From assembly GCF_014843845.1 (NCBI RefSeq), contig NZ_JHQS01000060.1, forward strand, positions 124,001-188,000: a stretch of 64,000 nt of DNA, read 5' to 3'. This document shows positions 1 to 64,000 of this stretch, one piece after another. The notes under the pieces were generated by a model that saw only the letters and a list, made by a program, of their open reading frames with translations, searched no databases and was not told where the DNA came from. This stretch comes from Mesorhizobium amorphae. GTDB lineage: Bacteria; Pseudomonadota; Alphaproteobacteria; Rhizobiales; Rhizobiaceae. Made by a program: the position numbers and the translations under genes. Numbering within the stretch: the first letter of the stretch is position 1; each line of letters starts with the position of its first letter.

Positions 1-242
1 GGACGCAGTTTCCCGGCGCGCAGGAAATCCGCGTCCTCGATGGCACGGCCCGCGACGAAGGCGCGCCAGTCTACGCAATGGTCCTCGCGATCCGCTATCC
101 CGACATGGCCACGTGCGAACGGGCGCTTCAATCCTCGGTTCGGTTCGAGAGTCGCGAAGTGACCGGCGAGCTGTTGAAGATGTTCACCGGCCGCGTTCAC
201 CACCATGTCTTCGACATGAACGAATACGCGCCGGCGGGATGA
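1..242 (+). CDS. EthD-like (dimeric alpha/beta barrel) protein, 3' end only
   Basis: The reading frame is open from base 3 to a TGA at 240-242; the start lies outside the window. The visible ~79 residues include IRYPDMATCERALQSS and a C-terminal HHHVFDMNEY. This pattern resembles EthD-domain proteins, small alpha/beta-barrel proteins often found with oxidative degradation genes. No catalytic residue can be assigned from the fragment. The family call is by resemblance only; another ferredoxin-like stress or monooxygenase-like barrel is possible. Confidence 0.55.
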   Translation, partial: TQFPGAQEIRVLDGTARDEGAPVYAMVLAIRYPDMATCERALQSSVRFESREVTGELLKMFTGRVHHHVFDMNEYAPAG

Positions 243-284
243 CCCTGCCGGGCGATCCGGCCGCGTACTCCCGTGCTTGCCGGC

Positions 285-908
285 TCATCGGCCTGCGGCC
301 GTCATGATGGCTTGCCGGTCGGGTTCGCTGGACAGATCGATACGGACCACCGTTCCGGTTCGGACCGGCTTGCGCAGAGCCTTTGCGCCGTCCGAGTCGA
401 CGGTCAGCAAGCGCCGCTCCTCCAGGGCCTGAAGGCGCGACCTGGAGATGTCGAGCTCGCCGGCGAGCAGGCGGTCAAGTCGCAACGACGTCATCGTTTC
501 GAGGGTGAGCCGAAGTTCGAGCGCGGTTGCGGCTTTCGGTCCATCGCCGAGCCTCTGCTTGTGAACGGCGACATCTGGAAATTCCTCGATGCGCCCGACC
601 TGGCCTCGCAGGGCCACGACATCGAAAGCGTGTTGGCGGGCGAGTGCCGCGTCGTTGCTCTCCAGCGCCTGCAGCAGGGCCGGTTCGATGTCGCGGCGAT
701 TGCAGCGCTCCAGAATGCCGAAATTCCAGGAATTGTCGCAATCGATGCAGCGGTAGACAAGCCAGGCGTCGATGCGCTTGCCGTTGGCGTTGACGCGGAA
801 TTTGCCGCTGCATTGATACGGCTTGGTGCCGCAGCGGTTGCAGTTGATGAAAGGTCGAGGCGCGATTTTGGGCGTGATCGCCCAGCGGATACGCAAGTAA
901 GAAGACAT
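285..908 (-). CDS. DUF1062 domain-containing protein
   Basis: The 207-residue protein starts with an RIRW-type segment and carries a CNRCGTKPYQCSGKFRVNAN block followed by YRCIDCDNSWN, giving two CxxC pairs (about residues 23-26 and 54-57) that probably bind a metal ion. This arrangement is characteristic of the DUF1062 family, whose function is unknown. The C-terminal half is arginine- and leucine-rich and ends in a short RNA-binding-like segment (LDISRSRLQALEERRLL) that resembles an S4-type helix pair; this last point is inference. It stands alone, convergent with the EthD-like gene. Confidence 0.7.
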   Translation of the reverse strand: MSSYLRIRWAITPKIAPRPFINCNRCGTKPYQCSGKFRVNANGKRIDAWLVYRCIDCDNSWNFGILERCNRRDIEPALLQALESNDAALARQHAFDVVALRGQVGRIEEFPDVAVHKQRLGDGPKAATALELRLTLETMTSLRLDRLLAGELDISRSRLQALEERRLLTVDSDGAKALRKPVRTGTVVRIDLSSEPDRQAIMTAAGR

Positions 909-1300
909 GCCGATAAGCCCTTCCCGTCGGGAAGTTCGTCAGACCGGCGATGTCGAGAGCCCATGCGGGCACGGCGTGGCGAGAGGCTGCGGCGATTGGA
1001 AAACAGGCGTCACGGGCGGCTTGCGCGCGACAGCGGTTCAGCAGTGCCAAACCGGTCTCGAACCGCCACCCTGAGGAACACATGAAATGAAAACAGGCAT
1101 CGCGGATGCGGTGCCACGCACTGTGTCGGGGGAGTTGACGAGACCGGCGGTTACGTAGGCAAAGTGAAACTCGAAAATCGTGTCGGGGCGGCATTTCTAG
1201 CCTTTGGGCGGGTGGTCCAGCAAGTCTCTCCTTGCGGCGCTACCGTCGCCGGGCCAGTTGAGCTAGTTATGGGCCGAACGTTTCAAACAGAGATCCCGCC
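909..1300. other. Intergenic stretch with no recognisable gene
   Basis: About 390 bases between the divergent DUF1062 and LysE-type genes. Reading frames across it are arginine-rich shadows without ribosome-binding sites. It presumably holds both promoters, but no convincing -35/-10 pair, terminator or repeat was found. Confidence 0.4.
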
Positions 1301-1915
1301 ATGCAGCTCACGTCGCTCCTGATATTTGCCGCCGCTCTATTCGTCGCTGCCGGCTCACCCGGACCGTCGATCGCCGCCCTTGTGGCGCGGGTGATCGCCA
1401 AGGGGTTTCGCGATGTGTTCCCGTTTCTGCTCGCCATGTGGATCGGCGAAGGCATCTGGCTGTCGCTGGCGGTGTTCGGGCTGGCGGTGGTGGCGCAGAC
1501 CTTCCATTTCGCTTTCGTCATCGTGAAATGGATCGGCGTCGCCTATCTCGTCTATCTGGCCTGGAAGATGTGGACCGCACCGGTCGAGGCGAAGGAAGGC
1601 GAGATGCCGCGCGAGGATTCACCGGCAAAGCTCTTCCTCGCCGGCATGGCGGTGACATTAGGCAATCCCAAGATCATGATGTTCTATCTGGCGCTGTTGC
1701 CGACCATCATCGACCTCGCCTCGGTCAGCGTCGTCGGTTGGGTCGAGCTGACAGCGACCATGGCCGTGGTCCTGGTCGCCATCGATCTTGCCTGGGTGCT
1801 GGCCGCCGCGCAGGCCCGCAAGCTGCTCAAGAGCAAGCGCGCGATGAAGATCGCCAACCGCATCAGCGCCGGCACCATGGCCGGCGCCGCTGCTGCAATC
1901 GCCGCGCGCTCCTGA
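1301..1915 (+). CDS. LysE/RhtB family amino-acid exporter
   Basis: The 204-residue hydrophobic protein has about six predicted membrane segments and the family's N-terminal SPGPS signature (residues 19-23). LysE/RhtB proteins export amino acids such as lysine, homoserine or threonine through the inner membrane; the substrate cannot be told from sequence. Length matches the family norm (200-210). The ATG at 1301 is the only start that keeps the first membrane segment intact. It stands alone on the plus strand and is convergent with the YCII gene, leaving only five bases between stops. Confidence 0.85.
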   Translation: MQLTSLLIFAAALFVAAGSPGPSIAALVARVIAKGFRDVFPFLLAMWIGEGIWLSLAVFGLAVVAQTFHFAFVIVKWIGVAYLVYLAWKMWTAPVEAKEGEMPREDSPAKLFLAGMAVTLGNPKIMMFYLALLPTIIDLASVSVVGWVELTATMAVVLVAIDLAWVLAAAQARKLLKSKRAMKIANRISAGTMAGAAAAIAARS

Positions 1916-1920
1916 ACACG

Positions 1921-2244
1921 TCACGTCATTTCGATGATCGGCGCGATCTCGACGCTGAAGGCCGGATCCATCAGGATCGGGCAATCCTTGGCCTTGGCGA
2001 CGGCATCGTCGATGTCCTTCGCTTCGACGATCGTGTAACCGGCGGTCGGATTGCTGCCGCCATTGTTCTCGACCTTGCCGCCGGGCAGCACCATCTTCGA
2101 CATGCCGACCGGATTGCCGCCGTCGACCACGGCCGAGCCGAGCTTGCCGTACCAGCCGGTCCAGGCGTCCATTGCGGCTTTCCGCTCGGCCTCGTCGGTC
2201 GGCATCTTGCCCGAGCCATGGTAGACATAGAGAAACTTCGCCAT
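1921..2244 (-). CDS. YCII-related (DGPF-like) domain protein
   Basis: The 107-residue protein begins MAKFLYVYHGSG and contains the small alpha/beta fold pattern of YCII/DGPF domain proteins, including the VEAKDIDDAVAKAKDCP helix. Such proteins often accompany ECF sigma factors, but none is visible here. Biochemical role is unknown. A purine-rich GGAGGAGAAC stretch just upstream of the ATG (reading the minus strand) supports this start. Confidence 0.7.
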   Translation of the reverse strand: MAKFLYVYHGSGKMPTDEAERKAAMDAWTGWYGKLGSAVVDGGNPVGMSKMVLPGGKVENNGGSNPTAGYTIVEAKDIDDAVAKAKDCPILMDPAFSVEIAPIIEMT

Positions 2245-2411
2245 GTTCTCCTCCCTTGATCAGCGGCATCGAACCGGCATGCGGTCATGCCGCCCGCCGA
2301 TCATCGGACCAAACAGGCGAACACGCAACGGGAATGCTTAATCGCAATATGCAAAATGGTGAGCAGCTAGACTTTGTCCAACAGGTTCATGCTATCCGAC
2401 GTGCCTACCTT

Positions 2412-2807
2412 TCAGCCGGCGAAACATCCCAAGACGCCGCAAGCTGTGCATCGTACACCGACGTAAAGCCAGCGAACGCCGCCACGTGCCGGATAAATGG
2501 AGAAGCCGACGCCAATATTTGTGGCTTCGGAATCGCATTCGATGCACACCCGGCGCTCCGGCTTGGATTCGTCCCAAAACTCCTCACTGTCACAGATAAG
2601 ATGTTCTAACCCGCAGGCCGTGCATGTCCGTCGCGCCACGCCTTCATCATCGTCGGCATCGAGAAGAAACGAGGTGGAACCGCATTTACATCGCGCGAGC
2701 CTGAAGTCGTGGACCTCATAGCCTTCGGTTGCGTAGGCGCTCAGGTATTCTGCGATATCGTTCGGTTCGCTGCCAATCCACCACTCGCCAGAAGTGTCTA
2801 TCGCCAT
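2412..2807 (-). CDS. Zinc-ribbon-like hypothetical protein, truncated by an in-frame TGA
   Basis: The 131-residue product carries CKCG, CTACG, CIEC and CTACG pairs, so it probably binds one or two zinc ions. The function is unknown. The open frame ends at TGA 2412-2414, but the same frame continues for 14 sensible codons (KVGTSDSMNLLDKV) to a TAG at 2367-2369. A tryptophan codon (TGG) at the TGA would restore a 146-residue protein with a normal-looking tail. The gene therefore looks freshly truncated, or carries a sequencing error. It ends short of the next gene and starts four bases from the stop of the peroxidase-like gene, so the two may be co-transcribed. Confidence 0.6.
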   Translation of the reverse strand: MAIDTSGEWWIGSEPNDIAEYLSAYATEGYEVHDFRLARCKCGSTSFLLDADDDEGVARRTCTACGLEHLICDSEEFWDESKPERRVCIECDSEATNIGVGFSIYPARGGVRWLYVGVRCTACGVLGCFAG

Positions 2808-2810
2808 CGG

Positions 2811-3374
2811 TCACCGCGCCATGGCGTGGTAGTCGTCGTTGGGCCGCATGTCGATTGCCGCCGCCACCCGGTTCGACATGTTGAAGAAGGCGGCGGTCGA
2901 AGCGATGTCCCAGATGTCGCGGTCGGAGAAACCGGCCTTTCGCAACGCTGCCCGGTCGGCCTCGACGATCTTTGCCGGCTCTTCGGTCAGCTTGACCGCG
3001 AATTCGAGCATGGCGCGCTGCCGGTCCGACAGGTCGGCGGCGCGGAAGTTCATCACCATCATTTCGCCAAGCGTCGGGTCGCCGGAAAGCTGGCGCACGG
3101 CCGCGCCGTGCGCGGTCAGGCAGTAGTAGCAATGGTTGATCGAGGAGACGACGACCGCGATCATTTCGCGCTCCAGCTTCGACAGGCCGGAGTCGCCCAG
3201 CATCAGATCGTTGTACGTATCGGTGAAGGCGCGCAGCTTCTTCTCGTCGAAGGCATAGGACAGCAGCACATTGGGAACGAGGCCGAGCTTCTCCTCGCAT
3301 TTGGCGAAGTAGGCTTTTGTCGTCTCGCTCAGCTCCGCCTGCGCAAGGTCGAGCGCCATAATCTTGCCGGTCAT
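2811..3374 (-). CDS. AhpD-like / peroxidase-related alkylhydroperoxidase-family protein
   Basis: The 187-residue protein has the AhpD-fold redox motif HCYYCLTAH (Cys82 and Cys85, His89 counted from this start), as in uncharacterised peroxidase-related enzymes of the carboxymuconolactone decarboxylase/AhpD superfamily. The expected role is thiol-dependent reduction of organic peroxides. Two in-frame ATGs exist, at 3380 and 3374. The GAGGAGG ribosome-binding site sits directly against the first but seven bases ahead of the second, so 3374 is chosen. It is divergent from the glutamate dehydrogenase gene. Confidence 0.75.
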   Translation of the reverse strand: MTGKIMALDLAQAELSETTKAYFAKCEEKLGLVPNVLLSYAFDEKKLRAFTDTYNDLMLGDSGLSKLEREMIAVVVSSINHCYYCLTAHGAAVRQLSGDPTLGEMMVMNFRAADLSDRQRAMLEFAVKLTEEPAKIVEADRAALRKAGFSDRDIWDIASTAAFFNMSNRVAAAIDMRPNDDYHAMAR

Positions 3375-3511
3375 CGGCATTCCTCCTCATGCATTCGACG
3401 GTCAGTTTCGGCCCTGCGATATTTCTTCGCAAGCCGTCAAACCTTTGTCGCCAAATACCGGTCATCTGCTACCATAGTCGCAAAAGCATATGACGGGAGG
3501 GATTTGACACC

Positions 3512-6500
3512 ATGGCCAGCCTCAAAACAGCAAGCCAGTCGAAAAAGGCGAGTCCGGCCAAGAAGGATGCGGCAAGGGGGGGCGAAAAAACCGGCAAGCT
3601 TGCCGATTACCTGCTTGCCCGGGCACCGGCCGAAGACGTCGCCGCCTATGATGCCGCCGACCTCGAACGCGCCGCCGATCTGGCCGGACGCGCCGTCGCC
3701 AGACACAGGAAGGGCGACTGCGTCGTCGCCATAGACGTCGAGTCCGGGGTCGTGCGCCAGGGCCGGCCGCTGACGGTCATCACCGTCGTCAACGACAACA
3801 TGCCGTTCCTTTTCGATTCGATCCTCGGCGAGATCACCGAGGGTGCCGGCGAGCCGCTGCTGGTCACCCATCCGGTCGTCGTCGTCAGGCACGGCAAGAG
3901 CGGCGTCGATGAAATCCTCGGCGATGGCGGCTTTGCCAAGGGCGATCTCAGCCACGACCGGCTGAGCGTCGTCCATGTCCATATCGGTCGCATGTCTGCT
4001 GACCAGGCCGAGGCTTTGGCCGGACGGCTGAGGAAGCTGCTTGGCCAGGTGCGCGCCGCAGTCACCGACTGGAAGCCGATGCTGGCCCGCCTCGACCAGG
4101 CAATCTCGGAGTTCCGCTACGCGCCGGTGCCGCTCGACAAGGCGCATGTCACCGAGGCGATCGCCTTCCTCGAATGGCTGCGCGACGACAATTTCACCTT
4201 CCTCGGCATGCGCGAATTCAAATATACCGGTGGCGAGAAGAGCGGCACGCTGGAGCGCGCCGAGAAGCCCGGCCTCGGCATCCTGTCCGATCCGGACGTG
4301 CTGGTTTTGAGGCGCGGCACCGAAGCGGTGACGACGACGCCCGAGATCCGCGCCTTCCTGCATGGACCGGAGCCGCTGATCGTCACCAAGGCCAATGCCA
4401 AGTCTTCGGTGCATCGCCGTATCTATCTCGATTACATCGGCGTCAAGACCTACACAGCCAAGGGTACGCTTTCGGGCGAACTGCGCATCGTCGGCCTGTT
4501 CACTTCGACCGCCTACACGCGCTCGGTGATGAAGATCCCCTATCTCAGGTCGAAGGCCGAGACCGTCATTACCAAATCCGGCTTCAATCCCGGCGATCAC
4601 TCCGGCAAGGCGCTGATCAACGTGCTGGAAAGCTATCCGCGCGACGAGTTGTTCCAGGTGCCGATTCCGATCCTCAGGAAGCACGCCGAGGCGATCCTCG
4701 GACTGATCGAACGGCCGCGCGTCAGGGCGCTGGTGCGCGCCGACCAGTTCGACCGTTTCGTCTCGATCCTCGTCTTCGTGCCGCGCGACCGCTACGACAG
4801 CGTCGTGCGCGAGAAGGTCGGCACGTACCTCAAGACGGTGTTCGAAGGCCGGCTGTCGGCCTATTACCCGGCCTTCCCGGAAGGCGGGCTGGCGCGCGTG
4901 CATTTCATCATCGGCCGCTCCGGCGGCAAGACGCCGAAGGTCGAGCAGGCGACGATCGAAGCGGCAATCCGCGACATCGTGCGCACCTGGGACGACGCGC
5001 TGCGTGAAACCGCGGCCGAGACCGGCACGGAAGCGGCGCTCACCGCGATCGCCGCGCGCTTTTCGGAAAGCTATCGCGATAGTTTCCCGGCAGCGGTGGC
5101 GCTGGCCGATGCCGGGCGGATCGCCAGGATCAGTGCCGCCAATCCGATCGCTATCGACTATTACCGGCATGCCGACCAGCAGCCGCACCAGGCGGCGCTG
5201 AAGATCTATCACCATGGCAGCCCCGTGGCGCTGTCGAGGCGGGTGCCGGTGCTGGAAAACATCGGCTTCCGCGTCATCAGCGAGCGCACCTTCGAGGTCG
5301 GTGAGGAAGCGACCGACAAGGTCTTCATCCACGACATGGAGCTCGAGAACAGCTACGGCAAGCCGATCGACCTCGGCGACGGCGGCGGGCTGTTCGAGGA
5401 CGCCTTCCTGTCGGTCTGGCGCGGCGACATCGACAATGACGGTTATAACGGCCTGGCGCAGACCGCCGGCCTGTGGTCGGGCGAAGTCACCATCCTGCGC
5501 GCCTATGGCCGCTATCTGCAGCAGGCCGGCATCCCGCAGAGCCAGGATTTCATCGCCGCAGCGCTCAACCGCTATCCGGATATTGCGCGCGGCCTGCATG
5601 CGCTGTTCGTCGCCCGCCTCGGGCCGACGGCCGAGACGGAAGGCGTGGTGGCGGCCAAGCACCTCAAGGCCAAGATCAGGGATGCGCTGGAGGAGGTGCC
5701 CAACATCGATGACGACACCATCATCCGCCGCTACCTCAACCTGATCGAAGCTTCGCTGCGCACCAATCATTTCGTTGCCGATACGAAAGCAAAAGGCCAG
5801 TCGCTGGCGATCAAGCTCGACTCGCAGGTGGTCGACGGGCTGCCGGCGCCACGGCCGTGGCGGGAGATCTTCGTCTATGGCTCGGAGGTCGAAGGCGTGC
5901 ATCTGCGCTTCGGCCCTGTCGCGCGCGGCGGCCTGCGCTGGTCGGACCGCGCCCAGGACTACCGCACCGAGGTGCTCGGCCTGGTCAAGGCGCAGCAGGT
6001 CAAGAATGCCGTCATCGTGCCGGTCGGCGCCAAGGGCGGCTTCTATCCGAAGAAGCTGCCGACGAGCGCCGGCCGCGACGCCATCTTCGAAGCCGGAACC
6101 TCGGCCTACAAGAACTACGTCTCCAGCCTGCTGTCGATCACCGACAACATCGGCATCGACGAGGTCATTCCGCCGGCCGGCGTGATCCGGCGTGACCAGG
6201 ACGATCCCTATTTCGTCGTCGCCGCCGACAAGGGCACGGCGACCTTCTCCGACACCGCCAATGCCATCTCGGAGAAGCACGGCTTCTGGCTCGACGATGC
6301 CTTCGCCAGCGGCGGTTCGGCCGGCTACGACCACAAGAAGATGGGCATCACCGCCAAGGGCGGCTGGGAAGCGGTGAAGCGGCATTTCCGCGAGATGAAC
6401 CGCGACATCCAGACCGCGCCCTTCACCGTCGTCGGCGTCGGCGACATGTCGGGCGATGTGTTCGGCAACGGCATGCTGCTGTCGCCGCAGACGCGGCTGA

Positions 6501-8311
6501 TCGCCGCCTTCGACCATCGCGACATCTTCATCGATCCCGATCCGGACATGGCGGCCTCGATGGCCGAGCGCCAGCGCATGTTCGCTTTGCCGCGCTCGAG
6601 CTGGCAGGACTACGACAAGACCAAGCTGTCGGAAGGCGGCGTCATCGTCTCGCGCAGCCAGAAGTCGATCACGCTGCCGGCGGCGGCTGCCGCGGCCATC
6701 GGCCTTGGCAAGACCACCGCGACGCCGGTCGAGATCATGAACGCCATTCTCAAGGCGCCGGTCGATCTTTTGTGGTTCGGCGGCATCGGCACCTATCTCA
6801 GGGCCTCCACCGAAACCAATGCCGATGTCGGCGACCGCGCCAATGACGCCATCCGCATCACCGCGCTCGACGTGCGCGCCAAGGTCATCGGCGAGGGCGC
6901 CAATCTTGGCGTGACGCAGCGGGCGCGCATCGAGTTCGGGCTTGCGGGCGGCCGCTGCAATTCCGACGCCATCGACAATTCGGCGGGCGTCAACTGCTCC
7001 GACGTCGAAGTCAACATCAAGATCGCGCTGGCTTCGGCCATGCGCAAGGGATCGCTGACCCGGCCGGCGCGCAACAAATTGCTGGCCGAGATGACCGATG
7101 AGGTCGGCTCACTGGTGCTGTCCAACAACTACCAGCAGACGCTGGCGCTTTCGATGGCGCGCAAGCGCGGGCTCGCCGATATCGCGCATCAGAGCCGCTT
7201 CATGTCGGCGCTCGAAGCACGCGGTCTGCTCGATCGCGCCGTCGAGACGCTGCCGTCGCCGGCGGCGCTTGCCGAGCGCGAGGCGCGCGGCGAGCCGCTG
7301 ACAAGGGCCGAGCTCGGCGTGCTGCTCGCCTATGCCAAGATCGTGCTGTTCTCCGACATCGTCGCCAGCGACGTGCCGGACGATGTGCATTTCGACCGCG
7401 ACCTGATGGGCTATTTCCCGGACCGGATGGCGAAGAAATACGCCGCCGAGATCCACGGCCACCGGCTGCGCCGCGAGATCATCACCCGCGTCCTGGCCAA
7501 CGACCTGGTCAATCGCGGCGGACCTTCCTTCGTCAACCGGCTGCAGGAAGCCACCGGCCGAACCGCCGCCGACGTGGTGCGCACCTTCGCCGTGGTGCGG
7601 GACGGTTTTGCCCTGCCGGCGCTCTATCGCGAGATCGACGCGCTCGACAACCAGATCGACGGCCAGGTGCAGCTCGATCTCTATCAGGCGATTAGCCGGC
7701 TTATCTTCGTGACAAGCGGCTGGTATCTTAAGAACGATGCCGGCACGGCCGCGCTCGGCCAGCGGATTGCCGAGCTGCAGGAGGCGCGCAAGGCACTGGA
7801 GCCAAAACTCGCCTCGCTGCTGCCCGCCTTCTCGCGCGAGCGGATCGAGGCGCGGCGGCATGGTCTGTTCAAGGCCGGCGCGCCGGAGAAGCTCGCCGCG
7901 CAGCTGGCGCTGACCGATGTGGCGGAACTGATCCCCGACATCGCGCTGACGGCCAGGACGGCCAATGCCGATATCGTCGCCGCCGCCAAGGCCTTCTTCG
8001 CCGTCAGCGACGCCTTCCGCATTCCGCGAGTCGAAGATGCGGCGCGCTCGATCACGCCCTCCGACTACTACGACCAGCTCGCTCTGTCGCGCGCGACCGA
8101 CACGATCGGCGCGGCCAGGCGCGGCATAGCGGTGGCGGCGCTCACCGGCCATGCCAAGGCGGCCGACCCGGTGGCGGCCTGGCTGGAGGCCGGTGGCGAG
8201 CGGGTCGGGCGCATCCGCGAGCGGCTGCAGGCGCTGACCGAGGGCGGCGACATCACCGTGTCGCGGCTGTCGGTGGCGTCAGGGCTGATGAGCGATCTGA
8301 CGGGGATGTGA
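3512..8311 (+). CDS. gdhB: NAD-specific glutamate dehydrogenase, large (180-kDa) class
   Basis: The 1599-residue protein converts glutamate to 2-oxoglutarate and ammonia with NAD+, the catabolic direction. Its length is typical of the 180-kDa class. Residues ~1-700 form the long regulatory region with ACT-like modules. The catalytic core begins near GGLRWSDR (about 809-816), followed by PVGAKGGF with the catalytic lysine (about 836-843). A Rossmann-type NAD-binding region lies near 1060-1160 (VIGEGANLG), and a long C-terminal helical region follows. The ATG at 3512 precedes a lysine/alanine-rich segment; no stronger start is visible. It is transcribed alone, with a hairpin terminator at 8358. 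Confidence 0.93.
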   Translation: MASLKTASQSKKASPAKKDAARGGEKTGKLADYLLARAPAEDVAAYDAADLERAADLAGRAVARHRKGDCVVAIDVESGVVRQGRPLTVITVVNDNMPFLFDSILGEITEGAGEPLLVTHPVVVVRHGKSGVDEILGDGGFAKGDLSHDRLSVVHVHIGRMSADQAEALAGRLRKLLGQVRAAVTDWKPMLARLDQAISEFRYAPVPLDKAHVTEAIAFLEWLRDDNFTFLGMREFKYTGGEKSGTLERAEKPGLGILSDPDVLVLRRGTEAVTTTPEIRAFLHGPEPLIVTKANAKSSVHRRIYLDYIGVKTYTAKGTLSGELRIVGLFTSTAYTRSVMKIPYLRSKAETVITKSGFNPGDHSGKALINVLESYPRDELFQVPIPILRKHAEAILGLIERPRVRALVRADQFDRFVSILVFVPRDRYDSVVREKVGTYLKTVFEGRLSAYYPAFPEGGLARVHFIIGRSGGKTPKVEQATIEAAIRDIVRTWDDALRETAAETGTEAALTAIAARFSESYRDSFPAAVALADAGRIARISAANPIAIDYYRHADQQPHQAALKIYHHGSPVALSRRVPVLENIGFRVISERTFEVGEEATDKVFIHDMELENSYGKPIDLGDGGGLFEDAFLSVWRGDIDNDGYNGLAQTAGLWSGEVTILRAYGRYLQQAGIPQSQDFIAAALNRYPDIARGLHALFVARLGPTAETEGVVAAKHLKAKIRDALEEVPNIDDDTIIRRYLNLIEASLRTNHFVADTKAKGQSLAIKLDSQVVDGLPAPRPWREIFVYGSEVEGVHLRFGPVARGGLRWSDRAQDYRTEVLGLVKAQQVKNAVIVPVGAKGGFYPKKLPTSAGRDAIFEAGTSAYKNYVSSLLSITDNIGIDEVIPPAGVIRRDQDDPYFVVAADKGTATFSDTANAISEKHGFWLDDAFASGGSAGYDHKKMGITAKGGWEAVKRHFREMNRDIQTAPFTVVGVGDMSGDVFGNGMLLSPQTRLIAAFDHRDIFIDPDPDMAASMAERQRMFALPRSSWQDYDKTKLSEGGVIVSRSQKSITLPAAAAAAIGLGKTTATPVEIMNAILKAPVDLLWFGGIGTYLRASTETNADVGDRANDAIRITALDVRAKVIGEGANLGVTQRARIEFGLAGGRCNSDAIDNSAGVNCSDVEVNIKIALASAMRKGSLTRPARNKLLAEMTDEVGSLVLSNNYQQTLALSMARKRGLADIAHQSRFMSALEARGLLDRAVETLPSPAALAEREARGEPLTRAELGVLLAYAKIVLFSDIVASDVPDDVHFDRDLMGYFPDRMAKKYAAEIHGHRLRREIITRVLANDLVNRGGPSFVNRLQEATGRTAADVVRTFAVVRDGFALPALYREIDALDNQIDGQVQLDLYQAISRLIFVTSGWYLKNDAGTAALGQRIAELQEARKALEPKLASLLPAFSRERIEARRHGLFKAGAPEKLAAQLALTDVAELIPDIALTARTANADIVAAAKAFFAVSDAFRIPRVEDAARSITPSDYYDQLALSRATDTIGAARRGIAVAALTGHAKAADPVAAWLEAGGERVGRIRERLQALTEGGDITVSRLSVASGLMSDLTGM

Positions 8312-8357
8312 GCCAGATCGGGCGAGATTGCTGGCAGGAACTACGCTATAGAGCTAC

Positions 8358-8381
8358 ACGGCGCCCTGCTTCGGGCGCCGT
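8358..8381 (+). terminator. Probable rho-independent terminator after gdhB
   Basis: A perfect 9-bp stem (ACGGCGCCC with GGGCGCCGT) surrounds a 6-base loop, followed by a short TTCT. The T-run is weak, so efficiency is uncertain. It sits 46 bases past the gdhB stop and just before the MFS gene. Confidence 0.55.
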
Positions 8382-8396
8382 TCTGCGGGAGGGGAC

Positions 8397-9773
8397 ATGA
8401 CCGAGGTGGCAGTGCAGCGGGCATCGGGACGCGGCATCTGGGGATGGATGCTGTTCGACTGGGCGGCGCAGCCGTTCTTCACGGTTGTCACCACCTTCAT
8501 CTTCGGGCCCTACTTCGTCTCACGCATGGCCAGCGATCCGGAGACGGGCCAGGCGGCCTGGGGTTACGGCATAGCAGCGGCGGGCCTGGCTATCGCCGTG
8601 CTGTCGCCGATCCTCGGCTCGATCGCCGACCAGACCGGACCGCGCAAGCCGTGGATCGCGTTCTTCGCTGCGATCAAGATCACCAGTCTGACCCTGCTTT
8701 GGTTCGCCGCGCCCGGTTCGAACCTATTCCTGATCGTGGCGCTGTTCTCGATCGCCTCCGTCGCGGCGGAGTTCTCGACGGTGTTCAACGATTCCATGAT
8801 GCCGCGCCTGGTGCCGAAGAGCGAGATCGGCCGCATCTCGAACATGGCCTGGGGCCTTGGCTATCTCGGCGGCATGATCGCGTTGATCTTCGTCGTCGCC
8901 TGCATGGCCGGTTCGCCGGAGACCGGCAAAACCATCGTCGGCCTCGATCCCATCTTCGGGCTCGATCCAAAGCTCGGCGAGGATGCGCGGGCCACCGGAC
9001 CGCTCTCGGCCGGCTGGTACTTCCTGTTCATCCTGCCGATGTTCTTCTTCACGCCGGACGCCATCAGGGGCATTGCGATCGGGCCGGCAGTGCGCGGGGG
9101 TCTGTCGGAACTGAAGTCGACGCTCGCCGAAGTGCGCCAGCGCAGCGGCATCTTCCGGTTCCTCATTGCCCGCATGATCTATCAGGACGGCGTCAACGCG
9201 CTGCTGGCACTGGGCGGCACGTTTGCGGCGGCAATGTTCCATTGGTCGATCACCGAGATCGGCATGTTCGGCATCATCCTCAATGTCGTCGCCATCGTCG
9301 GTTGCCTGGTTGCCGCCCGTCTCGATACGGCGCTTGGCTCCAAGACGATCGTGCTTATCTCGCTCGTCCTGCTCAGCATCGCCACCATCGGCATCGTCTC
9401 GACCGGCCCGGGCTATACGCTGTTCGGCGCCTGGATGATGCCCGAAACCGATAGCGGCGGATTGTTCGGCACGCCGGCTGAAAAGGCCTATATCTTCTAC
9501 GGCCTGCTGATCGGGCTTGCCTTCGGTCCGGTGCAGGCCTCATCGCGCTCCTATATGGCGCGTAGCGTCACCGCCGCCGAATCGGGCCGCTATTTCGGCA
9601 TCTATGCGCTGGCCGGTCGAGCGACCAGTTTCGCCGCACCCTTCATGGTGGCAACCATCACCTTGGCCAGTGGCTCATCGCGGCTCGGCATGGCGGCCAT
9701 CGTGCTGTTCCTGGCCGCTGGCATGGCGATATTGATCAGGACGCCATATCCGGCCGACCAGCCAGTGGAGTGA
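8397..9773 (+). CDS. MFS transporter, UMF1/Atg22-like family
   Basis: The 458-residue membrane protein begins with a cytosolic tail and then [15 protein letters not shown], the signature start of the UMF1 (vacuole effluxer Atg22-like) branch of the major facilitator superfamily. About 11-12 hydrophobic segments follow, with the loop motif DQTGPRKPW (about residues 79-87) corresponding to MFS motif A. Relatives are proposed to export amino acids or other small molecules; the bacterial substrate is not known. The GGGAGGGG just upstream of ATG 8397 is a good ribosome-binding site. It is convergent with purH. Confidence 0.8.
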
Positions 9774-9776
9774 GCC

Positions 9777-9809
9777 CTTTTTCTTCTCTCCCGCAAGGGG
9801 AAAGAAAGA
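9777..9809. terminator. Bidirectional terminator between the MFS gene and purH
   Basis: The 43-base gap between convergent genes is a T-rich stretch, CTCTCCC, a GCAA loop, then GGGGAAAGAAAG. The arms pair imperfectly, with T-runs on the left and A-runs on the right, so it could end transcripts from both sides. Confidence 0.5.
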
Positions 9810-9816
9810 GCGCGCC

Positions 9817-11433
9817 TCAATGCCGGAAATGCCTCACACCCGTAAACACCATGGCGATGCCATGTTCGTCGGCGGCGGCGATGACGTCGTCGTCGCGCAT
9901 CGAGCCGCCCGGCTGGATGACGGCGGCGGCGCCGGCTTCGATCGCCGATAACAGTCCGTCGGCGAAGGGGAAGAAGGCATCGGAGGCGACGACCGAGCCC
10001 TTGGTCAGCGGTTCCGCCAGCCCGGCCGCCTCGGCGGCGTCGAGCGCCTTGCGGGCGGCGATGCGCGAGGAATCGACGCGGCTCATCTGGCCGGCGCCGA
10101 TGCCGACGGTGGCGCCGTCCCTGGCGTAGACGATGGCGTTCGACTTGACATGCTTGGCGACGCGGAAGGCGAATTTGAGATCGGCCATCTCGGCCGGCGT
10201 CGGCGCGCGCTTGGTTACCACCTTCAGTTCGAGGTCGTCGACCACCGCATTGTCGCGGCCCTGGACGAGCAGTCCGCCGGCGACGGATTTGACCGTCGTG
10301 CCGGCGGCGCGAGGATCAGGCAGGCCGCCCGCGACCAGCAGGCGCAGGTTCTTCTTGGCGGCGACGATGCGAACCGCTTCCTCGGAGGCGTTGGGCGCGA
10401 TGATCACCTCAGTGAAAGTCTTTACGATCTCCTCGGCCGCTTCGGCGTCGAGGATGCGGTTCATGGCGACGATGCCGCCATAGGCAGAGACCGGGTCGCA
10501 GGCCAGCGCCTTGGCATAGGCCGCCTTCAGCGAAGCCCCCTCGGCGACGCCGCAGGGGTTGGCATGCTTGATGATGGCGACCGCGGCCGAGCGGGCCGGG
10601 TCGAACTCGCCGGCCAGTTCGTAGGCGGCGTCGGTGTCGTTGATGTTGTTGTAGGAGAGCTGCTTGCCCTGCAACTGGCGGGCGGTGGCGACGCCCGGCC
10701 GCTTGTCGCCGTTGACGTAGAAGCCGGCGCCCTGGTGCGGGTTCTCGCCATAGCGCATCACCTCGACCAGCCGGCCGCCGAAGGCGCGCCATGTCGGATG
10801 TTCGATCTCCAGCGCCTCGGCGAACCAGCCGGAAATCGCCGCATCGTAGCTGGCGGTACGGGCGAAGGCCTTGGCCGCCAGCTTCTTGCGGAAATCCAGT
10901 GACAGCGAACCGATATTCATCTCCAGCGCGTTGAGCACCGAGGCATAGTCGCCGGGGTCGGTGACGATGGCGACATACGCGTGGTTCTTGGCCGAGGCGC
11001 GGATCATCGCCGGGCCACCAATGTCGATGTTCTCGACGATCGAAGCATAGCCGGCGCCGGAGCGGCGGACCTCCTCGAACGGATAGAGGTTGGAGACGAC
11101 GAGGTCGATCGGCTCGATGCCGTGGGTCCGCATCGCGCTGGCATGCTCGGCGTCGTCGCGTATGCCGAGCAGGGCGCCATGCACAGACGGGTGCAGCGTC
11201 TTGACGCGGCCGTCCATGATCTCGGGAAAGCCGGTCAGCTCGGAGACGTCGCGCACGGCCATGCCGGCTTCGGCGATCGCCTTCGCGGTGCCGCCGGTGG
11301 AGACCAGCTCGACTCCGGCCGCGGCGAGCGCCTTGGCGAAATCGACGAGGCCGGTCTTGTCGAAGACGGACAGCAGCGCGCGGCGGATCGGGACGAGGTC
11401 GGGCGCTGGAATGTTTTTGCTGGCGACGGCCAT
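9817..11433 (-). CDS. purH: Bifunctional AICAR formyltransferase / IMP cyclohydrolase
   Basis: The 538-residue enzyme catalyses the last two steps of de novo IMP synthesis in the cytoplasm. The N-terminal cyclohydrolase domain carries LLSVFDKTG and [10 protein letters not shown]. The C-terminal formyltransferase domain carries the family blocks [21 protein letters not shown] and KHANPCGVA. The start is placed at ATG 11433 (MAVASKN). A GTG six codons upstream (11451) is an alternative. An AAAGG lies about ten bases ahead of the chosen ATG. In related genomes purH follows rsmB and the heparinase-like gene; here about 1.2 kb of foreign-looking sequence separates them. Confidence 0.95.
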
Positions 11434-11625
11434 GGGCTGGCGGCCTTTCACGGCTGGATTGGGAAGCGTGACCGGGCCGTAGCATATGAGGCCCGGAAAT
11501 CAAGCGCGCAGCTGCGGTCTGCCTTGCGTGGTTGAATGCTGAGCATTGCAATTTGATAGTAGGGCAGCCTCGCACCTCCCTCGGCGTGATCTCCGTTCCA
11601 TCTCCAATTGACTCATCGCGACCAC

Positions 11626-12261
11626 TCAGCTCTTCAACCGGTGCAGTCGCTGTTCCAATCGTTTGATGATTTTCTTGTCTGTTAGGGGAATATAAAATAT
11701 TGAATGTTCGATCTTTTGGACGAATTCCCCCTGAATGAGTTGGCCGTTTTGGAAACTTTCCACCAGATACATCGTCACGGCATCGCCGGCTATCGCATCA
11801 ACATAAAAATAGCGAAGGGAGTGATAGACGAAGTAGAATTTCCCAACCTCCACACGTTTGCCGCCTAATGGGAGACCGAATAAGTCGGTCACGAATTTCT
11901 GCCCTGTGAGAATATTTTCGTAAGATACCTGTCCGGAGACCGCCGAAATATCCACCCGCGCATCGGAATCGATAACACGCGCACGGGTGCGGATCACTTC
12001 AATGTCGACAGCAGCGACAATGCCCGGCAAGATGAAGTATTTATCTGGCGGAGTTATTTGTCGACGCACGTCGATACGCCGAGTGAATAAGGGGTTGTCC
12101 ATAGATGGCTGGGATCCGAAGGATTCCACAAGGCGGGCCAGATTGTCACCTCCCTCGACAATTGTACGCTCAAGATAATACGTCATCTGGGATGGCTCAC
12201 TTGGCAAATCTATTTTCGAACCATCCTGGTACTCTAAAGTCACTCGCGTGACGCGGTGCAC
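11626..12261 (-). CDS. C-terminal part of a split restriction-endonuclease-like gene
   Basis: This 211-codon frame is in the same phase as the 127-codon frame at 12310-12693 and is separated from it only by TAG 12310-12312. The 16 codons between that TAG and the GTG at 12261 are also sense (PPFTVQPKIEQLGETD). No ribosome-binding site precedes the GTG. The simplest reading is that both frames were one gene of about 355 codons, with this part as its C-terminal domain. The domain is not recognised; it has mixed beta-strand character and many aromatic residues. Base composition is AT-richer than in the flanking genes, suggesting acquisition by transfer. Confidence 0.5.
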   Translation of the reverse strand: MHRVTRVTLEYQDGSKIDLPSEPSQMTYYLERTIVEGGDNLARLVESFGSQPSMDNPLFTRRIDVRRQITPPDKYFILPGIVAAVDIEVIRTRARVIDSDARVDISAVSGQVSYENILTGQKFVTDLFGLPLGGKRVEVGKFYFVYHSLRYFYVDAIAGDAVTMYLVESFQNGQLIQGEFVQKIEHSIFYIPLTDKKIIKRLEQRLHRLKS

Positions 12262-12309
12262 GTCAGTTTCGCCTAGCTGCTCAATTTTTGGCTGAACGGT
12301 AAATGGCGG

Positions 12310-12693
12310 CTACCCATCACCAGCCAATACGGTTATGGGTGGTAACCTCAGATGCTCGTTTTCAAAACTAAGCTTGAAAAGCTCGATACCATGGCGCCGA
12401 GCTACCTCGATTGCACCTCGTTGATATCCTGTTGTACTAACAAACACCGCTTTGTTGACCTTTGCATCAGACGCCTTGGTTACAAAGGCATCCATCAGCT
12501 CGACTGAAATGGGTCTCTTTTTATCTTTGACCTCAAATGCCATCAATATTTCATAAAGACCGACTCGAATGACTGCGAGGACGTCAAACTGTCTGCGTTC
12601 AATCTGGACGTTCCACTGAACCTCCGAGCCCTCCATCGTCAGGCGATTTATCGCTGCGGTGATAAGTTCGATATACTTGTCGTCGGAAATCAT
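12310..12693 (-). CDS. Restriction-endonuclease-like (Mrr/PD-(D/E)XK type) N-terminal fragment
   Basis: The 127-residue product contains RRQFDVLAVIR and ILMAFEVKDKKRPI. This fits the PD-(D/E)XK nuclease core: Asp in QFDV, then an E-x-K pair in FEVKDK, followed by VELMDAFVTKASD and KAVFVSTTGYQRGA. That order is typical of Mrr-like endonucleases and related DNA-end-directed nucleases. Its ATG overlaps the heparinase stop (ATGA), so it would be translationally coupled to it. The frame ends in TAG but continues in phase downstream (see 11626-12261). The product as sequenced keeps the nuclease core and lacks its C-terminal domain. Family call by motif only. Confidence 0.6.
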   Translation of the reverse strand: MISDDKYIELITAAINRLTMEGSEVQWNVQIERRQFDVLAVIRVGLYEILMAFEVKDKKRPISVELMDAFVTKASDAKVNKAVFVSTTGYQRGAIEVARRHGIELFKLSFENEHLRLPPITVLAGDG

Positions 12694-14408
12694 AATTGAT
12701 AGCCGGTGGCGATCGTGCGTGTCAGCTGCCAGTGAACCTCCGATATCTCGGAGGCCTTGAAGGCCAGCACGATCTGGCGGCTGCGGCGCGGGCCGCCGAG
12801 GCCGGCGAAATAGATCGATTCCTCGACCTCCGGCACGACCTCCTTACAGGTGAAGACCCAGGTGTCGGTCTGATCGCCGGTCAGCACCAGCCGGTCATGC
12901 TCGTCCTGCAGCAGATCTACATCGGGATGGATGTGGAAGCGCACCGTGACAAAGTCGCGGCCGTTGTTGCGGATCGCAGCACCGCCGGGGCGCAGGAAGC
13001 GGTCCCTGCCGGTCAGTACATTGCCATTGTTCGCCAGCGTCAGCTCGCGCTCATGCAGGAAGCCGAAGCGCGCGGCATAGCCGTCGTGGCGGGCGATGAA
13101 GCCCTGGCTGCCCTTCTGGTCGGTGCGTTTGCAGGGCGCATGCTGCGGACCGCCGATCAGCGGCGAGCCCAGGAGATCGTTGACGCGCAGCGAATGGCTG
13201 AAACGCGCCGACGAGGTGTCGTTGATGGTGGCGGTCGAGTGCGCGGCCGTGGCGCGGGCCAGTGGCCGGAATTCGGCGGCGCCGTAGGTGTCGATGCCGG
13301 CATTGACGACATAGTGCTGGCGGCCGGAGGAGAGTTCGAAGGCGAGGCAGCCGGCATGCGCGGCGTTGGAAACATCGATGGGCGGCGGCAGGCCGGTGTC
13401 GGCGATGACGGTCACGCCGCCCATCGACAGGCGCTCATAACCCGAATGCGGCGCATGCAGCAGCGGCGCGCCGACAGTGTCGTCGTGGCGCAGGATGGTG
13501 GCGATGCGGTCGTGGATGGTAGCGCCCATGCCGTTGAAGCGGGCGAGGCTGCCGTCCTGGTGGCGAAAGAAACGCAGCGCCGGCAGCATGCGGTCGATGG
13601 CGCCCATCAGCGCCGGCGGCGGCGTCTCGGCCTGGTTGGCGTAGGTTTGGCGCAGCGGAAGGAGGTCGGCGAGAAGTTCGAGCACCGTCATCGGGTTGCG
13701 CGAAATATGGCCGCCATCCGGGAGGATCTGGCGCTCGAGCTCCTCCGCCAGGTTGCGGGTGGCGTTGCGCAGCGCCGATGCCGGCGCTGGCAGGGATAAA
13801 GCGGCGAAGGCGAGCGCGATACGGGCGCGCAGCCTGTCCTTGCCGTCGGGCATTTCGCGCGCCATCGACCGGAGATAACGGATCTGCATAGCGAGCGATT
13901 TCAGGAAGGCGCGATAGAAAGGAAATTCGGCACCTTGCAGCACCACTGACGAATGCTGCAGCCAGGCAATGACCCGCTTGGCCGTCGTGCCGGGTTCCCA
14001 GGCGATGCCCGAAATCTGGTTGCCGTGTATGGCGATCCAGTCGGAAACCAGCGCGCGGGCATTGGCGGCGGCAAGCTCGGTGCCGGCGGCGCGCATGTGG
14101 CGCAGCCAGCGAAAACCGTGCAGCGTCTTTTGCCAGCCGCGATTGGGCACGGCGATCTGGAACGGCGACTTGCCGCCGGTCTCGACCATATGGCCCGACA
14201 GCGGATAGCGGCCGTAATAGATCTCGAGCGCGATCTGCGGATCGGCGAGCCTCAGGTCCGGTGGTGCGATCAGGACGCGTTCGGGCGTACGGCCGGAATA
14301 GCGCCAGCGATAGATCGGCCCGGCACGCAGGCGCCGGCGCGTCTTGCGCCAGAACTCCCTCGCGACAAGCGTCCAAAGACGCGTCGTGCTGCCGGCAGCA
14401 AGTGCCAA
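12690..14408 (-). CDS. Heparinase II/III family protein
   Basis: The 572-residue protein has an N-terminal alpha-helical toroid-like region and a C-terminal beta-rich heparinase II/III-like domain (around residues 320-540). The family includes polysaccharide lyases; in alphaproteobacteria this uncharacterised branch usually sits beside rsmB and purH, as here. The first codon appears to be TTG at 14408 (MALAAGS...). The segment after it (RLWTLVAREFWRKTRRRLRAG) is basic, not a classical signal peptide, so location is uncertain. The stop overlaps the next start by ATGA, which is unusual because the next gene looks foreign; the insertion may have replaced the native C-terminus. Confidence 0.8.
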   Translation of the reverse strand: MALAAGSTTRLWTLVAREFWRKTRRRLRAGPIYRWRYSGRTPERVLIAPPDLRLADPQIALEIYYGRYPLSGHMVETGGKSPFQIAVPNRGWQKTLHGFRWLRHMRAAGTELAAANARALVSDWIAIHGNQISGIAWEPGTTAKRVIAWLQHSSVVLQGAEFPFYRAFLKSLAMQIRYLRSMAREMPDGKDRLRARIALAFAALSLPAPASALRNATRNLAEELERQILPDGGHISRNPMTVLELLADLLPLRQTYANQAETPPPALMGAIDRMLPALRFFRHQDGSLARFNGMGATIHDRIATILRHDDTVGAPLLHAPHSGYERLSMGGVTVIADTGLPPPIDVSNAAHAGCLAFELSSGRQHYVVNAGIDTYGAAEFRPLARATAAHSTATINDTSSARFSHSLRVNDLLGSPLIGGPQHAPCKRTDQKGSQGFIARHDGYAARFGFLHERELTLANNGNVLTGRDRFLRPGGAAIRNNGRDFVTVRFHIHPDVDLLQDEHDRLVLTGDQTDTWVFTCKEVVPEVEESIYFAGLGGPRRSRQIVLAFKASEISEVHWQLTRTIATGYQL

Positions 14409-14554
14409 ATCCCCTCCTGGTCGTCCATACCCAAGGACAAGCTTATATGATTCAAGAACTTATGCGAAGGTGGATTTCGCCATGGTGAAGGAGTTCACGC
14501 TGCCGCGGCCTGATTCTCCTTAGAAAAGTCAGCAAATTTTAGTGAAAAACGACT

Positions 14555-15937
14555 TTAGCCGACCCGGCGCATGCGGGCGGCGAAGAAGCCGTCGAGACCG
14601 GAAATCCCAGGCGTTTCAAGCATCAGATCGGCGGGCGTGGTGCGCAGCGTGCCTTGCGGCGTCAGGAACGCATCGATGCCGGCAAACTCGCCAGGCCGAA
14701 CGGGATCGTCGACGACATCAGCCGTGCCAGCAAGGAAGGCGCGGTAGAGATCCTCGCCTTCGATCGGGTCGAGCGAACAGTTGGAAAAGACGATCCGCCC
14801 GCCGGGTTTGACCAGGCTGACGGCGCGGGCGAGCAGCCTTGCCTGCAGCCCGGCGAGCTTTTCGACATCGGCCATGGTCTTGGTCCACGGCACGTCGGGA
14901 TGCCGCCGCACCGTGCCGGTCGAGGAGCAGGGCGCGTCGAGCAGAATTGCGTCGAACAATTCCTCCGGTTGATAGTCGAGCAGGTCCGCCTGGACGATCT
15001 CGGCGGAGAGGCCGAGCCGCTCGAGATTCTGCGTCAGCCGCGCCAGCCGGCTTTTCGATGTGTCGACCGCGGTGACATTGGCGCCGGCAAGAATGAGCTG
15101 CGCGGTCTTGCCGCCGGGGGCGGCGCAAAGATCGGCGACACGAAGCCGTCCGACATCGCCGAACAGCCGGGCCGGCAGGCTGGCGGCAGCGTCCTGCACC
15201 CACCAGGCACCGTCGGCGAAGCCGGGCAGGTCGGGGACGGAGGCACTGAGTTTTTCCACGCGCACCGTGCCGGTCGGCAGCACTATGCCGCCGAACCGTT
15301 CGGCCCAAAGTGCCGGATCGGACTTGACGGTGAAATCGACCGGCGCCTCATGGCGATGGGCAGCCAGGATCTGCCCGGTCCTGTCGGCGCCATAGGCCGC
15401 CTTCAACCGATCGGAAAACCATTTTGGCGCTTCGTCGGTGGCGGCAAGAGCGGCGGCCAATTCGACCTCTTTCGAGCGCGCGAGCGTGCGCAGTACGCCG
15501 TTGACCAGGCCGGAAAAGCGCAGCGTGCGCGGGTCGGACTTGGCGTGGGTGACGGCAAGGTCGACGGCGGCGCTGTCGGGAATGTCGAGGAACAGGATCT
15601 GCGCCGCTGCCACATGCAGAATATGCGACAGCACGGTGGCATTGGCCGGCAGCGGCTTTTCCAGGCGCCGCGCCAGCAGGCCCGCAATCGTCATGCGATA
15701 GCGCAGTGCGGTGACCAGTATGGCGCGCACCAGCGCGCGGTCGCGCAGGTCGAGCGCCTTGTATTGCGGATGGCCATTCTCGTGATCGGTCAATCCGTCG
15801 AGCGGCGTGCGCGCATCGATGACGGCGGCGAGCAGGCGCGCCGCCGCCTTGCGCGCGGCAAGGCCGGCTACCGTCTCGCTGCCTGCGTTGTCTTCACGAT
15901 CGCCTGGTGTCCGCTGCCGGCGTTTGGCGCCGCTCAC
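14555..15937 (-). CDS. rsmB: 16S rRNA m5C967 methyltransferase (RsmB/NOL1-NOP2-sun family)
   Basis: The 460-residue enzyme would transfer a methyl group from SAM to C967 of 16S rRNA. An N-terminal NusB-like RNA-binding domain (roughly residues 30-150) is followed by the methyltransferase domain with CAAPGGKT (motif I), DAPCSSTGT (motif IV, with one conserved Cys) and FSNCSL (motif VI, the catalytic Cys region). The start is placed at GTG 15937, whose GTGA overlaps the htpX stop and implies coupling. An upstream in-frame GTG at 15976 would add 13 residues. htpX and rsmB form a two-gene operon. Confidence 0.9.
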
Positions 15938-16947
15938 GACCACGGACCTTTGGGTCCGGTCGGGTTGCGTCCCCACGGGTTGGACTTCGGCCGCGGCGGC
16001 TCAGCCGGCTGCTCCTGCTCAGCTTGCTTGCCCCACGGTCCCGCCGATGGCTGCTCGTCCGCCTGGCGTGGCGTCGGCGCCTGGCGCGGCGCTGCCTGCG
16101 ACGCACCGCCGCGCGCCATCGCCTGCAGGGCGGCGATGCGGTTGTCGGTGTTTGGATGGGTGGAGAACAGATTGTCCATGCGCGCGCCGGAAAGCGGGTT
16201 GATGATGAAGAGATGGGCCATGGCCGGGTTGCGCTCGGCATCCGGGTTGGGGATGCGTTCGGCGCTGCGGGCGATCTTGTCAAGGGCCGAAGCCAGCCAA
16301 AGCGGGTTTCCAACGATCTCGGCACCGCGCCGGTCGGCCTCGTATTCGCGGGTGCGGCTCACTGCCATCTGCACGATCATGGCGGCGAAGGGCGCCACTA
16401 GCATGGCCACCAGCACGCCGACGAAGCCGAACGGGTTGTTGTTGTCGCGGCTGCCGCCGAAGAAGAAGGCGAAATTGCCGAGCATCGAGATGGCGCCGGC
16501 AAGCGTGGCGACGACGGTCATGGTCAGCGTGTCGCGGTGCTGCACATGGGCAAGCTCGTGCGCCATAACCGCCGCGACCTCCTCATGCGACAGCCTCTGC
16601 AACAGCCCGGTCGAGGCCGCCACCGCGGCATTCTCGGGATTGCGGCCGGTGGCGAAGGCATTGGGCTGCGGGTTGTCGATCAGATAGGTTTTCGGCATCG
16701 GCAGTCCGGCCCGTTGGGCGAGCGCCTGGACGATGGCGTAATATTCGGGCGCATTCTTCTCGTCGACTTCGACAGCGTGGTTCATCGACAGCACCATCTT
16801 GTCGGCGTTCCAATAGCTGAACAGATTGGTGCCGGCGGCGATCAGCAGCGCGATCATCATGCCGCCCGTGCCGCCGATCAGAAAGCCGACGCCCATGAAC
16901 AAAGCCGTCATCGCGGCAAGAAGCATGGCGGTGCGAAGGGTGTTCAT
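15934..16947 (-). CDS. htpX: Membrane zinc metalloprotease HtpX
   Basis: The 337-residue inner-membrane M48 peptidase helps remove misfolded membrane proteins under stress. Two N-terminal membrane segments (about residues 5-42) precede the zinc motif HELAH (130-134). Two more hydrophobic segments follow, and the third zinc ligand lies in the REYEADRRG block. The C-terminal ~50 residues are proline/glutamine/alanine-rich ([17 protein letters not shown]), a low-complexity tail that varies among relatives. It is divergent from the SDHAF4 gene and overlaps rsmB. Confidence 0.92.
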
Positions 16948-17049
16948 CGGCTGCTCCGTCCGTGGCGGCGAAAAGGGGTCGATCCAAGCGGGTTCATCGC
17001 TATATGATGGGAAACACCTGCCCCTGTTTCAATCCGTCGGGACTATCGC

Positions 17050-17271
17050 ATGACCGACCAGACCATCAAAACCGACGCCGGCCCGGATCGCGATCTATCG
17101 CAAAAACCACTGACGCCGGCGGCCAGCCGCGCTCTGGCGGAAGCGCGGGCAAGGCGCGAGGCATATCGCGAAAAGGAAGCGGCGCTGCCGAAGGAAATCG
17201 GCGGCCGCGGCGGCAAGGAACCCGGCCGCTATGGCGACTGGGAGGTGAAGGGCCTGACCAGCGACTTTTAG
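17050..17271 (+). CDS. DUF1674 protein, succinate dehydrogenase assembly factor 4 homologue
   Basis: The 73-residue protein ends in EIGGRGGKEPGRYGDWEVKG...SDF, the diagnostic block of the DUF1674/SDHAF4 family. The mitochondrial relative binds flavinylated SdhA and assists assembly of succinate dehydrogenase; the same role here is inferred from homology. The N-terminal half is charged and probably disordered. The family usually sits beside htpX and rsmB in alphaproteobacteria, as here, but is read divergently from them. A palindromic element begins at the base after its stop codon. Confidence 0.85.
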   Translation: MTDQTIKTDAGPDRDLSQKPLTPAASRALAEARARREAYREKEAALPKEIGGRGGKEPGRYGDWEVKGLTSDF

Positions 17272-17408
17272 GGGTGGGCTGATATTCAGCCGGCCTGCAA
17301 ATGGCGGCTTCCTGCGCTTCCGGTGCTCACGTACTTCAAGTACGCTCCGCTCCGGTTCTCGGAATCCACCATTTTCGACTCGACCTGACCTGAATCTCAA
17401 CCCACCCT
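17272..17408. repeat. Palindromic intergenic element, family A, copy 1
   Basis: The outer arms GGGTGGGCTGATATTCAG and CTGAATCTCAACCCACCC pair with three mismatches in 18. Inside is the shared core GCGCTTCCGGTGCTCACGTA, a GTACTTCAAGTAC palindrome, and GCTCCGCTCCGGTTCTCG. The core recurs at 33441-33583 and 53709-53872. The whole can fold into one long hairpin. It starts on the base after the DUF1674 stop and ends 12 bases before the stop of the convergent HAD gene, so it may serve as a shared 3' structure. Confidence 0.85.
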
Positions 17409-17420
17409 TGAAATCTACCC

Positions 17421-18086
17421 TTAAGCCGCGGCCAGCTCCGGTGCGGGAGCGATCCAGCCGCGATCGTCGACGACGATGCCGAGCCGGTCGTAAGAGGCGA
17501 TCGCCATATGTGGCGTCTGCAGCGGGTGGCCGTGCGTGGCGCTGATCACCATGACTGTGGCTTCGGCCGCCTCGGCCGCGGCAATGCCGGCCGGGGCGTC
17601 CTCGAAGACCAGGCAATCGCGCGCGTCGACGCCGAGCCGTTTGGCGGCCAGCCGGAAGCAATCGGGCGCCGGCTTGCCGCGGGTGACGTCCTCGGCAGCG
17701 ACTATGACGGCTGGTATCGGGATGCCGGCTGCCTTCATGCGCAGCAGCGCCAGCTCGCGCGGCGCCGACGTGGCGATGGCCCAGCGTTCGGGCGGCAGCG
17801 ACTTCAGAAAGGCGACAGCGCCGGCGATCGGCAGGATGCCATCGAGGTCGGCCGCCTCGGCCTGCAACAGCGCGTCAGCCTCGCTTACCGGGTCGACGCC
17901 TGGAAGATTGAGCCGGCCGATGGTCTCGATCGCCCGCACGCCATGGATTGTCGGCAGGAAGGCGGCGACGTCGAGGCCCTGGCGCTGCGCCCACTGCGTC
18001 CACACCCTTTCGGCGGCGGCAATGGAGTTGATTACCGTGCCGTCCATGTCGAACAGAAAGGCCGCGAATTTTCTGCCTGCAAACAT
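17421..18086 (-). CDS. HAD-superfamily (subfamily IA) phosphatase
   Basis: The 221-residue protein has all HAD motifs: FDMDGT (nucleophile Asp about residue 13) near the N-terminus, ATSAPR (motif II), a Lys in GKPAPD (motif III) and FEDAPAGIAAA (motif IV). The cap between motifs I and II is small and helical. It resembles sugar-phosphate or phosphoglycolate-type phosphatases (the YfbT/YniC group); the substrate cannot be assigned. It stands alone on the minus strand, divergent from the transglutaminase-like gene. Confidence 0.85.
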   Translation of the reverse strand: MFAGRKFAAFLFDMDGTVINSIAAAERVWTQWAQRQGLDVAAFLPTIHGVRAIETIGRLNLPGVDPVSEADALLQAEAADLDGILPIAGAVAFLKSLPPERWAIATSAPRELALLRMKAAGIPIPAVIVAAEDVTRGKPAPDCFRLAAKRLGVDARDCLVFEDAPAGIAAAEAAEATVMVISATHGHPLQTPHMAIASYDRLGIVVDDRGWIAPAPELAAA

Positions 18087-18256
18087 CTGATATCCTGGGG
18101 GTCGTTTTCGGGAGGGGCAAAGCTGTGGCCGACCGTAGCCTCATGGCTGGGCCATGGGAAGGCGCAAGGTCGCATTTTGACCCGTCCAGGGGAACCATTG
18201 GCCTGCCTGCTGCGTTCAAAAAGCTGTCTTTCAAAGAGACCGAAGGGGGAACCGCG

Positions 18257-19126
18257 ATGCTGATCAGGCTCGGCTACGAAATCGCTATTGAAAGTGTTGC
18301 AGCCACGCCGGTCATTTCGCTGCTCGACATCCACAAGGACAGGCAGGCCGACATCAAGCGGCAGACCCGCGTGCTGACGTCGCCCTCGGTGCCGACCAAG
18401 GTTTACTATGACCTTTTCGGCAATGCCTGCCGGCGCTTCACGGCGCCTGGCGGCGGCTTTCGCATCCTCTATGACGCAGTCATCGAGGACAGCGGCGAGG
18501 TAGACGAGGTCAACATGCTGGCCAGGGAAACACCGGTGGCGGAATTGCCGGACGAGGTGCTCGGCTATCTGCTGGGCAGCCGCTATTGCGAGACCGACCA
18601 TCTCAGCGACCTCGCCTGGCAGCTGTTCGGCAACCTTCCGCCGGGCTGGGCGCGGGTGCAGGCGATCGTCGACTATGTCCACAACCGCCTGTCCTTTGGC
18701 TACGGCTATGCGCGCTCGACCCGCACGGCGGCGCAGGCGCATGAGGAGCGCGTCGGCGTCTGCCGCGACTTTGCCCATCTGGCGATCACGCTCTGCCGCT
18801 GCATGAACATCCCGGCCCGCTACGTGAACGGCTATCTCGGCGATATCGGCGTGCCGGTCGATCCGGCGCCGATGGATTTCTCGGCATGGATGGAAGTCTT
18901 CCTCGACGGCAAGTGGTACACGTTCGATCCGCGCCACAATCGCCCTCGAATCGGTCGTGTCGTCATCGCGCGCGGCCGCGATGCCACCGACGTGCCGCTG
19001 CTGCACAGTTTCGGCCCGCACCGGCTCAGCCTGTTCAAGGTCTGGACCTATGAGCAGGAGCGTAACCTGTTCAGTCCGCCCCATCATGGCGTCGACAGAA
19101 CCGTCAGCGCCCAAATGCTGGCCTGA
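18257..19126 (+). CDS. Transglutaminase-like cysteine peptidase-fold protein
   Basis: The 289-residue protein has a bacterial N-terminal beta-sandwich (about residues 1-85) and a transglutaminase-like core. The catalytic cysteine is in GVCRDFAHL (Cys169) and an aspartate is in TFDPRHN (Asp224). At the position where the catalytic His often lies (DFHAW in many relatives) this protein reads DFSAW (Ser209). Whether another His serves is unknown. Substrate unknown; relatives may be proteases or cross-linking enzymes. The ATG at 18257 follows GAAGGGGG, a good ribosome-binding site; the frame is open 44 codons further upstream but lacks such a signal. Confidence 0.8.
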   Translation: MLIRLGYEIAIESVAATPVISLLDIHKDRQADIKRQTRVLTSPSVPTKVYYDLFGNACRRFTAPGGGFRILYDAVIEDSGEVDEVNMLARETPVAELPDEVLGYLLGSRYCETDHLSDLAWQLFGNLPPGWARVQAIVDYVHNRLSFGYGYARSTRTAAQAHEERVGVCRDFAHLAITLCRCMNIPARYVNGYLGDIGVPVDPAPMDFSAWMEVFLDGKWYTFDPRHNRPRIGRVVIARGRDATDVPLLHSFGPHRLSLFKVWTYEQERNLFSPPHHGVDRTVSAQMLA

Positions 19127-19416
19127 CGACGCCGTCCGCGCCCGAGATCGACGGGTGATCCGCTTCGGGACAGTCGGTCTGTGCCGGACCGGGACCGAAA
19201 AGCGCCACGGGCGGGATCATGGTAAGCACTTCGTAAAGGAAGTTGCGGCTCGGGTTTTCTGTTTACCGGCCGTTCACCTTGCCCGACTTCGAAGCCGAGT
19301 GAAAACAATGGCTTGGCAGGAGATGGCGGCTTTTGCCGTCGCGGCAGCGCCATCCGGCCGGATTCCTGCAACTCCCCTCATGCGGTTTCGAGGCCGCGGC
19401 AGGTGGAGGCGGAAAG

Positions 19417-20778
19417 ATGCGGCAGTTCAGGGGTTTTGTTCAGGCGTCCGGCGGCTTTGCCAGGGATCGTGGCGGAAACTTCGCCATCGTCTTCGGCTTT
19501 GCGGCGTCGGTGCTGGCGCTGGGCGTCGGCTTCGCAGTCAACGTCTCCCAACTCTACAACGCCAAATCGAGCCTGCAGGGCGTCGTCGACGCGGCGGTCA
19601 CCTCGACGGCACGCGATCTCACCACCGGCGTCATCAAGGAAGCCGATGCGAACAAGTCCGTGCAGGCCTTTCTCGATGCCAACAGCGCGGCCGGCATCCT
19701 GCAGGCCGACCAGATCGTTCTCGACAAATTGACGGTCGACAAGACGGCCAAGACCGTCCGGGCGGACGTCCATGCCGACGTCACGTTCTATTTCCCGCTG
19801 TTCAGCATGGGCGACATGCAGCGCGTGGGCGTCTCCACCACGGCACTTTATTCGGACAAGACGATCGAGGTGGCAATGATGCTCGATGTGACCGGATCGA
19901 TGGCCGGTCAAAAGATAAAGGACTTGAGGGCCGCCGCCGCAAATGCGGTCGACAGCTTCCTCGACAATCAGAACCAGGCCAACCCCAGGGTGCGGGTGTC
20001 GATCGTGCCCTACGCCAATTCGGTCAATGCCGGTTCGCTTGCGGAAAGCAGCGTCTATGTCGAAACCAAGGCCGGCCAACGCAAACAGGCTCCGGGCAAT
20101 GACGACCCGAAATATGTCGCGGCCTCGTCACGCCCGGACAATTGCGCCACCGAGCGCAAGGGCACCTATCAATATTCGGACGCCGGTCCCGACGTCAGCA
20201 TGGTCAATCGCGACTATTTCCTGTCGGACTTCGCAAAGAGCAGCCGCACGGCAGCTTGCCCGGCCGCTGCCCTGATGCCGCTGACGGCGGATGCCGATGC
20301 GCTGAAGAATGTCATCAAGACCTTTGCCGCCTCGGGCGGCACTGCCGGCCATATCGGCGTGCAATGGGCCTGGTACATGCTTTCCGAGAACTGGGGCAGC
20401 GTGATGATCGCTTCGCAGCGGCCGGCAAAGATGGACCCGAGAAAGGTCGCCAAGATCGCGATCCTGATGACCGACGGCGAGTTCAACCTGTCCTATTTCG
20501 ACGCCAGCAGCGTCGGCGAGGTCTACAACGACGCCGGCAAGGAACCGACCCGCACCGCGGCAAAGACACTGTGCGCCGCCATGCGCGACCAGGGCATCGA
20601 AATCTTCACCATCGGCTTCGACCTCCAGGAGAAGAACGCCAAGGCGACGCTGCGGGATTGCGCGAGCGCCGACACCGGCAGGATCAAGCACTTCTATCAG
20701 GCGGCCAACGGGGCCGAGCTCAACGCAGCATTCCTTGAAATCGCACGCAACATCGAGACGCTGACGATCAAGCGCTGA
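19417..20778 (+). CDS. TadG-like pilus-assembly protein with von Willebrand A domain
   Basis: The 453-residue protein has a short basic N-terminus (RDRGGNFAIVFGFAAS) followed by one membrane helix, the Tad/Flp-type TadE/TadG prepilin-like start. A vWA domain follows with a metal-site motif DVTGSM (Asp about 157) and LMTDGEFN. These proteins are membrane-anchored with the bulk in the periplasm and belong to tight-adherence systems, but no other tad gene is nearby, so it is an orphan copy. The start at 19417 is preceded by GGCGGAAAG. The preceding 290 bases hold no gene that I can support. Confidence 0.8.
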   Translation: MRQFRGFVQASGGFARDRGGNFAIVFGFAASVLALGVGFAVNVSQLYNAKSSLQGVVDAAVTSTARDLTTGVIKEADANKSVQAFLDANSAAGILQADQIVLDKLTVDKTAKTVRADVHADVTFYFPLFSMGDMQRVGVSTTALYSDKTIEVAMMLDVTGSMAGQKIKDLRAAAANAVDSFLDNQNQANPRVRVSIVPYANSVNAGSLAESSVYVETKAGQRKQAPGNDDPKYVAASSRPDNCATERKGTYQYSDAGPDVSMVNRDYFLSDFAKSSRTAACPAAALMPLTADADALKNVIKTFAASGGTAGHIGVQWAWYMLSENWGSVMIASQRPAKMDPRKVAKIAILMTDGEFNLSYFDASSVGEVYNDAGKEPTRTAAKTLCAAMRDQGIEIFTIGFDLQEKNAKATLRDCASADTGRIKHFYQAANGAELNAAFLEIARNIETLTIKR

Positions 20779-20811
20779 TCCGCCGACTTCGGGCAGGTCG
20801 TGGGAACGGAA

Positions 20812-20844
20812 AAGGCCGCCGCTTCTTTCGAAGCCGGCGGCCTT
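20812..20844 (+). terminator. Hairpin terminator after the TadG-like gene
   Basis: The AAGGCCGCCGCTTC arm pairs with GAAGCCGGCGGCCTT (one bulged base) around a TTTC loop. A short TTCCGTGTTTCC follows. It lies 34 bases past the stop and could also act on minus-strand transcripts. Confidence 0.6.
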
Positions 20845-20913
20845 CCGTGTTTCCGTCCATGGCGCGGTCTCTGGCGGTGATGCTGTCGCATCACCTGCCG
20901 CGCTTCTCGCGCC

Positions 20914-20985
20914 TTAACGGGAAGACTGCTTCCCGAAAGTGCAATCCGCTGAGGCCACGTTCTGGAAAACGAAATCACTCGACAT
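20914..20985 (-). CDS. Small ORF of 23 codons with an exceptionally strong ribosome-binding site
   Basis: On the minus strand the sequence GAAAGGAGGTGATCC lies before ATG 20985 with seven bases between GGAGG and the ATG. It is complementary to the whole conserved 16S rRNA 3' tail. The frame encodes MSSDFVFQNVASADC then TFGKQSSR and ends in TAA at 20914. A hairpin-like CACCC/GGGTG pair lies about 25 bases upstream. It is downstream of MOSC on the same strand, after about 100 bases. No family is recognised. It may be a real small protein, a peptide with a regulatory role, or a spurious signal. Confidence 0.45.
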   Translation of the reverse strand: MSSDFVFQNVASADCTFGKQSSR

Positions 20986-21082
20986 CGGATCACCTCCTTT
21001 CGATCTGTTGAACACACCCTCATGATGGGGTGCGTTGCAGCAAAAGACAAGACGCAGGTTTGAAAAAGCCAGAGGCGCCTTG

Positions 21083-21831
21083 TCAGACGAACCGCATCGG
21101 CGCGCCCACCTCGACCCGCCCCGGCCGGTCGACCGTGCAGTAGACGCCGAGATTGTGGGCGTTGTGGCGCACCAGGTTGCGCAGGATTCCGGGATCGTTG
21201 TCGAAACCGTCCTGGGCGATGATGGTGAAGCCGCAGCGGCGGCACGGCTCGGAGATCGTCAGCAGCAGGTCGCCGATCGCTAGCTTGCGGCCGATCCATT
21301 CCGTTTCGGGGAACGAGCCTTCGACCGGCTCCATGTCGACGACGATGTTGGGGCGGAAGCGGCGCGGGTCGGCGGCACCTTCCGGATGCAGTGCCTTCAG
21401 CCGCGCCAGCGAGGCGGTGGTCAGCAGATGGATGGGGTTCTTGACGTAGCGCTCCGCGGTCAGCGGGCCGGCATAGTCGGGCGCGGCGTTTTCGCGGCGG
21501 AACGGCCGGATCGAAGCTTCAAAGCCGAGAAAGGCGGAGATGGCGCGGTCGCTTTCGGCGCCGGGTGCAGCCAGCCAGTCGCCGTCGGGGAGGGCGATCT
21601 CCAGTTCGCGGTTGTTGGTCAGCCGGGTGCGGATCAACGGCACCTTGTGCCATTTCGCGTCGCGGTCGGGCCGTGCGATCTCATTGTCCGATCGATCGAC
21701 GAGGCCGAACATGCGGTCTCCGTCGATGCTTTCGGGGCCGACCGGGATCGCATCCAGGCGCTCGCCGGCGAGCGAACTCGCCGGATAGCGCCAGAGTTGG
21801 GCAACCGCACCCAGGGCAGCCTTGTCCTGTA

Positions 21832-21835
<4 letters not shown>
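21083..21835 (-). CDS. MOSC domain-containing protein
   Basis: The 250-residue protein has the N-terminal MOSC beta-barrel subdomain ([13 protein letters not shown], residues ~16-28) and the C-terminal MOSC domain with the conserved cysteine block [13 protein letters not shown] proteins relate to the sulphurase domain of molybdenum cofactor sulphurase and mARC, and handle sulphur on cofactors or reduce N-hydroxylated compounds. The exact reaction is not known for this protein. Its ATG overlaps the acs stop by ATGA, so it is translationally coupled to acs; a functional link is not obvious. Confidence 0.85.
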
Positions 21836-23787
<1,952 letters not shown>

Positions 23788-24090
23788 TTTTACTTCCCTC
23801 CCGAAACCAACGCGCCGGCTTGGGCGCCGGCGCCATCGCGGCGAAGCGGCCGCGAATTCGCGCGCATTATTAACAGTTCCACGATGACGGCAATATTAGA
23901 CGTTGGATTCGCGCGGCGGGATGCCGCAGGGGCATTGTCCGGCGCTGTCAGCACTCGACCATGGTCGCTGCTAACTGCATGTTTTCGCGCGGAAAACCCG
24001 GATACGATCAGGAAAAATCAATAGACAGTTAAATAACAAGGCGCACAATCTGATGTCGGGAGGAAAGGAGAATCGACCCAGGGGGCTGCA
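23788..24090. other. Divergent intergenic region between acs and usg
   Basis: About 300 bases without a gene. It is AT-rich near 23865-23905 and again at 24005-24050, which fits the divergent promoters of acs and usg. I did not find a convincing operator or a riboswitch-like structure. Confidence 0.4.
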
Positions 24091-24363
24091 ATGCATGACC
24101 ATTCCGAAATGGACCTGATGCTCAAAGGCTATGGCTTGACCACGGCCAAGATTCTTTATCATTTTCCCGATCATCCGCATCTGCTGCAGAGCTACATCTG
24201 GCAGGACTACGACATCGCCCCGAAATTCCCGGTGCTGATCCGCTTCATCGAGTTCTGGAAGACCAAGCTCGACGGCCCGCTGCATTCGGTGACCTATACG
24301 CACCAGAAGCTGATCGCGCCGAATGAGTGGCGCAAGGTCGACGGCGAGTTCGTGCTGCACTAG
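24091..24363 (+). CDS. usg: Usg family protein
   Basis: The 90-residue protein contains LKGYGLTTAKILYHFPDHP and LLQSYIWQDYDIAPKFPVL, the conserved blocks of the Usg family (about 80-95 residues, common in alphaproteobacteria). The name comes from a gene next to a tryptophan cluster; the function is unknown. A purine-rich GGGAGGAAAGGAG lies about 20 bases upstream and AGGGGG lies five bases before the ATG. It stands alone. Confidence 0.85.
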   Translation: MHDHSEMDLMLKGYGLTTAKILYHFPDHPHLLQSYIWQDYDIAPKFPVLIRFIEFWKTKLDGPLHSVTYTHQKLIAPNEWRKVDGEFVLH

Positions 24364-24438
24364 GGTCAAAACCCGATGTTCGACCGATAAGTCCGGCGGT
24401 CCGTCGAACGCCGGCCGTTGGACAGACGGATGCTGAGC

Positions 24439-24943
24439 ATGTCCTCCACCTTCATTGTCAGGCGCGCCATGCTGGAGGACGAGCCCGGGGCGAGTGAGAT
24501 GCTGCGTGAGTCCTACCCCGGCTCGATGCGCACATCGTACGATCCGGCCGTTCTTGATGCTGCGCTGCCTTTGATCACCCGCGCAAACCCGGCGCTGCTT
24601 TCTGCCGGCACCTACTATCTCGCGGTAGACGACATCGACATTGCTGTTGGCGGCGGCGGTTGGTCGTGGGAACGGCCCGGAAGTTCTGAAGTGACACCCG
24701 GACTCGCGCATATCCGCCATTTCGCCACTCGTCCCGAATGGTTGGGCCGCGGGGTTGGGAGCGCGCTTTACGGCCGGTGCGAAGAAGATGCACGGTGGTC
24801 GGGCGCGCCGTTTCGAATGCCACGCAAGCCTCAACGCGGAGGGGTTCTATTCGGCGTTGGGCTTCAGGTCGATGGGGCGGATCGAAGTGCGCATCGGCCC
24901 TGGGCCGATGTTGCCCTGCATCCTGATGGAACGAGCCATTTGA
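24439..24943 (+). pseudogene. GNAT acetyltransferase interrupted by a one-base frameshift
   Basis: The first frame (from ATG 24439) encodes an N-terminal GNAT region with HIRHFATRPEWLGRGVGSAL, the acetyl-CoA-binding V/RxxGxG/A motif. Around 24791-24809 the frame must shift by one base; the next frame then gives RRFECHASLNAEGFYSALGF and a normal C-terminus ending at TGA 24943. A one-base insertion in CGGTGGTCGGG would explain it. Without repair the first frame runs on to 25032 with a non-homologous, low-quality tail. It is either a recent pseudogene or a sequencing error. Convergent with the aldo-keto reductase gene. Confidence 0.75.
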
Positions 24944-24958
24944 CAGCGAAGGGTACGG

Positions 24959-25993
24959 TCACACCGCCGGCAGGCTCAACCGGGCAAAACCTTCCTGACG
25001 GCGATAGGGGAAGTAGGGATAGGGCGCGGTGACTTCGCTTGCCGCGTCGAGTTTCTTGATCTGCTCTGGCGTCAGCGACCAGCCGACGGCGCCGAGGTTC
25101 TGGCGCAATTGCTCCTCGTTGCGGGCGCCGATGATGACCGATGAAACGGTCGGGCGTTGCAAGAGCCAGTTGATGGCGATCTGCGGCACGGTCTTGCCGG
25201 TTTCGGCAGCCACAGCGTCGAGCGCCTCGACCACCTTGAAAAGGTGTTCGTCCTCGACCGGCGGCCCAAAGCTCGCGGTATCGTGCAGCCGGCTCTTTTC
25301 CGGCAAGGGCTGGCCGCGGCGGATCTTGCCGGTCAGGCGGCCCCAGCCGAGCGGGCTCCACACCAGCGCGCCGACGCCCTGGTCGAGGCCGAGCGGCATC
25401 AGCTCCCATTCATAGTCGCGCCCGACCAACGAATAATAGACCTGATGGGCGACGTAGCGCGGGTAGCCGTGCCTGTCGGCGAGGCCGAGCGATTTCATCA
25501 CCTGCCAGCCGGAGAAATTGGAGACGCCGACATAGCGCAATTTGCCGGTGCGCACGAGGTCGTCCAGCGTCGACAGCACCTCCTCGATCGGCGTGCCGGC
25601 ATCGAAGGCATGCAGTTGCAACAGATCGATGTAGTCGGTGCCGAGACGCTTTAGCGCGCTCTCCACCGCCTTGATCAGCCGCGATCGCGAGGAACCGTAG
25701 TCGGCTGGCCCATCGCCCATCGGCAGCGAGGTTTTCGTCGAGATCAGCACGGCGTCGCGGCGGCCCTTGATGGCCTGCCCGAGCACCTCTTCGGAAGCGC
25801 CATTCGAATAGACGTCGGCGGTGTCGAAGAGATTGACGCCGGCCTCGAGGCAGATGTCGACCAGCCGCCGTGCTTCGCTGGCGTCGCTGTTACCCCAGGC
25901 GCCGAACAGCGGCCCCGAGCCGCCGAAGGTGCCGGCACCGAATGAAAGCACGGGGACCTTCAGGCCCGATGCGCCAAGATGTCGATAGTCCAT
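24959..25993 (-). CDS. Aldo-keto reductase
   Basis: The 344-residue TIM-barrel oxidoreductase uses NADPH to reduce aldehydes or ketones. Visible family features are FDTADVYSNGASEEVLG (catalytic Asp and Tyr), the lysine in ISTKTS, LQLHAFD for the catalytic His region, and a C-terminal SVIIGARNEEQL cofactor-binding loop. The substrate is unknown. The ATG at 25993 follows AAGGAG at a good distance; a longer frame to 26284 has an arginine/glycine-rich, shadow-like N-terminus and is rejected. It lies 44 bases after the MFS gene on the same strand, so the two are probably one operon. Confidence 0.88.
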   Translation of the reverse strand: MDYRHLGASGLKVPVLSFGAGTFGGSGPLFGAWGNSDASEARRLVDICLEAGVNLFDTADVYSNGASEEVLGQAIKGRRDAVLISTKTSLPMGDGPADYGSSRSRLIKAVESALKRLGTDYIDLLQLHAFDAGTPIEEVLSTLDDLVRTGKLRYVGVSNFSGWQVMKSLGLADRHGYPRYVAHQVYYSLVGRDYEWELMPLGLDQGVGALVWSPLGWGRLTGKIRRGQPLPEKSRLHDTASFGPPVEDEHLFKVVEALDAVAAETGKTVPQIAINWLLQRPTVSSVIIGARNEEQLRQNLGAVGWSLTPEQIKKLDAASEVTAPYPYFPYRRQEGFARLSLPAV

Positions 25994-26037
25994 TTTCTTG
26001 CTCCTTGTGAGGTCGAAGGGGTGTTGTTCGAGGATCG

Positions 26038-27219
26038 TCACGAGCGGGCGGATGCCGGTTCGCCAAGCGCCGGGTTGTGATCGAGGCGCAGCGCCAGTGC
26101 GGCCACGCCGAGCGCCGAAAGCGGCAGCAAGGCCGCGACCCAGGTGACGGCGCCGAGGCCGGGGCCGTGGGCGATCACCACGCCACCCAGCCACGCGCCT
26201 GCGGCGTTGCCGAGATTGAAGGCGGCGATGTTGAAGGACGAGGCGAGGCTCTGGCCAGCGCCGTCGGCCTTTTCCAGCACCCACATCTGCAGCGGCGCCA
26301 CGGTGGCAAAAGCGGCGGCGCCGAGCAGGCCGACATAGAGGACGGCCGTCACCTGATTGTGCAGAGTGAGGGTCATGGTGGCGAGCACCAGTGCCAGCAG
26401 GACGAGGCTACCGAGCACGGCCGGCACCAGCCAGCGGTCGGCTGCCTTGCCGCCGATGAGATTGCCGGCAATGAGGCCGCCGCCGAAGACGAGCAGGATC
26501 GGCGACACCGCCGCCTCGCCAAAGCCGCTGATCTCGGTGAGCAACGGGGCGATGTAGGTGAAGACGGCGAACACGCCGGCATAGCCAAGCACGGTGGTGG
26601 CGAAGCCGAGCAATACCGGTGCGCGGGCAAGGACGGCGAGATCGGCGCTGAGCTTGCTCTTCTCCGGCTCCGCCTGGCCGCGCGGTACCAGAAGGAGAAT
26701 GATGGCGAAGGCAGCGAGCCCGACCAAGGTCACCGCCCAGAAGGTCGCGCGCCAGCCGAGGGCCTGGCCGAGCCAGGTGCCGAAGGGAACGCCGAGGATG
26801 TTGGCGATGGTGAGCCCCGTGAACATCAGGGCTATCGCCGACGCCTTCTTGTTGGGCGCGACCAGCCCGGTCGCCACGACCGAGCCGACGCCGAAGAAGG
26901 TGCCGTGGGCAAAGGCGGTGAGCACGCGGGCGCCCATCAGCGTCCAGTAGTCGGGGGCTAAAGCGCAGGCGAGATTGCCGATGGTGAAGATCGCCATCAG
27001 CACCAGAAGCACGGTCTTGCGCGGCCAGCGGCCGGTGGCGATGGTCAGGAGCGGTGCGCCGATGACGACGCCCAGCGCATAGCCGGAAATGAGCTGGCCG
27101 GCGGCCGAGATCGAGACACCGAGATCGATGCTGACGTCGATGAGCAGGCCCATGATGACGAATTCGGTAACGCCGATGCCGAAGGCGCCGGCGGCAAGGG
27201 CATAGAGAGCAAGAGGCAT
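26038..27219 (-). CDS. MFS transporter, DHA1/AraJ-like
   Basis: The 393-residue membrane protein has about 12 hydrophobic segments and starts MPLALYALAAGAFGIGVTEF, the typical opening of AraJ/YdhP-like drug:H+ antiporter-1 proteins. Substrates in this group include arabinose-like sugars and drugs; none can be assigned here. The ATG at 27219 is chosen because the upstream extension is basic and not hydrophobic. It is divergent from the LysR gene, which is the likely regulator, and upstream of the aldo-keto reductase. Confidence 0.85.
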   Translation of the reverse strand: MPLALYALAAGAFGIGVTEFVIMGLLIDVSIDLGVSISAAGQLISGYALGVVIGAPLLTIATGRWPRKTVLLVLMAIFTIGNLACALAPDYWTLMGARVLTAFAHGTFFGVGSVVATGLVAPNKKASAIALMFTGLTIANILGVPFGTWLGQALGWRATFWAVTLVGLAAFAIILLLVPRGQAEPEKSKLSADLAVLARAPVLLGFATTVLGYAGVFAVFTYIAPLLTEISGFGEAAVSPILLVFGGGLIAGNLIGGKAADRWLVPAVLGSLVLLALVLATMTLTLHNQVTAVLYVGLLGAAAFATVAPLQMWVLEKADGAGQSLASSFNIAAFNLGNAAGAWLGGVVIAHGPGLGAVTWVAALLPLSALGVAALALRLDHNPALGEPASARS

Positions 27220-27324
27220 GGCGATCGTCCTGTTGGTCGCGGAAGGACGCCTGTCGCCGCGTCCCGACCTGGAAGATCGTGTCGCAACCAACTGTGAACC
27301 AGTCTTGCTTTGGGCATACTTTCT

Positions 27325-27339
27325 GTGAAATAGATTCAC
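27325..27339. promoter_or_regulatory. Inverted repeat in the LysR/MFS divergent region, possible operator
   Basis: GTGAA and TTCAC are separated by five bases. The site ends three bases before the LysR ATG. A second GTGAA stands at about 27293. LysR-type sites often take a T-N11-A form, so the repeat could be the autoregulatory site; this is inference. Confidence 0.4.
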
Positions 27340-27341
27340 GA

Positions 27342-28247
27342 ATGGCGAGGCCGGAGATAAACCGATCTGGAGAGATCGAAGTGTTCGTCCGCGTCGTCGA
27401 GGCGGGCAGCTTTTCGGCTGCGGCGCGGGCACTGCGCATGACGCCGTCGGCGGTGAGCAAGCTGATCGCGCGGCTGGAGGCCCGGCTTGGCGCACGCCTC
27501 ATCAGCCGCTCGACGCGGCGGCTGCAGCTCACACCGGAGGGCATTGCCTTCCATGACAGCGGCGTGCGCATCCTGGCCGACATGGCGGCGGCCGAGCGTG
27601 AGACGGCGGCGGGCGCTGCGCCGCGTGGCCTGCTGCGGGTCAACAGCTATGTACCCTTCGGCCAGCACCGGCTGATCCCGCTGCTACCGCGCTTCCTCGA
27701 ACGTTATCCCGAGATCTCGGTCGACCTTGTGCTGACCGACCATGTCATCGACCTGATGGAGGAGCGCGCCGATGTCGCCATCCGCGCCGGGCCGCTCGGC
27801 GAATCGCGGCTGGTGGCGCGCAAGCTCGGGCAAAGCCGGACAGTCGTGGTCGCCGCGCCGTCCTATCTCGAACGGCATGGCACGCCTCGGACATCAGCCG
27901 ATCTCGACCGCCACAACCGGATGGGCTTCCGCTTCTCGCGCCATATCGACGGCTGGCCCTTTGTCGATAGAGCCGGCCTGTCGACAGTCGTCTCGACCAC
28001 GGGAAACGCACTGGTCGGCGACGGCGAGGCGATGCGGCTAATGGCGCTTGCAGGCGCGGGCATCGCCCGGCTGGCGCGTTGGCATGTGGAGCAGGACATC
28101 GCCGCCGGGCGGCTGGTGCCATTGCTGGAGGCGTTCAATCCCGGTGATGAGGAGCTGACGCACGCCGTCTATGTCGGCCAAGGCAAGCATCTGCCGGCGC
28201 GGGTGCGGGCCTTTCTCGATTTTCTGGTCGAGACCGTGCGGCTCTGA
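27342..28247 (+). CDS. LysR-family transcriptional regulator
   Basis: The 301-residue protein has an N-terminal winged helix-turn-helix (EIEVFVRVVEAGSFSAAARAL, about residues 10-32, and the SAVSKLIARLE recognition helix) and a C-terminal periplasmic-binding-like effector domain. It is the YafC/DsdC-type branch, with AVSKLIARLEARLGARL. ATG 27342 is preferred over an upstream start that would add a cysteine-containing leader without family match. Divergence from the MFS/aldo-keto reductase pair suggests it controls that operon and itself. The inducer is unknown. Confidence 0.88.
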   Translation: MARPEINRSGEIEVFVRVVEAGSFSAAARALRMTPSAVSKLIARLEARLGARLISRSTRRLQLTPEGIAFHDSGVRILADMAAAERETAAGAAPRGLLRVNSYVPFGQHRLIPLLPRFLERYPEISVDLVLTDHVIDLMEERADVAIRAGPLGESRLVARKLGQSRTVVVAAPSYLERHGTPRTSADLDRHNRMGFRFSRHIDGWPFVDRAGLSTVVSTTGNALVGDGEAMRLMALAGAGIARLARWHVEQDIAAGRLVPLLEAFNPGDEELTHAVYVGQGKHLPARVRAFLDFLVETVRL

Positions 28248-28287
28248 AGGACGTTCGGGAGCCGATGGCTCTCGGGATGGCTGTTGC

Positions 28288-29337
28288 TTACGCCTTCGGT
28301 GCGAACGGCGCCGGGCGGCGGCCTGCCGCCTGCCGCTCCAACATCCAGCCGGGATATTCGGCTGGCAGCGCGCTCACCTCGTCCAGCCTGGCCAGATCGT
28401 CGGCGTCGAGCTTCAGCTCTGTCGCGGCAAGGTTCTGCTCTAGCTGCTCCATGCGGCTGGCACCGATGATGACGCTCATCACGAAGGGTTTTGCCAGCAC
28501 ATAGCCGAGCGCCACCGTGGCGACGCTGACATCATGCCTTTTGGCAACCCCGCGCATGACAGCGACGGCGGCCCAGGCGCGGTCCTCGTTGACCGGCGGG
28601 AAATTGAAGGAGGCGCGGCGGCCCTCGCCATTGCCGGGCGCGCCGGGACCATACTTGCCGGAGAGCAGGCCGCCGGCCATCGGCGACCAGACCATCAGGC
28701 CGAGTTTTTCCTCGGCGAGCAGCGGCACGATCTCGCGTTCGAGGTCGCGGCCGGCGATGGAATAATAGGATTGCACGGTCTCGAAGCGGGCAAAGCCCTT
28801 GCGCTCGGCGATGCCCAGCGCCTTGGCGATACGCCAGGCCTGCCAGTTCGAGACGCCGACGTAACGCACCTTGCCACTGGAGACGAGATCGTCGAGCGCC
28901 CGCAGCGTCTCGTCGATCGGCGTCACCGCATCGGTGCCGTGCAGCTGGTAGAGGTCGATATGGTCGAGCTGCAGCCGCTCGAGACTGGCATCGACCGAAT
29001 CCATGATATGGCCGCGCGAGGAGCCGCGCTGGTTCGGGCCGCCGCCCATGGCGCCGTGGACCTTGCTGGCGATAACCACGTCCGACCTGTTGACGCCGAG
29101 ATTTTTCAGCGACTGGCCGAGCAGTTTTTCGGACTCACCGAACGAATAGACGTCGGCCGTGTCGAAGAAATTGACGCCCGCGGCTATGGACCGGCCGACG
29201 ATCTCGTCGACACCCTTCTGGTTCAGGCTGGCGATCAGGCCCCATTGGGCGTTTTCGCCGGCGGCGCCGAAGGTCATGGTGCCGAGGCAAAGTTCGGAGA
29301 CGAACATCCCCGTATTTCCGAGTTGATTGTAGCGCAT
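28288..29337 (-). CDS. Aldo-keto reductase (second copy, different subgroup)
   Basis: The 349-residue TIM-barrel NADPH-dependent reductase shows the family blocks FFDTADVYSFGESE (Asp/Tyr), IASKVHGAMGG (Lys), DLYQLHGTD (His) and SVIIGASRMEQLEQNL (cofactor loop). It is only moderately similar to the copy at 24959. It is convergent with the LysR gene, and its own upstream region carries a perfect inverted repeat (29380-29394). The substrate is unknown. Confidence 0.88.
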   Translation of the reverse strand: MRYNQLGNTGMFVSELCLGTMTFGAAGENAQWGLIASLNQKGVDEIVGRSIAAGVNFFDTADVYSFGESEKLLGQSLKNLGVNRSDVVIASKVHGAMGGGPNQRGSSRGHIMDSVDASLERLQLDHIDLYQLHGTDAVTPIDETLRALDDLVSSGKVRYVGVSNWQAWRIAKALGIAERKGFARFETVQSYYSIAGRDLEREIVPLLAEEKLGLMVWSPMAGGLLSGKYGPGAPGNGEGRRASFNFPPVNEDRAWAAVAVMRGVAKRHDVSVATVALGYVLAKPFVMSVIIGASRMEQLEQNLAATELKLDADDLARLDEVSALPAEYPGWMLERQAAGRRPAPFAPKA

Positions 29338-29379
29338 GGTGGCGGCTCCGGGAGATTTGGTGATGACGTCCGAAAAATA

Positions 29380-29394
29380 GGAACGGTACGTTCC
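29380..29394. promoter_or_regulatory. GGAACG-GTA-CGTTCC palindrome, probable TetR-type operator
   Basis: A perfect 6-bp inverted repeat with a three-base centre lies 43 bases upstream of the aldo-keto reductase ATG. Short GC-rich repeats of this spacing are typical of TetR-family operators. No TetR gene is encoded nearby, so the regulator would act in trans. Confidence 0.5.
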
Positions 29395-29443
29395 GTTTCA
29401 AGCGCTGGCGCAATTGCACTGTTGGGATTGGCTCAAGCTTCTG

Positions 29444-30106
29444 CTAGCGGCTGCCGAAGATGGCGGAGCCGACCCTGACGCTGGTGGCGCCGAAGGCGAT
29501 GGCCGTCTCGTAATCGCCGGACATGCCCATCGACAGTTTTGCGACACCGGCTTCCTTGCTGAGCTTCTCCAGCAGGGCAAAATGCGGGCCGGGATTCTCG
29601 TCGGCCGGCGGGATGCACATCAGGCCTTCGATGGCGAGGCCGTGAACCTCGCGGCAACGGGCGACGAAGGCGACGGCCTCGCGCGGCTCGATGCCTGCCT
29701 TCTGCGGCTCCGAGCCGGTGTTGACCTGCATGTGGAGCCTTGGTGTCCGGCCCTGCCGGGCGATCTCCTTGGCAAGTTCGACCGCGATCTTCTCGCGATC
29801 GATCGTCTCGATGACGTCGAACAGGGCGACTGCTTCCTTCGCCTTGTTCGACTGCAGCGGACCGATGAGGTGCAGTTCGATTTCCGGGAATGCTGCCTTC
29901 AGCGCCGGCCATTTGGCTTGTGCTTCCTGCACGCGGTTCTCGCCGAAGACGTGTTGGCCGGCCTCGATCACCGGACGGATATCGGCGGCTTCGAAGGTTT
30001 TCGACACCGCGACCAGCGTCACCGCACCGGCATCTCGCCCGGCCTCGCGCTCGGCGGCGGCGATCCGCACCTTGACGGCAAAAAGCTGTTCGACGGCGTT
30101 CGCCAT
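29444..30106 (-). CDS. YggS family pyridoxal-5'-phosphate homeostasis protein
   Basis: The 220-residue PLP-binding protein has the catalytic-type lysine in VAVSKTFEA (Lys36), HLIGPLQSNKAK and FGATSVRVGSAIFG, all diagnostic of YggS/PROSC. Such proteins bind PLP in a TIM barrel and adjust its free concentration; they have no known enzymatic reaction. The ATG at 30106 is the family start; a longer frame to 30193 is an upstream extension with no homologous content. It is divergent from leuS, with about 150 bases between the starts. Confidence 0.9.
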   Translation of the reverse strand: MANAVEQLFAVKVRIAAAEREAGRDAGAVTLVAVSKTFEAADIRPVIEAGQHVFGENRVQEAQAKWPALKAAFPEIELHLIGPLQSNKAKEAVALFDVIETIDREKIAVELAKEIARQGRTPRLHMQVNTGSEPQKAGIEPREAVAFVARCREVHGLAIEGLMCIPPADENPGPHFALLEKLSKEAGVAKLSMGMSGDYETAIAFGATSVRVGSAIFGSR

Positions 30107-30152
30107 GCCTAAATCCTGCCTGTCTTTATCGCTCTCGGCCGGATCGCCGCAG

Positions 30153-30181
30153 TTGACGGGTCCGGCAATCCATGGTGAACA
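30153..30181 (+). promoter_or_regulatory. Possible leuS promoter
   Basis: TTGACG (30153-30158) and TGAACA (30176-30181) are separated by 17 bases, about 73 bases before the leuS ATG. The -35 matches sigma-70 well; the -10 is poor. Low certainty. Confidence 0.3.
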
Positions 30182-30253
30182 CCGCGACGACATTTTCCCT
30201 GGCCGCCGGCCATGTTCGGTGGCTCGTGCCTGCTTTTAAGTGAAAAACATCCA

Positions 30254-32878
30254 ATGGCAACCGAACGATACAATCCGCGCGCGTCAGAGCCCAAATGGCA
30301 GAAGGCCTGGGACGCCAAGAAGCTGTTCGAAGCTCAAAACGACGACCCGCGCCCGAAATACTATGTGCTGGAGATGTTCCCCTATCCGTCGGGGAAGATC
30401 CATATCGGCCACACCCGCAACTACACGATGGGCGACGTGGTGGCGCGCTACAAGCGGGCCAAGGGGTTCAGCGTGTTGCACCCGATGGGCTGGGACGCCT
30501 TCGGCATGCCGGCCGAGAACGCGGCGATGCAGAACAAGGTCCATCCCAAGGACTGGACCTATGAGAATATCGCCGCCATGCGCGAGCAGCTCAAGGTCAT
30601 GGGCCTGTCGCTCGACTGGGCGCGCGAATTCGCCACTTGCGACGTCGACTACTACCACCGCCAGCAGATGCTGTTCCTCGACTTCGTCGAGAAGGGGCTG
30701 GTGACGCGCAAATCTTCCAAGGTCAACTGGGACCCGGAGGACATGACGGTGCTCGCCAACGAGCAGGTGATCGACGGGCGCGGCTGGCGCTCGGGCGCGC
30801 TGGTCGAACAGCGCGAGCTGACGCAGTGGTTCTTCAAGATCACCGACTATGCGCAGGACCTCCTGGATTCGCTCGAAGGCCTCGACGAGTGGCCGGAGAA
30901 GGTCAAGCTGATGCAGCACAACTGGATCGGCCGCTCGGAAGGGCTGCTGATCCGCTGGCCGCTGGCGGCACCGATTGCCGACGAGCATGAGCTGGAAGTC
31001 TATACGACGCGGCCCGACACCATCTTCGGCGCCTCCTTCATGGCGGTCGCCGCCGACCATCCGCTGGCGAAGAAGGCCGCGGAAGACAATCCGGCTTTGG
31101 CCAAGTTCATCGAGGAGGTCCGTCACATGGGCACCTCGGTGGCGGCGCTGGAGACGGCCGAGAAGAAGGGTTTCGACACCGGCATCCGCGTCGTCCATCC
31201 GTTCGACGACAATTGGACGCTGCCGGTCTATGTCGCCAATTTCGTGCTGATGGAATACGGCACTGGCGCTATCTTCGGTTGCCCGTCCGGCGACCAGCGC
31301 GACCTCGACTTCGCCAACAAATACGGCCTGCCGGTGGTGCCGGTGGTGATGCCGGAAGACGCCGATGCGAAAACCTTCCAGATCATCGAGGAGGCCTATG
31401 ACGGCGACGGTGTGATGATCAATTCGCGCTTCCTTGACGGTATGACGCCGACGAAGGCGTTCGACGAGGTGGCGAAGCTGCTCGAGCAGAAAACCATCGG
31501 CAACCGGCCGATGGCGGAGCGCAAGGTGAACTTCCGCCTGCGCGACTGGGGCATTTCGCGCCAGCGCTACTGGGGCTGCCCGATCCCGATGATCCATTGC
31601 GAGGATTGCGGTGTGGTGCCGGTGCCGAAGGCCGCTCTGCCGGTCAAACTCCCCGACGACATCGAGTTCGACCGGCCGGGCAACCCGCTCGACCGCCACC
31701 CGACCTGGCGGCATGTCAACTGCCCGCAATGCGGCAAGGCGGCACGGCGCGAAACCGACACGATGGACACGTTCGTCGATTCGTCCTGGTATTTCGCCCG
31801 CTTCACCGCGCCCTGGGCCGACGATCCCACCGACCCGCGGGCGGCCAATGAATGGCTGGCGGTCGACCAGTATATTGGCGGCATCGAGCATGCGATCCTG
31901 CATCTGCTCTATTCGCGCTTCTTCACCCGTGCCATGCGCGAAACCGGCCATCTCGACCTAGCCGAGCCGTTCAAGGGCCTGTTCACGCAAGGCATGGTGG
32001 TGCACGAGACCTACCGCGTCGGCAGCGCGTCCAACGGCCGCTGGCTGTCGCCCGGCGAGGTCAGGCTGGAGGATGTCGACGGCAAGCGCCGCGCTATCGA
32101 GATCGCCACCGGCGATGAGGCCGTGATCGGCCCGCTGGAGAAGATGTCGAAGTCGAAGAAGAACACGGTGAGCCCGGAAGAGATCACCGACGGCTACGGC
32201 GCCGACACCGCGCGCTGGTTCATGCTGTCGGATTCGCCACCCGAGCGCGACGTCGAATGGACCGACGATGGCGCGGCCGGCGCGCACCGCTTCGTCCAGC
32301 GCGTCTGGCGACTGGTGTCAATGGCTGCCGAGTCGCTGGCCGGCATCCAGCCGGCGGCGGCGCAGGACGGTGAGGCGGGTGCCGTTTCCAAAACCGCGCA
32401 CAAGATCCTGAAAGCGGTCGGCGAAGACATCGAGAAGCTCGCCTTCAACCGCGCAATCGCCCGCGTCTACGAGCTCGCCAATGCCTTGACCGCGCCGCTC
32501 AACGAAGTCGCGGAAGGCAAGGCCGATCCGGCACTGAAAGGCGCTTGCCGAGAGGCGGTGGCGATCCTGGTGCACCTGGTCGCGCCGGTCATGCCGCATC
32601 TGGCCGAGGAGTGCTGGGAGACGCTCGGCGGCGCCGATATGGTCGCCGAACGGCCGTGGCCGGTCTACGATCCGGCGCTGGTCGTCGACAACGAAATCGT
32701 GCTGCCGGTCCAGGTCAACGGCAAGAAGCGCGGCGATTTGACAATTGCCCGCGACGCAGACCAAGGTGCCGTCGAAAAAGCGGTGCTGGCCCTCGACTTC
32801 GTGCAGAAAGCGCTCGAGGGTAAGGCGCCCCGCAAGGTGATCATCGTGCCGCAGAGGATCGTCAATGTCGTTGCCTGA
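30254..32878 (+). CDS. leuS: Leucyl-tRNA synthetase
   Basis: The 874-residue class I synthetase charges tRNA-Leu with leucine. HIGH (residues 50-53) and KMSKS (630-634) signatures bracket the CP1 editing domain and a zinc-type C-pair block (HCEDCG ... CPQCGK near 455-500). Length matches the family. The start at 30254 gives the family N-terminus [16 protein letters not shown]; the frame is open 14 codons upstream without homology. It overlaps lptE by 14 bases. Confidence 0.96.
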
Positions 32879-33440
32879 GCTTGGAAAGACGACGCGTTTT
32901 CTGCGCCGTGCAGCACTGTGCGGCCTGGTCGCCTCGGCCGCGCTGGTTTCGGCCTGTACGGTGCGTCCGCTCTATTCGAACGCGCCGCTCACCGCCGGCT
33001 CGACCGTCGGCGCCGCCGCCGAACTGGCGTCGATCTCGATCAAGCCGGTCAAGACCCGCTACGCCCAGCAGGTGCGCAACAATCTGATCTTCGGGCTCGG
33101 CCAGGGCGCGGGCGAGCCGGCTTCGCCGGTCTACACGCTCGATCTCGGCGTCAGCGAGCTGGTCGAATCGGCAGCCCTCGTGCAGATCCAGACCGACGAG
33201 GACGAGCCGACGGCCGGCACGGTGACGCTGACCTCGAACTATGTGCTGACCGACGCCAGGACCGGCGCGGTGATCGCAACCGGCAAGCGCTCGGTGCCGT
33301 CATCGTTCGACAGGCCAACCCAGGAATACGCCTCCTACCGGGCACAGCTCGACGCGGAAAACCGCGCCGCGCGCGAACTGGCGGAACTGCTGCGGCTTTC
33401 GGTCGCCCAGGATCTGGTCAAGCACGGCAAGAAGGCCTGA
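32865..33440 (+). CDS. lptE: LPS-assembly lipoprotein LptE
   Basis: The 191-residue protein has a signal peptide ending in a lipobox LVSAC (Cys31), a TVRPLYS segment, and an alpha/beta body as in LptE of alphaproteobacteria. LptE plugs the LptD barrel and assists LPS insertion into the outer membrane. It overlaps the end of leuS by 14 bases, implying coupled translation. In many Proteobacteria holA follows; here a palindromic element begins at the next base and no holA is present. Confidence 0.88.
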
Positions 33441-33583
33441 GAGACCATTTGGAAACTCTACTCCGGCGGCCATCTGATGGCGTTTTCTGCGCTTCCGGTG
33501 CTCACGGACCCAAAAGTCCGCTGTGCTCCGGTTCTCGAAACCACCACCATATGACTCGCCAGAGCGAATTTCGAAACGGTCTC
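33441..33583. repeat. Palindromic intergenic element, family A, copy 2
   Basis: Outer arms GAGACCATTTGGAAACTC and GAATTTCGAAACGGTCTC pair with three mismatches; the shared core (GCGCTTCCGGTGCTCACG, then GTCCGCTGTGCTCCGGTTCTCG) matches the copies at 17272 and 53709. The inner arm differs (GGACCCAAAAGTCC here). It begins on the base after the lptE TGA. Confidence 0.8.
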
Positions 33584-33612
33584 TGAGCGTTTCCTACTTG
33601 GCTGTTCGCAAG

Positions 33613-33639
33613 AAAAAGGCCGATTGCTCGGCCTTTTTT
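33613..33639. terminator. Bidirectional rho-independent terminator
   Basis: AAAAAGGCCGA and TCGGCCTTTTT form a perfect 11-bp stem around a TTGC loop, with a T-run on the plus strand and an A-run on the other side. It lies between the convergent lptE and transaldolase-like genes and can serve both. Confidence 0.85.
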
Positions 33640-33661
33640 CACAAATTCCGGTGGCTCGGTA

Positions 33662-34318
33662 TCAGCCGATCTTCTGGCCGGTCTTGGCCCAGTCGGCGAG
33701 GAAGGCTTCGAGGCCCTTGTCGGTCAGCGGGTGCTTGACCAGCGCCTTCAGCGTCGCCGGCGGCGCTGTGATGACATGCGCGCCGATCAGTGCGGCCTGC
33801 TTGACGTGGTTCACGGTGCGCACCGAAGCCGTCAGGATCTCGGTCGGGAAATCGTAATTGTCGTAGATCTGCTTGATCTCGGCGATCAATTCCATGCCGT
33901 CCGAGCCGGTGTCGTCGATGCGGCCGACGAAAGGCGAGATGAAGGAGGCGCCGGCCTTGGCGGCCAGCAGCGCCTGGTTGGCGGAGAAGCACAGCGTCAC
34001 GTTGACCATCCGGTTCATCTGCGTGCGGATCGTCTTGCAGGCCTTCAGCCCGTCCAGCGTCAGCGGCACCTTGATGCAGACATTGGGCGCGATCTTGGCC
34101 AGCACCTCGGCCTCCGCCATCATGTCCTTGAATTCGGTGGCCACCACTTCGGCCGAGACCGGACCGTCGACGATGTCGCAGATCTGCTTGGTGACATCGG
34201 CGATCTTGCCGCCGGACTTCAGGATCAGCGAGGGATTGGTGGTGACCCCGTCGAGCAGGCCAAGATCGTTCAGCTCACGGATTTCCTTGACATCGGCGGT
34301 GTCGACAAAAAATTTCAT
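33662..34318 (-). CDS. Transaldolase-family / fructose-6-phosphate aldolase
   Basis: The 218-residue TIM-barrel aldolase has KFFVDTADV at the start, GVTTNPSLI and the Schiff-base lysine in CIKVPLT (Lys83), as in the short (215-220 residue) Fsa/TalC class. It would cleave fructose 6-phosphate or transfer dihydroxyacetone units in the pentose phosphate route; the two activities cannot be told apart from sequence alone. Annotated often as tal or fsa. It faces lptE across a bidirectional terminator. Confidence 0.9.
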
Positions 34319-34409
34319 GATGGGGTCTCCTGAAGATTTTCATGTGCATGCCATGCACATTCGGGGTCGGTCTTTGCTCTAGACCAAAGTCGGGGCAAGG
34401 TCACGCCTC

Positions 34410-36593
34410 ATGGAAGAAGATTCGCCCTTTGTCGCAGCCGCGCCCGTGTTGGTGCCGATGCCCGCCGAGCGGCCCTACACCTATGCGGTGCCGATGGGCA
34501 TGCGCGTGGTGCCGGGCTCGATCGTGCGCGTGCCGCTGGGGCCGCGCCAGGTTGCCGGCATCGTCTGGGACGGCGTCGTCGAAAAGGTCGACGCGAAGAA
34601 ATTGCGCCCGATCGAACAGGTCTTCGACTGCCCGCCGATCGACCGCGCGATGCGCCGCTTCGTCGACTGGATCGCGCAATACACGCTGTCGCCGCCCGGC
34701 ATGGTGGCGCGCATGCTGCTGCGGGCGCCGGAGGCCTTTGACCCGGAACCGTGGATCGAAGGGCTGCAGCGCACCATGCTCCGGCCCGACCGGATGACGG
34801 AGGCGAGGACGCGCGTGCTGGAGACGGCCGAAGGCGGGCTTGCCTGGACACGCTCGGGGCTGGCGCATGCCGCCGGCGTATCCTCGACCGTCATCGACGG
34901 GTTGCGAGCGCAAGGCGTTTTTGAGACCGTGATGATCCCGCCGCGACCGGTGGTCGCAGCGCCCGATCCCGCCTATGCCCAGCCAGCGCTGATGCCGGAC
35001 CAGGAGGATGCGGCCGTGATGCTGCGCGCAGGCGTCGCAGCCGACGCGTTCGGCGTCACCTTGATCGACGGCGTCACCGGCTCCGGCAAGACGGAAGTCT
35101 ATTTCGAGGCGGTGGCGACGGCACTCGACAAGGGCAGGCAGGTGCTGATCCTGCTGCCGGAAATCGCGCTGACGCATGCCTTCCTCGAACGCTTCCAGGA
35201 TCGTTTCGGCGCCAAGCCGGCGGAGTGGCATTCCGACCTGACGCCCAGGATGCGCGAACGGGTCTGGCGGCAAGTGGCTGAAGGCGGCGTGCGTGTCGTC
35301 GCCGGCGCGCGCTCGGCGCTGTTCCTGCCGTTCCGCGACCTCGGGCTGATCGTCGTCGACGAGGAGCACGACCCCGCCTACAAGCAGGAGGATCGCGTCT
35401 TCTACAATGCGCGCGACATGGCCGTGGTGCGCGGCCATATTGGCGGCTTTCCGGTGGTGCTCGCCTCGGCGACGCCGTCGGTCGAGAGCCGGGTCAATGC
35501 AAGCCAGGGCCGCTACAACAGGGCGGTGCTTTCGGGGCGCTTTGCTGAAGCCGCGCTTCCCGACCTGAAGACCATCGACATGCGCCGCGCGCCGCCGGCA
35601 CGTGGCGGCTTCCTATCACCGCTGATGCTCGACCATATGAAGCGGACACTGGAGCGGCAGGAACAGTCGCTGTTGTTCCTCAACCGGCGCGGCTACGCGC
35701 CGCTGACGCTGTGTCGGGTCTGCGGCCATCGCTTCGGCTGCCCGGTCTGTTCGGCCTGGCTGGTCGAGCACCGCTTTCGTGGCCAGCTTGTCTGCCACCA
35801 TTGCGGGCACAATGAGAAGCGGCCGGAAGCTTGCCCGGAATGCGGCACGCTCGACCATCTGGTCGCCTGCGGACCGGGCGTCGAGCGCATCGCCGAAGAG
35901 GTGGTCGCGCATTTCCCCGACGCCCGTACCATCGTGCTGTCGTCCGACCTGATGGGCGGGGTGCGGCGGCTGCGGCTCGAACTCGAGGCCATCGCCAATG
36001 GCGAGGCCGACATCGTCATCGGCACGCAGCTGGTCGCCAAGGGCCACAACTTCCCCAACATGACACTGGTCGGCGTCGTTGACGCCGATCTCGGCCTTGC
36101 CAATGGCGATCCGCGCGCCGCCGAGCGCACCTTCCAACTGCTCAGCCAGGTGACGGGGCGCGCCGGCCGTACCGGCAAGAAGAGCCTTGGCCTGCTGCAA
36201 ACCTTCCAGCCCGAGCATCCGGTCATGCGGGCGATCGTCTCGGGCGATGCCGAGGCGTTTTACGAGCGCGAGATCGCCGAGCGCGAGCGGGCGGCCCTGC
36301 CACCCTTCGGCCGGCTCGCCGGCGTCATCGTCAGCGCCGTGACGCGGGCGGAAGCGGAGGGCCATGCGCGGGGCCTGCGCCGCGCAGCACCTCAGGCCAG
36401 CGACCTGTTCGTGCTCGGCCCGGCTGAGGCGCCGCTGTCATTGCTCGGCGGCCGCCATCGCTTCCGCCTGCTGATCCAGGGCGAGCGGCGCGCCGACATG
36501 CAAGGTTTCATCCGCGCCATGCTGGCCGAAGGGCCGAAGCTGCGCGGCTCGGTTCGGGTGCAGGTCGATATCGATCCGCAGAGCTTTTTGTGA
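34410..36593 (+). CDS. priA: Primosomal replication restart helicase PriA
   Basis: The 727-residue superfamily-2 helicase restarts stalled replication forks. It has an N-terminal 3'-DNA-end-binding domain, Walker A GVTGSGKTE (about 221-229), DEEHD (about 317-321) and a zinc-binding region with CRVCGHRFGCPVC, CHHCG and CPECG (about 435-480). Length is normal. The ATG at 34410 is the most upstream start. A racemase gene follows 31 bases downstream on the same strand. Confidence 0.94.
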   Translation: MEEDSPFVAAAPVLVPMPAERPYTYAVPMGMRVVPGSIVRVPLGPRQVAGIVWDGVVEKVDAKKLRPIEQVFDCPPIDRAMRRFVDWIAQYTLSPPGMVARMLLRAPEAFDPEPWIEGLQRTMLRPDRMTEARTRVLETAEGGLAWTRSGLAHAAGVSSTVIDGLRAQGVFETVMIPPRPVVAAPDPAYAQPALMPDQEDAAVMLRAGVAADAFGVTLIDGVTGSGKTEVYFEAVATALDKGRQVLILLPEIALTHAFLERFQDRFGAKPAEWHSDLTPRMRERVWRQVAEGGVRVVAGARSALFLPFRDLGLIVVDEEHDPAYKQEDRVFYNARDMAVVRGHIGGFPVVLASATPSVESRVNASQGRYNRAVLSGRFAEAALPDLKTIDMRRAPPARGGFLSPLMLDHMKRTLERQEQSLLFLNRRGYAPLTLCRVCGHRFGCPVCSAWLVEHRFRGQLVCHHCGHNEKRPEACPECGTLDHLVACGPGVERIAEEVVAHFPDARTIVLSSDLMGGVRRLRLELEAIANGEADIVIGTQLVAKGHNFPNMTLVGVVDADLGLANGDPRAAERTFQLLSQVTGRAGRTGKKSLGLLQTFQPEHPVMRAIVSGDAEAFYEREIAERERAALPPFGRLAGVIVSAVTRAEAEGHARGLRRAAPQASDLFVLGPAEAPLSLLGGRHRFRLLIQGERRADMQGFIRAMLAEGPKLRGSVRVQVDIDPQSFL

Positions 36594-36624
36594 GATTGAT
36601 CATGCAAATCGGAGGGCGGATCAG

Positions 36625-37320
36625 ATGAAAACCCTGGGCCTGCTCGGCGGCATGAGCTGGGAATCGACCGCGATCTATTATCGCCTGCTGAACGAGATCG
36701 TGCGCGAGCGGCTGGGCGGGCTGCATTCGGCGAAGCTGCTGCTCTGGTCGTTCGACTTCGCCGAGATCGCCGAGCGACAGCATCACGGCGATTGGGACGG
36801 CGCCGGCGTGCTTCTCGTCGAAGCCGCGCGCAAGCTCGAAGCCGGCGGTGCGCAGGGGCTGCTGGTCTGCACCAACACCATGCACAAGCTGGCGGATGAG
36901 GTGCAGGCGGCGGTGTCCATCCCGCTGATCCACATCGCCGATGCCACGGCGGTCGCGGTCAAGGATGCCGGCGTCAGGCGTCCGGCGCTGCTGGCGACGC
37001 GGTTCACCATGGAGCAGGATTTCTACAAGGGCCGGCTTGCCGACAAATACGGCCTGCAGCCGGTGGTGCCGGACCAGGCTGGGCGCGACATGGTGCATCG
37101 CGTGATCTATGACGAACTCTGCCAGGGCGTCGTCAGCGGGCCATCGAAGGCGGCCTATATCGACGAGGTCGCCCGCTTGCGCCGCGATGAAAAGATCGAC
37201 GGCGTCATCATGGGCTGCACCGAGATCACCATGCTGATCGGCCAGGGTGATTTCGACATTCCGGTGTTCGACACCACCCGCCTGCACGCCGAGGCGGCGA
37301 TCAAATTCGCGCTCTCCTGA
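36625..37320 (+). CDS. Aspartate/glutamate racemase family protein
   Basis: The 231-residue protein has the two-cysteine arrangement of PLP-independent Asp/Glu racemases: VCTNTMHK (Cys82) and IMGCTEI (Cys198). It begins KTLGLLGGMSWEST, as in the YgeA/RacX branch. The enzyme would interconvert L- and D-isomers, but which amino acid cannot be told. GGAGGG lies 8-13 bases before the ATG. It may share a transcript with priA. Confidence 0.85.
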   Translation: MKTLGLLGGMSWESTAIYYRLLNEIVRERLGGLHSAKLLLWSFDFAEIAERQHHGDWDGAGVLLVEAARKLEAGGAQGLLVCTNTMHKLADEVQAAVSIPLIHIADATAVAVKDAGVRRPALLATRFTMEQDFYKGRLADKYGLQPVVPDQAGRDMVHRVIYDELCQGVVSGPSKAAYIDEVARLRRDEKIDGVIMGCTEITMLIGQGDFDIPVFDTTRLHAEAAIKFALS

Positions 37321-37415
37321 TGCGAGCTTCCTAAATTGCCGGCCGCCATCTGGCGCATGGGTTCTCGTTCGCTAGAATACCCGCAATTTCAAACAGGCAT
37401 TTACGAGGGGACAAG

Positions 37416-37811
37416 ATGGACTTTGTGTTTCCATGGCCGACGAGCCAGGGCGAGTGGCTGGCTTGGTCGAGCGCCGTCGTGACCTTGGCTCTCGGGCTTG
37501 TGCTGTTCCTGGCGCCGAACCTCGCCTTCCGGATACTCAGGCTGCAGGTCAAGCCCGAGAAAGCGGCGGCGATTGCCGAAGGGCGCGGCCGCATGTCGGG
37601 CTTCTATCTCGGCGTCAGCCTGTGCTGCATTTTGCTGGCGCAGCCATGGCTCTACATGGCGCTCGGCTTCTCCTGGCTGTTCACTGCCTTCGGCCGCTTG
37701 CTGTCGATGATGTCGGACGGCGCCAACACGCCTTTCAACTGGGCGTCGATCGTTGTGGAACTGGTGCTGGCGGCGCTGCCGCTTGCCTTTGTCTTCGGCT
37801 TTTTGCCCTGA
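37416..37811 (+). CDS. Hypothetical membrane protein, four predicted segments
   Basis: The 131-residue protein has about four hydrophobic segments (LAWSSAVVTLALGLVLFLAP; GFYLGVSLCCILLAQPWLYM; LGFSWLFTAFGRLLS; IVVELVLAALPLAFVFGF). It resembles small DUF4345-like integral membrane proteins, but I cannot name the family with certainty. The ATG at 37416 is preceded by GAGGGGACAAG. No functional partner is evident. Confidence 0.6.
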   Translation: MDFVFPWPTSQGEWLAWSSAVVTLALGLVLFLAPNLAFRILRLQVKPEKAAAIAEGRGRMSGFYLGVSLCCILLAQPWLYMALGFSWLFTAFGRLLSMMSDGANTPFNWASIVVELVLAALPLAFVFGFLP

Positions 37812-37882
37812 ATCCAACGGCTTCGCTCGAACTCTTTCGCCGGATGCGACAAAAGTGCCTGAAAACCATGCGGAACGACGCA

Positions 37883-37910
37883 TTGCGGTCTTAAAAGGCC
37901 TGTGCTAGAC
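37883..37910 (+). promoter_or_regulatory. Possible atp operon promoter
   Basis: TTGCGG (37883-37888) and CTAGAC (37905-37910) lie 16 bases apart, about 137 bases before the atpH GTG. The spacing is short and the hexamers are imperfect. Low certainty. Confidence 0.3.
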
Positions 37911-38046
37911 GGCAATCGACTTTCGGCCGGGGATAGCGGAAGCCGCGCCTCCGTGCTTGGAAAAATGCAGTAAGGTCAAAGATTTAGCCAGAGTTCTCAC
38001 TCGCGCCAACAATCTGCGGCCTGTCAGACAAGAGAAAAGACGGTCC

Positions 38047-38607
38047 GTGGCCCAATCGTCATCGCCAATCTCAGGTGTCGCAGAACGCTACGCGGGTTCG
38101 CTGTTCGAACTCGCCCAGCAGGCAAATTCCGTCGCCAAGGTCGAAGCCGACCTCAACAGTTTCGAGGCGATGCTGAATGGCAGCGACGACCTGATGCGCC
38201 TGATCAAGAGCCCGGTGTTCTCCAGCGAGGACCAGGCCAAGGCGATCGCGGCGATCGCCGACAAGGCTGGGATCACCGGGTTGACCGGCAATTTCCTGCG
38301 CGTCGTCGCCAAGAACCGCCGGCTGTTCGCCGTGCCGGGCATGATCAAGGCGTTCCGCCAGATCGCCGCCGAGCATCGTGGCGAGGCCGCTGCCGAGGTG
38401 ACGTCCGCGCATGAGCTGACCGCGGCCCAGCAGACCGAACTGAAGGCGGCGCTGAAAAGCGTTGCCGGCAAGGATGTGGCCATCACCGTCACCGTCGATC
38501 CGTCGCTGCTCGGCGGGCTGGTGGTCAAGATGGGCTCGCGCCAGATCGATACGTCATTAAAAACCAAACTCAATTCGCTCAAGCTTGCACTGAAAGAGGT
38601 CGGCTGA
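38047..38607 (+). CDS. atpH: ATP synthase F1 delta subunit
   Basis: The 186-residue subunit sits on top of the F1 head and links it to the b-subunit stator. It has [14 protein letters not shown] near the start and the C-terminal [15 protein letters not shown] block. The start is taken as GTG 38047 ([10 protein letters not shown]), the family length; the open frame extends 30 codons upstream without homology. It is the first gene of the F1 operon, and its TGA overlaps the atpA ATG by one base. Confidence 0.93.
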
Positions 38608-40136
38608 TGGACATCCGCGCCGCGGAAATTTCCGCAATTCTGAAAGACCAGATCAAGAATTTCGGCAAGGAGGCCGAGGTCTCCGAAGTCGGCCAGGTGC
38701 TGTCCGTCGGTGACGGTATCGCCCGCGTCTACGGCCTCGACAATGTCCAGGCCGGCGAAATGGTCGAGTTCCCCGGGGGCATCCGCGGCATGGCGCTCAA
38801 CCTCGAAGCCGACAATGTCGGCGTCGTCATCTTCGGCGCCGACCGCGACATCAAGGAAGGCGACACCGTCAAGCGCACCGGCGCCATCGTCGACGTTCCG
38901 GTCGGTCCGGGCCTGCTCGGCCGCGTCGTCGACGCGCTCGGCAATCCGATCGACGGCAAGGGTCCGATCAAGGCGGTCGAGCGCAAGCGCGTCGACGTCA
39001 AGGCGCCCGGCATCATCCCGCGCAAGTCGGTGCATGAGCCGATGTCGACCGGCCTCAAGGCCATCGACGCGCTGATCCCGGTCGGCCGCGGCCAGCGCGA
39101 GCTGGTCATCGGCGACCGCCAGACCGGCAAGACCGCCATCATCCTCGACACGATGCTGAACCAGAAGTCGGTGCACGACAACGGTCCCGAGAAAGAGAAG
39201 CTCTACTGCGTGTACGTCGCCGTCGGCCAGAAGCGCTCGACCGTCGCGCAGTTCGTCAAGGTGCTGGAAGAGCGCGGCGCGCTCGACTACTCGATCATCA
39301 TCGCCGCTACCGCGTCCGACCCGGCGCCGATGCAGTTCCTGGCGCCGTTCGCCGGCTGCACCATGGGCGAATATTTCCGCGACAACGGCATGCACGCGCT
39401 GATCAGCTATGACGATCTGTCGAAGCAGGCCGTTGCCTATCGCCAGATGTCGCTCTTGCTGCGCCGCCCGCCGGGCCGCGAAGCCTATCCGGGCGACGTG
39501 TTCTACCTGCACTCGCGCCTGCTCGAGCGCGCCGCCAAGCTCAATGACGACAATGGCAACGGGTCGCTGACCGCGCTGCCGATCATCGAGACGCAGGCCA
39601 ACGACGTGTCGGCCTACATCCCGACCAACGTCATCTCGATCACCGACGGCCAGATCTTCCTGGAAACCAATTTGTTCTTCCAGGGCATCCGTCCGGCGGT
39701 CAATGTCGGCCTGTCGGTGTCGCGCGTCGGTTCGTCGGCCCAGATCAAGGCGATGAAGCAGGTCGCCGGATCGATCAAGGGCGAGCTCGCGCAGTACCGC
39801 GAAATGGCGGCCTTCGCGCAGTTCGGCTCCGATCTCGACGCCGCCACGCAGCGCCTGCTCAACCGCGGCTCGCGCCTGACCGAACTCCTGAAGCAGCCGC
39901 AGTTCTCGCCGCTCAAGGTCGAGGAGCAGGTCGCGGTGATTTTCGCCGGCGTCAACGGTTACCTCGACAAGCTGGCGATCAACCAGGTCGGCAAGTTCGA
40001 ACATGGGCTGCTCAGCCACATGCGCTCGGCCGGCAAGGACGTGCTCGATGGCATCCGCAAGGAGAAGGCGCTGTCGGATGATCTGCGCGCCAAGCTGAAG
40101 GCGGAAATCGACGCCTTCGCCAAGACCTTTGCTTGA
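38607..40136 (+). CDS. atpA: ATP synthase F1 alpha subunit
   Basis: The 509-residue subunit forms the noncatalytic nucleotide sites of F1. Walker A is GDRQTGKTA (from about residue 169), and the arginine finger region is near [17 protein letters not shown]. Length and sequence are normal. It follows atpH with an overlapping TGATG, implying coupled translation. Confidence 0.98.
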
Positions 40137-40169
40137 ACGAAGCCGGACGCACTGGATCAGGTTTGAAGC

Positions 40170-41054
40170 ATGCCTTCATTAAAAGACCTTCGTAACCGTA
40201 TCGCCTCGGTCAAGGCGACGCAGAAGATCACCAAGGCGATGCAGATGGTCGCCGCGGCGAAGCTGCGCCGCGCGCAGGAGGCTGCGGAAGCGGCGCGTCC
40301 CTATTCCGAGCGGATGGGCGCGGTTCTGGCCAACATCACCCAGGCGGTCGGCGGCGGTGGCGATGCCCCAGCGCTGATGACCGGCACCGGCAAGGACGAC
40401 GTGCATCTGCTCGTCGTCTGCACTGCCGAGCGTGGCCTGTGCGGCGGCTTCAACTCGCAGATCGCGCGTTTCGCCCGGGATCACATCCGCCGGCTTCTGG
40501 CGGACGGCAAGCAGGTCAAGATCATCTGCGTCGGAAAGAAGGGTTTTGACATCCTGCGCCGCGACTATGCGTCAATGATCATTGAGCGTATCGATCTGCG
40601 CGAGGTCAAGACGCTCGGCTTCGTCAATGCCGATGCGATTGCCCGCAAGGTCATTCACCTCTTCGACGAGGGCAGCTTCGACGTCTGCACGCTGTTCTAT
40701 TCGCAGTTCAAGTCGGTGATCAGCCAGATCCCGACCGCGCAGCAGATCATTCCGGCCGGTGTGGCCTCCGCTTCGGCCGCAGCGGCGGACGGCGGCAATG
40801 CCGTCTACGAGTATGAGCCGGAGCCGGGCGAGATCCTCTCCGACCTCATTCCGCGCAACATCTCGGTGCAGGTCTTCCGCGCGCTGCTCGAAAACGCAGC
40901 CGGAGAGATGGGTGCCAAGATGAGCGCCATGGACAATGCGACGCGCAACGCCGGCGACATGATCAACAAACTGTCGATCACCTACAACCGCCAGCGGCAG
41001 GCGCAGATCACCAAGGAATTGATCGAAATCATTTCGGGCGCCGAGGCGCTCTAG
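40170..41054 (+). CDS. atpG: ATP synthase F1 gamma subunit
   Basis: The 294-residue subunit forms the central rotor shaft. It begins [23 protein letters not shown] and ends with a long helix [19 protein letters not shown], the two halves of the coiled-coil shaft. The central part includes RGLCGGFN. It starts 34 bases after atpA. Confidence 0.97.
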
Positions 41055-42695
<1,641 letters not shown>

Positions 42696-42700
42696 TCGAG

Positions 42701-42799
42701 AGAATAGGGAGTAGGGGATAGTGAGTAGGGAATAGCAAGTGTGTGATCGGGGACGTTCATGCCCCTTTCACTACTGACTACTCACTATTCCCTATTCGC
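42701..42799. repeat. Inverted array of degenerate heptamers between atpD and atpC
   Basis: The left arm is a run of five seven-base units (GAATAGG, GAGTAGG, GGATAGT, GAGTAGG, GAATAGC), followed by a spacer with an inner GGGGAC/GCCCC pair. The right arm reads, on the other strand, GAATAGG, GAATAGT, GAGTAGT, CAGTAGT. The whole folds as an imperfect hairpin inside the operon. It leaves no evident ribosome-binding site in the ~10 bases before the atpC ATG. Confidence 0.85.
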
Positions 42800-42808
42800 T
42801 AATTGATC

Positions 42809-43216
42809 ATGGCTGAAGCTTTCCAATTCGAACTGGTCTCGCCGGAGCGCCTGCTGGTGTCCGAGCAGGTCGAGTCCGTCGTCATTCCGGGCGCCGAAGG
42901 TGAGATGACCGTCATGGCGCATCACGCGCCGGTCATGACCACGATCAAGCCAGGCGTCGTCACGGTGAAGACCGCCGCCGGCAAGGAAGAACGCTACGTG
43001 GTGTTTGGCGGCTTCGCCGACATCGTTCCGGCCGGCTGCACGCTGCTCGCCGAATCGGCGGTCGCCGTCGGCGACATCGACCGCACCGACCTGGCACGCC
43101 GTATCCAGGAAGCCAGGGAAGACGCCGCCGACGCCAAGGACGACGAGGCCCGCAGCAAGGCCGAGCAGTTCCTTAGCCAGCTCACCACGCTGGAAGGCGC
43201 CATCCTGCCGGCTTGA
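42809..43216 (+). CDS. atpC: ATP synthase F1 epsilon subunit
   Basis: The 135-residue subunit forms part of the rotor and the inhibitory switch. It has FELVSPERLLVSEQVESVVIPG at the start and the beta-sandwich blocks GEMTVMAHHAPVMTTIKPGV and YVVFGGFADIV, then the C-terminal helices. The ATG at 42809 matches the family; an ATG two codons upstream (42803) is also possible. No Shine-Dalgarno sequence is visible because the heptamer repeat ends directly upstream. It is the last gene of the operon. Confidence 0.95.
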   Translation: MAEAFQFELVSPERLLVSEQVESVVIPGAEGEMTVMAHHAPVMTTIKPGVVTVKTAAGKEERYVVFGGFADIVPAGCTLLAESAVAVGDIDRTDLARRIQEAREDAADAKDDEARSKAEQFLSQLTTLEGAILPA

Positions 43217-43308
43217 GGCGGGTGCTCGTCCCAGGCGACGCGCAGACCCTGGCACCCATGCTATGACGACATTGGCGGCGCAGAACGAGCGTTCCGTAGC
43301 GATCTTTC

Positions 43309-43468
43309 GCGCCCCCTCTGTCCTGCCGGACATCTCCCCCACGGGTGGGGAGATTGGCCGTCACCGCGGCTTTCGCCAATCTCCAACGTTGCAGAAATAG
43401 CGCCAGGCATCAGAGCTGCCGATCTCCCTCCTCGTGGGGGAGATGTCCGGCAGGACAGAGGGGGGCGC
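43309..43468. repeat. Long palindromic intergenic element, family B, copy 1
   Basis: Arms of about 35 bases begin GCGCCCCCTCTGTCCTGCCG and ACATCTCCCCCACG and end with their near-perfect complements (…GGACAGAGGGGGGCGC). The ~90-base centre contains AACGTTGCAGAA. The copy at 58535 shares both arms and the centre. Such elements are abundant in rhizobial genomes; I compare it to the RIME type without claiming identity. It lies 93 bases after atpC and before the convergent dehydrogenase gene. Confidence 0.85.
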
Positions 43469-43567
43469 TGTCCCGCCGGCGTCGGACACGTTTGGGGACT
43501 ATGCCCTGACGTCACGGCTCTGATCCCCGGACCTCCGCAATCCGATTTGAGTCGGCGCCAAGTCGCC

Positions 43568-45067
43568 CTATGGCGTATCGCTTTGTATGCCGAGCGCGGC
43601 CAGCGCAAGAATCGGGCCGCCTTGCCGCAGGTGGACGAGATGCGTGGCCACGAACTCGATCAGCGTCCGGCGCTCGTCGTGGTCGTTGGCGAAACCGGCG
43701 ACGTCGAACACCGCCGCCACCGTCGCTTCCGTTGACTGGTTCCGGCCAAAGAGCGCTGCCAATGGCGCATCGAGCGGATCCGTGAAATGGCCTTCCGGCA
43801 AAGACCTGCCGCGCGCTTCGCATGCCGCGATCCAGGCTGCGACAACCAGCGACAGATGCGCGGGCAAGGCACCGGCATCCAGGCACTCGATGGCCGACGC
43901 GACGATGCGCTGCGGCAATTTCTGGCTGCCGTCATTGGCGATCTGCGCCGTTCGGTGGGCAAGCGCGGTGTTGGAAAAACGCTCGGCGAGCTCCGTCGTA
44001 TAGGCGCTTGTGTCGAGCCCGGCATCCTCGGGTAGCGTCGGAATGGCTTCGGCCCAGAGCCTGTCGACGAACTGCCGGATCGCCGGATCGGCGAAGGCGC
44101 GGTCGACCGTCGCGTGGCCGCTAAGCAGGCCGAGATAGGCGATCGCCGAATGCGCGCCGTTGAGCAACCTCAGCTTCATGTCCTCGAAGGGCCCGACGTC
44201 GCCGACCATGGTGGCGCCGAACTTTTCCCAGGCCGGTCGGCCTGCTGGGAAGTCGTCCTCGATCACCCATTGGCAGAATGGCTCGGTCATCACCGGCCAC
44301 GCGTCCTCGACGCCCAACTCCCCTGCGATCCTCGCCCGGTCGGCGTCGGTGGTCGCCGGCACGATGCGGTCGACCATGCTCGACGGGAAAGCGACCTCGT
44401 CAGCGATATGGCGGGCGAGGTCGGCATCGCCAGAAGCGGCATCATGCAGCGCGGCGAACTCGACCAGCAGCCGGTGCAGCGTGGCGCCGTTGGCCGGGAG
44501 ATTGTCGCAGCAAAGCACGGTGAAGGGTGGCGTGCCGGCGGCGCGGCGGCGCGCCAGTGCCTCGCTCAGGAAGCCATGCGCGGTCTTCGGCGCATACGGG
44601 TTCGCCAGGTCATAGACAATGTCAGGATGGGCGGCGTCCAGCCCGCCGCCCGCTGCCCGCAGATAGGCTTTCTCGGTGATCGTCAGCGTGACGATGCGGG
44701 TGCGCGGATCGGTGAGCACGGCCAGCACCGCGCCCGGATCCTCCGGCGCCACCAGCATCGACAGGATCGAGCCGACGACACGCAGTTGTTCGCCGCCGCT
44801 GTCCCTGACCGCCAGCGAGTAGAGCCCGTCCTGCGGCGCCAGCGCGTCGCGTGTGTCGGCGCTGCGCAAGGAGACGCCGACAATGCCCCAATCCGTCTCT
44901 CCCGCCGCCAGGCAGTCGTCGACATAGGCAGCCTGGTGGGCGCGGTGGAAGGCGCCGACGCCGAGATGGACGATGCCCGGCGCGACGCGGCCGCGATCAT
45001 AGGAGGGGATTGCGACCTGCTCCGGCAATGACCGCAGTGTCGTGTCGGACAGATGGCGGCTGGTCAT
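43568..45067 (-). CDS. Mannitol 2-dehydrogenase / fructuronate reductase family protein
   Basis: The 499-residue long-chain polyol dehydrogenase begins with an N-terminal Rossmann part (PGIVHLGVGAFHRAHQAAY) and has the catalytic block KLRLLNGAHS (Lys, Asn and His of the K-x4-N-x2-H type). It would oxidise mannitol to fructose or reduce fructuronate to mannonate with NAD(P). The substrate cannot be fixed from sequence; neighbours (KduD-like SDR and KdgF-like cupin) favour a hexuronate route. It is divergent from these genes. Confidence 0.85.
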   Translation of the reverse strand: MTSRHLSDTTLRSLPEQVAIPSYDRGRVAPGIVHLGVGAFHRAHQAAYVDDCLAAGETDWGIVGVSLRSADTRDALAPQDGLYSLAVRDSGGEQLRVVGSILSMLVAPEDPGAVLAVLTDPRTRIVTLTITEKAYLRAAGGGLDAAHPDIVYDLANPYAPKTAHGFLSEALARRRAAGTPPFTVLCCDNLPANGATLHRLLVEFAALHDAASGDADLARHIADEVAFPSSMVDRIVPATTDADRARIAGELGVEDAWPVMTEPFCQWVIEDDFPAGRPAWEKFGATMVGDVGPFEDMKLRLLNGAHSAIAYLGLLSGHATVDRAFADPAIRQFVDRLWAEAIPTLPEDAGLDTSAYTTELAERFSNTALAHRTAQIANDGSQKLPQRIVASAIECLDAGALPAHLSLVVAAWIAACEARGRSLPEGHFTDPLDAPLAALFGRNQSTEATVAAVFDVAGFANDHDERRTLIEFVATHLVHLRQGGPILALAALGIQSDTP

Positions 45068-45169
45068 GACACCAAAAGAAGCTTCAAACGGAGCGGCATG
45101 TCGATGTCCCTGTGCGGTGAGTCACACGCGGCCTAACACCTGTTTCCCGCTGCCGCAAGGACAGCCCGA

Positions 45170-45349
45170 GTGCCGTCGGCAACGTTGACATCATCCGTTA
45201 CCGACCATACCGATACCCGACCCTGGAGCAGCCGCTTTTGCGCATATCTGGCGCGTCTCGTCGTCGAGCACAGGCTGCGTGAGGACGAGGCGCATGTGCT
45301 GGCCGGGGAACTGGCCTACACCTTTGCCAAGAAAGCCTATCGGCTCTGA
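45170..45349 (+). CDS. Putative small ORF in the dehydrogenase/SDR divergent gap
   Basis: A GTG-initiated frame of 59 codons runs to TGA 45347-45349. Its C-terminal half (AYLARLVVEHRLREDEAHVL, AGELAYTFAKKAYRL) is helical and looks protein-like. No ribosome-binding site is convincing and an in-frame TAA stands at 45134. It might be a small protein or the remnant of a longer gene. No family recognised. The rest of the 327-base gap holds no gene that I can support. Confidence 0.3.
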   Translation: MPSATLTSSVTDHTDTRPWSSRFCAYLARLVVEHRLREDEAHVLAGELAYTFAKKAYRL

Positions 45350-45394
45350 CGGGCTGTTCACGAGACATCCAATGATGGGCAGGCGCTGGATACA

Positions 45395-46168
45395 ATGAGC
45401 AAGACCGACCTCAGGGCTTTCAGCCTTTCCGGCAAGAGCATTCTGGTCACCGGTGCCAACACCGGCATCGGCCAGGGCATCGCCGTCTCGATCGCGCGCG
45501 CCGGCGGCCGGGTGATCGGTGTCGGCCGCTCGGCGATGGATGAGACGGCTGACAAGTCCGCAGATGCGGGTGGACGTTTCGAGGCGGTGCGCTGCGACCT
45601 GGCCGACCCTAGGGCCGCGCAGGCGATGCTCGACCAGGTCTGGGATGAAAGCGGGCCGCTCGACGGGCTGGTCAACAATGCCGGTATCATTCGGCGTGCC
45701 GACGCCGTCGATTTGACAGAGACCGACTGGGACGACGTCATCGACGTCAATCTGAAGACGGTTTTCATGCTCAGCCAGGGCTTTGCTAGGCGCGTGCTTG
45801 CCGATCCGGGACAGCGCGGCAAGATCGTCAACATCGCCTCGGTGCTGAGTTTTCAAGGCGGCATCCGCGTCGCGTCCTACACGGCGTCGAAGCATGGCGT
45901 GCTCGGCATCACCAGGCTGCTCGCCTGCGAATGGGCAGCAAAAGGCATCAACGTCAATGCCATCGCGCCGGGTTACGTCGAGACCAACAACACAGAGGCG
46001 CTGCGCGCCGATCCCGACCGCAGCGCCGCCATCCTGGCACGCATTCCAGCGGGACGCTGGGGCAGACCGGAGGATATCGGCGATGCGGCCGTCTTCCTGC
46101 TGGCGCCGGCGTCGAACTATATGCATGGCGCCGTGGTGCCGGTGGATGGCGGCTGGCTGGCGCGATGA
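45395..46168 (+). CDS. kduD: Short-chain dehydrogenase, KduD-like (2-deoxy-D-gluconate 3-dehydrogenase type)
   Basis: The 257-residue Rossmann protein shows TGANTGIGQG (nucleotide loop), NNAGIIRR, the catalytic Ser (ASVLSFQGG region) and YTASK (Tyr-x3-Lys), then the KduD-type GRWGRPEDIG and GAVVPVDGGWL. KduD converts 2,5-diketo-3-deoxygluconate to KDG in pectin/uronate catabolism. A related role is likely here; exact substrate not certain. It is followed 10 bases later by the cupin gene, so they form an operon. Confidence 0.82.
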   Translation: MSKTDLRAFSLSGKSILVTGANTGIGQGIAVSIARAGGRVIGVGRSAMDETADKSADAGGRFEAVRCDLADPRAAQAMLDQVWDESGPLDGLVNNAGIIRRADAVDLTETDWDDVIDVNLKTVFMLSQGFARRVLADPGQRGKIVNIASVLSFQGGIRVASYTASKHGVLGITRLLACEWAAKGINVNAIAPGYVETNNTEALRADPDRSAAILARIPAGRWGRPEDIGDAAVFLLAPASNYMHGAVVPVDGGWLAR

Positions 46169-46178
46169 GGAACTCGTG

Positions 46179-46643
46179 ATGACCGAGACAAAACTCTTCC
46201 GGCATGCCGGCGAGGGCGCATGGACGCCGACGCCCGACGGCAACCGCAGGCGCGTTCTGCTCCACACCGACGAGCTGATGATGGTCGAGTTCGCCTTCGA
46301 CAAGGGCGGCATCGGCGCGCTGCATTCGCATCCGCATGTGCAGGCGAGCTATGTCGCCGAAGGCCGCTTCGAGGTTACCATCGACGGCAGGAGCGAAATT
46401 CTGGACGCGGGCAGCAGCTTCATCGTCCCGTCCAATCTGGTGCATGGCGTCAAGGCACTCGAGGCCGGACGCCTAGTCGACAGGTTTCACGCCGCACCGC
46501 GCCGACTTCCTCGGCTGACCGTTTTCGGGCCCTTCCAGAAATGGAAAACCCGCGCCTCCGGAGAGGCGCGGGTGTGTTGCCTGGGCGCTTGTGGCGCCGC
46601 GGTACTCAAAACATCGCCGCAGGACCGCAAGCCTGCCGCATGA
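46179..46643 (+). CDS. KdgF-like cupin, C-terminus altered by a one-base shift
   Basis: The 154-codon frame has the cupin metal motif GALHSHPHVQASYV and the second-cupin block IVPSNLVHGVKAL. KdgF-type cupins help linearise 4,5-unsaturated uronates, matching the neighbouring KduD-like gene. Normal family members end in FTPxRxDFL shortly after the second block. Here that ending (FTPHRADFLG, stop TGA 46516-46518) lies in another frame; one extra T in the TTT at 46485-46487 would restore it. As sequenced the protein instead has about 50 unrelated residues to 46643. Recent mutation or sequencing error. Confidence 0.75.
   Translation: MTETKLFRHAGEGAWTPTPDGNRRRVLLHTDELMMVEFAFDKGGIGALHSHPHVQASYVAEGRFEVTIDGRSEILDAGSSFIVPSNLVHGVKALEAGRLVDRFHAAPRRLPRLTVFGPFQKWKTRASGEARVCCLGACGAAVLKTSPQDRKPAA
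46549..46572 (+). terminator. Perfect 10-bp hairpin, probable terminator
   Basis: CCCGCGCCTC and GAGGCGCGGG pair fully around a CGGA loop, after AAAA and before TGTGTT. It lies 30 bases past the restored cupin stop (46518) but inside the shifted frame, which supports the restored stop as the original gene end. Confidence 0.6.
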
Positions 46644-46787
46644 TGGTGAAAATAGACTTAACAGGGCTGGAACTGCCCAGCTTTATCGGCCAAGCAGGAC
46701 GGCAGGTCTTTGGCGAGTCGAGCGCCAGCGGAATCGCGCGGGCGGACACAAATCCGCGCATGCACTTCAACAGCGGACGATACGGTG

Positions 46788-48653
<1,866 letters not shown>

Positions 48654-48786
48654 GTGAAGGCAGACGCCTGTCCGTCCGAGACGATCACGCCGCAGCACCG
48701 CCCCGGCCCCAGGCGCGCAATTAGATAAGTCAAAGGCAACTTTGGTGTGTTATAAACGCTGCGTTCTCGGTGCGGATACGAGATCG

Positions 48787-49677
48787 ATGGATCAGGAAAG
48801 ACTTCTAGCCGCAGTCCTCTTAGCTGATGTCGTGGGCAGCACGCCCCTCTATGAGCGCATCGGCGACGATGCCGCTCTGCAGCAGGTCTCGGATTGCCTT
48901 GACGCGATACGCGAGATCGTCGCCCGGCACGGCGGTGATTTCATTCACTCGAAGGGCGACGATGTGCTCAGCCTGTTCGAGAGGCCAGAGGGGGCGCTTA
49001 GGGCCGTCTGCCAAATCAGCCGCCAACTGACGAACGGGCCGCTGAACGCCCGGATCGGATTGCATTTCGGGGCGGTCATTCGCGCGCGGAGCGCGGTATT
49101 CGGCGACGTTGTCAATGTCACCGCAAGGTTGTCTACCACCGCAAACCCCGGCGAGGTGCTGATCAGCCAGAGCTTCTTCGAAGCCCTTTCCGCGGGCAGC
49201 CGCAGTGCCTTGCGGCTCCTCGACAAAATGGCCTTCAAGGGGAAGCAAGAACTCTTCGATGTCTATACCCTGAGGAGCGACGATGGGGCCCTCGGTACGC
49301 AGATCGCCAGCCGGGGCACCACTATCGACAGGCGCTCCGCCCCGCCGCGGCAGATCAATCTGGTCATCCGCTATGGAGATCAATTGCTATCCTGCCGAAA
49401 CAGCGAACTAGTGACGATCGGCCGATCTCCGGAATGCAATATTGTCGTCGAGCGGCCCTGGGTTTCAAGGCACCACGCGACCTTCACTATTTCGAATGGC
49501 AGGGCCCGGCTTGTCGAGCGAAGCTCGTCGGGCACATTTGTGTCGATGGGACCCGGCCATGAAGTATTCGTACGCCGCGAAGATATTCTCCTCTTCGGCT
49601 CCGGCGTCATCTCGCCTGGACTGAGGTTGTCCCTCAGCGACGCTCAGGTTCTTCACTACGAAATTGTCTCAGACTGA
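48787..49677 (+). CDS. Class III nucleotide cyclase domain fused to an FHA domain
   Basis: The 296-residue protein has an N-terminal adenylate/guanylate cyclase-type domain (ADVVGSTPLYERIGDD about 13-28; GGDFIHSKGDDVLSLF; FGDVVNVTARLS) and a C-terminal FHA domain (IGRSPECNIVVERPWVSRHH), which binds phosphothreonine. The class III metal-site aspartates appear present (DVVGS and GDD). The substrate (ATP or GTP) cannot be told. No membrane segment is predicted, so it should be soluble. The ATG at 48787 follows GATACGAGATCG and lacks a strong site. Codon use is slightly less GC-biased than the neighbours. It is single, with no partner kinase in view. Confidence 0.8.
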   Translation: MDQERLLAAVLLADVVGSTPLYERIGDDAALQQVSDCLDAIREIVARHGGDFIHSKGDDVLSLFERPEGALRAVCQISRQLTNGPLNARIGLHFGAVIRARSAVFGDVVNVTARLSTTANPGEVLISQSFFEALSAGSRSALRLLDKMAFKGKQELFDVYTLRSDDGALGTQIASRGTTIDRRSAPPRQINLVIRYGDQLLSCRNSELVTIGRSPECNIVVERPWVSRHHATFTISNGRARLVERSSSGTFVSMGPGHEVFVRREDILLFGSGVISPGLRLSLSDAQVLHYEIVSD

Positions 49678-49727
49678 CCCGGCCGGACTCCTCCTGATCG
49701 TCGGCCGCCGGGGCCACCGGGATTTAC

Positions 49728-49800
49728 CGGCAGGCGGGGGTGGGGGCGGTTTGTGGGGCCCCCTATCAGGCGACGGCCGCTAACTTCGCGTAATCCTGCG
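49728..49800. repeat. GC-rich dispersed repeat, copy 1
   Basis: CCGGCAGGCGGGGGTGGGGG is followed by CGGTTTGTGGGGCC and a CTATC...GCGACGGCCGCTAAC segment. About 65 bases resemble the copy at 50808-50870. The two copies are direct repeats bracketing the peroxiredoxin gene. Confidence 0.5.
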
Positions 49801-49826
49801 CCTAGCCCCACTACCGAGGCTGCGCC

Positions 49827-50501
49827 TTACCTTCCGATTTGCGACGCGACCGACATCATCGCCTCAGAGTTCGGGTGGGCGCCCAAGCCGCCATCGAAAA
49901 CCTCGGAGAACGTCCAGCGAACGACGCCGTTGCGGTCGAGCAGGAACTGGCCCATGAGCTGGCCCACGCCGGTGGCAATCATTTGCTGGTCCGCTTCAGT
50001 GATATCGTAATTGTCTTTTTTGTTCAGATATTCGAGCGTGGCAAACGGATCCATCGGCTCAGGCATTTCGCCCGGCACGTTGAGCCGCATCGCCTTCACA
50101 TCGCTCATCGAAGCCTTTTGCGGCCATGCGCTCTCGTCTTCGGTGATCTGCATATTCGGCAATCCAAAGGCGCGGTGTGAAGTCCGCTCCGGATCGGATG
50201 CCGCGAGCAGGCGGAGCATCGGATGGTACCGCAGATAAAGGCGCGCCCGCTCGATGGGCGTGTTCACCACCGTGAGGCTTTCGATGCCCTTCTCGTTGAG
50301 GGCTGGTGTGAGCAGCGAAACCGTCGCGATATGACGCCTGCAAAACGGACAATGGAGACCTCGATACAGCCCAACCAGCACTGGTTTCTCGCCTCGGAAA
50401 TCGTCGATGGCGATCTTGCCCTCGCGGGTAATCGCGTCGAGCACGAAATTGGGCGCCGTTTCGCCAGGTTGCAGCGGGCCTATGTCGAGACGTTCTGACA
50501 T
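49827..50501 (-). CDS. Peroxiredoxin-like redoxin (AhpC/TSA superfamily)
   Basis: The 224-residue thioredoxin-fold protein has the active-site motif HCPFCRRH (CxxC about residues 52-55) after GEKPVLVGLYRG, typical of AhpC/TSA redoxins. It should reduce peroxides or disulphides with thioredoxin-like partners. Start ATG 50501 follows AGGAGGGATC, a good site; a longer frame to 50639 is arginine-rich and rejected. It lies between two direct repeats (49728 and 50808), so this segment may have been inserted. Confidence 0.8.
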   Translation of the reverse strand: MSERLDIGPLQPGETAPNFVLDAITREGKIAIDDFRGEKPVLVGLYRGLHCPFCRRHIATVSLLTPALNEKGIESLTVVNTPIERARLYLRYHPMLRLLAASDPERTSHRAFGLPNMQITEDESAWPQKASMSDVKAMRLNVPGEMPEPMDPFATLEYLNKKDNYDITEADQQMIATGVGQLMGQFLLDRNGVVRWTFSEVFDGGLGAHPNSEAMMSVASQIGR

Positions 50502-51004
50502 GCTGATCCCTCCTCGCGGGCCAATCCACAACGGATGTGCGGCGGGTGGCTTGAGCCCATGTTGCGGCACATACGTCCTTGGGCATGCTGAAATGGCGGT
50601 CGGCCTAGGACGGCGTCGCGGTCGGCGCCGGTAGTCCATTTATAGCACGGAGGGCAACGCTTTTACACTAGATGGCGCCCACGAACGCTGGACCTTCTCG
50701 CGCAGACGATCCCACAGCCAACTGCTGGTCCTCGTCACTCCATAGCTCATTGCAACCGGATGTGAGTTAATCTCCGCTGGGTCGACTGAGCAACCCCCGG
50801 CTTCATCGGCAGCCGGGGGGTGGGGTGGCTTGTGGGGCCTCTATCCAGCGCCAGCCAACTCAAAGCGCAAGGTGACAGCCGACAAGCCGGGAGGAGGTTG
50901 TCGCTAAAGTCGTCGGCAGCCAAATCTCACTTGTGAAGTCGGCATTAGACAAAACCGTACACTTTTGTGAGAAGGTGTAGGGAAGGCTACGCCTTGGAGG
51001 GGAA
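50502..51004. other. Gene-free stretch around a hairpin and a dispersed repeat
   Basis: About 500 bases without a supported gene. It holds a perfect 9-bp hairpin at 50794-50819 (CCCCCGGCT and AGCCGGGGG) and repeat copy 2 (50808-50870). Reading frames here lack ribosome-binding sites. Confidence 0.45.
50808..50870. repeat. GC-rich dispersed repeat, copy 2
   Basis: CGGCAGCCGGGGGGTGGGGT, then GGCTTGTGGGGCC and CTATCCAGCGCCAGCCAACT, matches copy 1 at roughly three bases in four. Same orientation as copy 1. Confidence 0.5.
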
Positions 51005-51235
51005 ATGCAGTCGGCCAATTTTGGCTTTCTTGCCGCCCATGATGTGCGGCTGGTGACGCTCGGCGGTTTTGCGGAGCGGTATTTCCGCGACGACCCCTCG
51101 ACGGCCATCGTTAAACTGCGCAAACGTACTAATGGCGATGCAATGCTCCTCGTTGATCGCGAAGGCGGAAAGGTCCTGCGCTCAGTCGGCTTTGAGGACC
51201 CAGAGCAAGGAGCCCGCTACTTCGGATGGTTGTAG
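51005..51235 (+). pseudogene. Remnant with HsdR-like N-terminus, followed by an in-frame TAG
   Basis: The 76-codon frame (GGAGGGG three bases before the ATG) begins ANFGFLAAHDVRLVTLGGFA then ERYFRDDPSTAIVKLR. That pattern is close to the N-terminal domain of type I restriction HsdR subunits of the EcoEI class, which normally continue with a second half of this domain and a helicase of ~1000 residues. Here the match stops after KLR and an unrelated stretch follows. The frame ends at TAG 51233-51235, but the next 47 codons, to TAA 51377, are in phase and GC-biased at third positions. I read it as a degraded restriction gene fused to another fragment. Confidence 0.45.
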
Positions 51236-51456
51236 GGCGAGCCCGAGGGCGAATGGCAGGCGGCGGCGTATGTCCAGCGCACCATGCCGGACACAATGAA
51301 AATGAGTGGTCGACGCTCTCAGGGCTTTGTCTACAGATGCGGTGAACTGGGCCTGTTTGGCGGTCCAAGCAATGCTTAAAGATGCAGCCAAGGGTGCAGG
51401 CGGTCAAAATCCCATGTCGAAAAGAGAAATGAAACCAAAAAGATAGGGAAAATCAA

Positions 51457-51546
51457 TGGCGGAGAGGGAGGGATTCGAACCCCCGATGCCCTTGCGAGCA
51501 TGCCGCATTTCGAGTGCGGTGCATTCGACCACTCTGCCACCTCTCC
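51457..51546 (-). tRNA. tRNA-Ser, anticodon CGA
   Basis: The minus-strand sequence begins GGAGAGGTGGCAGAGTGGTC and ends CCTCTCCGCCA, so acceptor arms pair over seven bases and CCA is encoded. The anticodon loop CTCGAAA gives CGA (codon UCG) between CCGCA and TGCGG. A long variable arm of about 17 bases (GCATGCTCGCAAGGGCATC region) and GGTTCGAATCC T-loop are present. A promoter is visible upstream at 51581-51609. Confidence 0.95.
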
Positions 51547-51580
51547 GCGGTCATGGTCCGCCGTTGCCGGCGCGGCGCAC

Positions 51581-51609
51581 TAGATAACGGCTGGGCGGGC
51601 AGGTTACAA
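51581..51609 (-). promoter_or_regulatory. tRNA-Ser promoter
   Basis: Reading the minus strand, TTGTAA (51609-51604) and TATCTA (51586-51581) are 17 bases apart. Transcription would begin near 51574, about 28 bases before the mature tRNA 5' end. Confidence 0.55.
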
Positions 51610-51776
51610 GGCCCTATCTGCCTGATTTCCGGCTTCCGCGAACCACCGCGCTGTCGCGATGGCGCGACCCCTTCCGGGCAGGGTGTTTCAAGGGTGTCCT
51701 CGTCGCCTTGCCGGATGCAACCGGCGCTGCGGCCGGTGATGGCGCGGCGGGCGAGTCAGAGATACAGCCGCTTGCC

Positions 51777-51805
51777 TTGACTTCAGCCCAACCTTCGGTT
51801 AGGGA
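51777..51805 (+). promoter_or_regulatory. Probable rplU-rpmA promoter
   Basis: TTGACT (51777-51782) and TAGGGA (51800-51805) are 17 bases apart, about 125 bases before the rplU ATG. The -35 is strong; the -10 is weak but fits alphaproteobacterial promoters. Confidence 0.45.
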
Positions 51806-51930
51806 CAGCGCGCAATCGGCGTGGAGGGGTCTTCCGCGCCGCTTGTTTTTTGAACCCGCAGACTGACAAAAAGACGGCCGAACCGCCTGAAGCGGTTCAT
51901 CAAGGCCGACCGAACAGCGAAAGGCAAAAA

Positions 51931-52629
51931 ATGTTCGCAGTCATCAAAACGGGCGGCAAGCAGTATCGCGTTGCCGCCAACGATCTCCTGAAGATCGAGA
52001 AACTCGAAGCCCAGGTCGGCGACATCGTCGAGATCGGCAATGTGCTGGCACATGGCGAGGGCGAGAACGTCACCTTCGGCGCGCCGTTCGTCGATGGCGC
52101 CACCGTCACCGCCGAAGTCGTCGAGCAGGGCAAGAACCGCACCGTCATCGCTTTCAAGAAGCGGCGCCGGCAGAATTCGCGACGCAAGATCGGCCACCGT
52201 CAGCTTCTGACCACCGTTCGGATCGCCGAGATCCTGCTGGGCGGAGCCAAGCCGGCGAAGAAGGCCGCGGCGAAGCCGGAAGCCAAGGCAGAGGCTGCCG
52301 TCGAGGCGAAGGCCGAGGCCGCGCCGAAGGAGGCAAAGGCCAAGAAGGAAGCCAAGGCAGAGGCAGCGCCTAAGGAAGAAGCCAAGGCCGAGACTGCTGC
52401 CGCCGCGCCGCTGTTCAAGGCGCCGAAGGGCGAGCCGGACGACCTGACCGTGATCAAGGGCATCGGCCCGGTCGCGGCCAAGGATCTTGCCGAGCAGGGC
52501 ATCATCACCTTTGCGCAGCTCGCCAAGCTGACCGACAAGGATGTCGCCAAGATCGACGAGCACATGCCGTTCAGCGCCGACCAGATCAAGGACTGGCGCG
52601 AGCAGGCCAAGGCGCTGGCGAAGAAGTAG
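51931..52629 (+). CDS. rplU: 50S ribosomal protein L21 with a C-terminal Ala/Lys/Glu linker and helix-hairpin-helix domain
   Basis: The 232-residue protein has a normal L21 core (residues ~1-105; [13 protein letters not shown] at the start; [20 protein letters not shown] near 75-94). A linker of about 65 residues rich in Ala, Lys and Glu follows, then [21 protein letters not shown] to [19 protein letters not shown] (about 172-228), a helix-hairpin-helix-like domain. Plain L21 is about 103 residues. Rhizobial homologues are known to have such extensions. The ATG at 51931 is the family start; the open frame extends 27 codons upstream without homology. rpmA follows. Confidence 0.95.
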
Positions 52630-52730
52630 GAACGAACCGGCGAAACGCTCGCCGGATCGGACTTGAAACGGAACGCGAACGCGTTCATAAGACCATTCAA
52701 GCGCCCTCAGGGCGCATCGGAGTTAGTTAG

Positions 52731-53000
52731 ATGGCACACAAGAAAGCTGGCGGTTCGTCGCGCAATGGTCGCGACTCGCATTCCAAGCGTCTCGGCGTGA
52801 AGAAGTTCGGCGGCGAAGCCGTGATTCCGGGCAACATCATCATTCGTCAACGCGGCACCTCGTGGCATCCCGGCGTCAATGTCGGCATGGGCACGGACCA
52901 CACCCTTTTTGCGCTGGAAGCTGGCGCAGTCACCTTCAACAAGAAAGCCAACGGCCGAACCTACGTATCGGTGAACCCGATTTCCAAAGCAGCGGAGTAG
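52731..53000 (+). CDS. rpmA: 50S ribosomal protein L27
   Basis: The 89-residue protein starts [20 protein letters not shown], the typical L27 N-terminus near the peptidyl-transferase centre. It has [18 protein letters not shown] and the GTDHTLFAL block. It follows rplU by about 100 bases and is followed by a strong terminator. Confidence 0.98.
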
Positions 53001-53068
53001 CCGGTTCCGCACCACAACACCGGCGCCCATCTCGGGAACCGGTGTCTGGCCAGGCCAGGAAAAGGATC

Positions 53069-53098
53069 AGGGGAGATGGGTTTCCATCTCCCCTTTTT
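53069..53098 (+). terminator. Strong rho-independent terminator after rpmA
   Basis: AGGGGAGATGG and CCATCTCCCCT form a perfect 11-bp stem around a four-base loop, followed by TTTT. This is the best terminator in the window. Confidence 0.85.
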
Positions 53099-53120
53099 CT
53101 TGCGCCTGGAGGACTTTGAC

Positions 53121-53708
53121 ATGGTTGCCGAAGCGGACGACACGGACGACGAAAGTTACGCGATAGATTGCCCGGTACTGGCCACCGAGCGGCTGGTCAT
53201 GCGGCGCCCGCGCGAAAGCGATATCAGGCAATTGGTGGCGCTCGCCGACAACCGCCATATCGCCGAAATGCTGGCCCGCATGCCGCACCCCTACGGCGAG
53301 GCCGAGGCTCGCGCCTTCCTCGCCATGACGGCATCGCGCCGCGCCGGCATCGTCTATGCGCTGACGCTGGCGGGAACCGACACTTTCGTCGGCTGCGCCG
53401 GCCTCAACACCACCGATCGTGGGCTGGAGCTCGGCTACTGGATCGGCGAACCCTACTGGAAGCGCGGCTATGCGACCGAGGCCGCGCACGCTCTGGTCGA
53501 CCTCGCCTTCCAGAGGACCTCGACCCAGGTGCTGCAAGCCTCGACGCGGGTCATCAACCCGGCCTCGCGCCGGGTCATCCACAAGTGCGGGTTCCAGTAT
53601 GCCGGCCAGGGCATGCTGAACTCGATCGTCGCCGGCCAGGTGCCGGTCGAGCGCTACCGCCTCGACAGGAAGACGTGGACGAGCCTCAGGAACTGGGTGC
53701 ACTTTTAG
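53121..53708 (+). CDS. GNAT-family N-acetyltransferase (RimJ/RimL type)
   Basis: The 195-residue protein begins with an acidic segment and then LATERLVMRRPRESD, the RimJ/RimL-like N-terminus. GYWIGEPYWKRGYATEA (R-x-x-G-x-A acetyl-CoA loop) and NPASRRVIHKCGFQ follow. The substrate could be a ribosomal protein N-terminus, an amino acid or an antibiotic; none can be assigned. The start at 53121 follows GGAGGACTTTGAC, a good ribosome-binding site. Family A repeat copy 3 begins on the base after its TAG. Confidence 0.85.
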   Translation: MVAEADDTDDESYAIDCPVLATERLVMRRPRESDIRQLVALADNRHIAEMLARMPHPYGEAEARAFLAMTASRRAGIVYALTLAGTDTFVGCAGLNTTDRGLELGYWIGEPYWKRGYATEAAHALVDLAFQRTSTQVLQASTRVINPASRRVIHKCGFQYAGQGMLNSIVAGQVPVERYRLDRKTWTSLRNWVHF

Positions 53709-53872
53709 GTGTGTCGATATTCAGGTGAGGCCGGCCTGCGAATGGCGGTTTCCTGCGCTTCCGGTGCTCACGTACTTTAAGTACGCTCCGCTCCGGTTCT
53801 CGGAGACCACCATTCTGGTCGCTCGCGCCCGTCTTCGACTCCGGCGCGGCCTGACCTGAATCTCGACACACC
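53709..53872. repeat. Palindromic intergenic element, family A, copy 3
   Basis: Outer arms GGTGTGTCGATATTCAGGT and ACCTGAATCTCGACACACC pair with one mismatch in 19. The core contains GCGCTTCCGGTGCTCACG, the GTACTTTAAGTAC palindrome and GCTCCGCTCCGGTTCTCG, as in copy 1. It begins at the base after the GNAT stop codon. Confidence 0.85.
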
Positions 53873-53935
53873 TCGGCGCATGGCCCGAAACCAAGGGTTT
53901 GGAAAGCATAGGCAAAGTCAGTTGCGGACTTGGGG

Positions 53936-54799
53936 TCAAGCTGTCTCCAGCCAGACCGGCAGATGGTCCGAACCGACCGCCTGCCGGTCGACCCACAGGC
54001 GCTTCAGCGCTCCGGCGAGCGAGGCTGAGGTGAAGACATAGTCGATGCGTTTGTGGCGGCTGACATCGTCGGGCCGTTTGGGATCGACCCAGGTGACGAG
54101 ATCGGCCGTGTCGAGGCGCTGGGCGGCGTCGACGGCGAGGTCGGCGGTGAGCGGCATGCCGAACTCATGATCCGGGCGGCCGACCAGTTCGACATATTCG
54201 GGCGATCCGGGCAGCATGTTGAAGTCGCCCATGACGATGAAGGCTTCAGGATAGGGCAGGTCGGGCAGACCGATCTCGGGAATGCCGGACAGGCCGCCGC
54301 CTTCCAGCGCATAGTTCAGCAGACGCTGGCGCAGGAAGCGGATCTGGCCCTGGCGTTCAACCGGGCTGCGATGGTCGAGATGGGTGGAATAGAATCGGAT
54401 GAAGCCGAGCGGCGTTTCGATCAGCGCTTCCAGCGCGCCGCGCTGGAAGTTCATCGCTTCCAGGCTGCGGCTGCGCGGCAAAAGGAGGTTGCGCGACAGA
54501 TGAATGGGCGTTTTCGACAGCACCATGTTGCCGAGCTGGAACGTCGTGGTGATGGCGCGGCCAGCTTCCAGGTGAGAGCCGACATTGACCTCGAAATTGC
54601 TGCCATAGGCGGCAAAGTAATCGGGCAGCGCGTCGCCGAGTTCGGCCACCATGTCGTGGTTGCCGTTCCTGGGGTTGTTGCGGGTAACCTCCTGCAGCGC
54701 GATCACGTCGGCGCCGCGCACGGCGTCGGCAATGCGGGCGACGTCGTAGCGGCCGTCGAGCCCGATGCCGTACTGGATGTTGTAGGTCACAAGCTTCAT
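53936..54799 (-). CDS. Endonuclease/exonuclease/phosphatase (EEP) superfamily hydrolase
   Basis: The 287-residue protein has the DNase I-like fold motifs: TYNIQYGIG near the start, ALQEV (metal-binding Glu), FYSTHLDHRS, VMGDFNMLPGS (Asp and Asn) and the C-terminal SDHLPVW (catalytic Asp-His). Members act as nucleases or phosphodiesterases, including phosphatidylinositol-type phosphatases. The substrate is not evident. No signal peptide is predicted. It stands alone on the minus strand, divergent from obgE. Confidence 0.85.
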   Translation of the reverse strand: MKLVTYNIQYGIGLDGRYDVARIADAVRGADVIALQEVTRNNPRNGNHDMVAELGDALPDYFAAYGSNFEVNVGSHLEAGRAITTTFQLGNMVLSKTPIHLSRNLLLPRSRSLEAMNFQRGALEALIETPLGFIRFYSTHLDHRSPVERQGQIRFLRQRLLNYALEGGGLSGIPEIGLPDLPYPEAFIVMGDFNMLPGSPEYVELVGRPDHEFGMPLTADLAVDAAQRLDTADLVTWVDPKRPDDVSRHKRIDYVFTSASLAGALKRLWVDRQAVGSDHLPVWLETA

Positions 54800-54983
54800 G
54801 CCAGCATTCCCCGGCCCGGCGTTCTGCCCCGAATACCGAAATCGACCTTCGCCGGGGCACGTGCAGGCTCACAGTGCTACCGCGTCCCGCGCCTCAGCAA
54901 AAGCCGGCGTCGGCGCAATCCTTCGCAAAACGGCCTCGCCCTTCGCCTCGCCTTGGTTTAGAGCAATCGCGCAAGCCCACTAG

Positions 54984-57204
<2,221 letters not shown>

Positions 57205-57208
<4 letters not shown>

Positions 57209-58497
57209 GCATGCTGAAGCTGCATGAAAAATCCGGGGATGACACTGTTGCGCTGATGGCCGATATCGGCCGTCGCTCCCGCGCGGCCGCCCGACCGCTG
57301 GCCATTGCCACCACCGAGTCCAAGAATGCCGCGCTGGTTGCCATGGCCGACGCGATTCTGCGTCGCGAGCAGGAGATACTCGACGCCAACGCCCTCGATG
57401 TCTCGAATGGTCACGAGTCCGGGCTTTCCGTGTCCTTCATGGACCGGCTGAAGCTCGATCCGGCGCGCATCCGCGCGATGGCCGATGGTATTCGCGAGAT
57501 CGCCGAACTTAAGGATCCCGTCGGCGACGTCATCGCCGCATGGGAGCGGCCGAATGGCCTGCAGATCGAGCGCGTGCGCACGCCGCTCGGCGTCGTCGGC
57601 GTCATCTATGAGAGCCGGCCGAATGTGACGGCGGATGCCGGGGCGCTCTGCCTCAAGGCCGGCAATCCGGTCATCCTGCGCGGCGGCTCGGATTCGCTCA
57701 ATTCGTCCGCCGCCATCCATACCTGCCTGGTCGAGGGGCTGAAGGCGGCCGGCCTGCCGGAAGATGCCATCCAGCTGGTGCCGACCACCGATCGCGCCGC
57801 CGTCGGCGAGATGCTTAAGGGGCTTTCCGGCAATCTCGATGTGATCATTCCGCGCGGCGGAAAAAGCCTGGTCGGGCGCGTGCAGAGCGAGGCGCGTGTG
57901 CCGGTCTTCGCGCATCTCGAAGGCATCTGCCATCTCTATATCGACCGTTCCGCTGATCTCGACATGGCGGTCAGGATCGCGGTCAACGCCAAGATGCGTC
58001 GCACCGGCGTCTGCGGCGCCGCCGAGACGCTGCTGGTCGATCGTGCCGTCGCTTCAACCCATTTGGTTCCGATCCTCGATGCGCTGCGCGCGGCGGGCTG
58101 CGAGATCCACGCCGATCAAGAGGTGCTGAAGCTGTTCTTCGACGCCAGGCCGGCGACCGAAGCCGACTGGGTGACCGAATATCTCGATGCCATCCTTGCG
58201 GTAAAGCTGGTCGACGGCGTTGCCGGTGCGGTCGAGCATATCGAGACCTTTTCCTCGCATCACACCGAGGCGATCGTAGCCGAGGATGCGCAGGTGGTCG
58301 AAAAGTTCTTCAACGAGATCGATTCGGCGATCCTCTTGCACAACGCCTCGACCCAGTTCGCCGACGGCGGCGAGTTCGGCATGGGCGCGGAGATCGGCAT
58401 CGCCACCGGCAAGATGCACGCGCGCGGCCCGGTCGGGGTCGAACAGCTGACCTCGTTCAAATACCGCGTGCGCGGGTCTGGCCAGGTGAGGCCGTGA
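57205..58497 (+). CDS. proA: Gamma-glutamyl phosphate reductase
   Basis: The 430-residue aldehyde-dehydrogenase-type enzyme reduces glutamyl phosphate to the semialdehyde, the second proline step. It has [10 protein letters not shown] and the catalytic cysteine in [10 protein letters not shown] (Cys270). [20 protein letters not shown] closes the protein. It overlaps proB by ATGA; the obgE-proB-proA run is one coupled operon. Confidence 0.95.
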
Positions 58498-58534
58498 CGT
58501 TTTTCGCCCCAAGGGCTTGAAGGTTGCGCCCAGC

Positions 58535-58692
58535 CACCCCCCTCTGTCCTGCCGGACATCTCCCCCTCAAGGGGGGAGATCGACTGTCCTTTCCGGTTTC
58601 GACAACTACCAGCGTTGCAGAATTTCTCCCGTCGGTGAAACTGCCAATCTCCCCCCTTGAGGGGGAGATGTCCGGCAGGACAGAGGGGGGTG
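58535..58692. repeat. Long palindromic intergenic element, family B, copy 2
   Basis: Arms of about 40 bases begin CACCCCCCTCTGTCCTGCCG and ACATCTCCCCCTCAAGG and end with their complements (…GGACAGAGGGGGGTG). The centre includes CAGCGTTGCAGAA as in copy 1. It lies between proA and nadD and ends nine bases before the nadD ATG, so no ribosome-binding site for nadD is visible outside it. Confidence 0.85.
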
Positions 58693-58701
58693 CCTAGCAC
58701 C

Positions 58702-59334
58702 ATGCTGTCCCCTTCTGACCCCGCCGTCCCCTCCCACTACCTCCACATGCCGCACGCCGGCAAAGGCCTTGCCGTCGGGCTGTTCGGCGGCTCGTTCAAC
58801 CCGCCGCATGCAGGTCACGCGCTGGTCGCCGAGATCGCACTGAGACGGCTGGCGCTCGACCAGCTGTGGTGGATGGTGACGCCAGGCAATCCGCTGAAGA
58901 GCACGCGGGAACTGGCGCCGCTCAGCGAGCGCCTGCAGCAGTCCGAGCAGATCGCCAAGAACCCGAAGATCAAGGTCTCCGCCTTCGAGGCGGCACACCA
59001 TGTCCGTTTCACCGCCGACACGCTGGCGCTGGTCAAGGCGCGCAATCCCGGCGTCGACTTCGTCTGGATCATGGGCGCCGATAGCTTGCGCGACTTCCAC
59101 CGCTGGCAGCGTTGGCGCCAGATCGTCATGACCTTCCCGATCGCCGTCATCGACCGGCCAGGGGCCACGCTCTCCTTCCTGTCTTCGGTCGTCGCCAAGA
59201 CCTTCGACTATGCCCGCGTCGACGAGGGCGACGCGCCACGCCTCGCCCGCATGAAGGCGCCAGCCTGGACCTTCATCCACGGCCCGCGCTCGTCGCTGTC
59301 GTCAAGCGCCATTCGCAAGGCTGCAAAAGACTGA
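58702..59334 (+). CDS. nadD: Nicotinate-nucleotide adenylyltransferase
   Basis: The 210-residue enzyme adenylates nicotinate mononucleotide in NAD synthesis. The nucleotidyltransferase motif is GLFGGSFNPPHAGHA (about 32-46), with the C-terminal SSSAIRKA matching the ISSTxIR block. FVWIMGADS is also present. ATG 58702 is used; ATG 58747 would remove 15 residues and still keep the catalytic part. The repeat element directly upstream removes the usual ribosome-binding site. The neighbours rsfS and rlmH follow after two inserted genes. Confidence 0.92.
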   Translation: MLSPSDPAVPSHYLHMPHAGKGLAVGLFGGSFNPPHAGHALVAEIALRRLALDQLWWMVTPGNPLKSTRELAPLSERLQQSEQIAKNPKIKVSAFEAAHHVRFTADTLALVKARNPGVDFVWIMGADSLRDFHRWQRWRQIVMTFPIAVIDRPGATLSFLSSVVAKTFDYARVDEGDAPRLARMKAPAWTFIHGPRSSLSSSAIRKAAKD

Positions 59335-59401
59335 CCAGGCCGCCCGGCCATGTCGCATTTGCGGCTGCGTTTGTTCGTTTGGTAGGCGATCCTGACCGGG
59401 C

Positions 59402-60691
59402 ATGGCGATTTCAAAGAAAAATCGATTCGAAACCGGTTCGGAAGATGGCAACCCGCCGGCGCCGCTGATCGCCATTGCCAGCGTCGTGCTGTCGATGGCG
59501 CTGATCGCGGTCGGCAACGGGTTGATGTTCGCCTATATCCCGGTCCGCCTTGGCGTCGAGGGGTTCGATCCAACCTGGGCCGGGTTGATCATCACCGGCC
59601 TTTCCGCAGGCGGCCTTGCCGGCTGCATCTTGACAGGGCCGCTGGTGCGCAGGGTTGGACACGCGCGCGCCTTCATGGTGCTGTCGGCGCTGATTGCGCT
59701 CTCCAATGCCGCCATTGGCGCCGGGACCTACCCGCTGCTGTGGATCGCGGCGCGGGCGCTCTACGGCTTTGCCATATGCGGGCTGTTCATCGTCGCCCAG
59801 AGCTGGCTCAACGATGCGGTCGCCAACAGCATTCGAGGTCGGGTGATGGCGGTGTTCTACGTCGCCTATGTCGCCGGGCTCGGCGTCGGCTATGCCACGC
59901 TGGCGGCGATCGATATCCAGACCGCGGCCGCGCCGCTGATCGGCATCGCGTTTACCGCTCTGTCGATCCTGCCGGTCGGGATGACGCGGCTTGCCCAGCC
60001 GCCAGCGCCACAGGCAGCGTCGGTGGCACTCGGCCGCGCCTGGCGGATCTCGCCGGTCGGCGTCGCCGGCATGCTGGCCGTCGGCGGCCTTTCGATGGCG
60101 ATCTCGGGCTTCGCGCCGATCCATGCCACCGCCAAGGGGTACAGCCAGGCCGATGTGGCCTTGCTCCTGGCGGCGATGCCGCTCGGCACGCTGATCCTGC
60201 AAATACCGCTCGGCTGGATCTCCGACCGCACCGACCGGCGCTATGTGCTGATCGCCGCCTCCGCACTGGCGGTGGCGGCGGGCATGCTTGCCATCGGCTT
60301 CGATGGCGGCGCGCTTGCGGCGCTGGTGGTGATCTACATCGTGTGGGACGGCGCCTCGGAATCGATCTATTCGCTGGCCAGCGCGCATGCCGCCGACCGC
60401 GCCAGCAAGAATGACATGGTGGCGCTGTCGAGCTCGCTTTTGTTTGCCTGGTCGCTGTCGGGCTTCGTCGTGCCGGGCATCGTGACCGGGCTTTCCGCCC
60501 TCTATGGCACACAGGCCTTCATCTACGTGGCGATCGTCATCGCCTCGGCCTTCTGCCTGTTCGTGCTGTGGCGGGTGCTGACAACGCAGCCGGTGCCGAC
60601 GGCCGAGACCGGCAGCTTCGCGCCGATGAGCGCGCAGGCACCGTTGCCGGTGGAGCTTGCCTTCGCGCCGGATCAGCAGCGCGACAGCTGA
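59402..60691 (+). CDS. MFS transporter, YcaD-like
   Basis: The 429-residue membrane protein has about 12 hydrophobic segments and a GWISDRTDRRYVL loop (motif A in the second half). The first half carries LRG-type loops and SIRGRVMAVFYVA. It resembles the YcaD/MFS_1 group; the substrate is unknown. It sits between nadD and rsfS, genes that are normally neighbours, so it and the MscS gene are likely later insertions. Confidence 0.8.
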   Translation: MAISKKNRFETGSEDGNPPAPLIAIASVVLSMALIAVGNGLMFAYIPVRLGVEGFDPTWAGLIITGLSAGGLAGCILTGPLVRRVGHARAFMVLSALIALSNAAIGAGTYPLLWIAARALYGFAICGLFIVAQSWLNDAVANSIRGRVMAVFYVAYVAGLGVGYATLAAIDIQTAAAPLIGIAFTALSILPVGMTRLAQPPAPQAASVALGRAWRISPVGVAGMLAVGGLSMAISGFAPIHATAKGYSQADVALLLAAMPLGTLILQIPLGWISDRTDRRYVLIAASALAVAAGMLAIGFDGGALAALVVIYIVWDGASESIYSLASAHAADRASKNDMVALSSSLLFAWSLSGFVVPGIVTGLSALYGTQAFIYVAIVIASAFCLFVLWRVLTTQPVPTAETGSFAPMSAQAPLPVELAFAPDQQRDS

Positions 60692-60701
60692 AGGTGCCTC
60701 G

Positions 60702-61559
60702 CTATTGCCGGGTGCTGGAGGGTTCCGGCCGCTGCGCGTCCGGCGGCGGCGCGGGAATCGAAAGCCCTTCGGCATCGAAGGCCTGCTTGATGCGCTTGGT
60801 GAGATCGATCTGGGTGGCGAAGAAATCCGCCGCCGAGGTCCAGTAGCGCAAGGAGACGGCGACGCCGGTGTCGCCGACGGTCGAGACGAAGGCGATCGGC
60901 GCCGATTCCCGCCTGACGCGCCGTTCGGCGGCCGCGACACTGAGCATCGTTTTTTGCGCGAAATCGATGTCGTTCCACGAGCCGATGGTGAGCGTGATGT
61001 CGCCGCGGCGGACGCCGTTGCGGGTAAAATTGCGGACGGGCTGGTTCCACAGGGTCGAGTTGGGCGCCAGCACGTAGACGCCGTCGACCGTCCGTAGCCT
61101 GGTGGCGAACAGGCCGACCTCCTCGACGGTTCCTGAAATGGCACCGACCTCGACATATTCACCGATGCGGAACGGCCTGAGCGCCAGCAGCATGATGCCG
61201 GCCGCGATGTTCTGCAGCGTGCCCTGCAGCGCCAGGCCAATGGCGAGACCGATGGCGCCGACGGCGGCGATGATCGAGGCGGTCTGCACGCCGAACTGGC
61301 CGAGCACCATGATGACTACGAGGATCAGGATGGCGTAGCGGACGATCTTTGAGAAGAAATGGCGCAGCGTCGCGTCGAAGCCATGGATGTGTTTCAGACC
61401 GCCGGAGATCGAGCGCTCGGCGAGGCCGGCCACGATATAGCCGACAACGAGCAGGATGACGGCGCCGATGGCGGAGAATGAGTAGGAGACGATCAGGGTG
61501 CTGAGTTGGGCAAGGCCCGCCTGCACGGTGAGGAGCGTGTTCTGAGGATCGATAGGCAT
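60702..61559 (-). CDS. Small-conductance mechanosensitive channel, MscS family
   Basis: The 285-residue inner-membrane channel has three membrane segments, the last one being the pore-lining helix GAIGLAIGLALQGTLQNIAAG, then the beta domain (RPFRIGEYVEVGAISGTVEEVGL) and a C-terminal alpha/beta part. It releases solutes during hypo-osmotic shock. Start ATG 61559 gives the family N-terminus; the frame is open further to 61694 with no homology. It is convergent with the MFS gene. Confidence 0.9.
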   Translation of the reverse strand: MPIDPQNTLLTVQAGLAQLSTLIVSYSFSAIGAVILLVVGYIVAGLAERSISGGLKHIHGFDATLRHFFSKIVRYAILILVVIMVLGQFGVQTASIIAAVGAIGLAIGLALQGTLQNIAAGIMLLALRPFRIGEYVEVGAISGTVEEVGLFATRLRTVDGVYVLAPNSTLWNQPVRNFTRNGVRRGDITLTIGSWNDIDFAQKTMLSVAAAERRVRRESAPIAFVSTVGDTGVAVSLRYWTSAADFFATQIDLTKRIKQAFDAEGLSIPAPPPDAQRPEPSSTRQ

Positions 61560-61682
61560 TCTGGGAAATCCGATTTTGGGGGGAAAGCCGATAAACCCGC
61601 CAATGAGCCCAAAGTTCCGATATTTGCAGGCATTTGGAACCAAACGCAGAGCATCGCGTTGGCGGCGGCCGCGACCCACGTC

Positions 61683-61712
61683 TTGAAACTGCAACGGAAC
61701 TCTGCCTATCTA
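61683..61712 (+). promoter_or_regulatory. Probable rsfS promoter
   Basis: TTGAAA (61683-61688) and TATCTA (61707-61712) are 18 bases apart. The start of transcription would be near 61719, downstream of GTG 61714. This argues that the longest rsfS frame is too long and that translation starts further in. Confidence 0.5.
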
Positions 61713-61803
61713 AGTGGTGTCACCTGATTTGGCGGGTGATTTGGTTGTTCTTGCTGCGAAAGGAAATACACTGAGAACAGCACTGCGGAAGAAGGCCGAC
61801 ATC

Positions 61804-62181
61804 GTGCCTTCGCCGGCCGGGATCAGCGTAAACGACGCCGTGTCCCGCGCCATCAAGACAGTCCTTGCCAGTCTGGAAGACTCCAAGGCCGAAAACATCG
61901 TCTCAATCGACATTCAGGGGAAATCGAGCCTCGGCGACTATATGGTTGTCGCATCGGGCCGGTCGCACCGTCATGTCTCGGCTGTCGCCGATCACCTCCT
62001 CAAGGCGCTCAAGGATGCCGGCCTCGGCATGGCGCGCGTCGAGGGGTTGGCCGGTGCCGACTGGGTCCTGATCGATTCGGGCGACATCATCGTCCATGTC
62101 TTCCGCCCCGAAGTCCGCGAATTCTACAATCTCGAAAAGATGTGGCAGGCGCCGGACCTCGAGGAAGAGACGCTCCACTGA
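61804..62181 (+). CDS. rsfS: Ribosome silencing factor RsfS
   Basis: The 125-residue protein binds L14 and blocks subunit joining during starvation. It has the family blocks DSKAENIVSIDIQGKSSLGDYMV and VEGLAGADWVLIDSGDIIVHVF, with REFYNLEKMW near the end. The frame is open from GTG 61714, but the promoter at 61683-61712 would place transcription start after that codon. GTG 61804, preceded by GAAGAAGG at eight bases, is therefore chosen; a start between them (for example CTG) is possible. rlmH follows. Confidence 0.85.
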   Translation: MPSPAGISVNDAVSRAIKTVLASLEDSKAENIVSIDIQGKSSLGDYMVVASGRSHRHVSAVADHLLKALKDAGLGMARVEGLAGADWVLIDSGDIIVHVFRPEVREFYNLEKMWQAPDLEEETLH

Positions 62182-62239
62182 GTCGCATCTGTTTTGATGC
62201 ATGCCGCTCAGCATGCATCGACGGCTCTTCGAGGCAGGG

Positions 62240-62722
62240 ATGAAGATTACGGTTCATGCCGTGGGCCGGATGAAAGCCGGCCCCGAGAAGCTGCTCGCCG
62301 ACCGTTATTTCGAGCGCTTCGCCAAGAGCGGCCCTCCGGTGGGGCTCGAATTCTCAGGCGTTGTCGAGATTGCCGAAGGCCGCGCCCAGACCGCCAATGA
62401 GCGGCGGCGCGAAGAAGGCCAGAAGCTGCAGACGCAGCTGCAGCAAGGCACCGCGCTGATCCTGCTCGACGAACGCGGCAAAAGCTTTTCCTCCGAGGAT
62501 TTCGCCGGCCGGATCGGCCTGCTGCGCGACGGCGGCCGCAAGGCGCTGGTCATCGCCATCGGCGGCGCCGACGGCCACGACCAGTCGCTGCGCGACCAGG
62601 CCGATCTGGTGGTGTCGTTCGGCGCGCTGACCTGGCCGCATCTGCTGGTGAGGGTGATGCTGGGCGAACAGCTCTACAGGATCGCCACCATCCTTTCGGG
62701 ACATCCCTATCATCGCTCCTAG
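62240..62722 (+). CDS. rlmH: 23S rRNA pseudouridine-1915 N3-methyltransferase RlmH
   Basis: The 160-residue SPOUT methyltransferase modifies pseudouridine 1915 in helix 69 of 23S rRNA. It has VIAIGGADGHD (SAM-binding knot) and the C-terminal LSGHPYHRS, both diagnostic. The start at 62240 (MKITVHAVGR) matches the family; the frame is open 13 codons upstream. It follows rsfS by 58 bases, probably in one operon. Confidence 0.93.
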   Translation: MKITVHAVGRMKAGPEKLLADRYFERFAKSGPPVGLEFSGVVEIAEGRAQTANERRREEGQKLQTQLQQGTALILLDERGKSFSSEDFAGRIGLLRDGGRKALVIAIGGADGHDQSLRDQADLVVSFGALTWPHLLVRVMLGEQLYRIATILSGHPYHRS

Positions 62723-62859
62723 ACCAGGCCGAATCCTGTGCATCGGTGCCCGCCGCCCGGATTTCCGCCCCAATGCGGCGGCATATTGTGCGCCATTGGC
62801 AAACCTATCGAACATGGTTGATTGTTCGTTAACGAAGCCACGCATAGAGTCGGGCTTCA

Positions 62860-64000
62860 ATGTCTGAAATTGGACGAACCAGGGCGAGCATTCTGCGCGG
62901 CTGCGGCATTGCGGCGGCGGCGTTCGTGCTGTCGCTCGGTGCCGCCAGGGCCGAAAACACGCTCGACCTGGCGCCCGATCCGGACAAGAGCCGCGCCGAA
63001 TACGAGCAGGTCTCCAAGGAGATCACGCTGTCTTCCGAGCGGCTGGCCAAGCTTGCGGCCGACATCGCGGCGGTCAAGAAGGATCATGCCTCGATCACCG
63101 CGGCGCTGATCCAGTCGGCGATGACCGAGCAGAAGCTAGGCCAGGACATCGAGGACATCGGCGCCAAGCTGGAGGGGCTGAAGGGCGAGGAGCAGAAGAT
63201 CCGCGCCTCGCTGAACGCAAGGCGCGACGTGCTGGCCGAGGTATTGGGCGCGCTACAGCGCATGGGGCTCAATCCGCCGCCGGCAATCCTGGTCAAGCCG
63301 GAAGATGCGCTGTCGTCGGTGCGCAGCGCCATCCTGCTCGGCGCCGTGGTGCCGGAACTGCGCCAGCAGACCGATATATTGCTGGCCGACCTCAAGGAAC
63401 AGACGCGGGTGACGGCCTCGATCGAGGCCGAGCGCGCCAGGCTGACGGAAGCGGTCGGCGAGCAGACGGCGGAAAAGAAGCGGCTCACCATGCTGCTTGA
63501 AGCCAAACAGAGGCTCGAAGCCGACACGCAAACGGCGCTGGCGGCGGAAAAGCAGCGCTCCGAGGCACTGGCGGCCAAGGCCGGCAGCCTGAAGGAGCTG
63601 ATCGCCTCGCTCGAGGCCGACAAGGCGCGCAAGGCGGCGGACCAGGCCAAGGCCGGCGAGCAGAAATCGGCCGACGGCGACACGGCTCCGGCGCAAGAGG
63701 TTCCCGGACAAGCAGGGGCTCCGGCGCAGACGGAACTGGCTGCACTGCCGGTCCCCGAAGGCAACCGGCTGACCGCTTCAGCGCCGTTTTCGGCGCTTCA
63801 GGGACAGATCGCGCTGCCGGTCATCGGCAAGATAAAACAGCGTTTCGGCACCGATGACGGTAACGGCGCGGTGATGCTTGGTGACATGGTTGCGACACAA
63901 TCGGGCGCCATCGTCACCGCGCCGGCGGATGGAAATGTGCTTTATGCGGGACCTTTTCGCTCCTATGGTCAACTCTTGATCCTGAACGCAGGCGACGGCT
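62860..64000 (+). CDS. EnvC-like M23 (LytM) peptidase-family protein, 3' truncated
   Basis: The frame is open from ATG 62860 to the window edge, giving about 380 residues. A signal peptide (RGCGIAAAAFVLSLGAARA, cleavage about residue 31) is followed by a long coiled coil (about residues 40-270, rich in Glu, Lys and Leu), then a proline/glutamine-rich linker and the start of a LytM domain (FGTDDGNG, TAPADGNVLYAGPF). It resembles EnvC/NlpD activators of peptidoglycan amidases. Catalytic metal ligands lie beyond the edge or are lost; EnvC-type domains are often degenerate. It follows rlmH, as in other alphaproteobacteria. Confidence 0.88.
   Translation, partial: MSEIGRTRASILRGCGIAAAAFVLSLGAARAENTLDLAPDPDKSRAEYEQVSKEITLSSERLAKLAADIAAVKKDHASITAALIQSAMTEQKLGQDIEDIGAKLEGLKGEEQKIRASLNARRDVLAEVLGALQRMGLNPPPAILVKPEDALSSVRSAILLGAVVPELRQQTDILLADLKEQTRVTASIEAERARLTEAVGEQTAEKKRLTMLLEAKQRLEADTQTALAAEKQRSEALAAKAGSLKELIASLEADKARKAADQAKAGEQKSADGDTAPAQEVPGQAGAPAQTELAALPVPEGNRLTASAPFSALQGQIALPVIGKIKQRFGTDDGNGAVMLGDMVATQSGAIVTAPADGNVLYAGPFRSYGQLLILNAGDG

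What the first reader, a model, noticed from the sequence alone, without database searches (positions are those of the whole stretch)
20914..20985. A 23-codon ORF with a ribosome-binding site complementary to the complete 16S 3' tail
GAAAGGAGGTGATCC, 7 bases from GGAGG to ATG, is the maximal possible pairing with the 16S rRNA end. Such a strong site before a tiny conserved-looking ORF suggests either a highly expressed small protein or a site that titrates or positions ribosomes. No known family fits.
Basis: partly seen in the sequence, partly recalled or inferred. Interest (0 to 1): 0.6.

Follow-up and report, generated by a model that had tools for sequence, protein, structure and literature searches.

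The report
Ribosome-tail-matching structured small RNA gene
The tiny gene belongs to a family of short folded RNAs found in many Alphaproteobacteria, whose ribosome-binding site matches the end of the ribosome's own RNA; evolution is keeping the folded RNA, and its start and stop signals, rather than the tiny peptide it could encode.

Summary
On the minus strand, GAAAGGAGGTGATCC (20987-21001) precedes a 23-codon ORF (20985-20914), the only such site in this genome, kept in 35 of 36 other genomes of the genus. It is not a 16S fragment. The small-protein reading fails: in seven groups of relatives substitutions fall evenly on codon positions (374/418/357), and a hairpin at the ORF end is kept in two reading frames. 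What is conserved is a unit of about 210 nt: leader, extended SD, ORF, covarying helices, terminator. A covariance model finds it in 150 of 198 Rhizobiaceae genomes, nearly always once. Related units in other families join rreB/rreR (recalled) to Rfam sRNA CC2171. New here: the SD can pair with an imitation of the 16S tail inside the ORF; the base between SD and start covaries with its partner (15 of 17 families, 7.8 expected). Most likely a ribosome-gated RNA: 30S competes with the internal mimic, and ribosome occupancy decides the RNA's fold or fate. What it regulates is unknown. New variant of a known kind.

The parts
20987..21001 (-). extended Shine-Dalgarno GAAAGGAGGTGATCC, 15 nt complementary to the 16S 3' tail
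   Evidence: 16S tail of Phyllobacterium; relatives
20914..20985 (-). 23-codon ORF (ATG...TAA); start and stop kept, no sign of coding constraint on the peptide
21022..21051 (-). putative promoter: CTTGTC (21046-21051) and CCCCATCAT (21022-21030); inferred from conservation only, a sigma-70 consensus scan found none
   Evidence: conserved blocks; scan negative
21007..21015 (-). conserved leader GTGTTCAAC
20986..20993 (-). helix S1, SD side GTGATCCG (includes the one-base spacer)
   Evidence: pairs with 20941-20948; spacer base covaries across families
20941..20948 (-). helix S1, 16S-tail mimic CGGATTGC inside the ORF (codons 13-15)
   Evidence: not in the minimum-energy fold
20970..20978 (-). 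helix P1 5' strand GTGATTTCG (codons 3-6)
20847..20856 (-). helix P1 3' strand ACGGAAACAC, just before the terminator
20918..20935 (-). hairpin P3 CGGGAAG-CAGT-CTTCCCG at the end of the ORF, covarying, loop mostly CAGC/CAGT/CAAC
20898..20903 (-). helix P4 5' strand
20862..20867 (-). helix P4 3' strand
20810..20842 (-). intrinsic terminator: stem 20814-20842, then UUUU
   Evidence: the stricter T-run rule of the scan tool was not met
20810..21020 (-). inferred transcript, about 210 nt (both ends inferred)

Best explanation
A separately transcribed (inferred), structured RNA of about 210 nt, the Rhizobiaceae form of an alphaproteobacterial family that includes rreB/rreR (recalled) and Rfam CC2171. 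The selected product is the RNA, not the peptide. SHOWN by sequence: long complementarity to the 16S tail with a start codon at fixed spacing, an open frame mostly of 14-27 codons, covarying helices, complementarity (S1) of the SD with a 16S-tail mimic inside the ORF, a terminator, and lack of coding constraint. INFERRED: with no ribosome the SD is held in S1; a 30S subunit enters at the unpaired AAAGGAG part, its 16S tail replaces the mimic (similar sequence, strand exchange), and the extended duplex next to the start codon holds the 30S and slows escape. When a ribosome does elongate it runs over the mimic and P3, stops at the hairpin, and keeps S1 open. Ribosome occupancy therefore sets the fold, and with it the stability or the regulatory activity of the RNA. 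The final target is unknown.
For: RNA-level selection: changes by codon position flat in 7 groups, 153 sequences, 374/418/357; adjacent coding stretch as control. Hairpin motif kept in two frames. Structure: 47 sequences, 28 pairs, 94.1% of cells paired, 13 pairs with changes on both sides, 0 of 500 shuffles reach any of the five measures, slid versions 38-53% paired; window transcript folds at -98.7 kcal/mol, z -5.85, 0 of 200 shuffles as good. S1: spacer base and partner base Watson-Crick in 15 of 17 families, 7.8 expected, p 3.5e-5 by 200,000 shuffles, all four pair types; in the wider set 132 of 197 against 74.7, neighbouring bases as controls 44 against 45.1 and 35 against 29.0. Frame of 14-27 codons in 270 of 289 distinct sites, against 47 and 40 in the other frames. 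Hairpin plus T-rich stretch downstream in 150 of 152 against 36 of 86 control stretches. 150 of 198 Rhizobiaceae genomes, nearly all with one match.
Against: No expression, probing or ribosome data exist here; the switch is inference. The minimum-energy fold of the window transcript contains P1 but not S1; S1 and P1 cross, so they form a pseudoknot or exclude each other, which the folding tools cannot decide. The S1 test is post hoc: the pairing was noticed in these same sequences before it was counted. The GGRTY motif was missing in 75 of 272 sites and in several families of the class sample; sphingomonad and rhodobacter forms seem to use other pairings. The SD:body duplex is only moderately better than shuffles (mean z -1.36, SE 0.23, 2 of 17 families positive). 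The 16S match is not invariant: 20 family members found by the model without the exact motif have an extra base or a changed base, and 48 of 198 family genomes gave no match. Apart and the model search, loci were collected by an exact SD pattern, so SD conservation among them is partly built in. Terminator-like stretches are common in controls too (36 of 86), and the test stretch was slightly longer than the control (about 228 against 200 nt). Covariation counts sequences, not independent events.
Confidence: 0.55

Rival explanations
1. A conserved, highly expressed small protein of 23 aa with an optimal ribosome-binding site.
For: Start codon, spacing and an open frame of similar length are kept; Mesorhizobium peptides are nearly identical.
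Against: No third-position excess in any group; within the genus the unit including leader and terminator is conserved, not just the codons; peptides unrelated between families beyond the first residues; the conserved hairpin is read in different frames.
Confidence: 0.07
2. A ribosome decoy: the site titrates or parks 30S subunits, or protects the 16S tail, with no further regulatory output.
For: Long 16S-tail match with start codon at fixed spacing, one unit; 30S co-sedimentation and weak translation reported for rreB (recalled, not read).
Against: One gene copy in nearly all genomes against thousands of ribosomes (general knowledge; transcript number unknown); the SD can pair with an internal mimic, which would hide a decoy; the elaborate 3' structure is not needed for a decoy.
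Confidence: 0.15
3. A dual-function or trans-acting small RNA that base-pairs with mRNAs; the SD and ORF control its availability.
For: Unit with its own conserved upstream block and terminator; Rfam files the related CC2171 as an sRNA; conserved hairpin loop and leader.
Against: No target tested; the conserved loop is short; no expression data. Not exclusive of the best explanation.
Confidence: 0.18
4. A leader peptide or attenuator controlling a neighbouring gene.
For: Short ORF with hairpins and a terminator is the usual form; in 14 Rhodobacteraceae-type loci a gene on the same strand follows.
Against: In the window the next gene downstream is convergent (19333-20778, +) and the unit ends in a terminator; neighbours differ even within the genus and between families.
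Confidence: 0.04
5. Artefact: a fragment or antisense of a 16S rRNA gene, or a chance match.
For: The 15-mer is the reverse complement of a 16S end.
Against: Match stops after 15 nt on both sides; no SSU rRNA in the window; found in context in 35 of 36 other genomes of the genus and with zero control matches order-wide.
Confidence: 0.01

Closest known systems
rreB (Bradyrhizobiaceae) and rreR (Rhodobacter/Roseobacter lineage), Hahn et al. 2017, RNA Biol 14:1353 (citation seen; content recalled, paper not held)
   Same: Extended SD against the 16S tail, fixed start, very short ORF on a small transcript; the loci found here in named Bradyrhizobium (14 aa, GTG) and Rhodobacteraceae (18 aa, GTG) have the recalled lengths and, for rreB, the recalled start codon.
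   Different: Mesorhizobium form has a 15-nt match instead of 17, ATG instead of GTG, 23 aa; no peptide similarity.
Rfam RF01867, Caulobacter sRNA CC2171
   Same: Full-length alignment 1-159 over SD, start, P1 and terminator: 33.2 bits, E 1.2e-5. Loci that pass the threshold (Bosea, Caulobacterales, Brevundimonas, L240) carry the same SD plus ORF.
   Different: Below the gathering score of 75; interior of the structure differs (P3 and the long P4 arm in Rhizobiaceae).
Extended, start-codon-proximal SD motifs of Staphylococcus aureus (PMC13009471, abstract read)
   Same: SD pairing reaching close to the start codon used as an initiation signal.
   Different: A general feature of many initiation sites there; here a single structured short RNA.

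Membership tests
rreB/rreR extended-SD small mRNAs (criteria recalled) | SD with at least 16 nt complementarity to the 16S 3' end (recalled search criterion) | tested here: not met
   15 contiguous nt in the window; families with ATCCAGTG reach 17
rreB/rreR extended-SD small mRNAs (criteria recalled) | very short ORF directly after the SD, on its own small transcript | tested here: inconclusive
   ORF part met: 23 codons, 1-nt gap; the transcript is inferred from a terminator and a conserved upstream block, with a negative promoter scan, and was not measured
rreB/rreR extended-SD small mRNAs (criteria recalled) | association with 30S, weak translation, start-codon-dependent stability | not testable with these tools
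   needs gradients, reporters and Northern blots
Rfam RF01867 CC2171 | score at or above gathering threshold of 75 bits | tested here: not met
   33.2 bits for the window; 4 of 18 other loci pass
Rfam RF01867 CC2171 | overall architecture: SD and start at the 5' end, P1 closing just before a terminator | tested here: met
conserved small protein gene | excess of third-codon-position changes (purifying selection on the peptide) | tested here: not met
   control
leader peptide / attenuator | regulated gene downstream on the same strand | tested here: not met
   convergent neighbour and terminator in the window; neighbours not conserved
16S rRNA fragment | match to the SSU rRNA model or flanking identity | tested here: not met
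   the held genomes returned no SSU rRNA at all (0 of 5), so the own 16S could not be read

The most novel reading that the evidence does not exclude
A widespread, pseudoknotted 'ribosome riboswitch': an RNA whose ligand is the free 3' tail of 16S rRNA. The internal mimic of that tail and the real tail compete for the same SD, so the RNA's fold reports free 30S availability; translation of a throw-away ORF is the reset. One gene of this kind per genome, in many Alphaproteobacteria, would be a dedicated sensor of ribosome supply.
Probability: 0.25. Interest if true: 0.85.

Novelty: new variant of a known kind. Interest (0 to 1): 0.6.

Why it matters
It turns a supposed micro-protein gene into a conserved structured RNA, joins two things that I did not find connected in the papers listed by my searches (the rre small mRNAs and the Rfam sRNA CC2171), and supplies exact base pairs to test. 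If the switch is right, bacteria have a one-copy RNA that reads the state of the ribosome's own rRNA tail. It also cautions against counting every short ORF with a superb SD as a protein: here the SD, start and stop are kept while the peptide drifts.

Tried and rejected
Rejected: 16S fragment; functional peptide; leader of a neighbour. Among the 25 neighbour clusters printed, synteny gave no partner gene shared by all families. A generic promoter and terminator scan of the region found neither. The own 16S gene could not be read: the SSU rRNA model matched 0 of 5 held genomes, so a plasmid-borne 16S of Phyllobacterium was used. RNAalifold on tool alignment A1 gave -18.9 kcal/mol (covariation term -1.9), with S1 and P3 but hardly any P1; I take the misaligned variable arm as the reason. 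The 75-sequence alignment made in Python gave -136 kcal/mol with P1 and without S1. A planned positive control on the MOSC gene turned out to fall, in 25 of 28 loci as I read the printed rows, on other upstream sequence, mostly one gene apparently on the opposite strand (clusters); the phase bias of that stretch (250/90/108) still shows that the method detects coding, but its position labels are not those of MOSC. Other sub-threshold Rfam matches over the unit had E 0.55 or worse. Literature: searches for rreB, rreR, extended Shine-Dalgarno and CC2171 listed no paper on this element; the lists are capped (in one search only 20 of 727 were shown), so this is no proof of absence. Hahn 2017 and Landt 2008 are not held (a guessed DOI). 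The S. meliloti small-proteome paper (PMC10117765, passages) and two Caulobacter sRNA papers (PMC12559287 and PMC11005374, passages) do not use these names. Schrader 2014 (PMC4117421, passages) says that two earlier predicted ncRNAs of Caulobacter are translated, not naming them in the text seen, and that most ncRNA regions are not translated.

Rows dropped: codon test used only distinct ORFs of equal length per group (153 sequences; groups are by peptide type and length, trees from the same short sequences); pair counts used 47 of 58 representative loci; model R1 used 40 of 53; of 45 class-level hits 30 were fetched as loci, and of their 22 families 17 had a one-base spacer and the motif and entered the S1 test. 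Of 99 family-level loci, 93 passed the start-codon test; at least one of these (L186) looks like a chance hit. L316 was a filler region.

Full report
WHAT IS THERE. On the minus strand of the window, GAAAGGAGGTGATCC occupies 20987-21001, one G follows, and ATG starts a 23-codon ORF, MSSDFVFQNVASADCTFGKQSSR, ending with TAA at 20914. The antisense 16S end on a Phyllobacterium replicon reads AGAAAGGAGGTGATCCAGCC, so 15 contiguous bases can pair with the 16S tail; both neighbours mismatch. The window holds no SSU rRNA match. In the 7.36-Mb genome AGGAGGTGATCC occurs three times (backwards control: once) and only here before a start codon.

CONSERVATION. A DNA search with the 181-bp region matched 43 of 61 genomes: its own, 35 of 36 others of the genus, and 7 of 24 of other families in the order. 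Identical peptides in named Mesorhizobium records (L070, L140) place the window in or next to that genus. The pattern SD plus start codon matched 104 of 249 genomes of the order, 106 of 199 of the family and 45 of 289 drawn from the class, with no match of the backwards control in the rows of these three calls. Of 99 family-level loci analysed, 93 passed the start-codon test. A covariance model of the first 113 nt found 150 of 198 Rhizobiaceae genomes, all but two of them (G357, G369) with a single match, including lineages whose SD differs: of 20 such loci inspected, 13 have an extra base (ten of them exactly AAAGGAAGGTGATCC) and 7 a changed base in GATCC. The perfect 16S match is therefore common but not obligatory.

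NOT A PROTEIN. Parsimony changes by codon position, codon 2 to the last, were 74/77/65, 50/57/41, 63/75/73, 37/38/36, 45/49/45, 35/47/30 and 70/75/67 in seven groups of equal-length ORFs (40, 23, 19, 12, 19, 23 and 17 sequences), in sum 374/418/357. No group shows the third-position excess expected of a selected peptide. The same counting on an adjacent coding stretch of the Mesorhizobium loci gave 250/90/108 by phase against 6/6/8 in the ORF; in 25 of 28 loci that stretch is not the window's MOSC gene but other upstream sequence, mostly one gene apparently on the opposite strand, so the phase labels do not carry over, but the bias shows that the method sees coding. Between families the peptides are unrelated beyond the first residues. 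In several lineages the hairpin GGAGCAGCCTCT at the ORF end is read GAG CAG CCT CT. (EQPL) and in others CGG AGC AGC CTC TGA (RSSL stop): the RNA motif is kept while the frame has moved. Yet an open frame is kept: 270 of 289 distinct sites stop after 14-27 codons in frame, against 47 and 40 in the two other frames (related sequences and a few chance hits included, so no probability is given). Translation to a nearby stop seems to matter, its product not.

THE RNA. In 28 loci of the genus the conserved block runs from a promoter-like CTTGTC...CCCCATCAT through GTGTTCAAC, SD, ORF and downstream helices to a terminator, while the flanks diverge. The upstream gene is not even the same in most of them, so the upstream block belongs to this unit; an alignment of 129 family leaders keeps CTTGCC...CCCCA...GTGTTCAAC. 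The generic scan saw neither promoter nor terminator, but a hairpin followed by a T-rich stretch lies within about 228 nt downstream of the start in 150 of 152 loci, against 36 of 86 control stretches of 200 nt. The window transcript 20810-21024 folds at -98.7 kcal/mol, z -5.85, 0 of 200 shuffles as good; part of this is the terminator. In 75 aligned sequences RNAalifold gives -136 kcal/mol with P1, P3 and the terminator. On 47 sequences, 28 named pairs in five helices are formed in 94.1% of cells, 13 pairs show changes on both sides, none of 500 shuffles reaches any of the five measures, and slid partners form 38-53%. P3, the hairpin at the ORF end, carries much of the covariation (6 of 7 pairs with changes on both sides); P1 joins codons 3-6 to the 3' end just before the terminator and is nearly invariant in GTG/CAC, so it has little covariation of its own. 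One P1 pair (columns 49-248) fails in 22 of 47 sequences, in my reading in part because the alignment is shifted there.

AN INTERNAL IMITATION OF THE 16S TAIL. RNAalifold on A1 paired the 3' half of the SD plus the spacer base, GUGAUCCR, with YGGAUYGC in codons 13-15 of the ORF: helix S1, 96.5% of cells paired. The SD varies little, but the spacer base varies. I noticed the pairing in these sequences first and then counted it. Across the collected sites, the base before the first GG(A/G)T(C/T) motif in the ORF is Watson-Crick to the spacer base in 132 of 197 (74.7 expected), while the neighbouring bases used as controls stay near expectation (44 against 45.1; 35 against 29.0); 75 of 272 sites lacked the motif. 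With one locus per family it is 15 of 17 (7.8 expected, p 3.5e-5), with A-U, G-C, U-A and C-G all present. The whole SD pairs with the following 80 nt somewhat better than with shuffled versions (mean z -1.36, SE 0.23; 2 of 17 positive). In forms without this motif RNAalifold suggested other pairings of the SD or start codon: UCACCUC inside the Bradyrhizobium ORF, and a start-codon hairpin plus CACCUCC/CAUCUCC near the 3' end in Rhodobacteraceae; these were not tested statistically. In the window the minimum-energy fold has P1, not S1. S1 and P1 cross, so they exclude each other or form a pseudoknot.

HOW IT LIKELY WORKS. Shown: the 16S-tail match, fixed start, kept frame, covarying helices, S1 complementarity, terminator, no coding constraint. 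Inferred: the free RNA holds its SD in S1; a 30S subunit binds the unpaired AAAGGAG end, and its tail displaces the mimic by strand exchange; the long duplex beside the start codon delays initiation; an elongating ribosome opens S1 and P3 and stops at the hairpin. Ribosome supply thereby sets the fold of the RNA. Recalled reports on rreB (30S co-sedimentation, weak translation held back by the long SD, longer life when the start codon is removed) fit this, but I could not read the paper. What the RNA acts on is not known; decay of the RNA itself, sponging of 30S, or pairing with mRNAs are all open.

KNOWN RELATIVES. Rfam's CC2171 sRNA of Caulobacter matches the window unit over its full length at 33.2 bits (E 1.2e-5), below its gathering score of 75. 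Of 18 other loci with this SD, four pass the gathering score: Bosea, an uncultured Caulobacterales, Brevundimonas and L240; 14 do not. Loci in named Bradyrhizobium encode 14 aa from GTG and in named Rhodobacteraceae 18 aa from GTG, as recalled for rreB and rreR. I take the three as one kind of element. Strict membership fails twice (15 instead of 16 nt, a recalled criterion; Rfam score), hence 'new variant of a known kind'. My searches of the held library listed no paper that links them, but the lists are capped and the two key papers are not held, so this is no claim of first report.

VERDICT. A real, widespread, nearly always single-copy structured RNA with a ribosome docking site and a self-made copy of the 16S tail; not a micro-protein gene. 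Family and RNA-level selection: about 0.9. Ribosome-gated switch: about 0.5. Function in the cell: open.

Noticed in passing
L072, L079, L082, L138, L175 and others, motif 230-1185 bp downstream of the SD; L075, L123, L223 upstream: Of the 319 loci scanned, in 14 of Rhodobacteraceae type a gene on the same strand with a GPGGQNVNK-like motif (resembling the ribosome-rescue hydrolase ArfB, name recalled) follows the element, and in 3 loci of the MSSEK form it lies upstream on the other strand. Among the 25 neighbour clusters printed it was the one that joined these two peptide classes by several loci.
   Followed up: partly
L110, L231, L153: In three loci the same extended SD and spacing precede a longer, signal-peptide-like ORF (VRISAFVLAAAMLVAAAGAAFAEGG..., MSHGASPVVAALFGLAALLTAGIANAE...) instead of a 14-27 codon ORF.
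   Followed up: no
L354-L363, L365-L367: A group of Rhizobiaceae genomes has an extra base in the SD (AAAGGAAGGTGATCC in ten of these thirteen, close variants in three), bulging the 16S duplex but keeping the start-proximal GGTGRTCC.
   Followed up: partly
L001-L029, upstream of the unit: Within the genus the upstream gene differs: MOSC in the window's locus and 2 others of the 28 printed, other sequence in 25, while the element is nearly unchanged.
   Followed up: partly
L130, L145, L169: Metagenome bins labelled gamma- or betaproteobacterial carry the SD pattern with a short ORF, most like the family in L130 (MSSEIVKVSREPDGLIRMMEEPSDIR); binning error, chance or wider spread, not resolved.
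   Followed up: no
G357 and G369: Two of the 150 Rhizobiaceae genomes with a match have two matches to the model R1.
   Followed up: no
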